Below are positions 1 through 64,000 of a DNA stretch of 64,000 nt, one piece after another. The notes beneath the pieces were generated by a model that searched no databases, was not told the origin of the DNA, and was given only the letters and a program-made list of their open reading frames with translations. A program made the translations under genes and the position numbers. Origin of the DNA: Delftia sp. PS-11 (lineage in GTDB: Bacteria > Pseudomonadota > Gammaproteobacteria > Burkholderiales > Burkholderiaceae_C); NCBI RefSeq assembly GCF_029870285.1, contig NZ_JACSYA010000019.1, forward strand, positions 62,001 through 126,000, read 5' to 3'. Each line of letters opens with the position of its first letter. Within the stretch, counting starts at the first letter, position 1.

Positions 1-145
1 TGGCCAGCAGCCAGCTGAGCGTGGCCACAGGCGCGCTGCGCTGCAGCAGGATCCACACTGCCATGATCACCACATAGACCGTCCAGGCGATGGACAGCAG
101 CCACATGGCATTCTCATGGGTCAGGTGCGTGCCTATCCAGTGCAT
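1..145 (-). CDS. cls: Cardiolipin synthase, N-terminal fragment (runs off left edge)
   Basis: Only the first 48 codons are in the window; the gene continues past base 1. The visible part starts MHWIGTHL and contains a hydrophobic segment (about residues 14-34) followed by a QRSAP-type junction and the start of a second hydrophobic stretch. This pattern is typical of the PLDc_N membrane anchor of bacterial cardiolipin synthases, which condense two phosphatidylglycerols at the inner membrane. The catalytic HKD motifs lie outside the window, so the family call rests on the anchor alone. The gene lies on the same strand as clpA, separated from it by a terminator. Confidence 0.6.
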   Translation of the reverse strand, partial: MHWIGTHLTHENAMWLLSIAWTVYVVIMAVWILLQRSAPVATLSWLLA

Positions 146-167
146 TGCATTTCCTTGCGGCATCAAT

Positions 168-199
168 GAAAAAGCCGACGGCCCGCAGGCTGTCGGCTT
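168..199 (-). terminator. Rho-independent terminator after clpA
   Basis: On the minus strand an AGCCGAC arm pairs with GTCGGCT around a GC-rich loop and is followed directly by TTTTT. It lies just downstream of the clpA stop and before the cardiolipin synthase start, so it should end the clpS-clpA transcript. Confidence 0.8.
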
Positions 200-222
200 C
201 GGTCAGTGTCGTGCAACACCTG

Positions 223-2562
<2,340 letters not shown>

Positions 2563-2625
2563 TGAGGACTCCTTTTCGCTTGCTAGGGATTATTGACTGC
2601 AACCATAAATCGGGGCAGGCCGGGT

Positions 2626-2985
2626 TTATTCAACAGGCTCGAACATGGCCTGCAGCGGATGGCCTGCCTTTTGGGCGGCCTGCAGCACCTGTTCGACCTT
2701 GGTGGCGGCCACATCGCGCGAATACACGCCACAGACGCCACGGCCATCGAGATGGATCTTGAGCATGATCTGGGTGGCTGCCTCGCGGTCTTTGCCGAAA
2801 AATTCCTGCAGCACCACGATAACAAACTCCATGGGCGTGAAGTCGTCGTTGAGCATCACGACCTGGTACATCTGGGGCGGCTGCACGCGCTGGCGGCGCC
2901 GCTCCAGCACAACAGCGCCGTCGTCGTCCGAGACGGGCCGCACTGCGGGAGTGGCCGGAGGTTTCGAGGGAGGTTGGGTTGCCAT
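2626..2985 (-). CDS. clpS: ATP-dependent Clp protease adaptor ClpS
   Basis: Adaptor that binds N-terminal degrons and hands substrates to ClpA. The 119-aa product has a Pro-rich flexible N-terminus, then the ClpS core with [16 protein letters not shown] near residue 40, the family signature, and a C-terminal [11 protein letters not shown] segment. The MATQPP start is chosen because the longer reading frame adds residues unlike ClpS; an ATG three codons upstream (MIFMATQ, base 2994) is also possible. It precedes clpA on the same strand, as is usual in proteobacteria. Confidence 0.95.
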
Positions 2986-3123
2986 GAAAATCATTCTAGC
3001 CATCGGAGCCGGGGTTTTTCGCAAGCCAGATGCGTGGCTGCACACAAGAATGCAAGAGCCGGGCCTGACACAGGCTCTGGACAGAGCATCCTGCCCGCAT
3101 CCGCCAGACCCCTGCCCTGCCCA

Positions 3124-6657
<3,534 letters not shown>

Positions 6658-6845
6658 ATGGGCGCCATTGTAGAAAGCTCCGCAAGTCCTCATGCCCTGG
6701 CAGGGGCCTGCTACCGCGCATCGCACGCCGTTACAATGCCTCGGCCCGGTTGCGGGACAATTGTGCGCAGATGGCCGCCGCAGCGGCCCCTCCTGCCGCC
6801 CCGCCAACCCTCCGTCCGCCATTGATCGCCCGAGAATCGTCCACC

Positions 6846-7640
6846 ATGCAGCGTATTCCCCTGTCCATCGTCCCCGCTGTGCTGATTGCAGGCGCCCTGA
6901 CAGCCTGCTCCAGTACGCCACAAGACCCTACGGCCAAGTGGACTCCGGACCGCCTCTACACCGAGGCGCGCGATGAGGCTTCCGCAGGCGCTTTCGACAA
7001 GGCCGTGCCGCTGTTCGAGAAACTGGAAGGCCGGGCCGCCGGCACGCCGCTGGCACAGCAGGCCCAGCTGGAAAAGGCCTACGCCCAGTACAAGAGCGGC
7101 GAGAAGATCCAGGCGATGGCGACGCTAGACCGCTTCCTGAAGCTGCATCCGGCCAGCCCCGCCACCGACTACGCCCTTTATCTCAAGGGGCTGGTGAACT
7201 TCAACGACAACCTCGGCATGTTCGCCTGGCTGTCGCGCCAGGACCTGTCCGAACGCGACCAGAAGGCCGCCAAGGACTCCTTCGAGTCCTTCCGCGAACT
7301 CGTCACGCGCTTTCCCGAGTCGCGCTACGCCGAGGATTCGCGCCTGCGCATGCAGTACATCATCAACTCGCTGGCGCAGTACGAGGTCCACGTGGCCCGC
7401 TACTACTACGACCGCGGCGCCTATGTGGCTGCCATCTCGCGGGCGCAGACAGCCATCAAGGACTACAAGGGCGTGCCTGCCGTGCGCGATGCCATGCAGA
7501 TCCTCATCAAGTCCTATGACGCTCTGGGCATGACCGAACTGCGTGACGATGCACAACGTGTGATGTCGGCATCCTACGGCGATGGCGCCGATCAGGAAGC
7601 GCTTACCAGCAAGCAGAAGTCGTGGTGGAAACTGTGGTGA
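6846..7640 (+). CDS. bamD: Outer membrane protein assembly factor BamD (ComL-type lipoprotein)
   Basis: Essential periplasmic lipoprotein of the BAM complex that inserts beta-barrel proteins in the outer membrane. The 264-aa product has a lipoprotein signal with lipobox LTAC (Cys21), then TPR-like repeats, including the conserved segment FPESRYAEDSRLRM in the middle and a C-terminal GM-TELRDDAQRV region. The ATG at 6846 puts the signal peptide at the very N-terminus; the open frame upstream is Ala/Pro-rich noise. It lies divergent from dnaE, and its last 38 bp overlap the 3' end of the convergent helicase gene. Confidence 0.95.
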   Translation: MQRIPLSIVPAVLIAGALTACSSTPQDPTAKWTPDRLYTEARDEASAGAFDKAVPLFEKLEGRAAGTPLAQQAQLEKAYAQYKSGEKIQAMATLDRFLKLHPASPATDYALYLKGLVNFNDNLGMFAWLSRQDLSERDQKAAKDSFESFRELVTRFPESRYAEDSRLRMQYIINSLAQYEVHVARYYYDRGAYVAAISRAQTAIKDYKGVPAVRDAMQILIKSYDALGMTELRDDAQRVMSASYGDGADQEALTSKQKSWWKLW

Positions 7641-9696
7641 CTGGCACGGGCGCAGGCTGTGCCAGCGCCTGCAGCGCCTGAGCAAACTCTGCCTCGCTGC
7701 CAATGCTGCGCATTGGCGGCAAGGCTGCACGCAGCCTTCGCCCATAGCCCATGGTGGCCAGCCGCGTGTCGCAGACCACCAGCACACCGCGATCCGTTTC
7801 GCGCCGGATCAGGCGCCCTGCTCCCTGCTTGAGCGCCATTGCGGCCTCGGGCAGCATGTAGTCGGCGAACGCCTGGCGCCCCACGGCCTCCAGGCTGCGC
7901 GAGCGTGCCTCGACCAGCGGATCATCCGGGGGAGGAAACGGCAGCTTGTCAATGACCACCAGCTGCAGCGCATCGCCCGGCAGATCGACGCCCTCCCAGA
8001 AAGTGGCCGAGGCCACGAGAATGCAGCCGCGCGTGGCACCGCCCGCACCGCTTTCGCCTGCGGCGACAAAGCGTTCAATCAGCGCCAGCTTGGGCGCCTG
8101 CCCCTGCACCAGCACATCGAGTTCGCCAAACAGCCCCAGTGACTGCTGCAGCGCATCTCCGATGGCATGCAGCGCGCGCAGCGTGGTCGTCAGCACCAGG
8201 GTCCGCCCGCCGATGCGCAGGGCTGCATCCAGCGCCAGGCGCGCCACCGCGGCGCTGTGGCCGGCGCTGCCAGCCTGCGGGAAGGGGCTGGGTATGTACA
8301 GCGCCGCCTGCTGCGCATAGTCGAAGGGGCTGTCAACGCGCAGCACGCGCGCATCGCGCAGGCCGCAAGGCTCGGTGAACCAGCTCAGCCGCTCGTCATC
8401 CCCCAGAGTGGCAGAGGTGAAGATCCAGGCGGTGCCGCCGCACAGCTGCGCCTGCCCCGGCCCGTGCGCCTGCGGGTCTTGTGGCTGCGCCGGCGCCAGC
8501 AGCCTTGTGCGCATGATCTGGGCAATCGTCAGCGGCGACTCCAGCATGCGCATCTGCCGGGCGCCCAGTTCCAGCCAGCGCACCGTATCCTCCTGAGCAG
8601 GCCCGGCAAAGGATGACAGGCCATCGAGCAGTTCGCTGCCACGCTCGAAAAGCCGCTGCAGCTCAGGCGCGCCCAGCTGCAGTTGGGCCAGAGGCTGCAG
8701 CAGTGCCCGCAGGCTGCGCCCCAGGCCCACCAGGGCCGTACGCCAGCGCTGCGCGTCCAGCCCCTGGGGCGTCACCCCCTGCCAGGCCAGCCGCCCGCCG
8801 GCAGGCGGCTGGCCTGCCATCAGGCGCAGCTCGCTCAGAGCCTGCTGCATCTGCGCCGACAGCACCAGCCAGTCGGCCATGCCGCGCGCCAGCTCCTGTC
8901 CGGCACGCAGCACATCGCGGGCATAGCCTGCCAGCTGCTGCGCGGAAATGCTCCGCCCCGCAAACTGCACCCCCGTATCGTTGAGCTGATGGGCCTCGTC
9001 CACGACGACGATGCCGACGCTGGGCAGCAGCTGAGCCATGCCCGAATCGCGCACGTCGAGGTCCGCAAACATCAGGTGGTGGTTGATGACCACCACATCG
9101 GCGGCCAGTGCATCCCTGCGCGCCACATTGACATGGCAGTCCTGCCAATGGGCACATGGCACTCCCAGGCAGTTGCTGCGTGTCGAAGTCACCAGAGGCA
9201 CGACAGGAGAGCGCTCATCCAGGGCAGGAAGCTCGGCCAGATCACCGGTGCGGGTACTGCGGGCCCAGCGCTCGATTTCGGCCACGCTGCGCAGCACCTG
9301 CGGATCCTGCGGCGCCGAACGCCCCTGGCGCGCACGATCCAGCCGCTCCAGGCACAGGTAGGCGCTGCGGCCTTTCAGGCGCGCCATGCGAAGCGGCAGG
9401 CCCAGCGCAGAAACCAGCCGGGGCAGATCGCGTGCGAACAGCTGGTCCTGCAGCGCCCGCGTGGCCGTGGATACCAGCATGCGCTGCCCGCTGAGCAGGG
9501 CTGGCACCAGATAGGCGTAGGTCTTGCCCACCCCGGTGCCCGCCTCGACCACAAGGGTGTCGCGGGCCTGTATCGCCTGGGCGACGGCCACCGCCATGGC
9601 GGTCTGCCCCGCACGCGGACGAAACTGCGCCTCGGCATGCGACAGCAGGCCTTGCGGGGCAAAGGCCGCCTCGGTGGCGGCGATCAGGGAGTGCAC
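7603..9696 (-). CDS. ATP-dependent DNA helicase, DinG/YoaA family (XPD-like, Fe-S)
   Basis: Superfamily 2 helicase of the XPD/DinG group, expected to unwind damaged or structured DNA 5' to 3'. With a GTG start at 9696 (VHSLIAATEAAF) the product is 697 aa. Walker A EAGTGVGKT is at residues 51-59 and the DEAH box VVVDEAHQL is in the middle. Four cysteines between them (YLCLERL, then SNCLGVPCAHWQDC) have the arrangement of the Fe-S cluster of this family. C-terminal motifs include FWEGVDLPGDAL and QGAGRLIRRETDRG. An ATG at 9813 would add 39 residues unlike the family, so GTG is preferred. It converges on and slightly overlaps bamD. Confidence 0.88.
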   Translation of the reverse strand: MHSLIAATEAAFAPQGLLSHAEAQFRPRAGQTAMAVAVAQAIQARDTLVVEAGTGVGKTYAYLVPALLSGQRMLVSTATRALQDQLFARDLPRLVSALGLPLRMARLKGRSAYLCLERLDRARQGRSAPQDPQVLRSVAEIERWARSTRTGDLAELPALDERSPVVPLVTSTRSNCLGVPCAHWQDCHVNVARRDALAADVVVINHHLMFADLDVRDSGMAQLLPSVGIVVVDEAHQLNDTGVQFAGRSISAQQLAGYARDVLRAGQELARGMADWLVLSAQMQQALSELRLMAGQPPAGGRLAWQGVTPQGLDAQRWRTALVGLGRSLRALLQPLAQLQLGAPELQRLFERGSELLDGLSSFAGPAQEDTVRWLELGARQMRMLESPLTIAQIMRTRLLAPAQPQDPQAHGPGQAQLCGGTAWIFTSATLGDDERLSWFTEPCGLRDARVLRVDSPFDYAQQAALYIPSPFPQAGSAGHSAAVARLALDAALRIGGRTLVLTTTLRALHAIGDALQQSLGLFGELDVLVQGQAPKLALIERFVAAGESGAGGATRGCILVASATFWEGVDLPGDALQLVVIDKLPFPPPDDPLVEARSRSLEAVGRQAFADYMLPEAAMALKQGAGRLIRRETDRGVLVVCDTRLATMGYGRRLRAALPPMRSIGSEAEFAQALQALAQPAPVPVTTVSTTTSACW

Positions 9697-9818
9697 GCAA
9701 CGGCTCCATTCAACAAAAAGAGGACAACACCCAGTCAAGACAACATACAAGCATGCCTGCCGCTCCGATAATATGCACCTTGACCACGGGTGTGGATCAA
9801 GACAGCCTTCCACAGACC

Positions 9819-10592
9819 ATGCAGCCAGCGTACCGACTACAGGCCTCCACCGGCATCCACCGCGGTGACAGGGAATACCAACAAGACCAGGTCATGCTGA
9901 TGGCCCATCCCTATGTCCACGGCTGCCTGCTGGGCGTGGTGGCTGACGGCATGGGCGGACGCAGCGGCGGGCGCAAGGCATCGGACCAGGTCATGCTGAC
10001 CGCGCGCCAGCTTTTCGAGCGCTTCGACCCGCGCAGCGAAAACTGCGTCACGCTGCTGGAAAGCATCGTCCAGGATTCGCACACCGTGATTCGCCTGACC
10101 GCGCTGTCTGCCGAGCAGGAGCCCCACAGCACGATCGCGGCCTTCATCATGCTGCCCCAGGGGCGCTGCCACTGGGTGCATTCCGGCGATTCGCGGATCT
10201 ACCACTACGCGGGAGCCACCATGATGCACCGTACCAAGGACCACTCCTACGTGCAGGCCCTGGTGGATCGGGGGGAAATCACCGAGTTCGAAGCCCATGT
10301 GCACCCCAAGTCCAATATTCTGCTGGGCTGCCTGGGCACGGAGGCGCCTCCGCCCATGACGCACCATGTGATAGAGCGCATGCGCCCGGGCGACACGCTC
10401 ATGGCCTGCAGCGATGGCATCTGGCACTACTACACGTCGGAAGAGCTGGGCACGGTGCTGCATGCGCTGACGCCCCGGGAGGCCACAGAATTCCTGATCG
10501 ACAAGGCCCGCATGCGCGCGCGTGGCACGGGTGACAACCTGTCCCTGGTGGTGCTCAAGCTCGAAGCGCTGGAAGGCCAGGCCGGGGCATAG
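9819..10592 (+). CDS. PP2C-family serine/threonine protein phosphatase
   Basis: Metal-dependent protein phosphatase, 257 aa from the ATG at 9819. PP2C motifs occur in order: HRGDREYQQD (metal-binding region), VVADGMGGRSGG, HSGDSRIYHY, LMACSDGIWHYY and a C-terminal GTGDNLSLVVL. These supply the acidic residues that bind the two metal ions. No kinase, FHA or transmembrane domain is fused, and no partner kinase is adjacent, so the substrate is unknown. An upstream in-frame ATG at 9753 would add 22 residues lacking similarity to the family. It is divergent from the helicase and tail-to-tail with the next gene. Confidence 0.88.
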   Translation: MQPAYRLQASTGIHRGDREYQQDQVMLMAHPYVHGCLLGVVADGMGGRSGGRKASDQVMLTARQLFERFDPRSENCVTLLESIVQDSHTVIRLTALSAEQEPHSTIAAFIMLPQGRCHWVHSGDSRIYHYAGATMMHRTKDHSYVQALVDRGEITEFEAHVHPKSNILLGCLGTEAPPPMTHHVIERMRPGDTLMACSDGIWHYYTSEELGTVLHALTPREATEFLIDKARMRARGTGDNLSLVVLKLEALEGQAGA

Positions 10593-10613
10593 CCCCGGGG
10601 GATGCGCTGATGC

Positions 10614-11306
10614 TCAGGGCGCTGGCAGCGGCGCCGAACGGGGAGTGCCCGACTGCTCGCGCTCGCGTGCGGCCTCGGCGGCACGCTCACGGCGCTCGGC
10701 TGCGGCTTTTTGCTTGGCCTCGTATTGCTCCTGCGCGGCACTGCGGCGCTGCGCCTCGTCGGCCAGCCGCTGCCGGGTCTGGGCTTCATGGCCACGCTGG
10801 TAATCGGCATGCTGTGCTGCGCGCTGCTGCGCCTCCTGCTGGCGCTGGGCACGCATGGCGGCGGTATCGCGCTGCGGTGCAGGCGGGCGCTGCTGGGCCT
10901 GTATGACCGATACGGCCTTGTCGGCGCGCTTGGCCTCGATGTCTTTCAGGCGCGCAGCTGCGCGCTCGCGGCGTTCCTCGTCATTGATGCGCAGCTCGCG
11001 CTCGCGCAGTGGCCTGTCCCTCTCGCGCGCCAGGCGGCGCTCCTGCTTGAGGCAGTCCTCGACCGCAAAACGCTGGTAGCACTGGGCCTGCGCCTGTTTG
11101 TGCTCATGCTGCAGCAAGGCGCGCTGCCCGGCGATCTCGGAGCGCGCAGCGGAGCGCGCCGCCTGGGCGGCCTTGGCCGCCGCTTCGGCTTCGGCATCGG
11201 CCGACGGCACACCTTGTGCAGCCAGCGCAGCGCCGCACAGGGCGCCAGCAGCCAGCCATGCGGCACTGAGTTTTTTCACGAGGACGGGCAAGGAGGACTT
11301 CGGCAT
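10614..11306 (-). CDS. Exported coiled-coil protein of unknown function
   Basis: Unrecognised 230-aa protein. The start MPKSSLPVLVKKL is chosen because it begins a standard signal peptide (hydrophobic core LSAAWLAAGALCGAALA, cleavage likely near residue 30). The mature part is extremely rich in Ala, Arg, Glu and Gln with heptad-like spacing, suggesting a long coiled coil. Two cysteines (QCYQRF and EDCLKQ) about 10 residues apart could form a disulfide in the periplasm. It sits on the minus strand 42 bp downstream of zapE and may be co-transcribed with it. Confidence 0.7.
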   Translation of the reverse strand: MPKSSLPVLVKKLSAAWLAAGALCGAALAAQGVPSADAEAEAAAKAAQAARSAARSEIAGQRALLQHEHKQAQAQCYQRFAVEDCLKQERRLARERDRPLRERELRINDEERRERAAARLKDIEAKRADKAVSVIQAQQRPPAPQRDTAAMRAQRQQEAQQRAAQHADYQRGHEAQTRQRLADEAQRRSAAQEQYEAKQKAAAERRERAAEAAREREQSGTPRSAPLPAP

Positions 11307-11348
11307 GTGCGGGGCTGGCAGGCGGCTGCGCAAGGCAGGCAAGGTCTC

Positions 11349-12452
11349 TCAGGTCAGGCTGGTATCCACGACGCGGCGCTCCAGGGCCAGGAACTCCTTG
11401 GACTGCATCTCGTTGAGGCGGGAGACCGTGCGCGGGAACTCGTGGGACAGCGGCCCTTCAGTGTAAAGCTGCTCGGGAGGCACCGCAGCCGAGATGACCA
11501 GCTTGACACGGCGGTCATACAAAACGTCCACCAGCCACGTGAAGCGCCGCGCGGGCGAGGCCATGTTCACCGGCATATAGGGCACGTCCGACAGCAGCAC
11601 GGTGTGGAACTGGCTGGCGATCTCCAGGTAGTCGTTTTGCGAGCGCGGGCCGCCGCACAGTTCACGGAAATCGCACCAGACCACGCCACCGGCACGGCGG
11701 CGCGCGCGGATCTGGCGGGCTTCGATGTGCAGCACCGGGTCTTCGTCCTTGACCTCGGCGAGCTTGTCGAAGGTTTCGGCCATGGCCGCATCCGCCTCGC
11801 CTCCCAGCGGCGTATGGTAGAGCTTGGCGTTTTCCAGCGTGCGGCGGCGGTAGTCGGTGCCGTTGTCCACGTTGACGACTTCCATGCGCTCGTTGAGCAG
11901 GTCAATGGCCGGCAGGATGCGGTCGCGGTGCAGGCCGCCAGGGTACAGTTCGTCGGGCTTGAAATTGGAGGTGGTGACAAAGCCCACGCCATTGGCAAAC
12001 AGCGACACCAGAAGCCGGTGCAGGATCATCGCGTCCGTGATGTCGGCCACGTGAAATTCGTCAAAGCAGATCAGCTTGTATTTCTTGGAGATGCGCGCGC
12101 CCAGCACATCGAGCGGATTTTGCGTGCCCTGCAGCACGGCCAGCTCACGATGGACTTCGCGCATGAACTCGTGAAAGTGCAGGCGCACCTTGCGCCGGAT
12201 CGGCACAGCGTTGAAGAAGCAATCCATGAGAAAGCTCTTGCCGCGCCCTACCCCGCCGTACATATAGACGCCACGGGGAATTTCGGGGCGGTTGATGAGC
12301 TTCTTGAAGGCATTGGAGCGGCGCTGGCGATAGGCCGCCCAGTCGTTGGCACAGCGCTGCAGCGCCTCCACGGCACGCAGCTGTGCGGGGTCGCTGCGAA
12401 AGCCCTTGGCCACCAGCTCGGCCTCATAGGCCTCTTTCACGGAAACGCTCAT
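11349..12452 (-). CDS. zapE: Cell division protein ZapE (AFG1-like ATPase)
   Basis: P-loop ATPase that acts at the Z-ring late in division under stress; the AFG1 family also has a mitochondrial branch. The 367-aa length fits E. coli ZapE (about 375). Visible motifs are Walker A YGGVGRGKS near residue 65, the HFHEFM segment, Walker B LICFDEFHVADI and the sensor region VTTSNFKPDELYPGG. The C-terminus has the FTWLVDVLYDRRVKL segment seen in the family. It stands between the small exported coiled-coil gene and a repeat-filled gap after lpdA. Confidence 0.95.
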   Translation of the reverse strand: MSVSVKEAYEAELVAKGFRSDPAQLRAVEALQRCANDWAAYRQRRSNAFKKLINRPEIPRGVYMYGGVGRGKSFLMDCFFNAVPIRRKVRLHFHEFMREVHRELAVLQGTQNPLDVLGARISKKYKLICFDEFHVADITDAMILHRLLVSLFANGVGFVTTSNFKPDELYPGGLHRDRILPAIDLLNERMEVVNVDNGTDYRRRTLENAKLYHTPLGGEADAAMAETFDKLAEVKDEDPVLHIEARQIRARRRAGGVVWCDFRELCGGPRSQNDYLEIASQFHTVLLSDVPYMPVNMASPARRFTWLVDVLYDRRVKLVISAAVPPEQLYTEGPLSHEFPRTVSRLNEMQSKEFLALERRVVDTSLT

Positions 12453-12484
12453 GCAGCATCCACCATTTGCTATGAATTCAGAAG

Positions 12485-12515
12485 CTGAAAGCGCTTGCAG
12501 GGCAAGCGCTTTCAG
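12485..12515. repeat. Perfect palindromic intergenic element
   Basis: A 14-bp arm CTGAAAGCGCTTGC is followed by a 3-nt loop and its exact complement, giving an unusually strong hairpin between the lpdA 3' region and the zapE start. No T-run follows, so it is not a standard terminator. AGCGCTTG...CAAGCGCT palindromes with similar flanks are, to my knowledge, common in Comamonadaceae intergenic regions; only one copy is seen in this window. Confidence 0.75.
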
Positions 12516-12576
12516 GTCTTGGTTTGGTCAGTTTGCAAATCAACTGCCTACCCCACCATACACGGTGCATGTTACA

Positions 12577-12689
12577 GGCGCGACCCAACTCAGGGACACC
12601 GAGGAAGGGCCTACGCCGGCCGCGCCGCACCGAGGGTGTCGTCCCCCTCCCGCAGGAGAAGGGGAAGGCGCAAAGCGCCTCAGGGGGTA
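12577..12689 (-). repeat. Post-stop-codon repeat, copy A (after lpdA)
   Basis: Read on the minus strand, it begins right after the lpdA stop with CCCCCTGAGGCGC, forms a small AGGCGC/GCGCCT hairpin, then a pyrimidine/purine-rich hairpin, and continues through CCTCGGTGCGG and TAGGCCCTTCCTCGGTG. The same blocks in the same order follow the fdnI stop at 24750. Position and structure suggest a dispersed transcript-end element. Confidence 0.75.
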
Positions 12690-14117
12690 TTAAAAGTTCA
12701 GAGTGCGCTTATCGACTGCCAGAGCCGCTTCCTTGGTGGACTCGGACAGCGAGGGATGGGCGTGGCAGATGCGGGCGATGTCTTCGCTCGATGCCTTGAA
12801 CTCCATGGCGACCACGGCTTCGGAGATCAGTTCCGAGACCATGGGGCCGACCATGTGCACGCCCAGAATTTCGTCGGTCTCGGCATCGGCCAGGAACTTG
12901 ACCATGCCGGTGGTGTCGCCCAGGGCGCGCGCACGGCCGTTGGCCAGGAATGGGAAGCTGCCGGCCTTGTACTTGACGCCCTGCTCCTTGAGCTGCTGCT
13001 CGGTGCGGCCCACCCAGGCGATTTCGGGGCTGGTGTAGATCACCCAGGGGATCGTGCCGAAGTTCACGTGGCCATGCTGGCCGGCAATGCGCTCGGCCAC
13101 GGCCACGGCTTCTTCTTCAGCCTTGTGCGCCAGCATGGGGCCGCGCACCACGTCGCCCACGGCCCAGACGCCGGGCAGGTTGGTCTTGCAGTCTTCATCG
13201 ACCACGATGCAGCCGCGCTCGTCCAGGGCCAGGCCCACGGCTTCGGCGTTCAGGCCGATGGTGTTGGCCACGCGGCCGATGGAGATGATGAGCTTGTCGG
13301 CATCGAGCTGCTGGGCTTCGCCCTTGGCGTTGGTGTAGGCGATGGACACTCCCTTCTTGCTGCTCTTGATTTCGCCGATCTTCACGCCCAGCTCGATCTT
13401 CAGGCCCTGCTTGTCGAAGGCCTTCTTGGCTTCCTTGGCGATCTGCTCGTCCACGGCGGGCAGGAACTTGTCCATGCCTTCGAGCACGGTCACTTCCGTG
13501 CCCAGGCGGCGCCAGACCGAGCCCATTTCCAGGCCGATCACGCCGGCGCCGATCAGGGCCAGCTTCTTGGGTGCCTTGCCCAGGCGCAGAGCGCCGTCGT
13601 TGGACAGGATGTTCTCTTCGTCAAAGGGCACGCCAGGCAGCGCACGGGCGTTGGAGCCCGTGGCGATCACGATCTGCTTGCCGGTGATGATTTCTTCTTC
13701 CTTGCCGGCAACCTTGACCTCGTAGCCGCCTTCGGCAGCCTTGACGAAGGAGCCACGGCCATGGAAGAAAGTGACCTTGTTCTTCTTGAACAGATACAGG
13801 ATGCCGTCGTTGTTCTGCTTCACGATCGCGTCCTTGCGGGCGATCATCTTGGCCACGTCCATCTCGACCTTGCCGGTGGAGATGCCATGGTCGGCAAAGT
13901 GCAGGTTGGCATGCTCGAAATGCTCGGAAGACTGCAGCAGCGCCTTGGAGGGAATGCAGCCCACGTTGGTGCAGGTACCGCCCGGAGCGGCGCCGCCGGC
14001 GGCGTTCTTCCATTCGTCGATACAGGCGACATTGAAGCCCAGCTGGGCGGCTCGGATGGCGGCGATGTAGCCACCGGGGCCTGCGCCGATGACGATGACG
14101 TCGAATTGCTTGCTCAT
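12690..14117 (-). CDS. lpdA: Dihydrolipoyl dehydrogenase (E3 of 2-oxoglutarate dehydrogenase)
   Basis: FAD-dependent E3 subunit that reoxidises the lipoyl arm of E2 and reduces NAD+. The 475-aa product starts MSKQFDVIVIGAGPGGY (FAD-binding Rossmann motif) and has the redox-active disulfide in GGTCTNVGCIPSK near residue 45, the NAD-binding LIGAGVIGLEMG motif, and the C-terminal HAHPSLSE dimer-interface motif with the catalytic His-Glu pair. The start at 14117 is preferred over an upstream ATG because FAD-binding proteins begin this way. It follows odhB on the same strand, separated by a terminator-like hairpin. Confidence 0.96.
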   Translation of the reverse strand: MSKQFDVIVIGAGPGGYIAAIRAAQLGFNVACIDEWKNAAGGAAPGGTCTNVGCIPSKALLQSSEHFEHANLHFADHGISTGKVEMDVAKMIARKDAIVKQNNDGILYLFKKNKVTFFHGRGSFVKAAEGGYEVKVAGKEEEIITGKQIVIATGSNARALPGVPFDEENILSNDGALRLGKAPKKLALIGAGVIGLEMGSVWRRLGTEVTVLEGMDKFLPAVDEQIAKEAKKAFDKQGLKIELGVKIGEIKSSKKGVSIAYTNAKGEAQQLDADKLIISIGRVANTIGLNAEAVGLALDERGCIVVDEDCKTNLPGVWAVGDVVRGPMLAHKAEEEAVAVAERIAGQHGHVNFGTIPWVIYTSPEIAWVGRTEQQLKEQGVKYKAGSFPFLANGRARALGDTTGMVKFLADAETDEILGVHMVGPMVSELISEAVVAMEFKASSEDIARICHAHPSLSESTKEAALAVDKRTLNF

Positions 14118-14144
14118 TTCAGAATCTCTTGTCTTTGATACATG

Positions 14145-14184
14145 AAAAAACCCACCGCAGGGCACGCGGCCGAGGGTGGGTTTT
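14145..14184. terminator. Hairpin between odhB and lpdA
   Basis: A 10-bp arm AAAACCCACC pairs with GGTGGGTTTT around an 18-nt GC-rich loop, with A and T runs on both sides, so it can act on either strand. It lies between odhB and lpdA in the same transcription unit and may partly terminate, lowering lpdA expression relative to odhAB or implying a separate lpdA promoter. Confidence 0.7.
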
Positions 14185-14207
14185 CGTCTGGTCGAACCCT
14201 GTGGCGA

Positions 14208-15476
14208 TTACAGGTCGAACAGCAGGCGCGAAGGATCTTCCAGTGCGTCCTTCATGGCCACCAGGCCCAGCACGGCTTCGCGGCCGTCGATGATGCGGTG
14301 GTCATAGGACATGGCCAGATAGTTCATCGGGCGCACCACGACCTGGCCGTTTTCGACCATGGCGCGGTCCTTGGTGGCGTGCACGCCCAGGATGGCCGAT
14401 TGGGGCGGGTTGATGATGGGGGTGGACATCATCGAGCCGAAGGTGCCGCCGTTGGAGATGGAGAAGGTGCCGCCGGTCATTTCTTCAATGCCCAGCTTGC
14501 CTTCGGCAGCCTTCTTGCCGAATTCGGCGATCTTCTTTTCGATGTCGGCGAAGCTCATCTGGTCTGCGTTGCGCAGGATGGGCACCACCAGGCCACGGGG
14601 CGAGCCCACGGCGATACCGATGTCGAAGTAGCCGTGGTAGACGATGTCATTGCCGTCCACCGAGGCGTTGAGCACCGGGTACTTCTTGAGGGCGTGCACT
14701 GCCGCCTTGACGAAGAAGGACATGAAGCCCAGCTTGGTGCCGTGTTCCTTGGTGAAAGCGTCCTGGAACTTCTTGCGCAGTTCCATCACGGGGGCCATGT
14801 TCACTTCGTTGAACGTGGTCAGGATGGCGTTGGTGGATTGCGACTGCAGCAGACGCTCGGCCACGCGGGCGCGCAGGCGGCTCATGGGCACGCGCTGCTC
14901 GGGACGGCCGCTGAGGTCTTCCTTGGCAGCGGGGGCGGCCACCTGGGGCAGCGCCTTGGTGGGCACGCCGGTGGGGATGACGGCAGCCGTGGACTGCACG
15001 CCGCCCTTGATGGCGGCCAGGGCGTCGCCCTTGGTCACGCGGCCATCCTTGCCGGAGCCTGCCACGTTGGCGGCCGACAGGTTGTTCTCGGCCAGCAGCT
15101 TGGCGGCAGCGGGCATGGCCACGTCGCCCTTGCCGCCGCCAGTGGCGGCAGCGGCTGCGGGAGCAGCGGCAGGCGCTGCTGCGGCGGGAGCGGCTGCAGG
15201 AGCAGCAGCGGCCACGCCGGCCACGCCGGCCACGCCTTCGGTGTCGATCTTGGCGATCAGTTGCTCGGCCACCACGGTGGCGCCATCACCTTGCACGATC
15301 TCGGCCAGCACGCCAGCGGAGGGAGCGGGCACTTCGAGCACGACCTTGTCGGTTTCGATTTCGATGAGGATTTCGTCCACAGCGACCGCCTCGCCGACCT
15401 TCTTCTTCCAGGTCAGCATGGTGGCTTCTGCGATGGACTCGGACAGCTGGGGAACTTTGACTTCAACGATAGCCAT
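14208..15476 (-). CDS. odhB: Dihydrolipoyllysine-residue succinyltransferase (E2 of 2-oxoglutarate dehydrogenase)
   Basis: Core E2 enzyme transferring the succinyl group to CoA in the TCA cycle. The 422-aa product has an N-terminal lipoyl domain (lipoylated lysine in [10 protein letters not shown], Lys44), a long Ala/Pro-rich swinging linker (about residues 83-125), a peripheral-subunit-binding domain ([19 protein letters not shown]...), and the catalytic domain ending with the active-site motif [11 protein letters not shown]. Domain order and length match SucB/OdhB. It sits 54 bp downstream of odhA. Confidence 0.97.
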
Positions 15477-15530
15477 TTTTAATTCTTTCCAAAAGTGTTC
15501 TGTACTGATGCGTAGCGGGTGGGGCTGGTC

Positions 15531-18410
15531 TTACTTGCTCAGCACAAAACCCTTGAGCTTGGCGAAGGCTGCGTCCACCAGGGCCTTTTGCTGCTCCTGG
15601 TGCAGGTGGGAGTAGCCCACGGCAGGCGATGCCGATGCAGCGCGGCCGGCGTAGCCGAGCTTCTGGCCTTCGAGCATGTTCTCGTGGATGTAGTGCTGCA
15701 CGAAGAACCAGGCGCCCTGGTTCTGCGGCTCGTCCTGGCACCAGACGATGTCGGTGGCGTTGCTGTACTTCTTGAGTTCAGCAGCGAAAGCCTTGTGCGG
15801 GAAGGGGTACAGCTGCTCGACGCGGATGATGGCCACGTCCTTGCTTTCCTTCTCGGCACGCTTCTTGACCAGGTCGTAGTAGACCTTGCCGGAGCAGGCG
15901 ATCACGCGCTTGACCTTGGCCGCGTTCTTCACGATGGCCTCGTCCTGCTCGGGGATCACGGTCTGGAAGCCGCCGCTGGTGAACTCGGACAGCGGCGAGG
16001 TCGCATCCTTGTTGCGCAGCAGGGACTTGGGAGTCATGATGACCAGCGGCTTGCGCAGCGGGCGCACCATCTGGCGGCGCAGCACGTGGAAGATCTGGCT
16101 GGCCGTGGTCGGCTGCACGATCTGCATGTTGGCGTCGGCGGCCAGCTGCATGAAGCGCTCCAGGCGGGCCGAGCTGTGCTCGGGGCCCTGGCCTTCGTAG
16201 CCGTGCGGCAGCATCAGCGTCAGGCCGTTGACGCGGCCCCACTTGACTTCACCGGAGGCGATGAACTGGTCGATCACGACCTGTGCGCCGTTGGCGAAGT
16301 CGCCGAACTGGGCTTCCCAGATCACCAGGGTGTTGGGGTCGTTCGACGCATAGCCGTACTCGAAGCCCAGCACGGCTTCTTCGGACAGGATGGAGTCGAT
16401 GACGACGAACGGTGCCTGGCTGTCGGCCACGTTCTGCAGCGGGATGTAGGTGCCTTCGCTCCACTTTTCGCGCTTTTGGTCATGGATGACCGAGTGGCGG
16501 TGGGTGAAGGTGCCACGGCCGCAGTCTTCGCCCGACAGACGCACGGGGTAGCCCGAAGCGACCAGCGATGCGAAAGCCATGTGCTCGCCCATGCCCCAGT
16601 CCACGTTGACTTCGCCACGGCCCATGGCGGCGCGGTCGTCATAGACCTTCTTGACCAGCGCGTGCGGCGTCACGGTCGCGGGAATGGTGGTGATGCGCTC
16701 GGCCAGACGCTTCCACTCGGTCAGCGGAATGGCAGTGTCGCCGGCATCGGTCCAGGTCTTGCCCAGGAACGGGCTCCAGTCCACGGCGAACTTGCTCTTG
16801 AAGTTGGTCAGCACCGGGTCCACGGTGTGGCGGCCTTCGTCCATGGCGGCGCGGTAGGCCTTGGCCATGTCGTCGCCCAGGGTCTCGCCCAGGCCTTGCG
16901 TGGCCAGCTTGTCGGCGTACAGCTTGCGGGTGCCGGGGTGGGCGCCGATCTTCTTGTACATCAGCGGCTGGGTCAGCGCAGGCGTGTCCTGCTCGTTGTG
17001 GCCCAGCTTGCGGAAGCAGACGATGTCCACGACCACGTCCTTGGCGAACTCCATGCGGAATTCCAGGGCCAGCTGCACGGCCAGTGCCACGGCTTCCGGA
17101 TCATCGCCGTTGACGTGCAGCACGGGCGACTCGATCATCTTGACGATGTCGGTGCAGTACAGCGTCGAGCGGGTATCGCGCGGATCGGAGGTGGTGAAGC
17201 CGATCTGGTTGTTGATGATGATGTGCACCGTACCGCCCGTGGTGTAGCCACGGGTCTGGGCCAGCGCCAGGGTTTCCTGGTTCACGCCCTGGCCGGCGAA
17301 GGCGGCGTCGCCGTGCACCAGCACGGGCAGCACCTGCTTGCCTTGCGGGTCGCCACGGCGGTCCATGCGCGAGCGCACCGAGCCTTCGACCACGGGGTTG
17401 ACGATTTCCAGGTGGGAGGGGTTGAAGGCCAGCGACAGGTGCACGGGGCCACCTGCGGTGGACACATCGGAGCTGAAGCCCTGGTGGTACTTCACGTCAC
17501 CAGCGGGCAGGTCTTCGGGAGCGGTGTGGTCGAATTCGGCAAACAGGTCCTTGGGCATCTTGCCCAGGGTGTTGACCAGCACGTTCAGACGGCCACGGTG
17601 GGCCATGCCGATCACGACTTCCTGCACGCCCTTGAGGCCTGCGGCGTTGATCAGCTCGTCCATGGCGACGATGAAGCTCTCGCCGCCTTCCAGCGAGAAG
17701 CGCTTTTGGCCGACGTACTTGGTGTGCAGGTAGCGCTCCAGGCCTTCAGCAGCAGTCAGGCGGTCCAGGATGCGCTTTTTCTTGTCGGCACCGAAATTGG
17801 GCTTGGCACGGATGGTTTCCAGCTTTTGCTGCCACCAGCGCTTTTGCACCTGGTCGGTGGCGTACATGTACTCGGAACCGATGGTGCCGCAGTAGGTTTC
17901 GCGCAGCGCGTTCATCAGCTCGCGCAGCGACATGGTTTCCTTGCCGAAGAAGGTGTTGCTGGTGTTGAACACCGTTTCCTGGTCGGCATCGCTGAAGCCG
18001 TAGAACGAGGGCTCCAGTTCGGGAATTTCGGGGCGCTCGGTGCGCTTGAGGGGGTCCAGATCAGCCCAGCGTGCGCCGACATTGCGGTAAGCGGCGATCA
18101 GCTGCTGCACGGCGGTGCGCTTGCGGCCCAGTTCGGAGTCGGCGCCAGAGGCCACGACCACCTTGGTGCCGCCTTGCTTGGCGCGCTCGGCGAAAGCATT
18201 GATGACGGGCTGGTGCGCCACGTCCTTGGCATCGGAGCCATCCACTGCGGGCACATGTTGCAGTGCGTCAAAGTATTCGCGCCAGGAATCTGGCACGCTA
18301 CCGGGGTTGGCCAGGTAGTTTTCGTACATTTCTTCGACGTAGGGGGCATTGCCGCCGAAGAGGTAGGTATTGCCTTGGTAGGCTTGGTAGACCGACGTCT
18401 GATCGCTCAT
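15531..18410 (-). CDS. odhA: 2-oxoglutarate dehydrogenase E1 component
   Basis: Thiamine-diphosphate enzyme that decarboxylates 2-oxoglutarate in the TCA cycle. The 959-aa product has the N-terminal segment FGGNAPYVEEMYENYL that docks to E2, the TPP-binding region with IGMAHRGRLNVL, the GDAAFAGQG motif and the C-terminal transketolase-like domain (WEAQFGDFANGAQ). Length fits the OdhA/SucA family (about 930-960). A GGAGG site lies 10 bp upstream of the ATG. It heads the odhA-odhB-lpdA set and is divergent from the AI-2E-type permease. Confidence 0.97.
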   Translation of the reverse strand: MSDQTSVYQAYQGNTYLFGGNAPYVEEMYENYLANPGSVPDSWREYFDALQHVPAVDGSDAKDVAHQPVINAFAERAKQGGTKVVVASGADSELGRKRTAVQQLIAAYRNVGARWADLDPLKRTERPEIPELEPSFYGFSDADQETVFNTSNTFFGKETMSLRELMNALRETYCGTIGSEYMYATDQVQKRWWQQKLETIRAKPNFGADKKKRILDRLTAAEGLERYLHTKYVGQKRFSLEGGESFIVAMDELINAAGLKGVQEVVIGMAHRGRLNVLVNTLGKMPKDLFAEFDHTAPEDLPAGDVKYHQGFSSDVSTAGGPVHLSLAFNPSHLEIVNPVVEGSVRSRMDRRGDPQGKQVLPVLVHGDAAFAGQGVNQETLALAQTRGYTTGGTVHIIINNQIGFTTSDPRDTRSTLYCTDIVKMIESPVLHVNGDDPEAVALAVQLALEFRMEFAKDVVVDIVCFRKLGHNEQDTPALTQPLMYKKIGAHPGTRKLYADKLATQGLGETLGDDMAKAYRAAMDEGRHTVDPVLTNFKSKFAVDWSPFLGKTWTDAGDTAIPLTEWKRLAERITTIPATVTPHALVKKVYDDRAAMGRGEVNVDWGMGEHMAFASLVASGYPVRLSGEDCGRGTFTHRHSVIHDQKREKWSEGTYIPLQNVADSQAPFVVIDSILSEEAVLGFEYGYASNDPNTLVIWEAQFGDFANGAQVVIDQFIASGEVKWGRVNGLTLMLPHGYEGQGPEHSSARLERFMQLAADANMQIVQPTTASQIFHVLRRQMVRPLRKPLVIMTPKSLLRNKDATSPLSEFTSGGFQTVIPEQDEAIVKNAAKVKRVIACSGKVYYDLVKKRAEKESKDVAIIRVEQLYPFPHKAFAAELKKYSNATDIVWCQDEPQNQGAWFFVQHYIHENMLEGQKLGYAGRAASASPAVGYSHLHQEQQKALVDAAFAKLKGFVLSK

Positions 18411-18640
18411 ATTGCGCTGACCTCCGCCTCCCTGAAGGAGGCATTAGCTGGTTTGTGGAACCTTCCGCGACACGGCTGTACCGGTTGGCGGATGCGACTG
18501 TGGCTGGGAAGGGCCTGTTGCGACCGCCATTGTGCCACCGATCCGTGGCGGCAGCCGGCCAGTTACCAAGCGATTACCCGTACCCGGCAGCCACGCCTGC
18601 CGGTCGCGTACATTGGCGGGTGTTGCGAACGGACTGACTG

Positions 18641-19789
18641 ATGAACCTGCTGCCACTACACAAACGGACCTTCATGCTGCTGCTGATCGCGGCAACCATC
18701 GGCTTCGCTGCCGTGCTCTGGGAGTTCATAGGCGCCATCTTCTGGGGCGTCGCGCTGGCCATTCTGTTTTCTCCGCTTCACCGGCGCCTGCTGGCGCGCA
18801 TGCCGCGCCGCGCGAACCTCGCGGCGCTGTCCACGCTGCTGCTGTGCCTGGTGATCGCCATCCTGCCGCTGGCGCTGATCGGTGTCTCGCTGGTCCGGGA
18901 AGCCTCCGCAATCTACGAACGCGTTGACAGCGGTAACCTGGATGCAGGCGCTTACCTGCAGCAGATCATGGACGCACTGCCCGCCTGGATCACGCCCTGG
19001 CTGGAGCGGCTGCACCTGGGCTCGATGGCTGAGCTGCAGGACAAGCTGACCAGCGTCGCCATGCAGGCCAGCAAGCTGGCGGCCACCAAGGCTTTGGGCT
19101 TCGGCCAGAACACCTTCGGTTTCCTGGTCGGTTTCTGCGTGATGCTGTACCTGCTGTTCTTTCTGCTGCGCGACGGGCGCAGCCTGGCGCAGCGCATCCG
19201 TCTGGCCATCCCGCTGCAGGCAGACCACAAGGCCGAGCTGGCCAGCAAGTTCACCACCGTGATCCGCGCCACGGTCAAGGGCAATCTGGCGGTGGCGGCA
19301 GCACAGGGCGCGCTGGGCGGACTGATTTTCTGGATTCTGGGCATCCAGGGCCCCGTGCTCTGGGGCGTGGTCATGGCCTTCCTGTCGCTGCTGCCCGCCG
19401 TGGGCGCGGGCCTGATCTGGGCGCCTGTGGCCATCTACTTTCTGGCCTCGGGCGCCGTCGTCAAGGGCGTGGCCCTGATTGCCTACGGGGTGCTGGTCAT
19501 CGGCCTGGTGGACAACGTACTGCGCCCCGTGCTGGTGGGCAAGGACACCAAGATGCCCGACTACATCGTGCTGATCTCGACCCTGGGCGGCATGGCGCTG
19601 TTCGGGCTGACGGGCTTCGTGATCGGCCCCGTGATCGCTGCGCTGTTCATGGCGATCTGGGACATGTTCACCCGCATGCAGCTGCAGGATGAGGAAAGGC
19701 GCCGCCAGCAGGCGCAAACCGGCGCAGGGCCGGCCGGCCGGCAGCCAGCGGACGAAGCGCCCCATGACCGCCAGGCAGGCAGCCCGTGA
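18641..19789 (+). CDS. AI-2E family transporter (PerM/YdiK-type permease)
   Basis: Polytopic inner-membrane protein of 382 aa. Two hydrophobic helices lie near the N-terminus (about residues 10-40), a third near 60-90, a soluble amphipathic region at 90-140, and four to five helices between 145 and 350, ending in a charged cytoplasmic tail rich in Arg, Gln and Ala. This layout, with the GLVDNVLRPVLVG motif in the C-terminal half, is typical of the AI-2E/PerM family. Family members have been linked to autoinducer export, Na+/H+ antiport or division; the substrate here is unknown. Divergent from odhA. Confidence 0.85.
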   Translation: MNLLPLHKRTFMLLLIAATIGFAAVLWEFIGAIFWGVALAILFSPLHRRLLARMPRRANLAALSTLLLCLVIAILPLALIGVSLVREASAIYERVDSGNLDAGAYLQQIMDALPAWITPWLERLHLGSMAELQDKLTSVAMQASKLAATKALGFGQNTFGFLVGFCVMLYLLFFLLRDGRSLAQRIRLAIPLQADHKAELASKFTTVIRATVKGNLAVAAAQGALGGLIFWILGIQGPVLWGVVMAFLSLLPAVGAGLIWAPVAIYFLASGAVVKGVALIAYGVLVIGLVDNVLRPVLVGKDTKMPDYIVLISTLGGMALFGLTGFVIGPVIAALFMAIWDMFTRMQLQDEERRRQQAQTGAGPAGRQPADEAPHDRQAGSP

Positions 19790-20120
19790 CCGGTTGCGGC
19801 GATGCCGGAAAAGGCATTGATCAATAATGCTTCGCATTTACCCAATAGCCGCAATTAATCCCACTGATTAATCAATGCAATCCACTGAAAATTGATATAG
19901 GATTGAATCCGCAATCATCCAGGCAGGAATTGATTGCGCAGGGGCCACGGCGCCCTGCCCTGCGCGCTTGCTGCAGCCCCGCTCGGCAGGCAGCATCGCT
20001 GCGTCCGCACGCAATGCCGCACAGAGCGAGTCAGGATTAAGGGTTATTTCCCGGATTGCCGCCGGGGTGCACTCGTAGAATTTGCTTACAAGCGTCATTT
20101 TCTAAAAGAAGGTACCCCAC
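19790..20120 (+). other. Intergenic region upstream of fdnG
   Basis: No gene is seen in these 331 bases. The first 130 bases are strikingly AT-rich for this genome and contain palindromes such as TGATTAATCA (19865-19874) and a TTGATCAA core near 19816, suggesting regulator binding. I found no convincing FNR or sigma-54 site. An AGAAGG ribosome site at about 20107 precedes the fdnG ATG by 8 bp. Confidence 0.5.
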
Positions 20121-23100
20121 ATGGTCCAATTCTCCAGACGCCAGTTCATGAAAGTGACTGGTTCGACTCTGGCGGGATCCAGCCTGGCGTTGATGGGCTT
20201 TTCGCCCACTGCCGCCCTGGCTGAGGTGCGCCAGTTCAAGCTGGCAGCCACCACGGTCACCCGCCAGACCTGCACCTACTGCTCGGTAGGCTGCGGCATC
20301 CTGATGTATTCGCTCAGCGACGGCGTCAAGAACGCCAAGCTGTCGGTGATCCACGTCGAGGGCGATCCTGACCACCCCGTCAACCGTGGCACGCTGTGCC
20401 CCAAGGGCGCCTCGCTGCTGGACTTCGTGCACAGCCCGCACCGCCTGAAGTACCCCGAGTACCGCGCGCCCGGCTCCAACGAGTGGAAGCGCATGTCCTG
20501 GGATGAAGCCCTGGACCGCATCACCAAGCTGCTCAAGCAAGATCGCGACGCGAACTTCGTCGAGCAAAACGACAAGGGCCAGACGGTGAACCGCTGGCTG
20601 ACCACCGGCATGCTGGCCGCTTCGGCCTCCAGTAACGAAGCCGGCTATGTGACGCACAAGGTGGCCCGTTCCTGGGGCCTGCTCGCACTCGATAACCAAG
20701 CACGTGTCTGACACGGCCCGACGGTGGCAGGTCTTGCCCCGACGTTTGGCCGTGGAGCGATGACGAACCATTGGGTCGACATCAAGAACGCGGACGTTAT
20801 CCTGATCATGGGCGGCAATGCCGCTGAAGCACACCCCTGCGGTTTCAAGTGGGTGACCGAAGCGAAGGAGCACAACGGTGCCTACTTCATGGTGGTCGAT
20901 CCGCGCTTCAACCGCTCCGCCTCCGTGGCCGATTTCTATGCGCCCATCCGTTCGGGCTCGGACATCGTGTTCCTGGGTGGCGTGATCAACTATCTTCTGA
21001 CGAACGACAGGATCCATCACGAGTACGTGAGGAACTACACCGACTTCTCCTACATCGTGAAGGAGGAATTCGCGTTCGACGAGGGCATTTTCTCGGGCTA
21101 CGACCCGCAGACCCGCAAATACGACAAGTCCAGTTGGGACTACGAACTCGACGACGACGGCTACGTGAAGGTGGATGCCACCCTGGAGCACCCGCGCTGC
21201 GTCTACCAGTGGCTCAAGCGCCACTACGCAGGCTACACGCCCGAGAAGGTGGAGAGCATCTGCGGCACGCCCAAGGACAAGTTCCTGCACGTGTGCGAGA
21301 AACTCGCTTCCACGGCCGAGGCGGGCCGCGCTGCGACCATCCTGTACGCACTGGGCTGGACACAGCACACCACGGGCGCGCAGATCCTGCGCACGGGCGC
21401 CATGGTGCAGCTGCTGCTGGGCAACATCGGCATTGCCGGTGGCGGCATGAACGCGCTGCGCGGACACTCCAACATCCAGGGTCTGACCGATCTGGGCATC
21501 CTGTCGGCATCGCTGCCGGGCTACCTGACGCTGCCCAACGAGAGCGAGCAGGACTACCAGAAGTACATCGCCGCGCGCACGCCCAAGGCACTGCGCCCGG
21601 GGCAGATGAACTACTGGTCGAACACGCCCAAGTTCCACGTCAGCCTGATGAAGGCCTGGTGGGGACCGGCGGCCACGGCCGAAAACAACTGGGCCTTCGA
21701 CTACCTGCCCAAGCTGGACAAGCAGTACGACATGCTGCAGGTCTTCGACATGATGGCGCAGGGCAAGTTCAATGGCTACATCGCCCAGGGCTTCAACCCG
21801 CTGGCGGCGCTTGCCAACAGCAACAATGTGCGCGAAGGCCTCAAGAAGCTGAAGTTCCTCGTGGTCATGGACCCGCTGGTCACCGAGACATCGGAGTTCT
21901 GGAAGAACCACGGCGAGTTCAACGATGTGGACACGGCCTCGATCCAGACCGAGGTGTTCCGCCTGCCCACGACCTGCTTTGCGGAAGAGGACGGCGCCGT
22001 CGTCAGTTCCTCGCGCGTGCTGCAGTGGCACTGGAAGGCGGCCGAGCCGCCGGGCGAGGCCAAGACCGACATCGCCATCATGTCGGCCCTGCACCTGCGC
22101 CTGAAGAAAGCCTACGAAAAGGAAGGCGGCAAGTTCCACGAGCCGATCACCAAGCTGTACTGGCCGTATGCCCATGCCGATCATCCGAGTTCGGAAGAGA
22201 TCGCCAAGGAGTACAACGGCCGTGCGCTGGTGGACCTGTTCGACCCCAAGGATCCGACCAAGCTCATCCGCAAGGCCGGCGAGCAGCTGGCCGGTTTCGG
22301 CGAGATGCGCGACGACGGCTCGACGCTGGGCGGCTGCTGGATCTGGGCAGGCTGCTGGACTTCATCGGGCAACCAGATGGCACGGCGCGACAACAGCGAC
22401 CCCACCGGCATCGGCAACACGCTGAACTGGGCCTGGGCCTGGCCGGCCAACCGCCGCGTGCTCTACAACCGCGCCTCCTGCGACCGCGAGGGCAAGCCGT
22501 TCAACCCGCACCGTGTGCTGATCCGCTGGAACGGCAAGAACTGGGGCGGGCCGGACGTGCCCGACATGGGCCCGACCATGCCGCCCGAGACCACAAACCC
22601 GTTCATCATGAACCCCGAGGGCGTGGCGCGCTTCTTCGCCCGCAAGGGCATGAACGAGGGGCCGCTGCCGACCCACTACGAGGCCTTCGACAATCCGCTG
22701 GGATACAACCCCATGTACCCCGGCAACAAGCTGGCGGTCATCAACCCGGCAGCGCGCATTTTCGAATCGGCCAAGGACTCGGCGGGCTCGCCCAGCGAGT
22801 ATCCGCACGTGGGAACGACCTACCGCCTGACCGAGCACTTCCACTATTGGACCAAGCACGTGCAGCTCAACAACATCGTGCAGCCGGAGCAGTTCGTGGA
22901 AATCGGCGAGGCGCTGGCCAAGGAGCTCGGTATCGAGACCGGACAGCGCGTCAAGGTCAGCTCCAAGCGTGGTTTCGTCAAGGCCGCCGCCGTGGTGACC
23001 AAGCGCATCAAGCCCATGAAGATCGATGGCAAGACCATCCATCATGTGGGCGTGCCCATCCACTGGGGCTTCTCGTCGACAGGCCGCAAGGGCTACATGG

Positions 23101-23186
23101 CCAACAACCTGACGGCATCGGTGGGCGATGGCAACAGCCTTACCCCGGAATCCAAGACCTTCCTTGTGAAGGTGGAAAAGATTTAA
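20121..23186 (+). CDS. fdnG: Formate dehydrogenase-N/O alpha subunit, selenocysteine-containing
   Basis: Molybdopterin formate dehydrogenase catalytic subunit, oxidising formate to CO2 on the periplasmic side. A TGA at 20709-20711 interrupts an otherwise continuous frame (20121-23186, 1021 aa) and is read as Sec197, matching Sec196 of E. coli FdnG (1015 aa). Other features are a Tat signal (SRRQFMK, Arg6-Arg7), 4Fe-4S cysteines C51, C54, C58 and C93, and [17 protein letters not shown] right after Sec. A SECIS hairpin follows the TGA. Translation ends 10 bp before fdnH. The presence of selA, selB, selC and selD nearby excludes a broken gene. Confidence 0.96.
20709..20754 (+). promoter_or_regulatory. 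SECIS element directing selenocysteine at the fdnG UGA
   Basis: Directly after the TGA, CACGGCC (20712-20718) pairs perfectly with GGCCGTG (20748-20754). At the tip GGCA (20726-20729) and TGCC (20735-20738) close a GGTCT apical loop. The loop GGUCU, 18 bases after the UGA, is the determinant recognised by SelB in E. coli-type SECIS elements. All of it is within the fdnG coding frame, as in bacteria. Confidence 0.92.
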
Positions 23187-23196
23187 GGAGCAGCTG

Positions 23197-24126
23197 ATGT
23201 CATCAACCATGTCTCTCGATATCAAGCGCCGCTCGGCAACGACGACGCCTGCTCCCAGTGCACGTTCAACGCACAGCGGCGAGGTGGCCAAGCTCATCGA
23301 TGTCTCCAAGTGCATCGGCTGCAAGGCCTGCCAGACCGCCTGTATGGAGTGGAACGATCTGCGCGACGAGATCGGCACCTGCGCGGCGGGCGTCTATGAC
23401 AACCCGACCGATCTGACCGATCAGTCGTGGACCGTCATGCGCTTTGCCGAGTACGAGAACGAAGCCACCGGCAACCTGGAGTGGCTGATCCGCAAGGACG
23501 GCTGCATGCACTGCGAGGACCCGGGCTGCCTGAAGGCCTGCCCTTCGCCGGGCGCCATCGTGCAGTACAGCAACGGCATCGTGGACTTCCAGCAGGACCA
23601 GTGCGTGGGCTGCGGCTACTGCGTCACGGGCTGCCCGTTCAACATTCCGCGCATCTCCAAGAAGGACAACAAGGCCTACAAGTGCACCCTGTGCTCGGAC
23701 CGCGTGGCCGTCGGCCGCGAGCCGGCCTGCGTCAAGACCTGCCCCACGGGCGCCATCTCCTTTGGCACCAAGGAGGCAATGAAGGACCAGGCCGAGCGCC
23801 GCATCGGCGACCTGAAAAATCGCGGTTATGCGCAGGCGGGTCTGTATGACCCCCAGGGCGTGGGCGGCACCCATGTGATGTACGTTCTGCATCACGCCGA
23901 CAAGCCTTCGCTGTACAAGGGCCTGCCCGACGACCCGAAGATCAGCCCCATGGTGTCGCTGTGGAAGGGCGTGGCCAAGCCGCTGGCGATGGCCGCGCTG
24001 GGCGCCGCTGCCGTCGGCAGCCTGTTCCACTACATCACCAAGGGCCCGAACGACGTGTCCAAGGAGCTTGAAGACGAGATGGACCGCAAGGACCAGGAAG
24101 CCGCAGAAAAGGAGGCCCGCCGATGA
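23197..24126 (+). CDS. fdnH: Formate dehydrogenase-N/O beta (Fe-S) subunit
   Basis: Electron-transfer subunit carrying four 4Fe-4S clusters between FdnG and the membrane cytochrome. The 309-aa product shows the four cysteine groups in order: [35 protein letters not shown] and CTLCSD...CVKTC. A single C-terminal membrane helix (about residues 262-282, [13 protein letters not shown]...) anchors it with the polypeptide in the periplasm, as in E. coli FdnH. Its stop overlaps the fdnI start by 4 bp, indicating translational coupling. Confidence 0.96.
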
Positions 24127-24749
24127 AACGCAACCCACGTGACCTCGTGCGCTACAACGCCTCGGAGCGTGCCAACCACTGGGTGGTCGGCATCTGCTTC
24201 ATCCTGCTGGCGCTGTCGGGCCTGGCGTTCTTCCACCCGGCATTCTTTCCGCTCACGCAGCTGTTCGGCGGCGGTCCCTGGACGCGCATCCTGCACCCCT
24301 ACATCGGGGTGGTGATGGCGCTGTTCTTCGTCATCATGGCGCTGCGCTTTTGGCGCCTGAACGTGGTCGAGCCGCGCGACATCGAGTGGCTCAGGAACGT
24401 CAACAAGATGATCGACGGCAACGACCACGACATGCCCGAACAGGGCAAGTACAACGGCGGCCAGAAGCTGCTGTTCTGGGGCCTGATCATCGGCATGCTG
24501 GCGATCACCGTGACGGGCGTGCTCATGTGGCGCGCCTGGTGGACGCCGCCCATCGAGGTGATCCGCGCCGCATCGGTGGTGCACGCCATCGCTGCCGTGT
24601 GGATGATCGGCCTGATCGTCATGCATGTGTACGCGGCCATCTGGACCCGTGGCACGATCCGCGCCATGCTGTACGGCACGGTGACACGCGCCTGGGCCAA
24701 GCAGCACCACCGGGGGTGGTATCGCAAGATGACCGGAGATAATGACTGA
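24123..24749 (+). CDS. fdnI: Formate dehydrogenase-N/O gamma subunit (cytochrome b556)
   Basis: Membrane cytochrome that accepts electrons from FdnH and reduces quinone. The 208-aa product has four hydrophobic segments (about residues 17-37, 55-78, 112-135 and 150-172) with histidines placed to bind two hemes (ANHWVVG near the N-terminus, HPYIGV, and [18 protein letters not shown] in the fourth). Length agrees with E. coli FdnI/FdoI (about 211-217). Its start overlaps fdnH (ATGA-type). Directly after its stop lies repeat copy B. Confidence 0.95.
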
Positions 24750-24910
24750 CACCCCCTGAGGCGCTTACGCGCCTTCCCGTGGCACGGCGCCCCCTCTCTA
24801 CTCGCTGCGCGAGGGAGGGGAGCGTACGGGCAGCCGGCGGCATCCTCGGTGCGGGGCGGCGCGGTCGGCATAGGCCCTTCCTCGGTGCCCCTCGTCTCGG
24901 GCCGCGCCAG
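24750..24910 (+). repeat. Post-stop-codon repeat, copy B (after fdnI)
   Basis: It starts one base after the fdnI stop with ACCCCCTGAGGCGC, has an AGGCGC/GCGCCT hairpin, a second hairpin (CTCGC/GCGAG within a pyrimidine/purine-rich arm), then CCTCGGTGCGG and TAGGCCCTTCCTCGGTG, as in copy A after lpdA. Loop lengths and central spacing differ while the stems are kept. It separates fdnGHI from fdhE and may terminate or stabilise the fdn transcript. Confidence 0.75.
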
Positions 24911-25016
24911 TTTCAAGGGTCAGGGCGTACTGTTTAGTGATAGCCTGAACACCCAGCCGCCAAGTACTCCCGGGTCTGCCTGGAGCGTTTGGCGGCTGTT
25001 CTTTTGGATTTTTCCG

Positions 25017-25991
25017 ATGCAACGCATTCTTCAACCTGGCGATATCGAGTCGCTGGACCACACCAGTTTTCCGCGCGTGCTGCTGCCGCAGCTGCCGGGG
25101 TTGTTTGGCGAACGCGCCGCGCGGCTGCGGCAGTTGGCCGAGGGCCATCCGGTGGCAGACTATCTGCGGTTCGTGGCGCAGATCGCCGAGGCGCAGCAAA
25201 AGGCTGCTGCCAGCCTGGAGCTGGCAGAGCCTGATGCGGCACTGATCGCTCGCGCACAGGAGCACTCCATGCCGCTGCTGCCTGCAGCAGACCATATCGA
25301 TCCCGCCTGGCACAGCGTGCTCGATGGCATGCTGGAGGCACTGTCGGGCAGCGACGGCCTGCCCGCGCCGCTGCAGCCTCTGCTGCAGGCGCTGCGCGCG
25401 CTGGAGCGCGCAGAGCGCGACGAGATCGCGATGCGGCTGCTGCAAAAGGAGGTGGCGGCCCGCCACGTGGGCATGGCGCCCTTCATCATGGCCGCGCTGC
25501 AGGTGGTGTTCGCCAGGCGGGCCAGCGGGCTGGATGCACGTGACGTGCCCTATACCGACCCCGCCTCGATCTGCCCGGTCTGCGCCAGCGAGCCCGTGGC
25601 CAGCGTGCTGCGCATTGGCGGCAAGGCGGCAGGCCACCGCTATCTGCACTGCGGCACCTGCTGCACCGAGTGGCACATGGTGCGCGTCAAGTGCTCGCAC
25701 TGCGAATCGACCAAGGGCATCCATTACCAGGGCATCGATGGCGCGGGCGACACCGTTCTGGCCGAGACCTGCGATGAATGCGGCAGCTACCGCAAGGTCG
25801 TCAACCAGGAAAAGGACCCGCTGGCCGAGCCCCTGGCCGATGACCTGGCCTCGCTGATGCTGGATTTGCTGATGGGCGAGGAAACACGCTTTCAGCGCGC
25901 CAGCGCCAACCCCCTGCTCTACGTGGCCGTCGCCGAAGAGCAGAGCGAGCAGGCCGATGCGCTGATCGACCCCGCCTCTCCCGCTGCCTGA
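25017..25991 (+). CDS. fdhE: Formate dehydrogenase accessory protein FdhE
   Basis: Cytoplasmic protein required for maturation of the respiratory formate dehydrogenases. The 324-aa product (E. coli 309 aa) starts [13 protein letters not shown] and carries the family's rubredoxin-like cysteine pairs: [27 protein letters not shown] and CDECGSYRK between about residues 185 and 265. The ATG at 25017 was chosen because the 56 codons upstream belong to the repeat and spacer. It is 16 bp before selA, suggesting an fdhE-selA-selB operon. Confidence 0.93.
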
Positions 25992-26007
25992 AACCTTTGC
26001 CCCAGCC

Positions 26008-27456
26008 ATGACCGATACCGCCGCCTCCCCTGCCCCTGCCGCACTGCGCCTGCCCGCCGTGGACAAGGTGCTGCTCAGCCCCGAGATGGCAGCCCTGCGC
26101 GAACGCTACGGCCTGGATGCCTGCACCCAGGCCGTGCGCGAAACCCTGGCGCAGATGCGCGCCAGTGCGCAGCAGCAGTTGCGGGCCGCCTGCGGCAGCG
26201 CCCCCGCAGACGCCCCCACCATCGTCGAGGTGGTGCAGTCTGCCGGGCAGCGGCTGGCGCAGCGCTTCGCGCCCCGGCTGCGCACGGTGTTCAACCTCAC
26301 GGGCACGGTGCTGCACACCAACCTGGGCCGGGCCCTGCTGCCGCAGGAGGCGGTGGATGCGGTGGTCGCGGCCATGACGGCGCCCGCCAATCTGGAGTAC
26401 GACCTGGAGGACGGTGGACGCGGCGACCGCGACGACCTGATCGAGTCCCTGGTCTGCGAGCTCACGGGGGCCGAGGCCTGCACCGTGGTCAACAACAACG
26501 CCGCTGCCGTGCTGCTGACTCTGGCCACGCTGGCGGCGGGGCGTGAAGTCATCGTCTCGCGCGGGGAGCTGGTGGAGATCGGCGGCGCCTTCCGCATTCC
26601 CGATGTGATGGCCCGCGCCGGGGGAACCCTGGTCGAGGTGGGCACGACCAACCGCACCCATGCGCGCGACTACGAGGAGGCCATCAGCGAGCACACGGCC
26701 CTGCTGATGAAGGTGCATTGCAGCAACTACGCGATCACGGGCTTCACCAAGGCCGTCAGCGATGCCGAAGTCGCCACCATCGCCCACCGCCACCAGCGCC
26801 ACATGGTGGTGGACCTGGGCAGCGGCACCCTGGTCGATCTGCGCGAATGGGGACTGCCCTACGAGGTCACAGTGCGCGAGACCATCGAGTCGGGCGCCGA
26901 CATCGTCACCTTCAGCGGCGACAAGCTGCTGGGCGGCCCTCAGGCCGGTCTGATCGTGGGACGCAAGGAGCTGATCGCGCGCATCAAGAAGCATCCGCTC
27001 AAGCGCGCGCTGCGCGTGAGCAAGCTCACCCTCGCGGCGCTGGAGCCCACGCTGCGCCTGTACCTGCATCCCGAAAAGCTGGCAGAGCGCCTGACCACGC
27101 TGCGCCTGTTCACCCGGCCTCAGGCCGATATGCGTGAACGCGCACAGGCGCTGCTGGCACAGGTTCAGCAGGCGCTGGGCCCGCGCTACGTGGTCGAGAC
27201 CGCCGAGATGCACAGCCAGATCGGCAGCGGCGCACTGCCCGTGGAAAACCTGCCCAGCTGGGGACTGCGCATACACCCTGCCGACGGGCGCCAGGCGGGG
27301 CGGCAGCTCACGCGGCTCGAAGCCGGCCTGCGCGGCCTGCCGCGCCCCGTTATCGGCCGGCTGCACGACGACGCGCTGTGGCTGGACCTGCGCTGCCTGG
27401 AAGCCGCAGACGAGACGGCCTTCACCCGGCAGTTACCACTGCTGAACATCGCATGA
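26008..27456 (+). CDS. selA: L-seryl-tRNA(Sec) selenium transferase SelA
   Basis: PLP enzyme converting seryl-tRNA-Sec to selenocysteinyl-tRNA-Sec using selenophosphate. The 482-aa product contains [17 protein letters not shown] (about residues 95-112), the GSGTLVDL motif and the PLP lysine in [12 protein letters not shown] (Lys306). Length fits SelA (E. coli 463). It lies 16 bp after fdhE and 10 bp before selB, so the three genes are almost certainly one transcript. Confidence 0.97.
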
Positions 27457-27466
27457 GGGCGCAGGC

Positions 27467-29401
27467 ATGATCATCGGCACCGCAGGCCACATCGACCACG
27501 GCAAGACCACGCTGGTGCGCGCGCTCACGGGCGTGGACACCGACCGCCTCAAGGAGGAGAAGGCGCGCGGCATCTCCATCGAACTGGGCTATGCCTACAC
27601 CCCGCTGCCCAACGGGGAGGTGCTGGGCATCATCGACGTGCCTGGCCACGAAAAATTCGTGCACACCATGGCCGCAGGCGCCGTGGGCATCGACCATGCA
27701 CTGCTGGTGGTCGCAGCCGATGACGGTGTCATGCCGCAGACGCGCGAACACCTGGACATCCTGCGCCTGCTGGGCGTGCGCGAAGCCACCGTGGCCCTGA
27801 CCAAGGCCGACCGCGCAGGGCCCGAACGCCTGCAGCAGGCACGCGCCGAGATCGAGGCCCTGCTGGCGCCCACGCCGCTGGCGGGGGCCCCGATTTTCCC
27901 TACGGCAGCCGCCTTGCCCGACGATGATGGCGTGGCTGCGCTGCGGGCCCATCTGCTGGAGCGGGCGCAGCGCATCCCTGCACGTGCCAGCGACGGCCTG
28001 CTGCGCCTGGCGGTGGACCGCAGCTTCACGCTGGCGGGCCAGGGCACGGTGGTCACGGGCACCGTGTTCGGCGGCCGGGTGCAGGTGGGCGATATGCTGG
28101 TGCATTCGGGCTCGGGCGCTGAGGTGCGCGTGCGCAGCCTGCATGCCCAGAACCAGGCCAGCGAACAAGGGCTGGCAGGCCAGCGCTGCGCACTGAATCT
28201 GGCGGGTATTGCCAAGGAAGAGATTGCGCGTGGCGACTGGATCGCCGATGGCCGGCTGCTGCAGGCCAGCGACCGCATCGACCTGCGCCTGCACCTGCTG
28301 GCCGATGCACCGCCGCTGGCGCAATGGACGCCCGTGCACGTGCACATCGGCACGGCGCGGCGCACAGCCCATGTGGCGCTGCTGCAGGATCTGCCGCTGG
28401 CACCGGGCAGCGAAGCCGTGGTGCAGCTCGTGCTCGACAACCCCGTATACGCCCTGCCCGGCGACCGGCTGATCCTGCGCAATGCACAGGCCAGCCGCAC
28501 CATTGCGGGCGGCAGCGTCATCGACCCCTATGCGCCGGCACGCAAACGCCGCAGCCCTGAGCGGCTGGCCTACCTGCAGGCGCTCGAATCCCTGGCAGCC
28601 ACGGGCGATGCCACCGCCCTGATAAACAGCGCAGCGCATGGCATCTGCACCTCGCAGCTTGTGCGGCTCACAGGCCAAGCGTGGCCCGACCATACCGCGC
28701 CCGAGCCCATGGGGCATGGCAGGCGATTGCCGCTGCCCGATGGTGACAGCCTGCTGCTGAGCGAGCAACGCTGGCAGCAGCTGTGCGCCCAGGTGCTGGA
28801 CAGCCTGGCGCGCTTTCATGGCAAAAGCCCCGACGAGCCCGGCGTCAACGCGGCACGCCTGCGCCGCATGGCGCTACCGGGCCTGGCACAGGGTACGCAT
28901 GACGCGCTGTGCAAGGGCCTGTTCGACGCGCTGCTGCAAGATGGCCGTCTGGCCGCCAGCGGCGCCTGGCTGCACCTGCCCAGCCACAGCGTACAGCTGT
29001 CGGCCAGCGAAACCCTGCTGGCGCAAAAATTGCTGCCGGCCATCGAGGCGGGCCGCTACGACCCGCCCTGGGTGCGCGATCTGGCGCGCGACCACGGCGC
29101 AGGCGAAGAAGCTGTACGCCAGTTGCTGCGCAAGCTCGCCCGTCAGGGCCAGTTGTTCCAGGTGGTCAAGGACCTGTTTTATGCAGCAGCCCGCATGGAT
29201 GAGCTGGCAGCACTGGTGAGCGAACTGGCGCAGGCCGCGCCCAACGGCGAAGTCCAGGCCCATGCCTTCCGCGATGCCACCGGCCTGGGCCGCAAGCGCG
29301 CCATCCAGATTCTCGAGTGCTTCGACCGCATCGGCTATACCCGCCGCCTGCGCGACGCCCATCTGCTGCGCCCCGATGTGCAGTGGGCTAAGAACCGCTA
29401 A
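27467..29401 (+). CDS. selB: Selenocysteine-specific elongation factor SelB
   Basis: GTPase that brings selenocysteinyl-tRNA to UGA codons marked by a SECIS. The 644-aa product has the N-terminal EF-Tu-like GTPase (G1 GHIDHGKT at residues 7-14, G3 DVPGHEKF, G4 TKAD), beta-barrel domains, and C-terminal winged-helix repeats that bind the SECIS (final helix region [18 protein letters not shown]). Length fits the family (E. coli 614). Its last three codons and stop (AAG AAC CGC TAA) lie within the left end of the MITE-like element, so the native C-terminus may have been altered. Confidence 0.96.
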
Positions 29402-29542
29402 CACGACCCAGCAAATCGAAGATTTGCGGTTGAGACGAGGCGCCGGGCCGCGATCGGCAAGCCGCAGGCAGTACAAGCGGTACGACAAGGCTGGGCGCCC
29501 CCGGCGAAGCAACGACGTACCAAGGGTTGTGTTAGCAGTTCT
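29391..29542 (+). mobile_element. MITE-like 152-bp repeat, copy 1 (between selB and selC)
   Basis: Non-coding element with terminal inverted repeats (left AGAACCGCTAACAC, right GTGTTAGCAGTTCT, one mismatch) and TA on each side of the ends. An internal GCAAATC/GATTTGC hairpin lies near the left end. It is 148/152 identical to the copy at 32201, in the same orientation. There is no open frame with coding character and no transposase, so it would be moved in trans. A TA target duplication would fit IS630/Tc1-type transposition, which is inference. Confidence 0.85.
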
Positions 29543-29656
29543 ATCGCAAAGAAGCGGTCCATTGAGGCAAAGGCTGAAAGGAGCGCCGCTACAATGGCAG
29601 GCTTCGCTTGTCTGCGTGGTGCCGGCTACCGGCGCCAGTCTGCGGCCAAGCCCTGA

Positions 29657-29752
29657 GGAAAGCATACGCACCCGGTGGTGCGCCCGGGCTTCAAACCCGG
29701 TCAGGGGCGTCAGCCGCTCCTGGGTAGGTTCGACTCCTGCTGCTTTCCGCCA
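29657..29752 (+). tRNA. selC: tRNA-Sec (anticodon UCA)
   Basis: The 96-nt gene begins GGAAAGCA and ends with the complementary TGCTTTCC, an 8-bp acceptor stem, followed by G and an encoded CCA. The anticodon arm CCGGG-CTTCAAA-CCCGG presents TCA (29691-29693), decoding UGA. A long variable arm (GGGGCGTCAGCCGCTCC) and T arm GGTTCGACTCC follow. The long acceptor stem and variable arm are diagnostic for selenocysteine tRNA. It lies 255 bp after selB, with MITE copy 1 in between. A TACAAT at 29590 may be part of its promoter. Confidence 0.96.
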
Positions 29753-29830
29753 CAGTGGCGATACCCGGCCAGAAGCAGCCTGCCACACCCCGATCGCGCA
29801 GCCGGGCTGCGGCACGCTGGCCGTCACAGG

Positions 29831-31456
29831 TCATTTGCGCGATGGCGCGGCAAGCGCAAAGCCAGAGGCTGCGGCTGAAGCGAGGTCATGTGCGCTGTCC
29901 AGCTTGAACATCGCCACGGATTGCACCAGCTGCACCGCCTGCGTCTTCAGGCTCTCCGCAGACGCGGCCCCCTGCTCCACCAGCGCAGCGTTTTGCTGGG
30001 TGCTCTGGTCCACGTCACCAACCGCCTGTGTGACCTGGTTGACCGACTGGCTTTGCTCGCGGCTGGCGGCACTGATCTCGCCCATCAAGCCACCCAGGCG
30101 CTGGATGGAGGCCAGAATTTCCTGCATGTTCTGCCCTGCCTGATTGACCAGGGTATTGCCATGGCCGACCTGGTGGGCGCTGCTGGTGATGAGGTCCTTG
30201 ATCTCGCGGGCAGCGCCTGCGGAGCGCTGTGCCAGACTGCGCACCTCGCTGGCCACGACAGCAAATCCCCGGCCCTGCTCGCCTGCGCGCGCAGCTTCCA
30301 CTGCGGCGTTCAGCGCCAGGATATTGGTCTGGAAGGCAATGCCGTCAATGACCCCGATGATTTCGGAAATCTTGTCGCTGGAGCGGCTGATCTCCTTCAT
30401 GGTCTCTACCACCTGCGATACCACGTTGCCGCCGCGCGTTGCCGCATCGGATGCGCCTGCGGCCAGCCGGTTGGCCTCCTGGGCGTTGTCAGCGTTGTGT
30501 CCCACAGTTTCTCCCAGGGTGACCATGGTGGCGGAGGTACGCTGCAGTTCAGAGGCCTGCTGCTCCGTCCTGTGGCTCAGATCCTGGTTGCCCTGCGCAA
30601 TCTCAGAGCTGGCAGTGGCCACGCTCTGAGCGTTGCTGCGCACATTGGCCACAATCGTGGTCAGCGCCTGGCGCAAATGCCCGATGGCCCCCAGCAGCTG
30701 ACCGATCTCATCGCCACGCCGGGTGTTCACCGTCACTGTCAGATCGCCCTGGGCAACGCGTCCCAGTGTCTCGACAGCCTCGCGCAGGGGATGGGTCACC
30801 GAGCGCACCACCCACATTGCCATCAATGCGCACACTGCCGCAAAAATCAGGCCCATTGCCAGGAAGCCGTAGGTGACCTGGCTGGCATGCTGCTGGGTTT
30901 GTGCCACGCCCGTCTTGGTGGCCTGCAGCTGCAGTTCCACCAGTTTTTGAACACTGGTGGTCAGGCTCTTGAATTCAACGTCCAGTGCCGGTATGTAGGT
31001 GCCCGCGCTTTCGATGCCTGCCACCATCATGTCCAGGGTGTCACGAGACACCTTGCCGTAGCGCGCAGCGCCTTGGCCCATCGTGCTGAGCAGCTCTCTT
31101 TGTTCCGGCGTGATATCCGGGCTTTGCAGCTTGTCCTTGATGGCTTGTTCCAGCGAGCTCAGCGACTGGCCCAGCTCTGTTTGCAGTGCCTTGATCCGGT
31201 CTTCACGCTGGCCGATCGCCTGCCAGATCAGAACCTGGTACATCTGCTGGTGCACACGCGTGACCTGAGACGCCATGGCCTGGCTGTCCACCACTGCACG
31301 CACCTCCTGTTCACCCACCTTTGCAAGGCTGCTCGACAGGCTTTGGGAGGAAATAGTGGCTGCGACTGTCACGGCGATCAGGGCGATCAGGGCGATGGCC
31401 GGGGCCAGAAATACTTTGATCGCCAGAGGCCAATCCCGAAAGGCTGGTACGTGCAT
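29831..31456 (-). CDS. Methyl-accepting chemotaxis protein (4HB-type sensor)
   Basis: Transmembrane chemoreceptor signalling through CheW/CheA. The 541-aa product has an N-terminal helix (about residues 13-35), a periplasmic helical region without Cache motifs (about 36-190), a second membrane helix (about 195-215), HAMP, and a cytoplasmic signalling domain with the hairpin tip [20 protein letters not shown]. The C-terminus (APSRK) lacks the aromatic CheR-docking pentapeptide. The stand-alone Cache gene lies 126 bp upstream on the same strand and may supply ligand sensing. Confidence 0.93.
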   Translation of the reverse strand: MHVPAFRDWPLAIKVFLAPAIALIALIAVTVAATISSQSLSSSLAKVGEQEVRAVVDSQAMASQVTRVHQQMYQVLIWQAIGQREDRIKALQTELGQSLSSLEQAIKDKLQSPDITPEQRELLSTMGQGAARYGKVSRDTLDMMVAGIESAGTYIPALDVEFKSLTTSVQKLVELQLQATKTGVAQTQQHASQVTYGFLAMGLIFAAVCALMAMWVVRSVTHPLREAVETLGRVAQGDLTVTVNTRRGDEIGQLLGAIGHLRQALTTIVANVRSNAQSVATASSEIAQGNQDLSHRTEQQASELQRTSATMVTLGETVGHNADNAQEANRLAAGASDAATRGGNVVSQVVETMKEISRSSDKISEIIGVIDGIAFQTNILALNAAVEAARAGEQGRGFAVVASEVRSLAQRSAGAAREIKDLITSSAHQVGHGNTLVNQAGQNMQEILASIQRLGGLMGEISAASREQSQSVNQVTQAVGDVDQSTQQNAALVEQGAASAESLKTQAVQLVQSVAMFKLDSAHDLASAAASGFALAAPSRK

Positions 31457-31582
31457 AACAAACTCTTGTTTTGTATAGGTAACCGGACGTTCTCGCCCTA
31501 TCAGCGGGAACGTCCATTCATGCGTCTATGCCACGCCTGCACAAGCTGCTTGCCCACACCGGGCAAAGGCGCTGGCTGAAGA

Positions 31583-32041
31583 TCAACGGTAAACGCCGAC
31601 CCCTACAAAGCCTTCGCCGTTGGGCTGCTTGCGGACATAGGTGGATTTGCCCATGATTTTCTTGGTGATGGGATCAGGCCAGTCATAGTCCACCCAGCCC
31701 CCGCCCTTTGCCGCCATCTTGATCATGTCCGGCACCAGATTGACGCCGTTGGCGTCACGCACGTTGGTCATGTCCTTGCCCACCAGCTGGGGGTTGGCGC
31801 CATGCGCCTGGTTGATGGAGTTGTTGTTGTAGACCTGCACATACAGATCTTTCTTGTTCCATTTGGCCTTGTCCGTGGTGAAGTCCTTGTAGGCCTGGGC
31901 TTCTCCCACCTTTTTGATGTGCTCGAAAGCTGCATCTGTCATGGCCTTGGCCTCTTCGCGCGTTGCGCGCTCTTGGGCATAGCCGGTAACGCAGGCAATC
32001 GACAGCATCGCTGTCATGGCAAGGCGGCGCGATAAATGCAT
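31583..32041 (-). CDS. Stand-alone periplasmic Cache domain protein
   Basis: A 152-aa exported protein: signal peptide MHLSRRLAMTAMLSIACVTGYAQ, then one single-Cache (Cache_2-type) domain with LYVQVYNNN, GKDMTNVRDANG, the core GGGWVDYDWPDP and a C-terminal FVGVGVYR. No membrane helix or output domain is present. An AAAGGAG site precedes the ATG. It sits just upstream of the chemoreceptor and may act as its periplasmic ligand-binding partner; that partnership is inferred from gene order only. Confidence 0.85.
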   Translation of the reverse strand: MHLSRRLAMTAMLSIACVTGYAQERATREEAKAMTDAAFEHIKKVGEAQAYKDFTTDKAKWNKKDLYVQVYNNNSINQAHGANPQLVGKDMTNVRDANGVNLVPDMIKMAAKGGGWVDYDWPDPITKKIMGKSTYVRKQPNGEGFVGVGVYR

Positions 32042-32598
32042 ATGAATCTCCTTTGCAACAGGGTGAATGCTGATTTATTTTATGTACCGTTTACATTGAC
32101 TTACATAAAGGACGAACCAAAATTGATGCAGCGTTGCGGGACACACAACACTCACAACAATCTTTGATTCCCAGGATTGCACTTGCGCCCTACTTGTGTA
32201 AGAACAGCTAACACGACCCAGCAAATCGAAGATTTGCGGTTGAGACGAGGCGCCGGGCCGCGATCGGCAAGCCGCAGGCAGTACAAACGGTACGACAAGG
32301 CTGGGCGCCCCCGGCGAAGCAACGACGTATCAAGGGTTGTGTTAGCGGTTCTAAGTCTCTGTTGGGCAAGGCTGGGGCAAAAGGCCACAGGCGCCAGCCA
32401 GGCACGGTGGCGGGCCGGGCTTGAAACCTGCCAGCGGGGCAGCGCTGACCGAGGCAGCCAGCCCTTCAAACACTTTCTCACGTGCCATTGCAAAGGTGCA
32501 GCAGCGTCGGGCCGCCCATAATATGGCGCGCTGCCGCGCGGGCGGCAGGCACTCTTTCACATTACTGCGGCGACCACCTTGGGCCGCCGGATTGCTCC
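32042..32598. other. Intergenic region between the Cache gene and selD
   Basis: No protein gene is supported. The left part is AT-rich and has TATGTA/TACATA arms (32081-32107) that could be an operator for the Cache gene. The middle holds MITE copy 2 (32201-32352). The right part is GC-rich, with a TAATAT at 32519-32524 that may be the selD -10 box; no well-spaced -35 box is evident. Confidence 0.5.
32201..32352 (+). mobile_element. MITE-like 152-bp repeat, copy 2 (upstream of selD)
   Basis: Same length and orientation as copy 1 at 29391, differing at four positions. Left end AGAACAGCTAACAC and right end GTGTTAGCGGTTCT are inverted repeats with one mismatch, with TA on both flanks. It lies between the divergent Cache gene and selD. 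With copy 1 it brackets selC, the chemoreceptor and the Cache gene as direct repeats. Confidence 0.85.
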
Positions 32599-33657
32599 AT
32601 GACCACAGACACTTCCCAAGCTCCCCGACTCACCTCGCTATCCCATGGCGGCGGCTGCGGCTGCAAGATCGCACCGGGCCTGCTGGCAGAGCTGATCGGC
32701 AAGAGCGCGCTGCCCAAGCAGTTTTTCCCCGATCTGCTGGTGGGCACGGAAACCGCTGACGATGCTGCCGTCTACCGCATCAATGACGAACAGGCGATTG
32801 TCGCGACCACCGATTTCTTCATGCCCATCGTGGACGATCCGTACGATTTCGGCCGGATTGCCGCAACGAATGCGCTGTCGGATATCTACGCCATGGGCGG
32901 CCAGCCGCTGATGGCACTGGCTATTGTGGGCATGCCCATCAATGTGCTGCCGCACGACACTATCGCCAGGATCCTGGAGGGCGGCGAATCGGTCTGCCGC
33001 GCTGCGCGCATTCCGCTGGCAGGCGGCCACTCCATCGATTCGGTCGAGCCCATCTACGGTCTGGTGGGCATTGGCATCGTCAACCCGCGGCAGATGAAGC
33101 GCAATGCCGATGCCAGGGCTGGCGATGTGCTGATCCTGGGCAAGCCACTGGGCGTGGGCATTCTGTCGGCTGCGCTCAAGAAGAATCTGCTCGATGAGGC
33201 AGGCTACCGCGCCATGGTCAATGCCACCACACAGCTCAACCGCCCCGGCACAGCGCTGGCACAGTTCGATGGCGTGCACGCGCTGACGGATGTCACAGGC
33301 TTTGGCCTGCTGGGCCACAGCCTGGAGCTGGCGCGCGGCGCGGGACTGACTGCCTGCATCGACAGCGCCAGCCTGCCCGTGCTGCCTGCGGTGCGCGGTT
33401 TCGCGGAACAAGGCATCTGGACGGGCGCTTCGGGCCGCAACTGGGCATCCTATGGCGCGCAGGTCACGCTGCCTGCCGGCATGACCGATGCACAGCGTGC
33501 GCTGCTGACAGACCCGCAGACATCGGGCGGGCTGCTCGTGTCCTGCGCACCCGAAGCCACCGATCAGGTGCTCAGGCTGTTCGCCGATCAGGGCTTCGGC
33601 GCAGCCTGCGTGATCGGACGCATGCAGGACGGACCGGCACAGGTGATCGTGCAGTGA
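32599..33657 (+). CDS. selD: Selenide, water dikinase (selenophosphate synthetase) SelD
   Basis: Makes selenophosphate from selenide and ATP, the Se donor for SelA. The 352-aa product starts MTTDTSQAP and has the Gly-rich active-site loop HGGGCGCK, with Cys20 and Cys22 (the first aligns with E. coli Cys17) and Lys23; it is the cysteine, not the selenocysteine, form. Other motifs are ETADDAAVY, SDIYAMGGQPL, DVTGFGLLGH and DPQTSGGLL. The ATG at 32599 puts the active-site loop at the usual distance from the N-terminus. Separated from selC by two unrelated genes and a MITE copy. Confidence 0.97.
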   Translation: MTTDTSQAPRLTSLSHGGGCGCKIAPGLLAELIGKSALPKQFFPDLLVGTETADDAAVYRINDEQAIVATTDFFMPIVDDPYDFGRIAATNALSDIYAMGGQPLMALAIVGMPINVLPHDTIARILEGGESVCRAARIPLAGGHSIDSVEPIYGLVGIGIVNPRQMKRNADARAGDVLILGKPLGVGILSAALKKNLLDEAGYRAMVNATTQLNRPGTALAQFDGVHALTDVTGFGLLGHSLELARGAGLTACIDSASLPVLPAVRGFAEQGIWTGASGRNWASYGAQVTLPAGMTDAQRALLTDPQTSGGLLVSCAPEATDQVLRLFADQGFGAACVIGRMQDGPAQVIVQ

Positions 33658-33681
33658 TCACTGCCGCAGCGGAGCCTGCCA

Positions 33682-34176
33682 TCAGGCAGGCACTGCCTCG
33701 CCGGGCTGGCCCGACAGCTGGCTCACGGCTGCCGTGGTGCGGCGGTCGATCTTGCGGCTGAGCACCACCGAGGTATAGGTCTGCTGTATGCCGTCGATGA
33801 GGCCGATGCGGTCGAGCAGCGCATCGAGCTTTTCGTTGCTTTCGCAGCGCACGAAGACCATGTAGTCGTACTGGCCACTGACGGCAGAGACTTCTTCCAC
33901 CTCGGTGAAACGGTTCAGTGCCTGCATCACGGCGGTCGCCGTCTTGGGCTGCACGCGAATGCCGCAGTACGCCCGCACAGCTGATTGCTCCAGCCGGGCA
34001 CCCAGGCGCACGCCGTAGCCGGCGATCACGCCCTCCTGCTCCAGGCGTGCAATGCGCGCAACCACGGTGGTGCGCGCCAGATTCATCTGCCGCGCCAGGT
34101 GCGCGGTGGATGCCCTGGCATTGGTCTGCAGCAGGCGCAGCAACTGGCGATCGATTTCATCAAGACGGTATTCCAT
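33682..34176 (-). CDS. Lrp/AsnC family transcriptional regulator
   Basis: A 164-aa regulator: N-terminal helix-turn-helix (about residues 5-60, MEYRLDEIDRQLLRLLQ and ASTAHLARQMNLARTTVVARI) and a C-terminal RAM/AsnC effector domain (GQYDYMVFVRCES, with VVLSRKIDRR near the end). Such proteins respond to amino acids or related ligands. It converges on selD with 24 bp between stops. The target genes are not obvious; the nearest upstream genes are chemoreceptors. Confidence 0.93.
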   Translation of the reverse strand: MEYRLDEIDRQLLRLLQTNARASTAHLARQMNLARTTVVARIARLEQEGVIAGYGVRLGARLEQSAVRAYCGIRVQPKTATAVMQALNRFTEVEEVSAVSGQYDYMVFVRCESNEKLDALLDRIGLIDGIQQTYTSVVLSRKIDRRTTAAVSQLSGQPGEAVPA

Positions 34177-34321
34177 GCAGGTTCTTCCGGTTCACAACAC
34201 AGGGACTCGGTGAACCCCTCGGCCGCTGGCCGCACCATTGCGGCGAAGCAGGCGTCAATTAGACCAAAGAATTGACATGGAACATGCGTTTCGATGATGC
34301 AGGCAGCCTATCCGCCCACCC

Positions 34322-34361
34322 CAAAACAAAGCCGCCGCCTGTGCAGAGCACTGGCGGCGGC
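34322..34361 (-). terminator. Terminator after the dCache chemoreceptor
   Basis: On the minus strand GCCGCCGCC and GGCGGCGGC form a 9-bp stem, followed by TTTGTTTTG. It lies just beyond the chemoreceptor stop at 34385 and separates it from the Lrp-type gene. Confidence 0.75.
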
Positions 34362-34384
34362 CTGGTCACGGCACGGACGCAGTA

Positions 34385-36223
34385 TCAGCGGATCGTGCCA
34401 GGCAGCAGATGCCTCGACTCCTCCAGCTTGAAGCCCGCCACCGCCTCGGCCAGTTGCACGGCCTGCTGCTGCAGCGACTGGGCCGCTGCCGTGACCTCTT
34501 CCACCAGCGCGGCATTTTGCTGGGTGACCTGGTCCATCTGTCCGATGGCACCTCCCACCTCGGCGATGCCACGGCTTTGCTCCTGGCTGGCGTTGCTGAT
34601 TTCAGCCACCAGGGAGCTGAGCTTGCGCACGCCATCGACGGCCTGGTCAATGGTCGTGCCTGCATCGCGCACCAGACGGCTGCCCGCATCGATCTGGCCG
34701 ACGGAATCATCGATCAGCGCCTTGATTTCGCGGGCTGCCGTGGCGCTGCGCTGGGCCAGCGTGCGCACTTCGCTGGCGACCACCGCAAAGCCCCGACCCT
34801 GCTCACCGGCGCGCGCCGCCTCCACGGCTGCGTTCAGCGCCAGGATGTTGGTCTGAAAGGCGATGGAGTCGATCACACCGATGATGCTCTCGATTTTGCG
34901 TGCCGACGCTTCGATGCCACCCATGGTCTGCACGACCTGGCCCACGGCCTGACCGCCACGAGTTGCGATCTCCGAGGCGCTGCTGGCCAGCTCGTTGGCC
35001 TGGCGCGCATTGGCCGCGTTTTGCTGCACTGTCGCGGTGATCTGCTCCATGGCGGCGGCGGTCTGCTCCAGCGAGCTGGCCTGCTGCTCGGTGCGTGCCG
35101 AGAGGTCGCGGTTGCCGCCAGCAATCTCGGCGGAAGCCATGCGCACGGACTCCGATGTCTGGCGGATGCGGATCAGCACTGACGAGATCTTGTCCACGAA
35201 CTGGTTGAAGGCCTGGCCGATCTGGGCCAGTTCATCATGGCCGGCGGATGTGAGGCGCTGCGTCAGATCGCCTTCGCCCGAGGCGATGTTCTGCAGAGCA
35301 TCGCGTGCCACCGACAGGCGCTGCAGCATGTGGCGCAGAACCGCAGTCAACAGCAAGGCGGCGCCAATGACCGACAGCACGGTGATGATGACCGCCACCT
35401 GCAAAAGGGCGCTCACGGAGCCCGTGGCCTCGGCGCGGTCGATGACCACAGCCAGCGTCCAGGTCGTGCCATGCACCTTGGCGGCATAGACCATCTGCTC
35501 AGCTCCATCGATCGCAAGGCTGGCGTGCCCGCCCCGCTCTGCCAGGCGCTGCAGCAGGCTGGCTTCCAGTTCGGGCGCAATCGCGGTTGCAGGCTTGAGC
35601 GCCAGGTTGGCCTTATCGTAGGCCAGCAGACGGCCTTCACCATCGATCAGAAAGGCGAAGCTCTTGGACTGGGGCTTGATCTCGGCCACCTTCTTGGACA
35701 TGGAGCGCAGGAACACGTCTGTGCCCACGACAGCGTTTGGCGCACCTGCAGGCCCGGCGGCTTCCACGAAGCTGATGGTCAGCTCGCCCGTCGTGGCATC
35801 GATGTAGGCAGGTGTTACCGAGGGCTTGACTTCGCGCAGGCCCTGCTTGAACCAGTCGCGCTTGGTGCCATCGTAGTTGGGCGGCATCGGGTGAGCGAAC
35901 ACATGGCGCTTGTCCAGCTCCCTGTCCGCATAGACGAAGTAGGCATCATCGAATCCGCCTGCCTGCTTTGCAGCCAGGAGGAAAGGAATGGGCTCTTCGA
36001 GACCCACAGCGTTCTTGATCGAGCTGGTGATGCGCTGCTTGTCCTGCACCCAGTCGGCCAGGGCCTGGGCATGGGCAGCGGTCAGTTGCCCCGTAGTGAC
36101 ATCAATGTGCTCCAGCGTGCTGCTGCGGGCCATCCAGAACGTCACCGCAGACAGAGCAAGAAGTGCAGCCGCAGTGATGGCCACACAGATGAAGATGAGG
36201 CGTGCACGTAGGGTATGGATCAT
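34385..36223 (-). CDS. Methyl-accepting chemotaxis protein with dCache sensor
   Basis: Chemoreceptor of 612 aa. Its start [13 protein letters not shown] begins the first membrane helix (about residues 8-30). The periplasmic region (about 33-275) looks like a double Cache domain: [39 protein letters not shown] and, in the second half, [11 protein letters not shown] and [10 protein letters not shown] second membrane helix, HAMP and the signalling domain with [20 protein letters not shown] follow. dCache receptors usually bind amino acids or organic acids. No CheR-docking pentapeptide is present. An upstream ATG at 36334 would add a non-homologous extension. Confidence 0.93.
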
Positions 36224-36907
36224 GGTGCGTGGGCTCGTACGGTGTATAGGACTAGTCTTACAGACTACTCTCAAGCCTACACGGAACCAACCCCCAGCCA
36301 TCGCAAAAAGAGCATGGCGTATGCCCGACAACACAGTATTTCACAAGGGAAAACCCTTAAATTCACCCCTTTTCAGCCACAAGTTGCTCAAAAATTGATT
36401 ACTTAGCATGTAAACCATATCGGATACGGGTTTTCCATGGGGTTGACAGATTTTTGTCAGCCTCCAGGAAACATGTCCAGCATCATGCTATAGTATCAAT
36501 TTGTAATACAAACGTGCTTGCGCTCCCCCATGCAAGTGCTTTTGCCGCAAACGAGAGGCCCCTGCCGCCAGGGGCCTGCCGTTTGCGCCGCGCGCCCTGT
36601 GTTTTCCCTCCCTCATATTTTTGGGGCGCATCATGCGGCTTTTTCTTTCCATCACGGTGCGCACATCCGTGGATTGCACACCGCCTGCTGCGCGGTGACA
36701 GCCCACGGCAATGCCTTCTGCGCAAAGTCCGTGGCACACCGGCACCAGCCCGTTTCTGCAGCACACCACTCTGCGGCAGGCAGCACGCCTGGCACTGGCA
36801 ACTTCCTGAAGCCTTCATCCGAACGCACAGGGAATTGCAAAAAATGTTTCACCTTGACACAAATTGGCCGATAACAAGACAGGCCAATCATGCAAGGGAG
36901 GAGAGAC
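36224..36907 (+). other. 684-bp intergenic region with a long hairpin
   Basis: No convincing protein gene; open frames here have poor codon character. Features seen: an extended -10-like TGCTATAGT at 36486-36494; a TGACA/TGTCA pair at 36444-36459; and a long interrupted hairpin at 36547-36586 in which GCAAACG pairs with CGTTTGC and AGGCCCCTG pairs with CAGGGGCCT around a CCGC loop. The hairpin could belong to a small RNA or to a structured leader. Confidence 0.45.
36848..36874 (+). promoter_or_regulatory. Putative FliA (sigma-28) promoter for the 58-aa protein
   Basis: A perfect GCCGATAA (36867-36874), the -10 octamer of flagellar/chemotaxis sigma-28 promoters, lies 33 bp before the start codon. 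At the expected 11-bp spacing the -35 region is TTCACCTT, a weak match to TAAAGTTT. The chemoreceptor neighbours make flagellar-class regulation plausible. Confidence 0.4.
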
Positions 36908-37084
36908 ATGAGGCACTGCATCATCAAGGTGGGTGGGGCACGCTATACGGCACTGTTTCCCAGTACCTGCGCAGCCGTCGCCGATGCGATGGCACGCTTT
37001 CCCGGCGCGACAAAAATCAGTGTCCGCATCGTCTCCCCACAGCATTCACCACTGCCGGAACTGGCAGTGCGCGCAGCGGCCTGA
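36908..37084 (+). CDS. Small protein of unknown function (58 aa)
   Basis: Starts MRHCIIKVGGARYTALFP after a strong GGGAGGAG ribosome site 7-8 bp upstream, which is why ATG 36908 is preferred over the upstream in-frame ATG. The 58-aa product has no signal peptide or membrane helix. It alternates beta-like stretches (CIIKVGGARYTALF and KISVRIVSP) around an Ala-rich helix (CAAVADAMARF). I do not recognise the family. It lies between chemoreceptor genes and the H-NS-family gene, with a sigma-28-like box upstream. Confidence 0.6.
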   Translation: MRHCIIKVGGARYTALFPSTCAAVADAMARFPGATKISVRIVSPQHSPLPELAVRAAA

Positions 37085-37242
37085 TCCGCCGCGCCCGAAG
37101 CGGCGCACTGCTGCGCTGCAGGGGTTTGTCAATGCACAGTGCACTGTACCCAGGGCGCATCAGCAACGGGCAGTACAGACTCACTTTGCAATATATCCAT
37201 CAAAAATCCATTATATTTGGAGATCACTATTGATTGATATTT

Positions 37243-37530
37243 ATGACCATCGACTACAAAACCCTTCTGCAGCAAAAAGCCGAGCTGGAGGCTCAGATCG
37301 CTGCCGTGCTCAAGCACGAGAAGACTGATGCGATTGCCAGGGCACGCGCTCTCGTCGAGCAATACGAACTGACCGAGGCAGAGGTCTTCCCCTCCGGCAA
37401 GCAGCGTGCCGCTCAGCGCAATGTGGGCGTGCCCAAGTACCGTGATCCGGCCACTGGCGCTACCTGGACAGGCCGCGGCAAGCAGCCCCGCTGGATTGAA
37501 GGCAAGGACCGCACTGCCTTCGTGATATGA
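37243..37530 (+). CDS. H-NS family nucleoid-associated protein
   Basis: A 95-aa DNA-binding protein. It has an N-terminal oligomerising coiled coil (about residues 5-45, LLQQKAELEAQIAAVLKHE) and the C-terminal H-NS DNA-binding core PKYRDPATGATWTGRGKQPRW, whose TGRGKQP loop contacts AT-rich minor grooves. The upstream 70 bp are AT-rich. A TTG at 37234 (adding MIF) is better spaced from the GGAG at 37219 than the ATG at 37243, so the true start may be TTG. Expected to silence AT-rich or foreign DNA. Confidence 0.92.
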   Translation: MTIDYKTLLQQKAELEAQIAAVLKHEKTDAIARARALVEQYELTEAEVFPSGKQRAAQRNVGVPKYRDPATGATWTGRGKQPRWIEGKDRTAFVI

Positions 37531-37574
37531 GGCCGGTGCGGCAAACGCCATGCCGCAAAACCATCGCCGATTGC

Positions 37575-37603
37575 GACAAAGCCCGCTTCACGCGGGCTTT
37601 GTC
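37575..37603. terminator. Bidirectional terminator between the H-NS gene and a chemoreceptor
   Basis: A perfect 12-bp stem GACAAAGCCCGC / GCGGGCTTTGTC with a 5-nt loop sits between two convergent genes. Its A- and T-containing arm ends can serve both strands. Confidence 0.8.
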
Positions 37604-37634
37604 GTAGGCGCATGGGCGTCTGGAGCAGTCCGAA

Positions 37635-39200
37635 TCAGCGAATGGCCCGCGCCATGTCACCCACCTTGAAGACAGACACCAGGGACGACAGGCGCTGCGC
37701 CTGATCGCTGAGGGCGGAGGCGGCGGCAGCGGACTCTTCCACCAATGCGGCATTTTGCTGGGTCATCTGGTCCAGGTGGGTCACCGCCTGATTGACCTGG
37801 CCAATGCCATCGCGCTGCTCCGTGGACGATGCCGTGATCTCTCCAATCATGTCGGAGACCTTGCGCACGCTGCCCACGATGTCGTCCATCACCTGGCCCG
37901 CCTGCTCGACCTGGGCCGAGCCTTCCTGGGCCGCATCGACCGAAGTGCCGATCAGGCCCTTGATTTCCTTTGCCGCCTCGGCGCTGCGGTGTGCCAGCGC
38001 TCGCACTTCGCCGGCGACCACGGCAAAGCCCCTGCCCTGCTCACCAGCGCGCGCTGCTTCCACAGCTGCATTCAGCGCCAGGATATTGGTCTGGAAGGCG
38101 ATGGAGTCGATCACGCCGATGATGTCGCTGATGCGGCGTGCGCTGTCACCGATGCGGCTCATGCTGGCGACCACGTTGGCCACCACGGCACCGCCACGCT
38201 CTGCCGCCTGGGCCGCGCTGCCCGCCAGGTGGTTGGCCTGGCGCGCGGTATCGGCAGCCTGGTTCAGCGTGGCAGTGAGCTGCTCCATGCTGGCAGCGGT
38301 CTCCTGCAGGTTGGCCGCTGCCTGCTCGGTGCGGGCAGACAGATTATGGTTGCCCGAGGCGATTTCCACGGATGCGGTGGAAATCGAGTGCACGCTGTCA
38401 CGCACATCGCTCACAAGCCCTCTCAGGCGAGCAGCCATGCCGGACACTGAGCGCAGCAGATGGCCGAATTCATCCTGGCGGCTGTCGTTGGACACCACGG
38501 TCAGGTCGCCCTGGGCAATCGCATCGGTCAATTGCACCGCTTTTTCCAGCGGCTGCGCAATGGCCCGGGTCAGCACGAAGGCCAGCGCCAGCCCCACCAG
38601 CAGTACAGCGGCCTGCGCGCCCCAGGCCCAGCGGATCGTGCTCTCGCGCTGGGCCAGATTGGCCTCACGCGCCGCATCGCCCTGGCTGCGCTGCAGCTGC
38701 ACGAAGGCTTCGAGCGAATCCACGTAGCGCGTGATGGCAGCAATGTACTGCTGCTGAACAAAGTCCCTGAAGGCATTCACATCACCGGAGAGCTTGATGG
38801 CACGGGCCTTTTTATTGAGCTCCAGCACCTCGGTGCGGATGGTGGCAATGCGCTGCAGCGCCGCCTTGTCCGCATCGCCCTGGGCGAGCTTGACGACCTG
38901 GGCCTGGATTTCTGAAATCTGTCCGGAGCCTGCCTTGACGCGGCCATCGAGCAGCTGCGTCAACTCCTGATCCGTGCTCGCATTGCTGGCGAGAACCCGC
39001 TCTCCCACCGTCTGCGTGATGCCCTTCCACTGAATCGCTAGGCTGATACGGTGGTCGAAATCAGCCATGATGCGCTCGCCATCCTGAACGGCATGTGCCA
39101 CTGCATACTGCGCCCACAGCGAAACCGCCAGCATCATGGCCAGCAACCCACCCAAGGCGCACCATAGCTTGGTGGACACCTTCCACTGATCAAATTTCAT
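37635..39200 (-). CDS. Methyl-accepting chemotaxis protein (Tar-like four-helix sensor)
   Basis: Chemoreceptor of 521 aa starting MKFDQWKVSTKLW. A membrane helix (about residues 13-33), a helical periplasmic domain (about 34-190) with conserved-looking Arg and Thr near the dimer face, a second helix (about 193-212, AAVLLVGLALAFVL), HAMP, and the signalling domain with [20 protein letters not shown] are visible. The C-terminus (DMARAIR) lacks the CheR-docking pentapeptide. The periplasmic fold resembles 4HB_MCP; the ligand is unknown. Confidence 0.93.
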   Translation of the reverse strand: MKFDQWKVSTKLWCALGGLLAMMLAVSLWAQYAVAHAVQDGERIMADFDHRISLAIQWKGITQTVGERVLASNASTDQELTQLLDGRVKAGSGQISEIQAQVVKLAQGDADKAALQRIATIRTEVLELNKKARAIKLSGDVNAFRDFVQQQYIAAITRYVDSLEAFVQLQRSQGDAAREANLAQRESTIRWAWGAQAAVLLVGLALAFVLTRAIAQPLEKAVQLTDAIAQGDLTVVSNDSRQDEFGHLLRSVSGMAARLRGLVSDVRDSVHSISTASVEIASGNHNLSARTEQAAANLQETAASMEQLTATLNQAADTARQANHLAGSAAQAAERGGAVVANVVASMSRIGDSARRISDIIGVIDSIAFQTNILALNAAVEAARAGEQGRGFAVVAGEVRALAHRSAEAAKEIKGLIGTSVDAAQEGSAQVEQAGQVMDDIVGSVRKVSDMIGEITASSTEQRDGIGQVNQAVTHLDQMTQQNAALVEESAAAASALSDQAQRLSSLVSVFKVGDMARAIR

Positions 39201-39380
39201 TCGTAGCACTTTCGTTGGAAAACCAGATGGCAGACACGGCTGCGTTGTTCTCCGCCATGCCGTGCCTATGAAAAAGAGACCTTCTGATTTTCGTCAACTC
39301 ATGCTTTTTCTTGAGCCTGTCTTTTAGTGAAACAGGGTCTTAATTTACAGTGAACACACTGCAATCCACCTGTGCCGCAC

Positions 39381-39758
39381 TCAGGCCAGATCCCTGGCCA
39401 CGAGATCGGCGATGCCGGCCCACTCCTGATCGGTGAACAGGCGCGAGCGGGTATGGAAGGCCTTGCCCGTGTCGCATTCCAGCGAAAAGGTTCCGCCCTG
39501 CCCCTCAATGACATCAACAATCAGCTGGGTGTGCTTCCAGTAGGCGTACTGGGATTTGCCTATGTAAAAAGGCGCTCCGCCCACATGCCCCAGCAGCACA
39601 TCCTGGGCGCCGATGGTCAGATCGGTGGGCAGGTAGCAGTTGGCGGCGCTGTTGTCGCAGCAGCCCCCCGACTGATGGAACATCACAGGGCCATGGCGGC
39701 CCTGCAACTCGGCGATCAGCGCCAGCGCGGCAGGCGTGGCAATCACTCTTTCGACCAT
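39381..39758 (-). CDS. DUF779 domain protein associated with aldehyde dehydrogenase
   Basis: A 125-aa cytoplasmic protein: MVERVIATPAALALI, then the DUF779 core with HQSGGCCDNSAANCYL, a cysteine-rich motif that may bind metal, and YWKHTQLIVDV. Family members are commonly encoded next to acetaldehyde or long-chain aldehyde dehydrogenases, as here (61 bp downstream). The molecular role is not established. It is last in the two-gene minus-strand unit with the dehydrogenase. Confidence 0.88.
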   Translation of the reverse strand: MVERVIATPAALALIAELQGRHGPVMFHQSGGCCDNSAANCYLPTDLTIGAQDVLLGHVGGAPFYIGKSQYAYWKHTQLIVDVIEGQGGTFSLECDTGKAFHTRSRLFTDQEWAGIADLVARDLA

Positions 39759-39819
39759 GGCATGCTCCCTGGCGGCGCGGGCAGCTGTGCACTGCCTGCC
39801 CGCGCCGCAATGCGGTGGA

Positions 39820-41343
39820 TCAGAAGAAGCCCAGCTTGTTTTCGCTGTAGCTGACCAGCAGGTTCTTGGTCTGCTGGTAGTGGTCCAGCATCATCTTGTG
39901 GGTTTCACGGCCGATGCCCGACTCCTTGTAGCCGCCAAAGGCTGCATGCGCGGGATAGGCGTGGTAGCAGTTGGTCCACACGCGTCCGGCCTTGATGGCG
40001 CGGCCCATGCGGTAGGCCACGTTGCCGTTGCGGCTCCACACGCCTGCGCCCAGGCCGTAGAGCGTGTCGTTGGCAATCGCCAGCGCCTCGGCCTCGTCCT
40101 TGAAGGTGGTCACGGCCAGCACGGGACCGAAGATTTCCTCCTGGAAGATGCGCATCTTGTTGTGGCCCTTGAACAGGGTGGGCTGCACGTAGTAGCCGCC
40201 TTCCAGGTCGCCGCCCAGATGGGCCTGCCCGCCACCGGCCAGCACCTCGGCACCCTCTTGCTTGCCCAGATCCAGATAGGACAGGATCTTGGTCAGTTGC
40301 TCCTTGGATGCCTGCGCGCCCATCATGCTGTCCGTGTCCAGCGGGTTGGCATGCTTGATGGCAGCCACACGCTGCAGGACACGCTCCATGAAGCGGTCAT
40401 AGATGCTCTCCTGGATCAGCGCGCGGCTGGGGCAGGTGCAGACCTCGCCCTGGTTGAAGGCAAACAGCACCAGGCCCTCAATGGCCTTGTCCAGGAAGGC
40501 ATCGTCCTTGTCCATCACGTCGGCAAAGAAGATGTTGGGCGACTTGCCGCCCAGCTCCAGCGTGGCGGGAATCAGGTTGTTGGCGGCCGCCTGGGCGATC
40601 ACGCGCCCCGTAGAGGTCGAGCCGGTGAAGGCGATCTTGGCGATGCGCTTGCTGGTCGCCAGCGGCATGCCAGCCTCGCGGCCATAGCCGTTGACCACGT
40701 TGAGCACGCCGGGCGGCAGCAGGTCTGCAATCAGCTCGACCAGGATCAGGATGCTGATGGGCGTGGACTCGGCGGGCTTGAGCACCACGCAGTTGCCGGC
40801 GCCCAGCGCGGGGGCCAGCTTCCAGGCGGCCATCAGAATGGGGAAATTCCAGGGGATGATCTGGCCGACCACGCCCAGCGGCTCCTGGATGTGATAGGCC
40901 ACCGTGGTCTCGTCGATATGGCTCAGTGCGCCTTCCTGGGCACGTACACAGCCCGCAAAGTAGCGGAAGTGGTCCACGGTCAGCGGAATATCTGCGTTGA
41001 GCGTCTCGCGGATGGCCTTGCCGTTGTCCACGGTTTCGGCATAGGCCAGCGTCTCCAGATGGGCCTCGATGCGGTCGGCGATCTTCAGCAGGATGTTGGC
41101 GCGCTCGGCTGCGCTGGTCTTGCCCCAGGCGTCGCTGGCCGCATGGGCGGCGTCCAGCGCCAGCTCGATGTCCTCGGCCGTGGAGCGTGCAGCACGCGTG
41201 TACACCTTGCCGCTGATGGGGGTGAGCACATCGAAATACTGGCCCTTGACAGGCGGCACGAACTTGCCGCCGATGAAGTTGTCGTACTGGGCCTTGTAGG
41301 CGATCTTGGCGCCTTCGGCGCCGGGTGCTGCGTAAACGGTCAT
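39820..41343 (-). CDS. NAD-dependent aldehyde dehydrogenase (acetaldehyde dehydrogenase type)
   Basis: Oxidises short aldehydes such as acetaldehyde to acids. The 507-aa product ([13 protein letters not shown]) has the cofactor motif [13 protein letters not shown], the general base in LELGGKSPN, the catalytic cysteine in [11 protein letters not shown] (Cys-Thr-Cys arrangement of the ExaC/AldB type) and the C-terminal [12 protein letters not shown] motif. It is transcribed divergently from a sigma-54 activator and has a sigma-54-like promoter upstream, the arrangement of inducible alcohol or acetoin catabolic dehydrogenases. DUF779 follows. Confidence 0.93.
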
Positions 41344-41406
41344 GTGTCTGTCTCCAATGGGTGTTGTGCACATCCAGAACCACACAGGCTGGATGCCATG
41401 CAACAT

Positions 41407-41421
41407 TCAAAAAGCGTGCCA
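41407..41421 (-). promoter_or_regulatory. Putative sigma-54 promoter of the aldehyde dehydrogenase gene
   Basis: Read on the minus strand TGGCACGCTTTTTGAA gives a perfect -24 box TGGCACG and, at the right spacing, a -12 box TTGAA in place of TTGCA. It lies 64 bp upstream of the start codon, divergent from a sigma-54 activator gene. Possible activator half-sites GTGAGACAACTGTCAC lie at 41507-41522. Confidence 0.5.
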
Positions 41422-41628
41422 GCCTTCGGGGCGGCGCAAGTGCCTGATTCCACGGGAGTGCCGTGCGCAGCGCGGCGGCTGGTGTCACGGCATGCAACGC
41501 TCCACGGTGAGACAACTGTCACGAAATGGAACAGTCGGCATGCCGGCGGGGTCTTCAGGATTGCCCTGGACCCGGCCACCGTCCATACTGGACCGCAAGG
41601 GCGCAGCGACGCCCGAGCAGGAGACCGC

Positions 41629-43566
41629 ATGCATTCCTCTTCAGTTCCCTTGAGCCTGCGCCAGGCCCGCCAGCACCTTCTGGAATTCGGCCATTGCCCC
41701 AGCGGGCTGCTGGACGACCGCCTGGCACGCTCCTGGCAGCGCAGCGCCGACCTGGGACTGCGGCCCACGGGCCGCCTGGCCGCGCCGGACAATCTGGAGC
41801 AGCATGCCCTGCACATGCTGCGCAGCCGCCACCAGCAGTTGCTCGCGCATTCGCGCCCCATCATGGAGTATCTGTTCGACCAGGTGCGTGACAGCCAGAG
41901 CGTGGTCGTGCTGTCCGGCCCCTGCGGCACCCTGGTGGACACCTGCGGCGACCCCTACTTCCTGGACAAGGCCGGGCGCGTGGCGCTGACCAGCGGCGCC
42001 TGCTGGCACGAGGCCCAGCGTGGCACGAATGCCATCGGCACGGCACTGGCGGAGATGGCGCCCCTGCGCGTTCAGGGCGCGGAGCATTTCCTGGAGCGCA
42101 ACGGCTTTCTGACCTGCTCGGCAGCGCCCATCCTGTCGGGGACCGGTCAGTTGCTGGGCATCCTGGACATCTCCTGCGAGCAGGGCCGGGGCAGCATGCA
42201 CACGCTGGGGCTGGTGAGCACGGCCGCGCACATGATCGAGAACCGGCTGCTGTCCTGCGACAGCCAGGGCTGCATGCGGCTGCATCTGCACACCCACCCG
42301 CAAGGGCTGGGCACGGTGGCGGAAGCCATCGTGCAGATTTCAGGGGATGGCTGGATCGTGGGAGCCAACCGCAGCGCGCTGTCGCTGCTGCGCCTGGGCA
42401 CCGCCCAGATAGGCAGCGTGGCGCTGGAGCAGGTACTGGACTGCGGCATGGAACAGCTGCTGTCCCGGCACCGGCTCAGGCCGGACCTTGCGCAGGCGCT
42501 CAGGCGCCATGACGGCACGGCGCTGTTCGGCCGGCTCGTGCCCGACCGCCGCACCGTCCGGCCTGCAGCGGGCGTGGCCCCTGCACCGGCTGTGCAGGAT
42601 GCGCTGCAGCGGCTGGACACGGGCGACGCCCGCTGGCGCACGGCAGCGGCCAAGGCCCGGCGTGTGCTGGACAAGCCGATACCGCTGCTCATCCAGGGCG
42701 AGTCCGGTGTGGGCAAGGAGTGGTTTGCCCGCGCAGCCCATGACAGCGGTCCCCGGCGCGCAGGGCGTTTTGTGGCCATCAACTGCGCGGCCATCCCCGA
42801 GCCGCTGATCGAGTCCGAGCTGTTCGGCTACCTGCCCGGTGCCTTCACGGGAGGACGGCGCGAAGGCCGCCAGGGCCTGCTGCGCGAAGCCGATGGCGGC
42901 ACACTGTTCCTCGACGAAATCGGCGATATGCCGCTGGCGCTGCAGGCACGGCTGCTGCGGGTGCTGCAGGAAAGGCAGGTCGTGCCCCTGGGCGGGGGCG
43001 AGCCCGTGGCCGTGGACTTTGCGCTGATCTGCGCCTCCAACCGCGCGCTGGAGCAGGAGGTCGATCAGGGGCGCTTTCGCGCCGATCTCTACTACCGCAT
43101 CAACGGCCTGGCCGTGGCACTGCCGCCGCTGCGCGAGCGCACGGACCTGGAAGCACTGTGCGCCCGCATCCTGGAAGGCATTGCGCCGCAGCACCCGCCC
43201 CATCTGGACGCAGCCCTGCTGGCGCAGTTCGCCGCCTACCGCTGGCCCGGCAACCTGCGCCAGTGCGCCAGCGTGCTGCGCACGGCATGCGCCATGCTCG
43301 ACCCTGGGGACGACCGCATCGAGTGGCAACATTTGCCCGATGACTTTCAGGCACAGCTGCAAAAAAGCACGCGCATGCCTCCTGCCCCCCAGCCCGATCG
43401 GCCAGCGCAGAACCTGGACGAACTGTCCCGCGCGGCCATACGCCAGGCCCTGGAAAACTGCCGGGGCAATATCAGCCAGGCTGCACGCATGCTGGGCATC
43501 AGCCGCCAGACGCTGTACCGCAAGCTGGCCAGTGAAAGCACACCGGGCCGACAGGCACGTGGGTGA
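41629..43566 (+). CDS. Sigma-54-dependent transcriptional activator (AcoR family)
   Basis: A 645-aa enhancer-binding protein: an N-terminal GAF-like sensory region (about residues 60-210), a PAS-like segment near 225-260, an AAA+ domain with Walker A GESGVGKE, the sigma-54 contact loop GAFTGG and Walker B LFLDEIGDM, and a C-terminal Fis-type helix-turn-helix (NISQAARMLGISRQTLYRKL). The ATG at 41629 has an AGGAG site; the open frame upstream is antisense to the dehydrogenase. It probably activates that divergent gene in response to an aldehyde, alcohol or acetoin. Confidence 0.94.
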   Translation: MHSSSVPLSLRQARQHLLEFGHCPSGLLDDRLARSWQRSADLGLRPTGRLAAPDNLEQHALHMLRSRHQQLLAHSRPIMEYLFDQVRDSQSVVVLSGPCGTLVDTCGDPYFLDKAGRVALTSGACWHEAQRGTNAIGTALAEMAPLRVQGAEHFLERNGFLTCSAAPILSGTGQLLGILDISCEQGRGSMHTLGLVSTAAHMIENRLLSCDSQGCMRLHLHTHPQGLGTVAEAIVQISGDGWIVGANRSALSLLRLGTAQIGSVALEQVLDCGMEQLLSRHRLRPDLAQALRRHDGTALFGRLVPDRRTVRPAAGVAPAPAVQDALQRLDTGDARWRTAAAKARRVLDKPIPLLIQGESGVGKEWFARAAHDSGPRRAGRFVAINCAAIPEPLIESELFGYLPGAFTGGRREGRQGLLREADGGTLFLDEIGDMPLALQARLLRVLQERQVVPLGGGEPVAVDFALICASNRALEQEVDQGRFRADLYYRINGLAVALPPLRERTDLEALCARILEGIAPQHPPHLDAALLAQFAAYRWPGNLRQCASVLRTACAMLDPGDDRIEWQHLPDDFQAQLQKSTRMPPAPQPDRPAQNLDELSRAAIRQALENCRGNISQAARMLGISRQTLYRKLASESTPGRQARG

Positions 43567-43715
43567 TTGAGTACCGCCAGGCATTTGATAGCGCTGCGTG
43601 CGTACCGAATATCTGCCGCCTGGACTGGGGCTACCGATGAAGCAGGCATGGGCATCGGGACAGATGCCACGCACAATCGCACTGTCTTTGCGCCTGTTCA
43701 ACGAGATCGCACACG

Positions 43716-44375
43716 ATGTACACCCCCGCCCACTTTCAAGAAACCGACACCGGCCAGCTGCATGCGCTGATTGCGGGCCACCCGCTGGGCATTCTGTGCA
43801 CGCACGGCCCTGGCGGGCTCGATGCCAACCACCTGCCTTTCGAGCTGCGGGCGCAGGAAGGCAGGCTTGGCACGCTGCAGGCCCATGTCGCCCGCAGCAA
43901 CCCGGTCTGGCAAGAGCTGCGCAGCGGCGATGAGGTGCTGGTGGTCTTTCGCGCAGGCGATGCCTATGTCTCGCCCCAGTGGTACCCCAGCAAGCAGGAG
44001 CAGCACCGGCAGGTTCCCACCTGGAACTACCGGGTTGTGCACGCCCGTGGCCGCGTGACCATCCGCGATGACGAACGCTTCGTGCGCGGCCTGGTGGGGC
44101 GCATGACCCGCACCCATGAGGCCGACATGCCCACGCCCTGGAAAATGTCGGACAGCCCCAGGGAGTTCATCGACACGCTGCTGCAGTCCATCGTGGGCAT
44201 CGAGATCGAGATCACCGCCCTCGAAGGCAAGGCCAAGCTGAGCCAGAACAAGGAGGTGCGCGATATCGAAGGCGCAGGCCAGGCACTCAAGGCCCGGGGC
44301 GCGCATGCCGTGGGCGATGCCATGCTGGCATGCGCCATGGCGAAGCAAGCCGGATCTCAGCCCGGCGGCCAGTAG
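43716..44375 (+). CDS. FMN-binding negative transcriptional regulator, PaiB family
   Basis: A 219-aa protein with a split-barrel flavin-binding fold: start MYTPAHFQETDT, LGILCTHGPGGLDANHLPFEL, YVSPQWYPSK, VPTWNYRVVHARG and GIEIEITALEGKAKLSQN. These are the PaiB signature blocks. In Bacillus PaiB represses sporulation and protease genes; in proteobacteria the role is unclear. It converges on the last gene of the DUF4132/MoxR/VWA operon, overlapping it by 19 bp. Confidence 0.9.
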   Translation: MYTPAHFQETDTGQLHALIAGHPLGILCTHGPGGLDANHLPFELRAQEGRLGTLQAHVARSNPVWQELRSGDEVLVVFRAGDAYVSPQWYPSKQEQHRQVPTWNYRVVHARGRVTIRDDERFVRGLVGRMTRTHEADMPTPWKMSDSPREFIDTLLQSIVGIEIEITALEGKAKLSQNKEVRDIEGAGQALKARGAHAVGDAMLACAMAKQAGSQPGGQ

Positions 44376-44644
44376 CGCAGGCTTTGCGCTGTGGCCACCC
44401 AAACCCGGATGTCAAGCAGCGCGCTGGCGCGCAGCAGGGGGTCCGCTTGCCTGTCCAGCACCTGGTCCATGGCGCGTGCCACGGCCAGCCAGCCCAGGGT
44501 CTGGCCTTCGTCCGCCCAGGCACGGCCTGCGGCCTGCAGCGGCGCGCTGGCGCCTGCCAAGCCGCAGGCCTGGATATCGGCCAGCCAGGCCTGGCCGGTG
44601 TCCAGCCAGACGGCCAACGGTGCGCCTTCACCGTGCGTACTCAT
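44357..44644 (-). CDS. Small unknown protein at the end of the MoxR/VWA operon
   Basis: A 95-aa product starting MSTHGEGAPLAVWLD, rich in Ala, Leu and Trp and apparently all-helical, without signal peptide or membrane segment. Its ATG overlaps the stop of the SWIM gene (ATGA), strong evidence of translational coupling within the operon. I do not recognise the family. Its 3' end overlaps the convergent PaiB gene. Confidence 0.65.
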   Translation of the reverse strand: MSTHGEGAPLAVWLDTGQAWLADIQACGLAGASAPLQAAGRAWADEGQTLGWLAVARAMDQVLDRQADPLLRASALLDIRVWVATAQSLRYWPPG

Positions 44645-46302
44645 AGGCCCTCCCCCAGGCTCAATGCATGGTAGTGCTCCTGGCCTTGCCAGCGCATGGC
44701 CACCGGCCACAGATGCAGCCTTGCGGCGTGGAATTCGACACGGCCAAACACTTCCTGCGGCACCAGCCCCTTGAGCAAGCCTGCGCGCAATGCCTGGCCA
44801 CAGAGGCCCTGCGGCCCTTGCAGCATGCCGGACAGGGTGAACCCCGCCCCCTGCGCGCCAGTCAGCTCCAGTGCCCAATGGCCGCGCTGCGCATCGTCCT
44901 GCAAGGTGCCACAACCGGTCACGGCCAGACGCGCCCAGCGCGGCGGCTGCTGGCGCCAGGGGTCGGCACGCAGCTGGGCGGCATGCGCGTGCTGCAGCGC
45001 CAGCACCTCCTCGGGCGCAGGAAGCTGCATGGCAGCCGCTTGCCCGCCTGGCGGGCTGTCGGCCCAGTGTGCGCCTTCGCGCGTGGACAGGCGGCCGTCG
45101 TCGCTGACCCAGCCGCCCGCCAGCACGTGCAGGCCCTGGAGCAGCTGGTCCCTGCCCAGGCCATAGAGTGTTTCGTGCTCCAGCGCCTGCGCAGGCTGCC
45201 ATTCAGGGTCCATGCCTTCGCTGCGCGAACTCGACCAGCACAGATAACGTCCCTCTGCCACATCCTGGAAATGCACGGAAAAACCCCGCTGCCCGCCGCG
45301 TGTGCGCCATACCTCGGCAGCAATGGCACGCAGCGCCAGCCGGTCCACGCGCCGGTAGCTGCGCCGGTGCATGCCTGCCAGCTCGCGCAGCGGCCTGGGC
45401 AGCGGCTGCTGCGCCAGCCCGCGCAGCAGCATCCACAGCGCGGCCAGCAGGGGCGGCAGTGCCTCGGCGGCGCCTGCGCGCCCCGCCCGCTGGTCCCGCA
45501 AGGTGCGCACCAGTACATTCAGCAGCCCTGCGGGACGCGGCAGATCGGCCTGCCGCAATTCGATGGCCAGGGCCTGTCCCTGGTCCAGGAAAGCTGGCCC
45601 CATGGCCGCACCGCCCTGCAGCACCAGGGCCTGCATCCAGTGCCGCGCCTGCGCCAGCCGCGCCAGGGCCATGGCATCCAGCACGTCGGCAGGCAGATCG
45701 GGAATGGGCACGCCCGCCTCGCGGCGCGCCTGCAGCACGACCAGCGCCCGGTGGGCACAGGCTGGGGCCTTGCAACTGCACTGGGCGCCTGCCAGGCCGC
45801 CTGCGCGCGGCAGCCGGACCGTGACCTGCTCAGGGTCGGACAATTCCCCCACCAGTGCCAAGGGTCCCTGCGACAGACCGGCCTGCACGCCCTGCGCCAG
45901 CCAGCGCAGCGCGCGGCGGGTGGCAGCAGCGCCCAGGACCTGGGGCATGGACTGGGCATCGCCTTCCAGCCAGGGCGCCGCCAGCGGAGCAGGCTCGTCC
46001 GCAGCCGTGGACGGTGCCGGCGCTGCACTGGCCAGACGCTGGCGCAGGCCCAGCAAAAAGGCGCACAGGTGGTGGCAGGCGCCATAGGCGGGGCAGCCGC
46101 AGCGCAGGCCGGCAAAGCCCACGCCTTCCAGGGTCTGCGCATGGCCCTCCAGCTGCGCTGCGGCCCGGCCGGCCTCCAGCGTCCAGGCATGGCTATCCAC
46201 GTCCGCCGAAGCCAGCGTCTTCGCGCCTCGGCGCAGCAGGCCCTTGTTGGCCCAGCCTGCAATCGCTTCGTCGTCCAGCGTGCGCAGCCAGTCCTGCATC
46301 AT
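44641..46302 (-). CDS. SWIM zinc-finger protein (YehQ-like)
   Basis: A 553-aa protein with two SWIM-type motifs (CxCx(n)CxH). The first is C68-x-C70...C76-x-H78 in RCGCPAYGACHHLC; a second, CSCKAPACAH, lies about 110 residues later. SWIM fingers bind zinc and are thought to bind nucleic acid or protein. The C-terminal half has no motif I know. Its start overlaps the VWA gene stop (ATGA) and its stop overlaps the 95-aa gene. It corresponds to the SWIM member (YehQ) of the E. coli yeh group. Confidence 0.85.
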   Translation of the reverse strand: MMQDWLRTLDDEAIAGWANKGLLRRGAKTLASADVDSHAWTLEAGRAAAQLEGHAQTLEGVGFAGLRCGCPAYGACHHLCAFLLGLRQRLASAAPAPSTAADEPAPLAAPWLEGDAQSMPQVLGAAATRRALRWLAQGVQAGLSQGPLALVGELSDPEQVTVRLPRAGGLAGAQCSCKAPACAHRALVVLQARREAGVPIPDLPADVLDAMALARLAQARHWMQALVLQGGAAMGPAFLDQGQALAIELRQADLPRPAGLLNVLVRTLRDQRAGRAGAAEALPPLLAALWMLLRGLAQQPLPRPLRELAGMHRRSYRRVDRLALRAIAAEVWRTRGGQRGFSVHFQDVAEGRYLCWSSSRSEGMDPEWQPAQALEHETLYGLGRDQLLQGLHVLAGGWVSDDGRLSTREGAHWADSPPGGQAAAMQLPAPEEVLALQHAHAAQLRADPWRQQPPRWARLAVTGCGTLQDDAQRGHWALELTGAQGAGFTLSGMLQGPQGLCGQALRAGLLKGLVPQEVFGRVEFHAARLHLWPVAMRWQGQEHYHALSLGEGL

Positions 46303-47498
46303 GCGCCATGCCCTTTCATGGTCTCGGCCATCCAGTCGGCCAGATGGTCCGGCGTCATGACGGCCACGTCGGCCCCCAGCTGCCGCAGGCGCACCGCCAG
46401 GTCCCGGTCGTAGTCCGGCTCGGCGCGCCGGTCCAGGGCGGGAAGCACCAGCACGCGCACGCCGCTGCCGATCAGGCGCGCCGTTTCGCGCAGGACATGG
46501 TCCTCGTCATAGCCTTCATAGAGGTCGCTGATCAGCACCACCACGCTGCGGCGCGGAGCCGTGATACGGCCCGCCGCATGCGCAAGGGCCGCGCCGATGC
46601 GGGTGCCGCCGCCCAGCTGGGCGCCCATGAGCAGGGCTTCGGGCTCGCTCAACTGGCCGGAGACATCGGCGACTTCGTCGGAAAACAGCAGCAGATGGGT
46701 CTGCAGCGCCCGCACGCGCGCAAAAATGCTGGCCATGACGGCGCTGTGGATGACGGATTCATGCATGGAGCCGCTCTGGTCCACGAGCAGCCAGAGATCC
46801 CAGCGCAGGCGCAATGCTTCGCGCTCATGGAAAAACAGGCGCTCCAGCACCAGTTGCTGCTGCTCCAGCTGGTAATGGCGCAGGTTGTGGCGCAGCGTGC
46901 GCTGCCAGTCCAGATTGGACAGCTGAGCCCGCCCCCGGCCGGCGGCACGCCGCCGCCGGGGCGACAGGGCCGCACGCACACGCTGGGACAGCCGTGCCTG
47001 CAGGTCGCTGACCACGCGCGCCACCAGACGCCGCGCCTGGGCCAGCACCTGGGGCGGCAGGCTGGTGCGCACCGCCATCAACGCGACCACCAGTTCGATG
47101 CTGGGCGTGGCCTGGGCCAGCACCTCGGGATCGGCCAGCAGCTCCTGCATGCCATAACGGGCCAGCGCATCGCGCTGCAGTACCTCGGCCGCACTGCGCG
47201 GAAACAGCTGACGCACCTCGCCCAGCCAGCGCACGGCCTGGGGGTCGGGCGTGCTCCTGCCGCCACGCCACGGCATGGCTTCATCATCGCCATCGCCAGA
47301 CTGCTCGCGCGCCAGATGTTCTCTGCGGTACAGATATTCCATGGCAGCATCGCGGCGCTTGTCTTCAGGCGACAGCCGAGGGTAGCGGCCGGGGGCATCG
47401 CTGCGCCCGTCTGCCTGGGAAGGGTCCTCGGCATCGGCACCCAGAATCAGCCGCCAGCGCCGCAGTGCGTCTGCGTCCAGTCCTTCGTCTGTTGTCAT
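46299..47498 (-). CDS. VWA domain protein (CoxE-like, YehP-like)
   Basis: A 399-aa protein starting MTTDEGLDADAL. The N-terminal half is helical and Arg-rich (ALSPRRRRAAGRGRAQ). The C-terminal half is a von Willebrand A domain with the metal-ion adhesion motif DQSGSM (Asp-x-Ser-x-Ser) at about residue 237 and VVVLISDLYEGYDED further on. VWA proteins encoded beside MoxR ATPases usually act as their substrate adaptors. Its ATG overlaps the stop of the DUF5682 gene and its stop overlaps the SWIM gene. Confidence 0.9.
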   Translation of the reverse strand: MTTDEGLDADALRRWRLILGADAEDPSQADGRSDAPGRYPRLSPEDKRRDAAMEYLYRREHLAREQSGDGDDEAMPWRGGRSTPDPQAVRWLGEVRQLFPRSAAEVLQRDALARYGMQELLADPEVLAQATPSIELVVALMAVRTSLPPQVLAQARRLVARVVSDLQARLSQRVRAALSPRRRRAAGRGRAQLSNLDWQRTLRHNLRHYQLEQQQLVLERLFFHEREALRLRWDLWLLVDQSGSMHESVIHSAVMASIFARVRALQTHLLLFSDEVADVSGQLSEPEALLMGAQLGGGTRIGAALAHAAGRITAPRRSVVVLISDLYEGYDEDHVLRETARLIGSGVRVLVLPALDRRAEPDYDRDLAVRLRQLGADVAVMTPDHLADWMAETMKGHGA

Positions 47499-49831
47499 AT
47501 CAGTCCCCAGGGCTGCAGCAGGGCACGCACCTGTTCGGCCAACGCCTGGGCAGGCGCTGCCGCCTGAGGGCAGGCAGGCACTGCCACCGCCGGCCGGGCC
47601 AGCAGGCGCTCGCCCCACTGCCGTATCTCGGCGCGGCTCAGTTGCGCAAAGGCCAGGCGCATCGCAGGCAGGCCGTCGAAAAACGCCTCCTCGGGCCAGC
47701 GGGCCACGCCCTGGGCAAGCCGCAGCAGCATGGGCGGGTGACTGAGCAGCCAGCCCCGGCTCACGCGCAGAAAGCCTTGCAGGAATTCCCCCATGGACAC
47801 GGCATCGTGCTCGGCCAGACCCAGCGCCTGATCGATGGCTGCGCCGGCCTGCGCCACGTCCCAGCATCCGGTCACTGCCAGGATGCCGGCCGCCGCGCCA
47901 CGCACGCGCGCCGGCGCCCGGGTGGCGTACAGCGCATCGCAGGCGCCGTGCAGCAGCGCCGCATCGGCCCAGGGCGCACTGCGGCAGGCCATGCCGTGCA
48001 GATCGGCCAGTGCGTCCAGTGCCGCTGCCTGCTGGGCCTCATCGCCTGCGCCCAGCCAGGGCATGCGCAGGCAGGCCTGCTGAAAGCAGCGTGCCAGCAA
48101 GGGCGGCAGCTGGGGCATGTCTTCACCGCCCAGCGCGTGGCAGGCTTCAAAAGCGCGGGCCAGTTGCACCGTGGCCTGGGCCAGGGCCAGCGCATCATGG
48201 CTGCGCTGCACCCAGCCGCCCACGGCCTCCAGCACCTGATCGGCAAGGCCCTCCAGGCCCATGACCAGCACCTCCAGCACACGGGCGGCCGGGCCGCCCT
48301 CGGCAGCGGGGTCGGCCAGCTTGTCGCGCACGCGGCCGATGGCCGCCTCCTGCAGGCTGGCGCCATAGCGCATGGCTTCGGTCAGGGCAACCGCCGTCTC
48401 CACCCGCCAGCCCAGCGACCAGACCTCGCGCACACGCGACAGCCCGGTGCCGGCCACGAAGTCGGGCCCCGCCAGCCGCTGGGCGTAGGGCACACCCAGA
48501 AAGCACAGGCGGTGCAGACCCTGAGAGATGCGGCGGTGGCGCGCGCTGCGGTAGATGTCCAGTTCCTTGCGCACAGGCAGCGCGGGCCGCTGGGGCAGGC
48601 CATGGCGCATGCACCAGTCCTGCACGTCGGCCAGCAGCGGCGCCAGCGGTGCGTTGGGGGGCAGCAGGCCGTATGTGTCATCGCCCAGCAGCCCCGCAAG
48701 CCGCAGCACCGGCACGCCGGTGTCTTCGTCCTGGCGCAGTACGGCGCTGTGCAGCGCCTCGGTCAACTCCATGCGCCCGCCATGGCAGCCACGCAGCGCC
48801 GCCAGGCCATGGGCCAGCCGCACGGCCTCGGACGCATCAGGCAGGCTGGCAGGCAGGTGCCGCTCGCGCAGGGCACTCACCAGGCGCGCTGCCATGGCGG
48901 GCCAGGCCGCTTCGTCGGGCCGTGGCGTGCCAGCCTCCATGGCCTGCCAGACAGCCTGGTAGTAGCCGGGAGCCGGCAGGCCGGCCGCGTAGCCGCTGGC
49001 ACGTTCAAGCCGGGCCAGCGTATAGGGAATCAGGTGAACGCCGGTACGTTGCACGGGCGGGGCCGCGCCGGGGCTGCCCGCCTGGCGCAGGCCCGCGACG
49101 ATGCCAGCCACATGCATGCCGCCGCAGACCACGAGGCAGCGCCCGCCTTCGTCCAGGGCGGCGCGCACCTGGGCTGCCATATGGGCCTCACGCCCGGCAT
49201 CCTCGTCGCTGACGGCACCGGCCTGCTCGCGCAGCAGCGCACTCAGTCCCAGCACGGCGCTGAAATAGGCAGACGCCGTGGCATCTTCTCTTGCAGACTC
49301 GAAATGGCGGTCCCACCATTCGTCGAAATCGCGGCAGCCGCTGGCCTGCACCAGGGCTGCCACGGCATCCGGCGCCTGCCGCACGGGCTCCTGCACCAGC
49401 GTAGGCTCGGGCGAGCGCGCAAAATAGTCGCGCAGCGCCTGCTGCTGCAGCCGTGCGCCATAAGGCAAATCAATGAACCGTACAGCGGCGCCCTGCCGCG
49501 CGGCTTCGCGCAGCGCGACCCACTCGGGCGAGAACGCGGCAAACGGCACATAGCAGCGGCAATGCCAGTCCTCGTCGCCTGCAGCATCCGCCGGCACGCG
49601 GGCGTGCAGGTAGGCCGCCAGCGGCACGCGCGCCCGCGCGTGCTGCAAAGCGGGCAGCAGCGCATCCAGCTCGGTGGGCCCTTCGATCAGCACATGGGTG
49701 GGCTGGAATTCGCGCATCAGCGCGCGCAGGTGATGGGCACAGCGCGGGCTGTGGTGGCGCACGGGCGCCAGGCGCAGGCCGGGCACAGGCGCCAGCAGCG
49801 CCTCAGCCTCAATGGGCAGCACGGCCGCCAT
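47495..49831 (-). CDS. DUF5682 family protein (YehM-like)
   Basis: A 778-aa protein, MAAVLPIEAEALL at the chosen start. Visible family segments near the N-terminus are LRLAPVRHHSPRCAHHL and THVLIEGPTELD; later come VRFIDLPYG, GGRCLVVCGGMHVAG and many Ala/Leu-rich helices. The HHSPRC and IEGP motifs hint at an enzyme-like pocket, but no activity has been assigned. The first 23 bp overlap the MoxR gene, and the stop overlaps the VWA start. It corresponds to YehM in E. coli. Confidence 0.85.
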   Translation of the reverse strand: MAAVLPIEAEALLAPVPGLRLAPVRHHSPRCAHHLRALMREFQPTHVLIEGPTELDALLPALQHARARVPLAAYLHARVPADAAGDEDWHCRCYVPFAAFSPEWVALREAARQGAAVRFIDLPYGARLQQQALRDYFARSPEPTLVQEPVRQAPDAVAALVQASGCRDFDEWWDRHFESAREDATASAYFSAVLGLSALLREQAGAVSDEDAGREAHMAAQVRAALDEGGRCLVVCGGMHVAGIVAGLRQAGSPGAAPPVQRTGVHLIPYTLARLERASGYAAGLPAPGYYQAVWQAMEAGTPRPDEAAWPAMAARLVSALRERHLPASLPDASEAVRLAHGLAALRGCHGGRMELTEALHSAVLRQDEDTGVPVLRLAGLLGDDTYGLLPPNAPLAPLLADVQDWCMRHGLPQRPALPVRKELDIYRSARHRRISQGLHRLCFLGVPYAQRLAGPDFVAGTGLSRVREVWSLGWRVETAVALTEAMRYGASLQEAAIGRVRDKLADPAAEGGPAARVLEVLVMGLEGLADQVLEAVGGWVQRSHDALALAQATVQLARAFEACHALGGEDMPQLPPLLARCFQQACLRMPWLGAGDEAQQAAALDALADLHGMACRSAPWADAALLHGACDALYATRAPARVRGAAAGILAVTGCWDVAQAGAAIDQALGLAEHDAVSMGEFLQGFLRVSRGWLLSHPPMLLRLAQGVARWPEEAFFDGLPAMRLAFAQLSRAEIRQWGERLLARPAVAVPACPQAAAPAQALAEQVRALLQPWGLI

Positions 49832-50948
49832 CGACGAAATCGAGCCAGTCCGCGCTGGACGCGCGCTGGCGCGCCACCACGCGCAGGTATTCGGCGAAGC
49901 GGCGCCGGTCCTCGTCGTCGTCCTTGATGACCGTGCCCAGCAGGTGATGTGCCAGATGCGCTGGGCGCAGCCGCGCCTCGCCAAAATACCAGCACTGGCT
50001 GGCGGCATTGAGCACCACGTCGATGGCCTCGGCCGTGGACAGCACCGTGCCGGGCCGCTCCACGGCAATGTCCCCGACCTGTCCACTGCGCAGCTCATGG
50101 AAGGCGGTGGCCAGCAGGGTCAGCACCTCGGGGGCAACGGTGGTGCCGATGCGCTGGCGCGCCAGCGCTCGGCCTGCTTCTTCGGCGATCAGCGCGGCCT
50201 GGGCCTGCACGCTCTCCAGAGGCCGCATGGTCTCGAAGTTGAAGCGGCGCTTGAGCGCCGAGGACATTTCGTTGACGCCCCGGTCGCGCAGATTGGCTGT
50301 GGCAATGACGTTGAAGCCCGGCCGCGCCAGCAGCCAGGGCTGCTCGTGCTTGAGCTCGGGAATCTGCAGCAGGCGCTCGGACAGCACAGGCACCAGGCAG
50401 TCCTGGACCTCGGTGGCGCAGCGCGTGATTTCCTCGAAGCGCAGCAGCCGCCCCTCGCTCATGGCGCGGTGCAGCGGCCCCGGCACCAGAGACTCCGGCC
50501 CCGGCCCATCGCGCAGCAGCAGCGCATAGTTCCAGCCGTAGCGGATCTGCTCTTCCACCACACCGGCCCCGCCCTGCACGGTGAGCTTGCTGTCGCCGCT
50601 GATGGCGGCCGCCAGCAACTCGGACAGCAGCGACTTGGCCGTGCCGGGCTCGCCCACCAGCATCAGGCCGCGCTGCCCGGCCAGGGTGACGATGGCGCGC
50701 TCGACCAGCGCGTCATTGCCATGGATCTTGCGCGCAACGGCCAGGCCGTCATCCCCCTGGGGGCCTGGCCCGCCCAGGATGAAGCGGCGCACGGCGCGCG
50801 GACTCAGGCGCCAGCCTTCGGGGCGCGGCCCCTGGTCGCTGTCCTGCAGCGCGGCCAGTTCCTGCGCGTGGGCCTGCTCGGCCGGCTGGCGCTGAACGGC
50901 GGCGGCATCGGCTGCGCGCGCAGCGGTGGAGTTGCGCCGGGTCGCCAT
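49809..50948 (-). CDS. MoxR-type AAA+ ATPase (YehL-like)
   Basis: A 379-aa AAA+ protein. After an Ala/Gln-rich leader (residues 1-45) come Walker A VGEPGTAKS (residues 98-106), a Walker B-position segment LLRFEEITR near 168-176 (the usual DE is EE), sensor 1 FNVIATANLRDRGV and the arginine-rich ALKRRFNFE segment. MoxR ATPases act as chaperones that load metals or remodel VWA-linked complexes. Its start overlaps the DUF4132-b stop (TGATG). Corresponds to YehL in E. coli. Confidence 0.9.
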   Translation of the reverse strand: MATRRNSTAARAADAAAVQRQPAEQAHAQELAALQDSDQGPRPEGWRLSPRAVRRFILGGPGPQGDDGLAVARKIHGNDALVERAIVTLAGQRGLMLVGEPGTAKSLLSELLAAAISGDSKLTVQGGAGVVEEQIRYGWNYALLLRDGPGPESLVPGPLHRAMSEGRLLRFEEITRCATEVQDCLVPVLSERLLQIPELKHEQPWLLARPGFNVIATANLRDRGVNEMSSALKRRFNFETMRPLESVQAQAALIAEEAGRALARQRIGTTVAPEVLTLLATAFHELRSGQVGDIAVERPGTVLSTAEAIDVVLNAASQCWYFGEARLRPAHLAHHLLGTVIKDDDEDRRRFAEYLRVVARQRASSADWLDFVDGGRAAH

Positions 50949-53866
50949 CAGTCACCCTCCCTGCCGCTGACCGCCTTGGCGGCCATGGCCGCGAACTGCC
51001 CCATCAGCGTGGCCTGCAGCGCACGCGGCCACTGCGCTGGCTGCAGGCGCAGCCAGCGGCCATCTTCATCGCGCTGGCTGCTGTCAAAGGCCACCGCGTT
51101 CACTATGGATACACGGTTTTCCAGATCCATGAAGGGCATGTAGCGGCCATGATTGAGCGTGATGGACAGCTGCGGCCCTGTCAGGTCCAGGTTGTGCTCG
51201 TAGATGCCGGGGCCATCCTCCACAGAGCCGGGACGGTAGTTCCATTTGGCCAGCAGCCCGGACAGTGCGCCCTGGCTGATTTCCAGCGCGGCAGCAGGGT
51301 GCAGGGCACCATCCTTCCATTGCGAGGCATCGGGCAGCAGACAGGCTGCGCCCACCTGATCGATCAGCGGCTGCAGCTCATAGTCGGCCAGGCAGGTGCG
51401 CCAGGCCTCGGCCTCGCCCGGCGCGGCATCCGCCGGGTGCCAGAGCGTGATGTGCGCATCTGCGGGCAGCTCCACCGGGTCATCATTGGCATCCACCAGC
51501 GAAAAATCCTCGGCAATACGAAAGCTCACGCCCTGCTGCAGCTGCCAGATCAGGCTGCGCCCCACGATGCGCAGCAAAGGGTGCTGCAGAAACAGCCTGT
51601 GCCAGCGCTGTGCCGGCCAGCGCTGGCCGGTGATGAAGGCGGTATGCAGGCGCGGCCCCTGCTGTTTGGCAATGGCCTTGACCCCCGAAGCCGTGGTCTT
51701 GAACTCGGCGTTGGCCGCATCCCACTGCAGGCGCAGCGATTCGTCCTTGAGCGCGGGCAGGGTCTTGGAGGCCTTGCCCTTGTCGTTCACCACACGCAGG
51801 CTCAGATCGCCCTGCAGTTGCACGCGGTAGCGCTGCGGCCCCACCTCCAGCACCAGGCCATCGCCGCCCAGGCCAAAGTCCGGCGTCAGTTCGTCATACA
51901 GCTCGATCAGGCTCAGCCCGCGCCGCTGGGCCGCTGCCTTGAGGGTGTCGTGCGTGGCCGCGATGACCAGGTCCTTGAGCTTGCGCGAGGTGGACAGCGC
52001 CTGCACCTGGGACAGCGCATAGATGGTGTCGAGCGCGCCCAGCTGCTCCACGGCAATCACGGCGCGCTGCTTCTTGGTGTAGCCCCAGGCCTTGACGGCC
52101 GCCACCAGGGTCTGCACCAGGCGGTCGTCAATGTGGCCGGCGGCCAGGCGCAGCGCCCAGCGCGCCTTGGGATCGCCCTCCAGCCCCACCCAGACATTGA
52201 CCAGATGCAGCGACAGCTGGGCCCGGCTCTCGGTGGGCACATGGGCCAGCATCTGCCACACCAGCGGCGGCAACTCCTCCTCGGCCGTGGCCACCAGATG
52301 CAGCACGATGCGCGCGGCATGCTCGGACAAGGGGGCGAACAGCGCCAGCGTCTGCGGCTGGTCGTAGGGCTTGATGCTGCTGGAAAAACGCTTGAAGCGC
52401 GCCACGCGGGCCTCCAGCGCCTGCAGATCAACCGGTTGCCCGTCCGCCCCCTGCCCTGCCAGGGCACCAGGCACCTGCACGCCCAATGCCAGCAGCCGGG
52501 CCTCGACCATGCTCTCGGAGCCCAGGTCCAGGCCCGTGCGCAGCAATGCCTGCAGCAAAGGGGCCACGCCCGGGTCCGGATGGGCCAGCAAAATGTCGCG
52601 GCAGGCCAGCTGCATCTGCTTTTCGCGGCGCGCCAGCCAGCCCGTGGACTCGAACACGGCGCCCAGGGCCTGTGCATCCAGCGCCTGCATGCAGCGCGCC
52701 ACAGCATCGCGCAGTGCCCGCGAGTTGCTGCCAGACAGCAGATCGCCCAGTGGCGGCAGCAAGCCATGCAGCAGGGACGGGTCCAGCTGCGGCAGCAACT
52801 GCGCCAGCCTTGCCGTGGGAATGTCGCGCAAATAGTCTGGCTGCTCGGCCAGCATGCGGTTGAGCAGCGCGATGAAAGACGCGCTGCTGGACCGCTTCAG
52901 AATGCAGGACAGCAGGTGAGGCATGAGCTGCGGGTAGCGGGCATCCCAGATCTGCTGGGCCGTCACCGCATCGAAGTGGTAGCTGGGGCGCCAGCCTTGC
53001 ATCCAGTCCGCAAAAGGCTGGGCATCATCGCGCACCAGACGGTCGAAGATGGCGGTGAAGTAGTCCTGCGGCTCGCGGTCGGCATCGCGCATGAGCATAT
53101 TGACCAGCTCTTCGCGGCACTTGGCATCGGCGCCCAGGTCCCAGCGCAGTGCGATCAGGCCAGGATCTTCCTTGATGGGCTTGGCATCGAACCAGTCGGG
53201 GTGGCGGCGAAAGAAGTCGTACCAGGGTGCGCAGCGCTGCGGATGCGGCACCTCGCTGTGGCGTTGCATGTAGATGCGGCTGGCGTCCGCATAGAACTCA
53301 CCGCCCCGCTCTGCCAGTTGCAGCAGGTCATCATCGCCCAGGCTTTCCAGCAGATCACGCCATTCAATGCCGCCATAGATGGGGCCACCCAGCTGATTGA
53401 GCTGCGCGGCCCAGTCCATGTGCGCCAGCACCTTCTCGCGCTCAATCCCCGGATACCAGAGCCAATTGAACATGCCGAGGATGCGGTTTTCGCGGAAATC
53501 GCGCTTGTCCTCCTCGGCGCGGGGCCGGGCCAGGCTGGCGCGTGCCATCTGCTCGAACTCTGCTGCCAGCTCGGGGCTGCGGCGCGGAATCGTGCGGTCC
53601 CAGCTGCCCACCATGTCGAAACCGAAAGGAATCATCTGCCGCGCGAACGCCAGCCACAGGTCATGATCCTGGGTCCAGGGCAGGTCATTGCCCCGCAGGT
53701 TGCGCAGCGGATGGTCGTAGCTGTCGAAAACCTTGCGCAGAAAGGCGCCAACCTCTGCGTCCTGTCCGGCGCGCATGCGCTGCGCCAGAACCTGCGCCAG
53801 TTCGGTGGCTGGCAGGGAAGCGCTCAACTCATCAAGCGTGGCCTGTTCGGTGGTGATGGTGTTCAT
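50948..53866 (-). CDS. DUF4132 protein, paralogue b
   Basis: A 972-aa cytoplasmic protein with mainly helical, HEAT-like N-terminal and middle parts and a C-terminal DUF4132 (MolR-type) domain from about residue 650: IELYDELTPDFGLG, RVQLQGDLSLRV, HPLLRIVGRSLIW and ITLWHPAD. The N-terminus has one copy of a unit (LPWTQDHDLWLAFARQMIPFG) that occurs twice in its upstream paralogue. The start MNTITTEQ was chosen over an ATG 9 codons earlier. Its stop overlaps the MoxR start. E. coli YehI is the single-copy counterpart. Confidence 0.88.
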   Translation of the reverse strand: MNTITTEQATLDELSASLPATELAQVLAQRMRAGQDAEVGAFLRKVFDSYDHPLRNLRGNDLPWTQDHDLWLAFARQMIPFGFDMVGSWDRTIPRRSPELAAEFEQMARASLARPRAEEDKRDFRENRILGMFNWLWYPGIEREKVLAHMDWAAQLNQLGGPIYGGIEWRDLLESLGDDDLLQLAERGGEFYADASRIYMQRHSEVPHPQRCAPWYDFFRRHPDWFDAKPIKEDPGLIALRWDLGADAKCREELVNMLMRDADREPQDYFTAIFDRLVRDDAQPFADWMQGWRPSYHFDAVTAQQIWDARYPQLMPHLLSCILKRSSSASFIALLNRMLAEQPDYLRDIPTARLAQLLPQLDPSLLHGLLPPLGDLLSGSNSRALRDAVARCMQALDAQALGAVFESTGWLARREKQMQLACRDILLAHPDPGVAPLLQALLRTGLDLGSESMVEARLLALGVQVPGALAGQGADGQPVDLQALEARVARFKRFSSSIKPYDQPQTLALFAPLSEHAARIVLHLVATAEEELPPLVWQMLAHVPTESRAQLSLHLVNVWVGLEGDPKARWALRLAAGHIDDRLVQTLVAAVKAWGYTKKQRAVIAVEQLGALDTIYALSQVQALSTSRKLKDLVIAATHDTLKAAAQRRGLSLIELYDELTPDFGLGGDGLVLEVGPQRYRVQLQGDLSLRVVNDKGKASKTLPALKDESLRLQWDAANAEFKTTASGVKAIAKQQGPRLHTAFITGQRWPAQRWHRLFLQHPLLRIVGRSLIWQLQQGVSFRIAEDFSLVDANDDPVELPADAHITLWHPADAAPGEAEAWRTCLADYELQPLIDQVGAACLLPDASQWKDGALHPAAALEISQGALSGLLAKWNYRPGSVEDGPGIYEHNLDLTGPQLSITLNHGRYMPFMDLENRVSIVNAVAFDSSQRDEDGRWLRLQPAQWPRALQATLMGQFAAMAAKAVSGREGD

Positions 53867-53963
53867 GGGTGCGGGGTCTGCAAGAAAATTCAAGCCTGTG
53901 GCACAGCCGCCAGGCAGCGAGTATCGCCGGTACCAATAGAGTTCCCGGCCATGTCATGCAACA

Positions 53964-56900
53964 TCAATCATTGCCTTTGGCCTTGGCAGCAAGCGCCCGC
54001 CACTGGCCCTGCAGCGTGGCCAGCAGCGGCTTGGGCAGTTGGGCTGCACTGCGGCTGTTCCAGTCCATGCCGTACACGCGGATGCTTTCCACATCCACCG
54101 GCAGACCCAGGTCCAGATAGGGCGGGAAGTGGCCATGGCTCAGTTCGATGCGCAGCTGCAGCTCGGGCAGCTGCCAGACATGCTCGTTGATGCTGGGGCC
54201 ATCTCCCACGGGCCCAGGCCGGTAGCCGAACTTCTTGAGCAGGCTGCCAAGGCTCTCCTGTGCCAGCGTCAGCGGCGCGGGTGGCAGCAGCAGGCCATCC
54301 TTGAACTGCCCGGGCGCCGGCAAATCGGCGCATGCCCCCAGCTGATCGACCAGGGCCTCCAGTTCGTAATCGGCGAAGTAGGCGCGCCAGGCATCCACTT
54401 CGCCCGGCAGCGCCGTGGCCGGGTGCCACAGGCTGATGCTGCAGCCTGCGGGCAGGGCCACGGCAGCGTCTTCGACATCGACCAGCGACAGATCCTCGGC
54501 CAGCCGGAAGCTGGTGCGTGCCAGGTCCGGCGCCCCCTCGGCGCGCCAGATCAGGCTGCGGCCCACGATGCGCAGCAGCGGATGCTGCACGAACAGCCGC
54601 TGCCAGCGCTCCAGCGGCCAGCGCTTGCCGCTGACCAGTGCCGCCAGCATGCGCGGCCCCTGCTGCTTGACCACGGTCTTCAGGCTGGTGGCCAGGGTCT
54701 TGAGCCGGGCCGTGGCCGCCTCCCATTCGGGCTTGAGCGCCTCGTCCCTGACCGCTGGGATGGATTTGCTGGCCTTGCCCTGGCCGTTCACCACACGCAG
54801 GCTCAAATCGCCCTGCAACTCGACGCGGTAGGCCTGCGGCCCGACCGTGAGCGTCAGGCCCTGGCCCAGGCCGAAGTCCGGCGTCAGCTCGTCATACAGC
54901 TCGGACAAATCCATCTGCCGACGCCTGGCGGCCGCACGCAGCGCATCCAGCGCCACACGCTGCAGCCGCTCCTTGAGCGCGCGTGATTCGGACACTTCCT
55001 GCGCACGCAGCAGCGCATAAAGGCTGTCCACACCGGCCAGGGCCTCCAGGGCAACGACGGCCCGTGGCGTGTGCGTCCTGTTCCAGGCCCGTACAGCGGC
55101 CGCCAGCGCATCGACGGCACGGTTGTCGGCATGGCCGGGCAGCAGCCTGAGCACCCAGCGCTGCTTGGGCTCGCCATCGGCAGCGATCCACTGCTGCACC
55201 AGCGCGAGCGCCAGCCCGGCGCGGCCGTCCGGGGCCATGCGCGCCATCAATTCCGTCGCCAGCGGCGGCAGATCGCCCTCGGCCGTGGCAGTCACGTGCA
55301 GCAGCACGCGGGCCTCGTGCTCGGACAGCGGCGCGCACAGCGCCAGCAGCTCGGGCGTATCGAAAGGCTTGATGGCGGCGCTCAGGCGTTTTACCGCAAC
55401 GACCTGTGCGTCCAGGCTGGCATCGGCGCTGCCAGAAGCCGCTTCGGAGACAGGGGTGGACGATCCGGCGGCCACCGGTCCGCTGTCCTGCGGCAGTACC
55501 TGCGCCTGCCCGGACAGGCCCAGCTGCTGCAGCCGCTGGCGCACACTGCTGGCCGAGGCCGCATCGAGCTTTGCGCCCGCCAGCAGTTGGGCCAGCAGCG
55601 GACCTGCGCATGGATCGGGGTGCACCAGCAACACGTCGCGGCAGGCCAGCAGCAGATTCTTGTTGGGCTGCTCAAGCCAGCCGGCCTGCACAAGCCAGTC
55701 CGGCTGCAGCTGCGCAGCCAGGGCTGCCACGGCCGTGCGCAGGCCCTTGGCGCTGCTGCCCGCGATGATGGAGGTCAACGTGGGCAAAGCAGCCTGCAGG
55801 CTGGCCGCATCCAGCGCAGGCAGCAAATGCACCAGATCCTTGACCGCCATGCCTGCCAGATCCCCCGGGCTGCGCATGACCTGGGTGCGGATCAGGGGCT
55901 GCAGCCTGCGCATGCTTTCCCGGTCATTGCGCTGGCATTGCTGGGCCATGGCCGGCAACAGCAGAGGCTGCAGCGCAGCCGGCCCATGGTCGCAGATATG
56001 CTGAAACAACGGGCGGCCCGCGTAATGGCCATGGTCGCGCAGCGCTGCCGCAAAAGGCCCGGCATCCTCGTGTGCGAACCGGTCGAACAGTTGCCGGGCC
56101 TGCACCAGCTCCTTGCCGCGCCCGGTCCCGACCTGGTCCATCAGCGCCCAGGCCAGCTCCTCGCGGCGCTGGGCGCTGGCGCCGGGCCAGCGCTGGCCGA
56201 TCAGCGCGCCATCGCGCAGGCCGGCCCTGTCGAATACCTTGTCGAACAGCAGGGGATGCTGCGCGAAAAAAGCCTGCCAGCCACTCCAGTCCTGCTTCTG
56301 GCGCGTGCGGATGAAGCACTCCAGGATGTCATCGAACAGCCGCCCGCCTGCCGCCGCATAGCGCTGCAGGTCCGCATCGTTCAGGGCGGCAATCAGTGCG
56401 CTCCAGTCGGGCTGCCTGCGCCAGCGGCTCCAGTCGCCATCGGTATCCGCGTCATGCAGAAAACCAGCCTCTTGGCACAAGGCCAGCGCCCAGTCCAGCG
56501 TCGCCGTCACCTGCTCGTAGGGCATGCCGTCATAGCTGAGCCAGGGCAGCAAGTCCTTGAGTACCAGGCTGGCGCCCTGGTCCAGCGTGCCGGTGCTGCG
56601 GCAATGGGCCAGCCACTGCTCGGCCAGGGCACGCACCTCGGCGGCCACCTCGGCCGTGACCCGCCTGTCACCGGGTGCGCCCGGCACATGGCCGCGCGGC
56701 ACCATCAGCCGGGCAAAGGCCAGCCAGCGCCCGCTGTCGCGCGTCCATGGCGCATCGCCTCGGTACATGCTTCTGAGCACATCATGGCAGTTGTACTCAC
56801 CCTCGCTCAAAGCCAGAGCCCAGTCGAGCGTTGCGCTCACCTCTTCGTCGGGCATGCCGTCGTACACCAGCCAGGGCAGCAGGTCGTCGAGCACCAGGCG

Positions 56901-57284
56901 CCTGCCCTCATCGGCCTTGCCGGCGCTGCGGCACTGGGCCAGCCACTGCTGGGCCAGGGCGCGCACCTCGGCTGCCACCTGGGCCGTGACCTGCCAGGCA
57001 CTGTCCTCAGGCCCTTTCAGCGCATGGCCGCGCGGCACTGTCAGCCGGGCAAAGGCCAGCCAGCGCTCGCTGTCGCGCGCCCAGGGCGACTCGCTTTGCT
57101 TGAGCCAGCCCAGAATGGTGAGGCAGCGCTCATCGCATCGGCCCAGAAATTCGCGCACCTCGTCGGCGCGATCATCGTGCAGGCGGGCATCGAGCTCGAT
57201 GGCAAAAGCCTGCGCCGTCACGCCTTTGTGGAGCAAGGCATAGAGATCCGCCAGGGGGGCCGTGTGAAGATCAGGTGTACTCAT
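53964..57284 (-). CDS. DUF4132 protein, paralogue a, with internal duplication
   Basis: A 1106-aa protein, first gene of the operon, starting MSTPDLHTAPLADLYAL. Residues about 66-160 and 178-270 are two copies of one unit: SPWARDSERWLAFARLTVPRGH / APWTRDSGRWLAFARLMVPRGH, then LLPWLVYDGM / LLPWLSYDGM and ATLDWALAL in both. A long helical repeat region follows, then a C-terminal DUF4132 domain from about residue 785 (SELYDELTPDFGLG, HPLLRIVGRSLIW, ISLWHPAT). It is clearly paralogous to the next gene, from which a 97-bp gap separates it. No WGR domain is evident. Confidence 0.88.
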   Translation of the reverse strand: MSTPDLHTAPLADLYALLHKGVTAQAFAIELDARLHDDRADEVREFLGRCDERCLTILGWLKQSESPWARDSERWLAFARLTVPRGHALKGPEDSAWQVTAQVAAEVRALAQQWLAQCRSAGKADEGRRLVLDDLLPWLVYDGMPDEEVSATLDWALALSEGEYNCHDVLRSMYRGDAPWTRDSGRWLAFARLMVPRGHVPGAPGDRRVTAEVAAEVRALAEQWLAHCRSTGTLDQGASLVLKDLLPWLSYDGMPYEQVTATLDWALALCQEAGFLHDADTDGDWSRWRRQPDWSALIAALNDADLQRYAAAGGRLFDDILECFIRTRQKQDWSGWQAFFAQHPLLFDKVFDRAGLRDGALIGQRWPGASAQRREELAWALMDQVGTGRGKELVQARQLFDRFAHEDAGPFAAALRDHGHYAGRPLFQHICDHGPAALQPLLLPAMAQQCQRNDRESMRRLQPLIRTQVMRSPGDLAGMAVKDLVHLLPALDAASLQAALPTLTSIIAGSSAKGLRTAVAALAAQLQPDWLVQAGWLEQPNKNLLLACRDVLLVHPDPCAGPLLAQLLAGAKLDAASASSVRQRLQQLGLSGQAQVLPQDSGPVAAGSSTPVSEAASGSADASLDAQVVAVKRLSAAIKPFDTPELLALCAPLSEHEARVLLHVTATAEGDLPPLATELMARMAPDGRAGLALALVQQWIAADGEPKQRWVLRLLPGHADNRAVDALAAAVRAWNRTHTPRAVVALEALAGVDSLYALLRAQEVSESRALKERLQRVALDALRAAARRRQMDLSELYDELTPDFGLGQGLTLTVGPQAYRVELQGDLSLRVVNGQGKASKSIPAVRDEALKPEWEAATARLKTLATSLKTVVKQQGPRMLAALVSGKRWPLERWQRLFVQHPLLRIVGRSLIWRAEGAPDLARTSFRLAEDLSLVDVEDAAVALPAGCSISLWHPATALPGEVDAWRAYFADYELEALVDQLGACADLPAPGQFKDGLLLPPAPLTLAQESLGSLLKKFGYRPGPVGDGPSINEHVWQLPELQLRIELSHGHFPPYLDLGLPVDVESIRVYGMDWNSRSAAQLPKPLLATLQGQWRALAAKAKGND

Positions 57285-57802
57285 GGCATGGAGGCGCGCG
57301 GCACACGCCACGGCCAGAATGTGAAGAAAATCGAGAACGGAAACCTGCACCGGGCAGCGCGAGAGCGCCGACGAAAAGCCATGGCATTGTCAGCCATAAC
57401 GCACACGGCTCAGCCAACGGCATTGTCAACCCAGACTGCGCATCGCTTGACAATCTGTCAGGTGCGCGTGACAGGTCCGAGAAGCCCCCTGGTGATTAGC
57501 ATGCAAATCAACTGCCTCGTGTTTTTTGCATGCTTCATGCCATCCTGCTCAAACCAGGAGATCAGTAACAAACGCATGCCATAAGGATCGTGCAAAGGTG
57601 CTGAGCGGGCAGACCAGCCAGCACCGATCCGTCAAGCACAAGTGTCTGAACCTGGACAGCTTGATTGAAGTCAACCCGCATACCCTGATCGTGTCTATGC
57701 TCGGGGCAGCCATGTAGCGCCTCCTTCACGATCTCCGGACATGCCCGGTGACCGCCGGAAGGCACACCAGCCAATTCACCCGCATTTCAAGGAGAAAACA
57801 CA
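57285..57802. other. Divergent control region: DUF4132/MoxR/VWA operon and azurin
   Basis: No gene is supported; a 63-codon frame at 57526-57717 lacks a ribosome site and coding character. The left part has five TGTCA/TGACA pentamers (57388, 57424, 57448, 57456 and 57467), the last three arranged as TGACA-ATC-TGTCA-N6-TGACA, possibly an operator. The right part contains the FNR-type site (57661) and -10-like TATGCT (57696-57701) of azurin. Confidence 0.5.
57661..57674 (+). promoter_or_regulatory. FNR/ANR-type site upstream of azurin
   Basis: TTGATTGAAGTCAA matches the FNR consensus TTGAT-N4-ATCAA at nine of ten fixed positions. A TATGCT -10-like box starts 22 bp after the site (57696), which places the site at about -41 for a start near 57709, the geometry of class II FNR activation. 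Azurin is FNR/ANR-controlled in Pseudomonas. Confidence 0.6.
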
Positions 57803-58261
57803 ATGGCAAAGCAATGGAAACCCGTCCTTTTGGCACTCGCCATGACTGCAGCTGCCGCCCCGGTGTGGGCAGCTGACTGCGCTGTCGAAATCGAAAGCAA
57901 CGACGCCATGCAGTTCAACAAGCCCACCATCAGCGTGCCTGCGAGCTGCAAGCAGTTCACCGTCAAGCTCAAGCATGTGGGCAAGCTGCCCAAGGCCTCC
58001 ATGGGCCACAACTGGGTGCTGAGCAAGACGGCCGACATGCCGGGCGTGACCACCGATGGCATCGCTGCCGGCGCAGCCAAGGACTTCGTCAAGGAAAAGG
58101 ATGCCCGCGTGATCGCCCACACCAAGCTGATCGGCGGCGGAGAGTCCGACTCCGTGAGCTTCTCGCCCAGCGCCCTCAAGGCCGGCGAAGCCTATAGCTT
58201 CTTTTGCTCCTTCCCCGGCCATTCCGCGCTGATGAAGGGCACAGTGACCCTGGCCAAGTAA
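57803..58261 (+). CDS. azu: Azurin (periplasmic blue copper protein)
   Basis: Soluble electron carrier of the periplasm. The 152-aa precursor has a signal peptide ending VWA at residue 23; the mature 129 residues start ADCAVEIES. Type 1 copper ligands fall at exactly the canonical mature positions: His46 (MGHNW), Cys112 and His117 (FFCSFPGH) and Met121 (ALMKG). The Cys3-Cys26 disulfide pair is also present. A GGAG site precedes the ATG. It may donate electrons to respiratory enzymes, with FNR-type control suggesting low-oxygen induction. Confidence 0.97.
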
Positions 58262-58300
58262 GGCAGTTGCGCGTGCCGGCACATGCTGGCGCAGCACGGG

Positions 58301-58329
58301 ACGGTGCCACGAGGCACCGTTTCTTTTTT
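58301..58329 (+). terminator. Rho-independent terminator after azurin
   Basis: A perfect 8-bp stem ACGGTGCC/GGCACCGT with an ACGA loop is followed by TTCTTTTTT, 40 bp after the azurin stop. It marks azurin as a single-gene transcript. Confidence 0.9.
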
Positions 58330-58357
58330 GAAGGGACGGCACGCGCCAGGGGGCGTG

Positions 58358-58843
58358 TCAATGCGGCAGGTGCTGCGCCATGTCCATGCAGCCCTTTTGC
58401 AGCAGCCGCAGCAGCAGCTGCGTCCAGCTGGCGTCGGTCCATTTTTCGCTTTCCATGACCAGCGCTCCCTGTGCCTCCCGGCCATCGGAACGCTGCAGCT
58501 CCACCTGGAAGCTGCCCTGGTCGCGGTTGGTGCTCACGGCAACGACCTGGCCCAGCAGCGGAATATCACGCGATGGACTGGCGCCCTGCGGGCCGTCAAT
58601 ATCTACGCGCAGCACGCAGCCGGGCAGCAGTGCATAGGTCCAGCGCTGCGCGGCCTGCGCCTGGGCGCCCAGCGCGTTCATCTGCGCCAGGCGCTGGCTC
58701 TGGGTCATGTCATAGGGGCTCAGCAAAGGCTCCTGCTCCTGGGGATAGCCATCCACGCAGGCGGCAAGGCCCAGCAGCGCGGCGCAGGCCAGCGCCAGCC
58801 ATGTACAGCGCGCCAGACCGGACTCAGTGCGTTTGCAAGGCAT
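58358..58843 (-). CDS. Putative lipoprotein of unknown function
   Basis: A 161-aa product starting MPCKRTESGLARC, with a hydrophobic signal and lipobox LAAC (Cys about residue 27), so probably attached to a membrane in the periplasm. The mature part has QSQRLAQMNALGAQAQ (helical) and beta-rich stretches with VLRVDIDGPQG and SFQVELQR. I do not recognise the family. The longer frame upstream is not supported. It faces azurin tail-to-tail. Confidence 0.65.
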   Translation of the reverse strand: MPCKRTESGLARCTWLALACAALLGLAACVDGYPQEQEPLLSPYDMTQSQRLAQMNALGAQAQAAQRWTYALLPGCVLRVDIDGPQGASPSRDIPLLGQVVAVSTNRDQGSFQVELQRSDGREAQGALVMESEKWTDASWTQLLLRLLQKGCMDMAQHLPH

Positions 58844-59099
58844 GCCAGGCTCCCTTTGCACAGTCAGATGCCCTGCCGCAAAACAGGGATGGCACAAAAA
58901 ACAAGGCAATTTCCATGGTGGTGCAGATAAAACGCGAAGGTACCGGCCACTGGCCATCAGAGCCCACAAGCCCAAAGCCCATGGAGGACCGGAAACAAAA
59001 ATGGAATCAGGCCGCGCAAAGGCCATGTGCTGCGTGCATTCGCCATGCGCGCATAGGGGAGGCAAGCAAGAAACAGGCTGGCGCAGATGCGCGCCAGCT

Positions 59100-59414
59100 T
59101 CAGGCGCTGGGAGGCTTGTCTGGTGGCGCCAGCGCATGCGACAGCCGGTCCGGCACAGGACCTGCCACACGCGCACAGCCTACAGCAGCGCAGCGCACGA
59201 TTTCAGGAGACTCATGCAGGATGTCAGGGAGGTCCTGCTGGTCATCCATCAGCGCATGGCCGAAGTCATCGAGCAAAGAAGCGGTATCCAGCGCCTGGGC
59301 AGGCTGCGAGGATGCCTGCGGCGCCAGGGCACGCGGCTGTGCCAGGCCCAGCGTGGACAACAGCACGCTGGAGAGAAAATACAGGGCAAAAACCGCGATC
59401 AGCCACCGGGACAT
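59100..59414 (-). CDS. Small exported or membrane-anchored protein, unknown function
   Basis: A 104-aa product starting MSRWLIAVFALYFLSSVLLS, whose N-terminus is a membrane helix or signal peptide (cleavage possible after LGLAQP). The rest is polar and includes two cysteines (RCAAVGCARV). No family is recognised. A 256-bp gap with no evident gene separates it from the lipoprotein gene, and the Fur gene lies 81 bp upstream on the same strand. Confidence 0.6.
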   Translation of the reverse strand: MSRWLIAVFALYFLSSVLLSTLGLAQPRALAPQASSQPAQALDTASLLDDFGHALMDDQQDLPDILHESPEIVRCAAVGCARVAGPVPDRLSHALAPPDKPPSA

Positions 59415-59495
59415 AGAAAAGCAGATTGTAGGCCTTACCCCTTGGCGTGACAGCGCATTGCCTGCCATGCCCATCTCATGCGAGGGGCTGACGGC

Positions 59496-59972
59496 TCATG
59501 CAGCCTCGGTGCTGGTGCCTGCCATGCCGCCAGCCAGGCAGTCGCTGCAGTGGCCGTACAGCGCCAGACGGTGCTCGGCCAGCCGGTAGCCATGGGCGCG
59601 GGCCACTTCGTGCTGCAGCGCTTCGATGCGCTCGTTGCAGAACTCGTCCACCCGCCCGCACTGCAGGCAGATCAGGTGGTCATGGTGTGGGCCTTCCTTG
59701 AGCTCGAACACGGCCTTGCCGCTTTCGAAGGTCTGGCGCAGCAACAATCCGGCCGCCTCCAGCTGCGACAGCACACGGTATACCGTGGCCAGCCCTACGT
59801 CGGCCTTTTGCTCCCCCAGCCTGCGGTAGATTTCTTCGGCATGCAGGTGGCGCTGCGGACTCTGGCGGAAGATCTCCATCACCTGCATGCGCGGCAGCGT
59901 GGCCTTCAGGCCCACGCTGCGCAGTTCGGGCTCGCCAGGGCGTGCAGGCTTGTCTTGTGTACCAGCCGTCAT
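59496..59972 (-). CDS. fur: Ferric uptake regulator family protein (Fur)
   Basis: Iron-responsive repressor, 158 aa. The N-terminal winged helix (LKATLPRMQVMEIF, LATVYRVLSQLEAAGLL) is followed by the dimerisation domain with the metal-binding HHDHLICLQCGRVDEF and a second cysteine pair CSDC near the C-terminus. The HHDH motif and CxxC pairs are those of Fur rather than PerR-specific variants; Zur cannot be fully excluded by sequence alone. It overlaps the DUF2325 gene by ATGA, and a Fur box lies upstream of that pair. Confidence 0.9.
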   Translation of the reverse strand: MTAGTQDKPARPGEPELRSVGLKATLPRMQVMEIFRQSPQRHLHAEEIYRRLGEQKADVGLATVYRVLSQLEAAGLLLRQTFESGKAVFELKEGPHHDHLICLQCGRVDEFCNERIEALQHEVARAHGYRLAEHRLALYGHCSDCLAGGMAGTSTEAA

Positions 59973-60574
59973 GCCTCAGCCTCTCCTGGCGTACAGCCTG
60001 CTGACGCGCATTGCCCGCAGCCGTCGGAGCGGTGGATACGCATGATGCGCAGCGCATCGGGCTGCTCCACCAGCACGCAGGTCTTGCCTGTGCGTTTGCA
60101 GAGGTCCTGCACCCGCCAGTACTGGCCATGGCTCAGGCAGCCGGTCTGGCAGATCACCAGATCAGCCTCGCGCAGGCTGGCCTCGATATCCTCCCCTGCG
60201 CCAACGGTCTCGAACGGCATGCCAGGATCGCGCTGCATGCGCCTGGCCTCCTCGCTCTGCCAGAGCGCGCGCTCGCGCAGGAGATCCTGCACTCGCACCA
60301 GCAGCGTCTCCACCCGCCGCGCCAGCGTGGCTCGCCTGGACAGGCCGGGTATCGCCCTGTCCAGTGCCTCCCGGTCCTGCCGGGCCCACATGAGCAGGGT
60401 GTCCCTGGCGATCAGGGCCGCCTGCTGGCGCATGGCCTGCGCCTGCAGGCGCTCTATCTCCCGCGCCTGCCGCCGCAGCAGCTCGTCGCTGCGATTCTGG
60501 GCGTGGCCGTAGCCACGCAAAAGGGCCTGGTGCTCCATCGTCAATTGCTGAATGTCATCCAAGGTGTACAACAT
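59969..60574 (-). CDS. DUF2325 domain protein
   Basis: A 201-aa protein: MLYTLDDIQQLTMEHQALL, an Arg/Gln-rich coiled coil (about residues 30-115), and a C-terminal DUF2325 segment ADLVICQTGCLSHGQYWRV ... GKTCVLVEQP, with a Cys-rich tail (DGCGQCASAGC). The conserved Cys and Ser-His of DUF2325 suggest metal or redox sensing, but no function is established. It precedes and overlaps fur, so both are probably transcribed from the Fur-box promoter. Confidence 0.85.
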   Translation of the reverse strand: MLYTLDDIQQLTMEHQALLRGYGHAQNRSDELLRRQAREIERLQAQAMRQQAALIARDTLLMWARQDREALDRAIPGLSRRATLARRVETLLVRVQDLLRERALWQSEEARRMQRDPGMPFETVGAGEDIEASLREADLVICQTGCLSHGQYWRVQDLCKRTGKTCVLVEQPDALRIMRIHRSDGCGQCASAGCTPGEAEA

Positions 60575-60720
60575 GGCCTTCCCCGGCTGGCTGAACAATG
60601 GGCGTCACGCCATCCATCCTGTCCGAAGCGGGATGCAGGCCTTGCCCATGGCAAGTCTGCTGCGGGCTTTTCGAGCCGGTGTGCCTGATGCCTTCGAACC
60701 CGCAGCAATCAAAAAATACG

Positions 60721-60733
60721 AATGATTCTCATT
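60721..60733. promoter_or_regulatory. Putative Fur box upstream of DUF2325-fur
   Basis: AATGATTCTCATT is a perfect 5-bp palindrome around TTC and reads AATGAGAATCATT on the minus strand, matching the core of the Fur operator. It lies 147 bp upstream of the DUF2325 start, consistent with iron-dependent autoregulation of the pair. Confidence 0.7.
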
Positions 60734-60811
60734 TTGACACACAACAAGCCGACAAAACTACTGAGGGTTTGACCTGTAGGCCCCAAAAGCAGGGCAACCA
60801 GCGCGGCCCTG

Positions 60812-61729
60812 CTACAGACTTGCCAGTGGCAGCAGTGCGCGGCGGCTCTCGAAATGCCGGCGCTGGCCCGTCAGCGGATCGTCGAAAGCCAGGGCACGCG
60901 CCAGCAGCTGCAGCGGCCGCGAGTAGTCGCCTTCGGGCATGTCATGCACCTCGGGGTAGAAGCCATCGCCCCACAGCGGCAGGCCCAGGGCCGCCATGTG
61001 CACGCGCAACTGGTGGCGTTTTCCGCTTTCGGGCTCCAACCGGTAGCGCGCCCAGCAGCCATGGCGCTCCAGCACCTGCATGCGGGTGCGGGTGTTGGGC
61101 GTGCCGGGCACTTCGTGCATGCGAAAGAAGTGGCCGCTTTCCTCCATGCGGCTTTCGTGCACGCGGGGGAAAGACACCTCCTCGCGCCAGGGTGCCACCG
61201 CCTCATAGGTCTTGTCGATGGCCCGGTCGCGAAACAGCGCCTGATAGATGCCGCGCGTGGCGCGCTGCACCGAAAAGACCACCAGCCCCGCCGTATCGCG
61301 GTCGATACGGTGGATGGGCGACAGCTCATCGAGCCCGAACTTGCGCTTGAGGCGCACCAGCAGAGTCTGCTGCAGGTACTTGCCCGCAGGCACCACGGGC
61401 AGGAAATGCGGCTTGTCGGCCACCAGCAGATGGGCATCGCGGTGGATGACCTCGGCCTCGAAGGGAATGCACGGCTCGGCCGGCAGCTCGCGGTAGTAGT
61501 AATAGCGCAGGCCAGACACGAAGGCCGTTTGCGCCTGCGCGGCACGCCCGTGCTCGTCCACCACTTCACCCTGCTGCATGCGCCGCAGCCAGTCGCCGCG
61601 TGAGACGGCAGGCAGCCGCGCAGCCAGAAAATCGATCAGCAGGCCGCCGCCCTGGCTGGGCAACACCACGCAACTGGGACTGACGCCGTCGCGGATGGGC
61701 AGGACCTTGGGGTCATGGGGGTTGTGCAT
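60812..61729 (-). CDS. RluA-family pseudouridine synthase
   Basis: RNA pseudouridine synthase, 305 aa. The catalytic aspartate lies in HRIDRDTAGLVVF (near residue 144), with the RluA-family FYPEVHDMPEGD and KRHQLRVHMA segments downstream. The N-terminal part (SCVVLPSQ...LIDFLAARLPAVSRGDWLRRM) resembles an S4-like leader. The target base in rRNA or tRNA cannot be told from sequence. The gene stands alone, 237 bp from the DUF2325 gene. Confidence 0.9.
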   Translation of the reverse strand: MHNPHDPKVLPIRDGVSPSCVVLPSQGGGLLIDFLAARLPAVSRGDWLRRMQQGEVVDEHGRAAQAQTAFVSGLRYYYYRELPAEPCIPFEAEVIHRDAHLLVADKPHFLPVVPAGKYLQQTLLVRLKRKFGLDELSPIHRIDRDTAGLVVFSVQRATRGIYQALFRDRAIDKTYEAVAPWREEVSFPRVHESRMEESGHFFRMHEVPGTPNTRTRMQVLERHGCWARYRLEPESGKRHQLRVHMAALGLPLWGDGFYPEVHDMPEGDYSRPLQLLARALAFDDPLTGQRRHFESRRALLPLASL

Positions 61730-61741
61730 GGGGCGGCCATT

Positions 61742-62449
61742 CTAGCCAGCCATGCCATCGGCTGCGATCAGCACACCGGCCGAAATGATGTACTGCGCCG
61801 CGCTTTCGATGTCGCCGCGCAGCGCGGCATGGGCGGCTGCGCCATCACGGCGCTGCAGCGCATCGACCAGATGGGCATGGTGCCCCACAGCCACCTGCTC
61901 GCGCACGCGGCGCGAGCCCGAGCGCAGGTCGTGGTTGAGGATGGGGCCGATGCGCAGCCACAGCGCCTCGATCATCTGCACCAGCATGGGCATGCCAGCC
62001 GCACCGTAAATGGCGAAATGCAGGCCTTTGTTGAAGGCAATCAGCCGTGCGCCATCAGGCTCGGCCTGTGCCATCTCGCTGGCGAAGCGGTCCCGCCAGA
62101 CCACGATCTGCTGCAACTCGTCCTCGCGCAGGCGCTGTGCTGCCTGGCTTGCTGCCAGGCCCTCCAGATGGGTGCGGATGGTAGTGATTTCGCGGAACGC
62201 GCTGACCGTCATCAGGGGCACGCGCAGCGCGCGGCTGGGCGTCAGCTCCAGCGCCTGCTCGGCCACGAGCCGGTGAACCGCCTCGCGCACAGGCATGACG
62301 CTGACGCCCAGGGCGCTGGCCGTGGTGCGCAGCGAGATCTGCTCGCCTGGAAACATCTGGCCCGTGATCAGCAGCTCGCGCAACTGCGCGTAGACATCGC
62401 TGCTGAGGGTCTGGCGCTTGAGTGGGGTGACAAGTTCTGTGAGGGCCAT
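61742..62449 (-). CDS. GntR-family transcriptional regulator (FadR/FCD type)
   Basis: A 235-aa repressor: N-terminal winged helix (SSDVYAQLRELLITGQMFPGEQISL, ... LGVSVMPVREAVHRLVAEQALEL) and a C-terminal all-helical FCD domain (about residues 80-225) with FNKGLHFAIYGAA and HAHLVDALQRRD supplying metal/ligand residues. The start MALTELVTPL was chosen over an ATG 16 codons earlier. It is divergent from the SDR-BKACE genes, which it probably regulates through the palindromes between them. Confidence 0.92.
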   Translation of the reverse strand: MALTELVTPLKRQTLSSDVYAQLRELLITGQMFPGEQISLRTTASALGVSVMPVREAVHRLVAEQALELTPSRALRVPLMTVSAFREITTIRTHLEGLAASQAAQRLREDELQQIVVWRDRFASEMAQAEPDGARLIAFNKGLHFAIYGAAGMPMLVQMIEALWLRIGPILNHDLRSGSRRVREQVAVGHHAHLVDALQRRDGAAAHAALRGDIESAAQYIISAGVLIAADGMAG

Positions 62450-62492
62450 GCAGCCATCGTAGCGCATAGGCATGTCTGACAGGGTATTTACC

Positions 62493-62512
62493 ATCACATA
62501 TCTGTGATCACA
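62493..62512. promoter_or_regulatory. Putative GntR operator between the regulator and SDR genes
   Basis: Two overlapping palindromes: ATCACA-TATC-TGTGAT (62493-62508) and TGTGATCACA (62503-62512), in the 111-bp gap between the divergent genes. FCD-type GntR proteins bind such short T-G/A-C inverted repeats. A SOX/CRP-like reading (TGTGA-N-TCACA) is also possible. Confidence 0.6.
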
Positions 62513-62560
62513 TATAAATAATCAAAAACTATCAAACCACGAAATACCAAGGAATCATCT

Positions 62561-63343
62561 ATGTTGGAAAGCCGTTTTCTGGCAGGCCGGCGTGTTTTGG
62601 TGACCGCAGGCGCATCGGGCATCGGCCTCGAAATCACGCGCGCTTTTGTCGAGGCCGGGGCCCTGGCCATGGTCTGCGACGCCGATAGTGCCGGCCTGGC
62701 CCGGCTGGAACAGGCGCTGCCGGGCGTGCATGGCTGCCTGGCCGATGTGTCGGACGAGGCCCAGGTCGCGCACTTGTTCGCAGAGGCGGACCGCTCGCTG
62801 GGCGGACTCGACATTCTGGTGAACAACGCCGGCATCGCCGGACCGACAGGCGCCGTCGAAACACTGGCACTGGCCGACTGGGAGCGCACGCTGTCGGTCA
62901 ACCTCACCGGCCAGTTCCTGTGCGCCCGCCTGGCCGTGCCACGGCTGCGCCAGGGGCGCTGCCCCGCCATCATCAACATGTCCTCGGCGGCCGGCCATCT
63001 GGGCATGCCGGGCCGGGCGGCCTATTCGGCATCCAAGTGGGCCGTGATCGGCTTGACCAAGTCGCTGGCCCTGGAGCTGGGGCACGAAGGCATCCGCGTC
63101 AACGCCATCCTGCCCGGCGCGGTGGACGGCCCCCGCATACAGGCCGTCATCGCCGCCAAGGCGCAGGCCCTGGGCCAGCCGGTGCAGGAGGTCGCGCGCA
63201 GCTACACGCGCCAGGCCGCGCTGGGGCGCATGGCCACGGCGCGCGACATCGCCCATATGGCGGTGTTCGCCGCCAGCGATCTGGCTGCCCATGTCACGGG
63301 CCAGGCGCTGGCGGTCGACGGCCTGACCCAGGCCCTGAGCTGA
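62561..63343 (+). CDS. SDR-family NAD(P)-dependent oxidoreductase
   Basis: A 260-aa short-chain dehydrogenase. The cofactor motif is TAGASGIGLE (Ala-Gly where the family often has Gly-Gly/Gly-X), then NNAGIAG, the catalytic Ser in NMSSAAG, the YSASK motif (Tyr-x3-Lys) and the NAILPGAVDGPR segment. The family oxidises secondary alcohols to ketones. Next to a BKACE enzyme it is likely part of a hydroxy-acid or amino-acid catabolic pathway. It is the first gene of the unit divergent from the GntR gene. Confidence 0.92.
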   Translation: MLESRFLAGRRVLVTAGASGIGLEITRAFVEAGALAMVCDADSAGLARLEQALPGVHGCLADVSDEAQVAHLFAEADRSLGGLDILVNNAGIAGPTGAVETLALADWERTLSVNLTGQFLCARLAVPRLRQGRCPAIINMSSAAGHLGMPGRAAYSASKWAVIGLTKSLALELGHEGIRVNAILPGAVDGPRIQAVIAAKAQALGQPVQEVARSYTRQAALGRMATARDIAHMAVFAASDLAAHVTGQALAVDGLTQALS

Positions 63344-63390
63344 CAGCGCACGCCCTCCCCCATCCCGCGACCGCCTTTCGGAGCAGACCC

Positions 63391-64000
63391 ATGGCCCACC
63401 GCCCGCTTGCCATCATCACCTGCGCGCCCACCGGCGCTATCCACACGCCCAGCATGTCGCCGCACCTACCCGTGACTGCCGACGAGATTGCCCGCGCCAG
63501 CATTGAGGCGGCCGAGGCCGGCGCCGCCATCGTGCATCTGCATGCGCGCGACCCCAGGGACGGCCGCCCCTCGCAGGATCCGGCGCTGTTCAGGCCCTTC
63601 CTGGCGCAGATACGTGGGGCCACGGATGCCATCATCAACATCACCACGGGCGGCAGTCCGCACATGTCCGTGCAGGAGCGCCTGCAGCCTGTGGCGGTCT
63701 TCCAGCCCGAGCTGGCATCGCTGAACATGGGCTCCATGAACTTCGGGCTGTTTCCCATGCTGGAGCGGTTCAGGCAATTCGCGCATGGCTGGGAGCGCGA
63801 GCACCTGGAAAACAGCCGCAATCTGGTGTTCAAGAACACCTATGCCGACATAGAAAGCATCCTGCGCCAGGGCCAGGCCCAGGGCACGCGCTTCGAGTTC
63901 GAGTGCTATGACATCGGCCATCTGTACAACCTGGCCCATTTCGTGGACCGGGGGCTGGTGCAGGGCACGGTGTTCGTGCAGTCGGTGTTCGGCATTCTGG
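63391..64000 (+). CDS. Beta-keto acid cleavage enzyme (BKACE/DUF849), N-terminal part
   Basis: Begins MAHRPLAIITCAPTGAIHTP at 63391 and runs open to the right edge, so it is truncated by the window. Visible motifs are PTGAIHTPSMSPHLPVTADEIA, the metal-binding VHLHARDPRDGRP, INITTGGSPHMSVQERL and FEFECYDIGHLYNL. These are typical of BKACE enzymes, which condense beta-keto acids with acetyl-CoA (as in 3-keto-5-aminohexanoate cleavage). It lies 47 bp after the SDR gene in the same orientation, so a common transcript is likely. Confidence 0.9.
   Translation, partial: MAHRPLAIITCAPTGAIHTPSMSPHLPVTADEIARASIEAAEAGAAIVHLHARDPRDGRPSQDPALFRPFLAQIRGATDAIINITTGGSPHMSVQERLQPVAVFQPELASLNMGSMNFGLFPMLERFRQFAHGWEREHLENSRNLVFKNTYADIESILRQGQAQGTRFEFECYDIGHLYNLAHFVDRGLVQGTVFVQSVFGIL

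Follow-up and report, generated by a model that had tools for sequence, protein, structure and literature searches.

The seven-gene operon at positions 44357 to 57284 of the window, by which we mean the whole 64,000-nucleotide stretch of DNA analysed (positions 62001-126000 of the contig in the 5.44-Mb genome of Delftia sp. PS-11), is, judging from its protein sequences, orthologous to the yehI-L-M-P-Q genes of Escherichia coli and contains a gene set that recurs beyond chance across very distant bacteria. We infer that it quite possibly encodes an ATP-driven protein-remodelling machine acting on proteins of the DUF4132 family and on a Tiki-fold metallo-hydrolase. The initial annotation had presented the operon as an undescribed system, which holds for its function, as none was found assigned to the cassette in the literature searched, but not for the gene group, since YehL is already named as one of seven MoxR subfamilies (PMC3893208, in part). 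The gene group is thus already known and the tandem DUF4132 genes of the window are lineage-specific; the points that seem new are the assignment of DUF5682 to the Tiki/TraB type, how widely the cassette occurs, the amplification of DUF4132 only, and the presence of two cassette types in one genome. The features of the operon are as follows.

53964..57284, minus strand: DUF4132 gene 1, 1106 aa (Pfam PF13569, E 9.7e-30)
50948..53866, minus strand: DUF4132 gene 2, 972 aa (Pfam DUF4132, E 2.5e-30; AlphaFold2 model)
49809..50948, minus strand: MoxR-type AAA+ ATPase, YehL-like, 379 aa (AAA_5, E 1.4e-33)
50631..50654, minus strand: Walker A GEPGTAKS of the MoxR protein (alignment)
47495..49831, minus strand: DUF5682 gene, 778 aa (Pfam DUF5682, E 8.4e-115)
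49751..49759, minus strand: putative Tiki-type motif 1 of DUF5682, R25-H26-H27 (62-sequence alignment)
49682..49684, minus strand: putative Tiki-type motif 2, E50 (62-sequence alignment)
49178..49192, minus strand: putative Tiki-type motif 3, R214-E215-x2-M218 (alignment; opposite RNxxM of TraB)
49112..49123, minus strand: putative Tiki-type motif 4, G237-x2-H240 (alignment; opposite GAxH of TraB)
46299..47498, minus strand: VWA_CoxE gene, YehP-like, 399 aa (Pfam VWA_CoxE, E 1.2e-47)
46767..46781, minus strand: VWA MIDAS D-x-S-x-S, residues 240-244 (89-sequence alignment)
44641..46302, minus strand: SWIM-finger gene, YehQ-like, 553 aa (family HMM, E 2e-129; YehQ match)
46069..46101, minus strand: first SWIM finger, C68-x-C70-x5-C76-x-H78 (75-sequence alignment)
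44357..44644, minus strand: 95-aa gene, split-off SWIM C-terminal segment (identity to longer SWIM C-termini)

The seven reading frames follow each other in the order DUF4132, DUF4132, MoxR, DUF5682, VWA_CoxE, SWIM and 95-aa gene, with a sole intergenic gap of 97 bp between both DUF4132 genes and overlaps of 1 to 23 bp at the remaining five junctions. Coordinates, gene content, tight spacing (overlaps or at most 97 bp) and domain composition (Pfam families, the DQSGSM motif in the VWA protein and the SWIM finger) all agree with the initial annotation, as does the likeness to the yehI-yehL-yehM-yehP-yehQ group that it had recognised. In the same order, the identities to the E. coli proteins are 28% (DUF4132 to YehI), 49% (MoxR to YehL, 348 aa), 29% (DUF5682 to YehM), 38% (VWA to YehP) and 26% (SWIM to YehQ, over 194 aa, E 1e-6). 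The cluster of E. coli K-12 reads yehF, yehH, yehI, yehK, yehL, yehM, yehP, yehQ, where the yehF family PF05406 is, as we take it, the WGR family, and where yehH, a DUF4132 gene annotated as a pseudogene, adjoins yehI. Paired DUF4132 genes are therefore no difference from E. coli, contrary to what had been stated before. A WGR module at or before DUF4132 is absent from the window proteins and, being found in some relatives only, is not counted as defining the yeh cassette. A YehL-type cassette combines a YehL-type MoxR gene with adjacent or overlapping DUF4132, DUF5682, VWA_CoxE and SWIM genes, and both elements are present here.

A single scan, run with an alignment that covered the MoxR proteins of both cassette types, served to survey relatives; the best 80 of at least 580, all from named genomes, were kept, so that the sample tilts to close relatives of the YehL type. 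Family profiles, seeded from the window, E. coli and relatives, were run over all open reading frames (ORFs) of 100 loci, and loci in which MoxR has 9 kb or more of sequence on each side, 55 among the best 80 of at least 580, were treated as full-flank loci. All five parts were found in 49 of these 55 loci; for the single parts the counts were 55 for DUF5682, 53 for SWIM, 52 for VWA and 49 for DUF4132, with one or more parts missing in L055, L062, L071, L095, L104 and L128. The surveyed loci come from phyla that presumably include Pseudomonadota, Bacillota, Spirochaetota, Planctomycetota, Actinomycetota, Myxococcota, Verrucomicrobiota and Bacteroidota. With so many complete loci in many phyla, the synteny, a survey of which had been proposed with the initial annotation, is non-random beyond close relatives. 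Pairwise divergence of the five proteins correlates at 0.59-0.84 against a permutation maximum of 0.14 (68 of 89 loci, with all five), a correlation that leaves co-evolution and common descent unseparated. At closer range, DUF4132 occurs in 7 of 61 relatives and in 5 of 37 genomes of the genus (G000, G006, G009, G023, G033), and is thus patchy within the genus, while DUF5682 occurs in 13 of 399 genomes of the order, 12 of them over the cut-off.

The same genome carries, on another contig, a cassette of the order SWIM-DUF5691-MoxR-DUF5682-VWA, with DUF5691 in place of DUF4132. It resembles the window operon at 46% (MoxR), 28% (DUF5682) and 37% (VWA) identity, and the homology of the SWIM proteins extends beyond the finger (hhalign 1.9e-8), but here the SWIM gene comes first and DUF5691 replaces DUF4132. 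This type was present in 9 of 18 fetched regions, the own genome included, the regions having been chosen by DUF5682 or DUF4132 matches; of 299 genomes from the phylum, 8 have a DUF5691 match (6 over the cut-off), three of them within the genus, and DUF5691 had no match in any of the best 80 of at least 580 MoxR relatives. One cassette of this type (L039) has a DUF4241 gene inside. DUF4132 and DUF5691 were also considered as clear homologues, an idea that was given up as they share only a 44-column HEAT-like match (E 0.0011). Neither DUF5682 nor DUF5691 was found mentioned in the literature searched.

The two DUF4132 proteins of the window are 43% identical. The AlphaFold2 model of the second (pLDDT 90.8, pTM 0.74) consists of a helical HEAT-type solenoid at about residues 166-657, followed by an alpha/beta C-terminal DUF4132 domain at about 660-972. 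HEAT_2 was recognised in 21 of 47 DUF4132 members, the family also matches designed and natural HEAT proteins, and the VIA-align list for the model holds mainly HEAT-type solenoids, a common kind of helical repeat, with the C-terminal domain barely probed; all 47 members scanned, selected by matching DUF4132, share the same domain. Among the 55 full-flank loci from the best 80 of at least 580 relatives, DUF4132 is present at two to three copies in 14 with a length limit applied and in multiple copies in 15 without it, the counts covering the 21-kb loci only, and in the same loci MoxR and DUF5682 occur once each and VWA and SWIM at most once. In a tree of 94 DUF4132 ORFs, 19 loci hold two or more copies, which are mutually nearest in five of them, and both window genes belong to a clade of eight tips made up of the window and two same-genus relatives with three copies each. 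This pattern points to an expansion that was repeated and often lineage-specific. Several loci, such as L089 and L123, contain old DUF4132 copies.

The place of DUF4132 in the cassette is variable: among the 55 full-flank loci of the best 80 of at least 580 relatives it lies downstream in 15, on the opposite strand in 3 and is missing in 6, and in two same-order relatives (L047, L048) the 20 kb fetched hold DUF4132 and none of the other parts. DUF4132 is thus perhaps less intimate with the machine than the other parts. Of its two roles proposed earlier, effector or scaffold, that of a scaffold is plausible given the HEAT solenoid, the C-terminal domain and its being the only amplified part, and so is that of a client. 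Its exclusive amplification marks the part where clients might be sought.

DUF5682 probably carries a Tiki/TraB-type domain, as judged from conserved motif positions and a predicted structure. The model (pLDDT 89.5) has a probable Tiki/TraB-like N-terminal domain at about residues 1-255 and a C-terminal helical-repeat part at about 492-778. The Tiki/TraB superfamily is defined by the motifs H, E, R-x-x-x-M and GxxH, and these are present in DUF5682 at a spacing that matches TraB. Four motif positions are invariant in 62 of 62 aligned sequences; within motif 1, R25 and H26 are invariant and H27 is conserved in at least 90% of the 62, and the pattern R-H-H-S/G-P was found in 91 of 94 long DUF5682 ORFs. 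Foldseek against the PDB returned nothing for the model at E 1e-3 or better, with a list mainly of helical repeats, hhalign of DUF5682 against two TraB sequences gave 0.35 with controls at 0.16-0.65, and among the weak Pfam matches the unrelated NESP55 (one member) outscores TraB and ChaN, so that the Tiki assignment rests on the motif positions and second-line matches. Searches of PDB sequences with the DUF5682 and TraB alignments gave no useful relative. DUF5682, whose putative metal site is conserved, is put forward as a candidate metallo-hydrolase or peptidase, and the Tiki/TraB reading of this family (YehM) supplies a predicted active site that can be tested.

The SWIM gene had no Pfam match at E 0.1, and was identified by a family HMM seeded with the window protein itself; the columns of its C-x-C..C-x-H finger (residues 68-78) are invariant across all 75 SWIM_A sequences aligned. 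The 95-aa gene, first regarded as an extra gene, turned out to be the C-terminal piece of the SWIM protein: its product aligns with the final ~90 residues of three longer SWIM proteins (P0014 at 49% identity, E 6e-20; P0011 and P0010 at 43% each). A separate ORF of ~100 aa follows SWIM in 14 of the best 80 of at least 580 relatives, and the segment is fused in some relatives; this count, from which two of 16 listed loci (L076, L102) were dropped as N-terminal SWIM pieces at contig ends, is backed by alignment for 13 of the 14 and by position only for L119. We take 12 of these loci to be Bacillota, with one Treponema and one unclassified. Two other readings of this gene, as a new component and as a bacteriocin, were rejected, as the Pfam match (E 0.056) is below the cut-off and the SWIM C-terminus matches instead. 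By eye, the product resembles a helical stretch common to the SWIM proteins of both cassette types.

In the ATPase and its partner both features of a MoxR/VWA chaperone pair are present, an intact MIDAS and Walker A. The Walker A sequence G-x-P-G-T-A-K-S/T was found in 98 of 98 MoxR ORFs, and the MIDAS residues D, S, S together with the distal T and D are invariant in 89 of 89 aligned VWA sequences. The Walker B motif of MoxR proteins usually has an aspartate where the region RFEEITR, found in 73 of the 98 ORFs, has a glutamate. VWA_CoxE is the top-scoring Pfam VWA family for the window VWA protein, and a PDB sequence search with this protein gave no useful relative. From the two conserved sites and the recurrent gene set, the MoxR/VWA machine in the earlier proposal of an NTP-driven assembly or conflict-type system is supported; the conflict part is unsupported.

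In the machine proposed here, the metal of the VWA MIDAS would couple the MoxR hexamer to its partner, as in NorQ-NorD and RavA-ViaA, and ATP turnover would remodel DUF4132, which may be a client or a target-selecting arm. This remodelling might then load, open or deliver substrate to the Tiki-like site of DUF5682, while SWIM, plus WGR in relatives, might bring the complex to nucleic acid or to a partner bound to it. If so, several DUF4132 paralogues per machine would mean several clients or targets. A more specific and rather unlikely version has the MoxR/VWA motor gate DUF5682 as a Tiki/TraB metallo-peptidase, with exchangeable, repeatedly amplified HEAT arms (DUF4132 or DUF5691) picking the targets and SWIM/WGR serving those bound to nucleic acid; if true, the cassette would represent a new ATP-dependent class of machine, proteolytic or hydrolytic.

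The nucleic-acid-binding modules could alternatively belong to a genotoxic-stress machine, in which WGR and SWIM recognise damaged or unusual nucleic acid, MoxR/VWA remodel a stalled complex there and DUF4132 is a damage-linked arm. Among the 100 loci scanned, WGR occurs within 16 DUF4132 ORFs, spread over 14 loci, and in three separate ORFs, but in none of the window proteins. In the parts of the sources used, E. coli molR is among the LexA-regulated genes (PMC11039860; PMC3978071), the yehF transcript reaches log2 1.14 during an SOS time course (PMC11002266), and DUF4132 and WGR genes of Deinococcus go up upon DdrO depletion (PMC8533742). The stretch before yehF has a LexA-like site (one mismatch) whose end lies 9 bp from the gene; the number of such sites in that region agrees with chance (10 against 8.9 expected). 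The stretch upstream of the window operon (57284-57881) lacks LexA-type sites at one mismatch, and the whole window holds 22 of them against 23.3 expected, which is chance. SOS regulation as a general feature was rejected after an upstream scan of 70 loci, which used stop-to-stop ORFs and took MoxR as the start in E. coli (the yehF site is from a separate scan), and which gave scattered single matches (L083, L116) and no consistent SOS-type site. The SOS link of molR and yehF is lineage-specific evidence, and such a stress function is doubtful for the cassette. The same low likelihood is given to a maturation chaperone, with MoxR/VWA inserting, as NorQ-NorD and CoxD-CoxE do, a metal or cofactor into a client, either DUF5682 itself or an enzyme encoded elsewhere. 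NorQ-NorD provides a precedent for iron insertion (PMC9976466, in part), yehM is mutated, as one of many genes, in copper-evolved E. coli (PMC12409786, in part), and both the conserved putative metal site of DUF5682 and VWA_CoxE as best-scoring VWA family would fit; however, there was no recurrent metalloenzyme neighbour, no Pfam family matching more than 3 of 144 flanking genes, and the amplification of DUF4132 is left unexplained.

A role in biological conflict (anti-phage or abortive infection) of the MoxR-vWA kind is the more improbable still. Such pairs form the core of four conflict systems (PMC7159879, in part), and the patchy distribution of DUF4132 among relatives and of DUF5682 in the order, as well as the lineage-specific expansion of one large component, would be in keeping with it. 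However, PADLOC matched only one of the seven proteins, the VWA protein, through a weak WYL match (E 0.0019), and Pfam recognised no effector-type domain in any of the seven. As regards the hypervariable effector domains of such systems, DUF4132 varies in copy number, and the 47 members scanned, selected by matching it, all have one and the same domain. A link to defence islands had been raised with the initial annotation; of 165 flanking genes selected at 57 loci of relatives, 144 were scanned and 18 PADLOC families were matched, 17 of them in one gene only, so that by this raw count, made without a matched control, no recurrent defence family accompanies the cassette. Since mad2, mad3, mad6 and mad8 lie near one cassette, which suggests one real MADS locus, the association with defence is not zero. 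Where a family was recognised, the neighbours in the window are ordinary (chemotaxis receptor, aldehyde dehydrogenase, sigma-54 activator domain, FMN-binding protein, azurin and short-chain dehydrogenase), with 4 of the 10 neighbouring frames tested lacking a Pfam match. The azurin gene lies ~1.6 kb from the operon in G006 and ~32 kb in G023, and in both genomes the FMN-binding neighbour is away from the operon, so that no clean insertion (empty) site was found there. In E. coli, yehL-Q has a match in 5301 of 5426 genomes (in 5162 with 80% or more of the query covered), with 5320 of 5322 placements chromosomal, and the yehH-yehI part matched in 5304 genomes (4772 at 80% or more coverage). On mobile elements the window MoxR is rare: at E 1e-40 it matched 40 of 72,556 plasmid records, a set that includes chromosome-sized ones, and at E 1e-20 it matched 1 of 50,697 phage records. 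Parts of the cassette are thus carried by most E. coli genomes and by many phyla, yet no assigned function was found.

Several known systems can be set beside the remodelling machine proposed here. The Tiki, TraB and ChaN proteins share with DUF5682 a similar motif spacing (H18-E44 and R225-H250 in the TraB alignment, H26-E50 and R214-H240 here), and fold comparisons gave second-line matches; sequence matches are weak, the first motif of DUF5682 is R-H-H rather than G-T-x-H, and DUF5682 has a large C-terminal helical-repeat extension. RavA-ViaA, NorQ-NorD and CoxD-CoxE likewise pair a MoxR AAA+ protein with a VWA partner, but are not known to have DUF5682, SWIM or DUF4132. RavA and NorQ also belong to MoxR subfamilies other than that of the window protein (PMC3893208, in part). 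The ternary MoxR-vWA conflict systems (with VMAP, iSTAND, FtsH or beta-propeller) equally combine MoxR and vWA with a third large component, but DUF4132, DUF5682 and SWIM are absent from the main text of the paper describing them (PMC7159879). Pfam and PADLOC found no VMAP, iSTAND, FtsH or beta-propeller match in the seven proteins, and the bpMoxR match is below the cut-off (21.2 against 27 bits). Among the closest known systems is also the E. coli yeh cluster, which differs from the window in its WGR module, in yehK, which has no match in the window, and in an undivided SWIM protein, the C-terminal piece being split off in the window, whose DUF4132 genes fall, among the loci compared, in a clade limited to this locus and two same-genus relatives; both share the five families in identical order and two adjacent DUF4132 genes, one of them the yehH pseudogene.

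The Walker B region of the MoxR proteins in this group reads R-F-E-E-I-T-R, in this exact form in 73 of 98 proteins, and carries a glutamate at the position where aspartate is the usual MoxR residue.

Window 49809-50948: MoxR gene with a Walker B region of the R-F-E-E-I-T-R type

The genome of Delftia sp. PS-11 contains a second cassette on another contig (C2), in the order SWIM-DUF5691-MoxR-DUF5682-VWA, in which DUF5691 takes the position of DUF4132. Within a further DUF5691-type cassette (locus L039), a DUF4241 gene is flanked by MoxR on one side and DUF5682 on the other. The order is rearranged in one Variovorax locus (L100), with VWA and SWIM upstream of DUF4132-MoxR-DUF5682. Two loci (L047 and L048) have DUF4132 genes without MoxR, DUF5682, VWA or SWIM in the 20 kb fetched per locus.

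L031 7498-15562: second cassette of the Delftia genome, contig C2
L039 8551-9282: DUF4241 gene inside a DUF5691-type cassette
L100 2718-13626: rearranged Variovorax cassette
L047 7984-10482: DUF4132 gene standing without other cassette parts
L048 7737-10598: DUF4132 gene standing without other cassette parts

An azurin-like gene adjoins the operon start in the window; in two other genomes of the genus, azurin lies about 1.6 kb (G006) and about 32 kb (G023) from the operon. In E. coli, a LexA-like site with one mismatch ends 9 bp upstream of yehF, the first gene of the yeh cluster, in a region where such sites occur in chance number (10 found, 8.9 expected).

Window 57803-58261: azurin-like gene
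L013 2450-2465 (E. coli yeh region): LexA-like site, one mismatch, before yehF

In the flanks of at least one locus in the range L049-L118, mad2, mad3, mad6 and mad8 were matched by one gene each, which suggests a single MADS defence locus close to a cassette.
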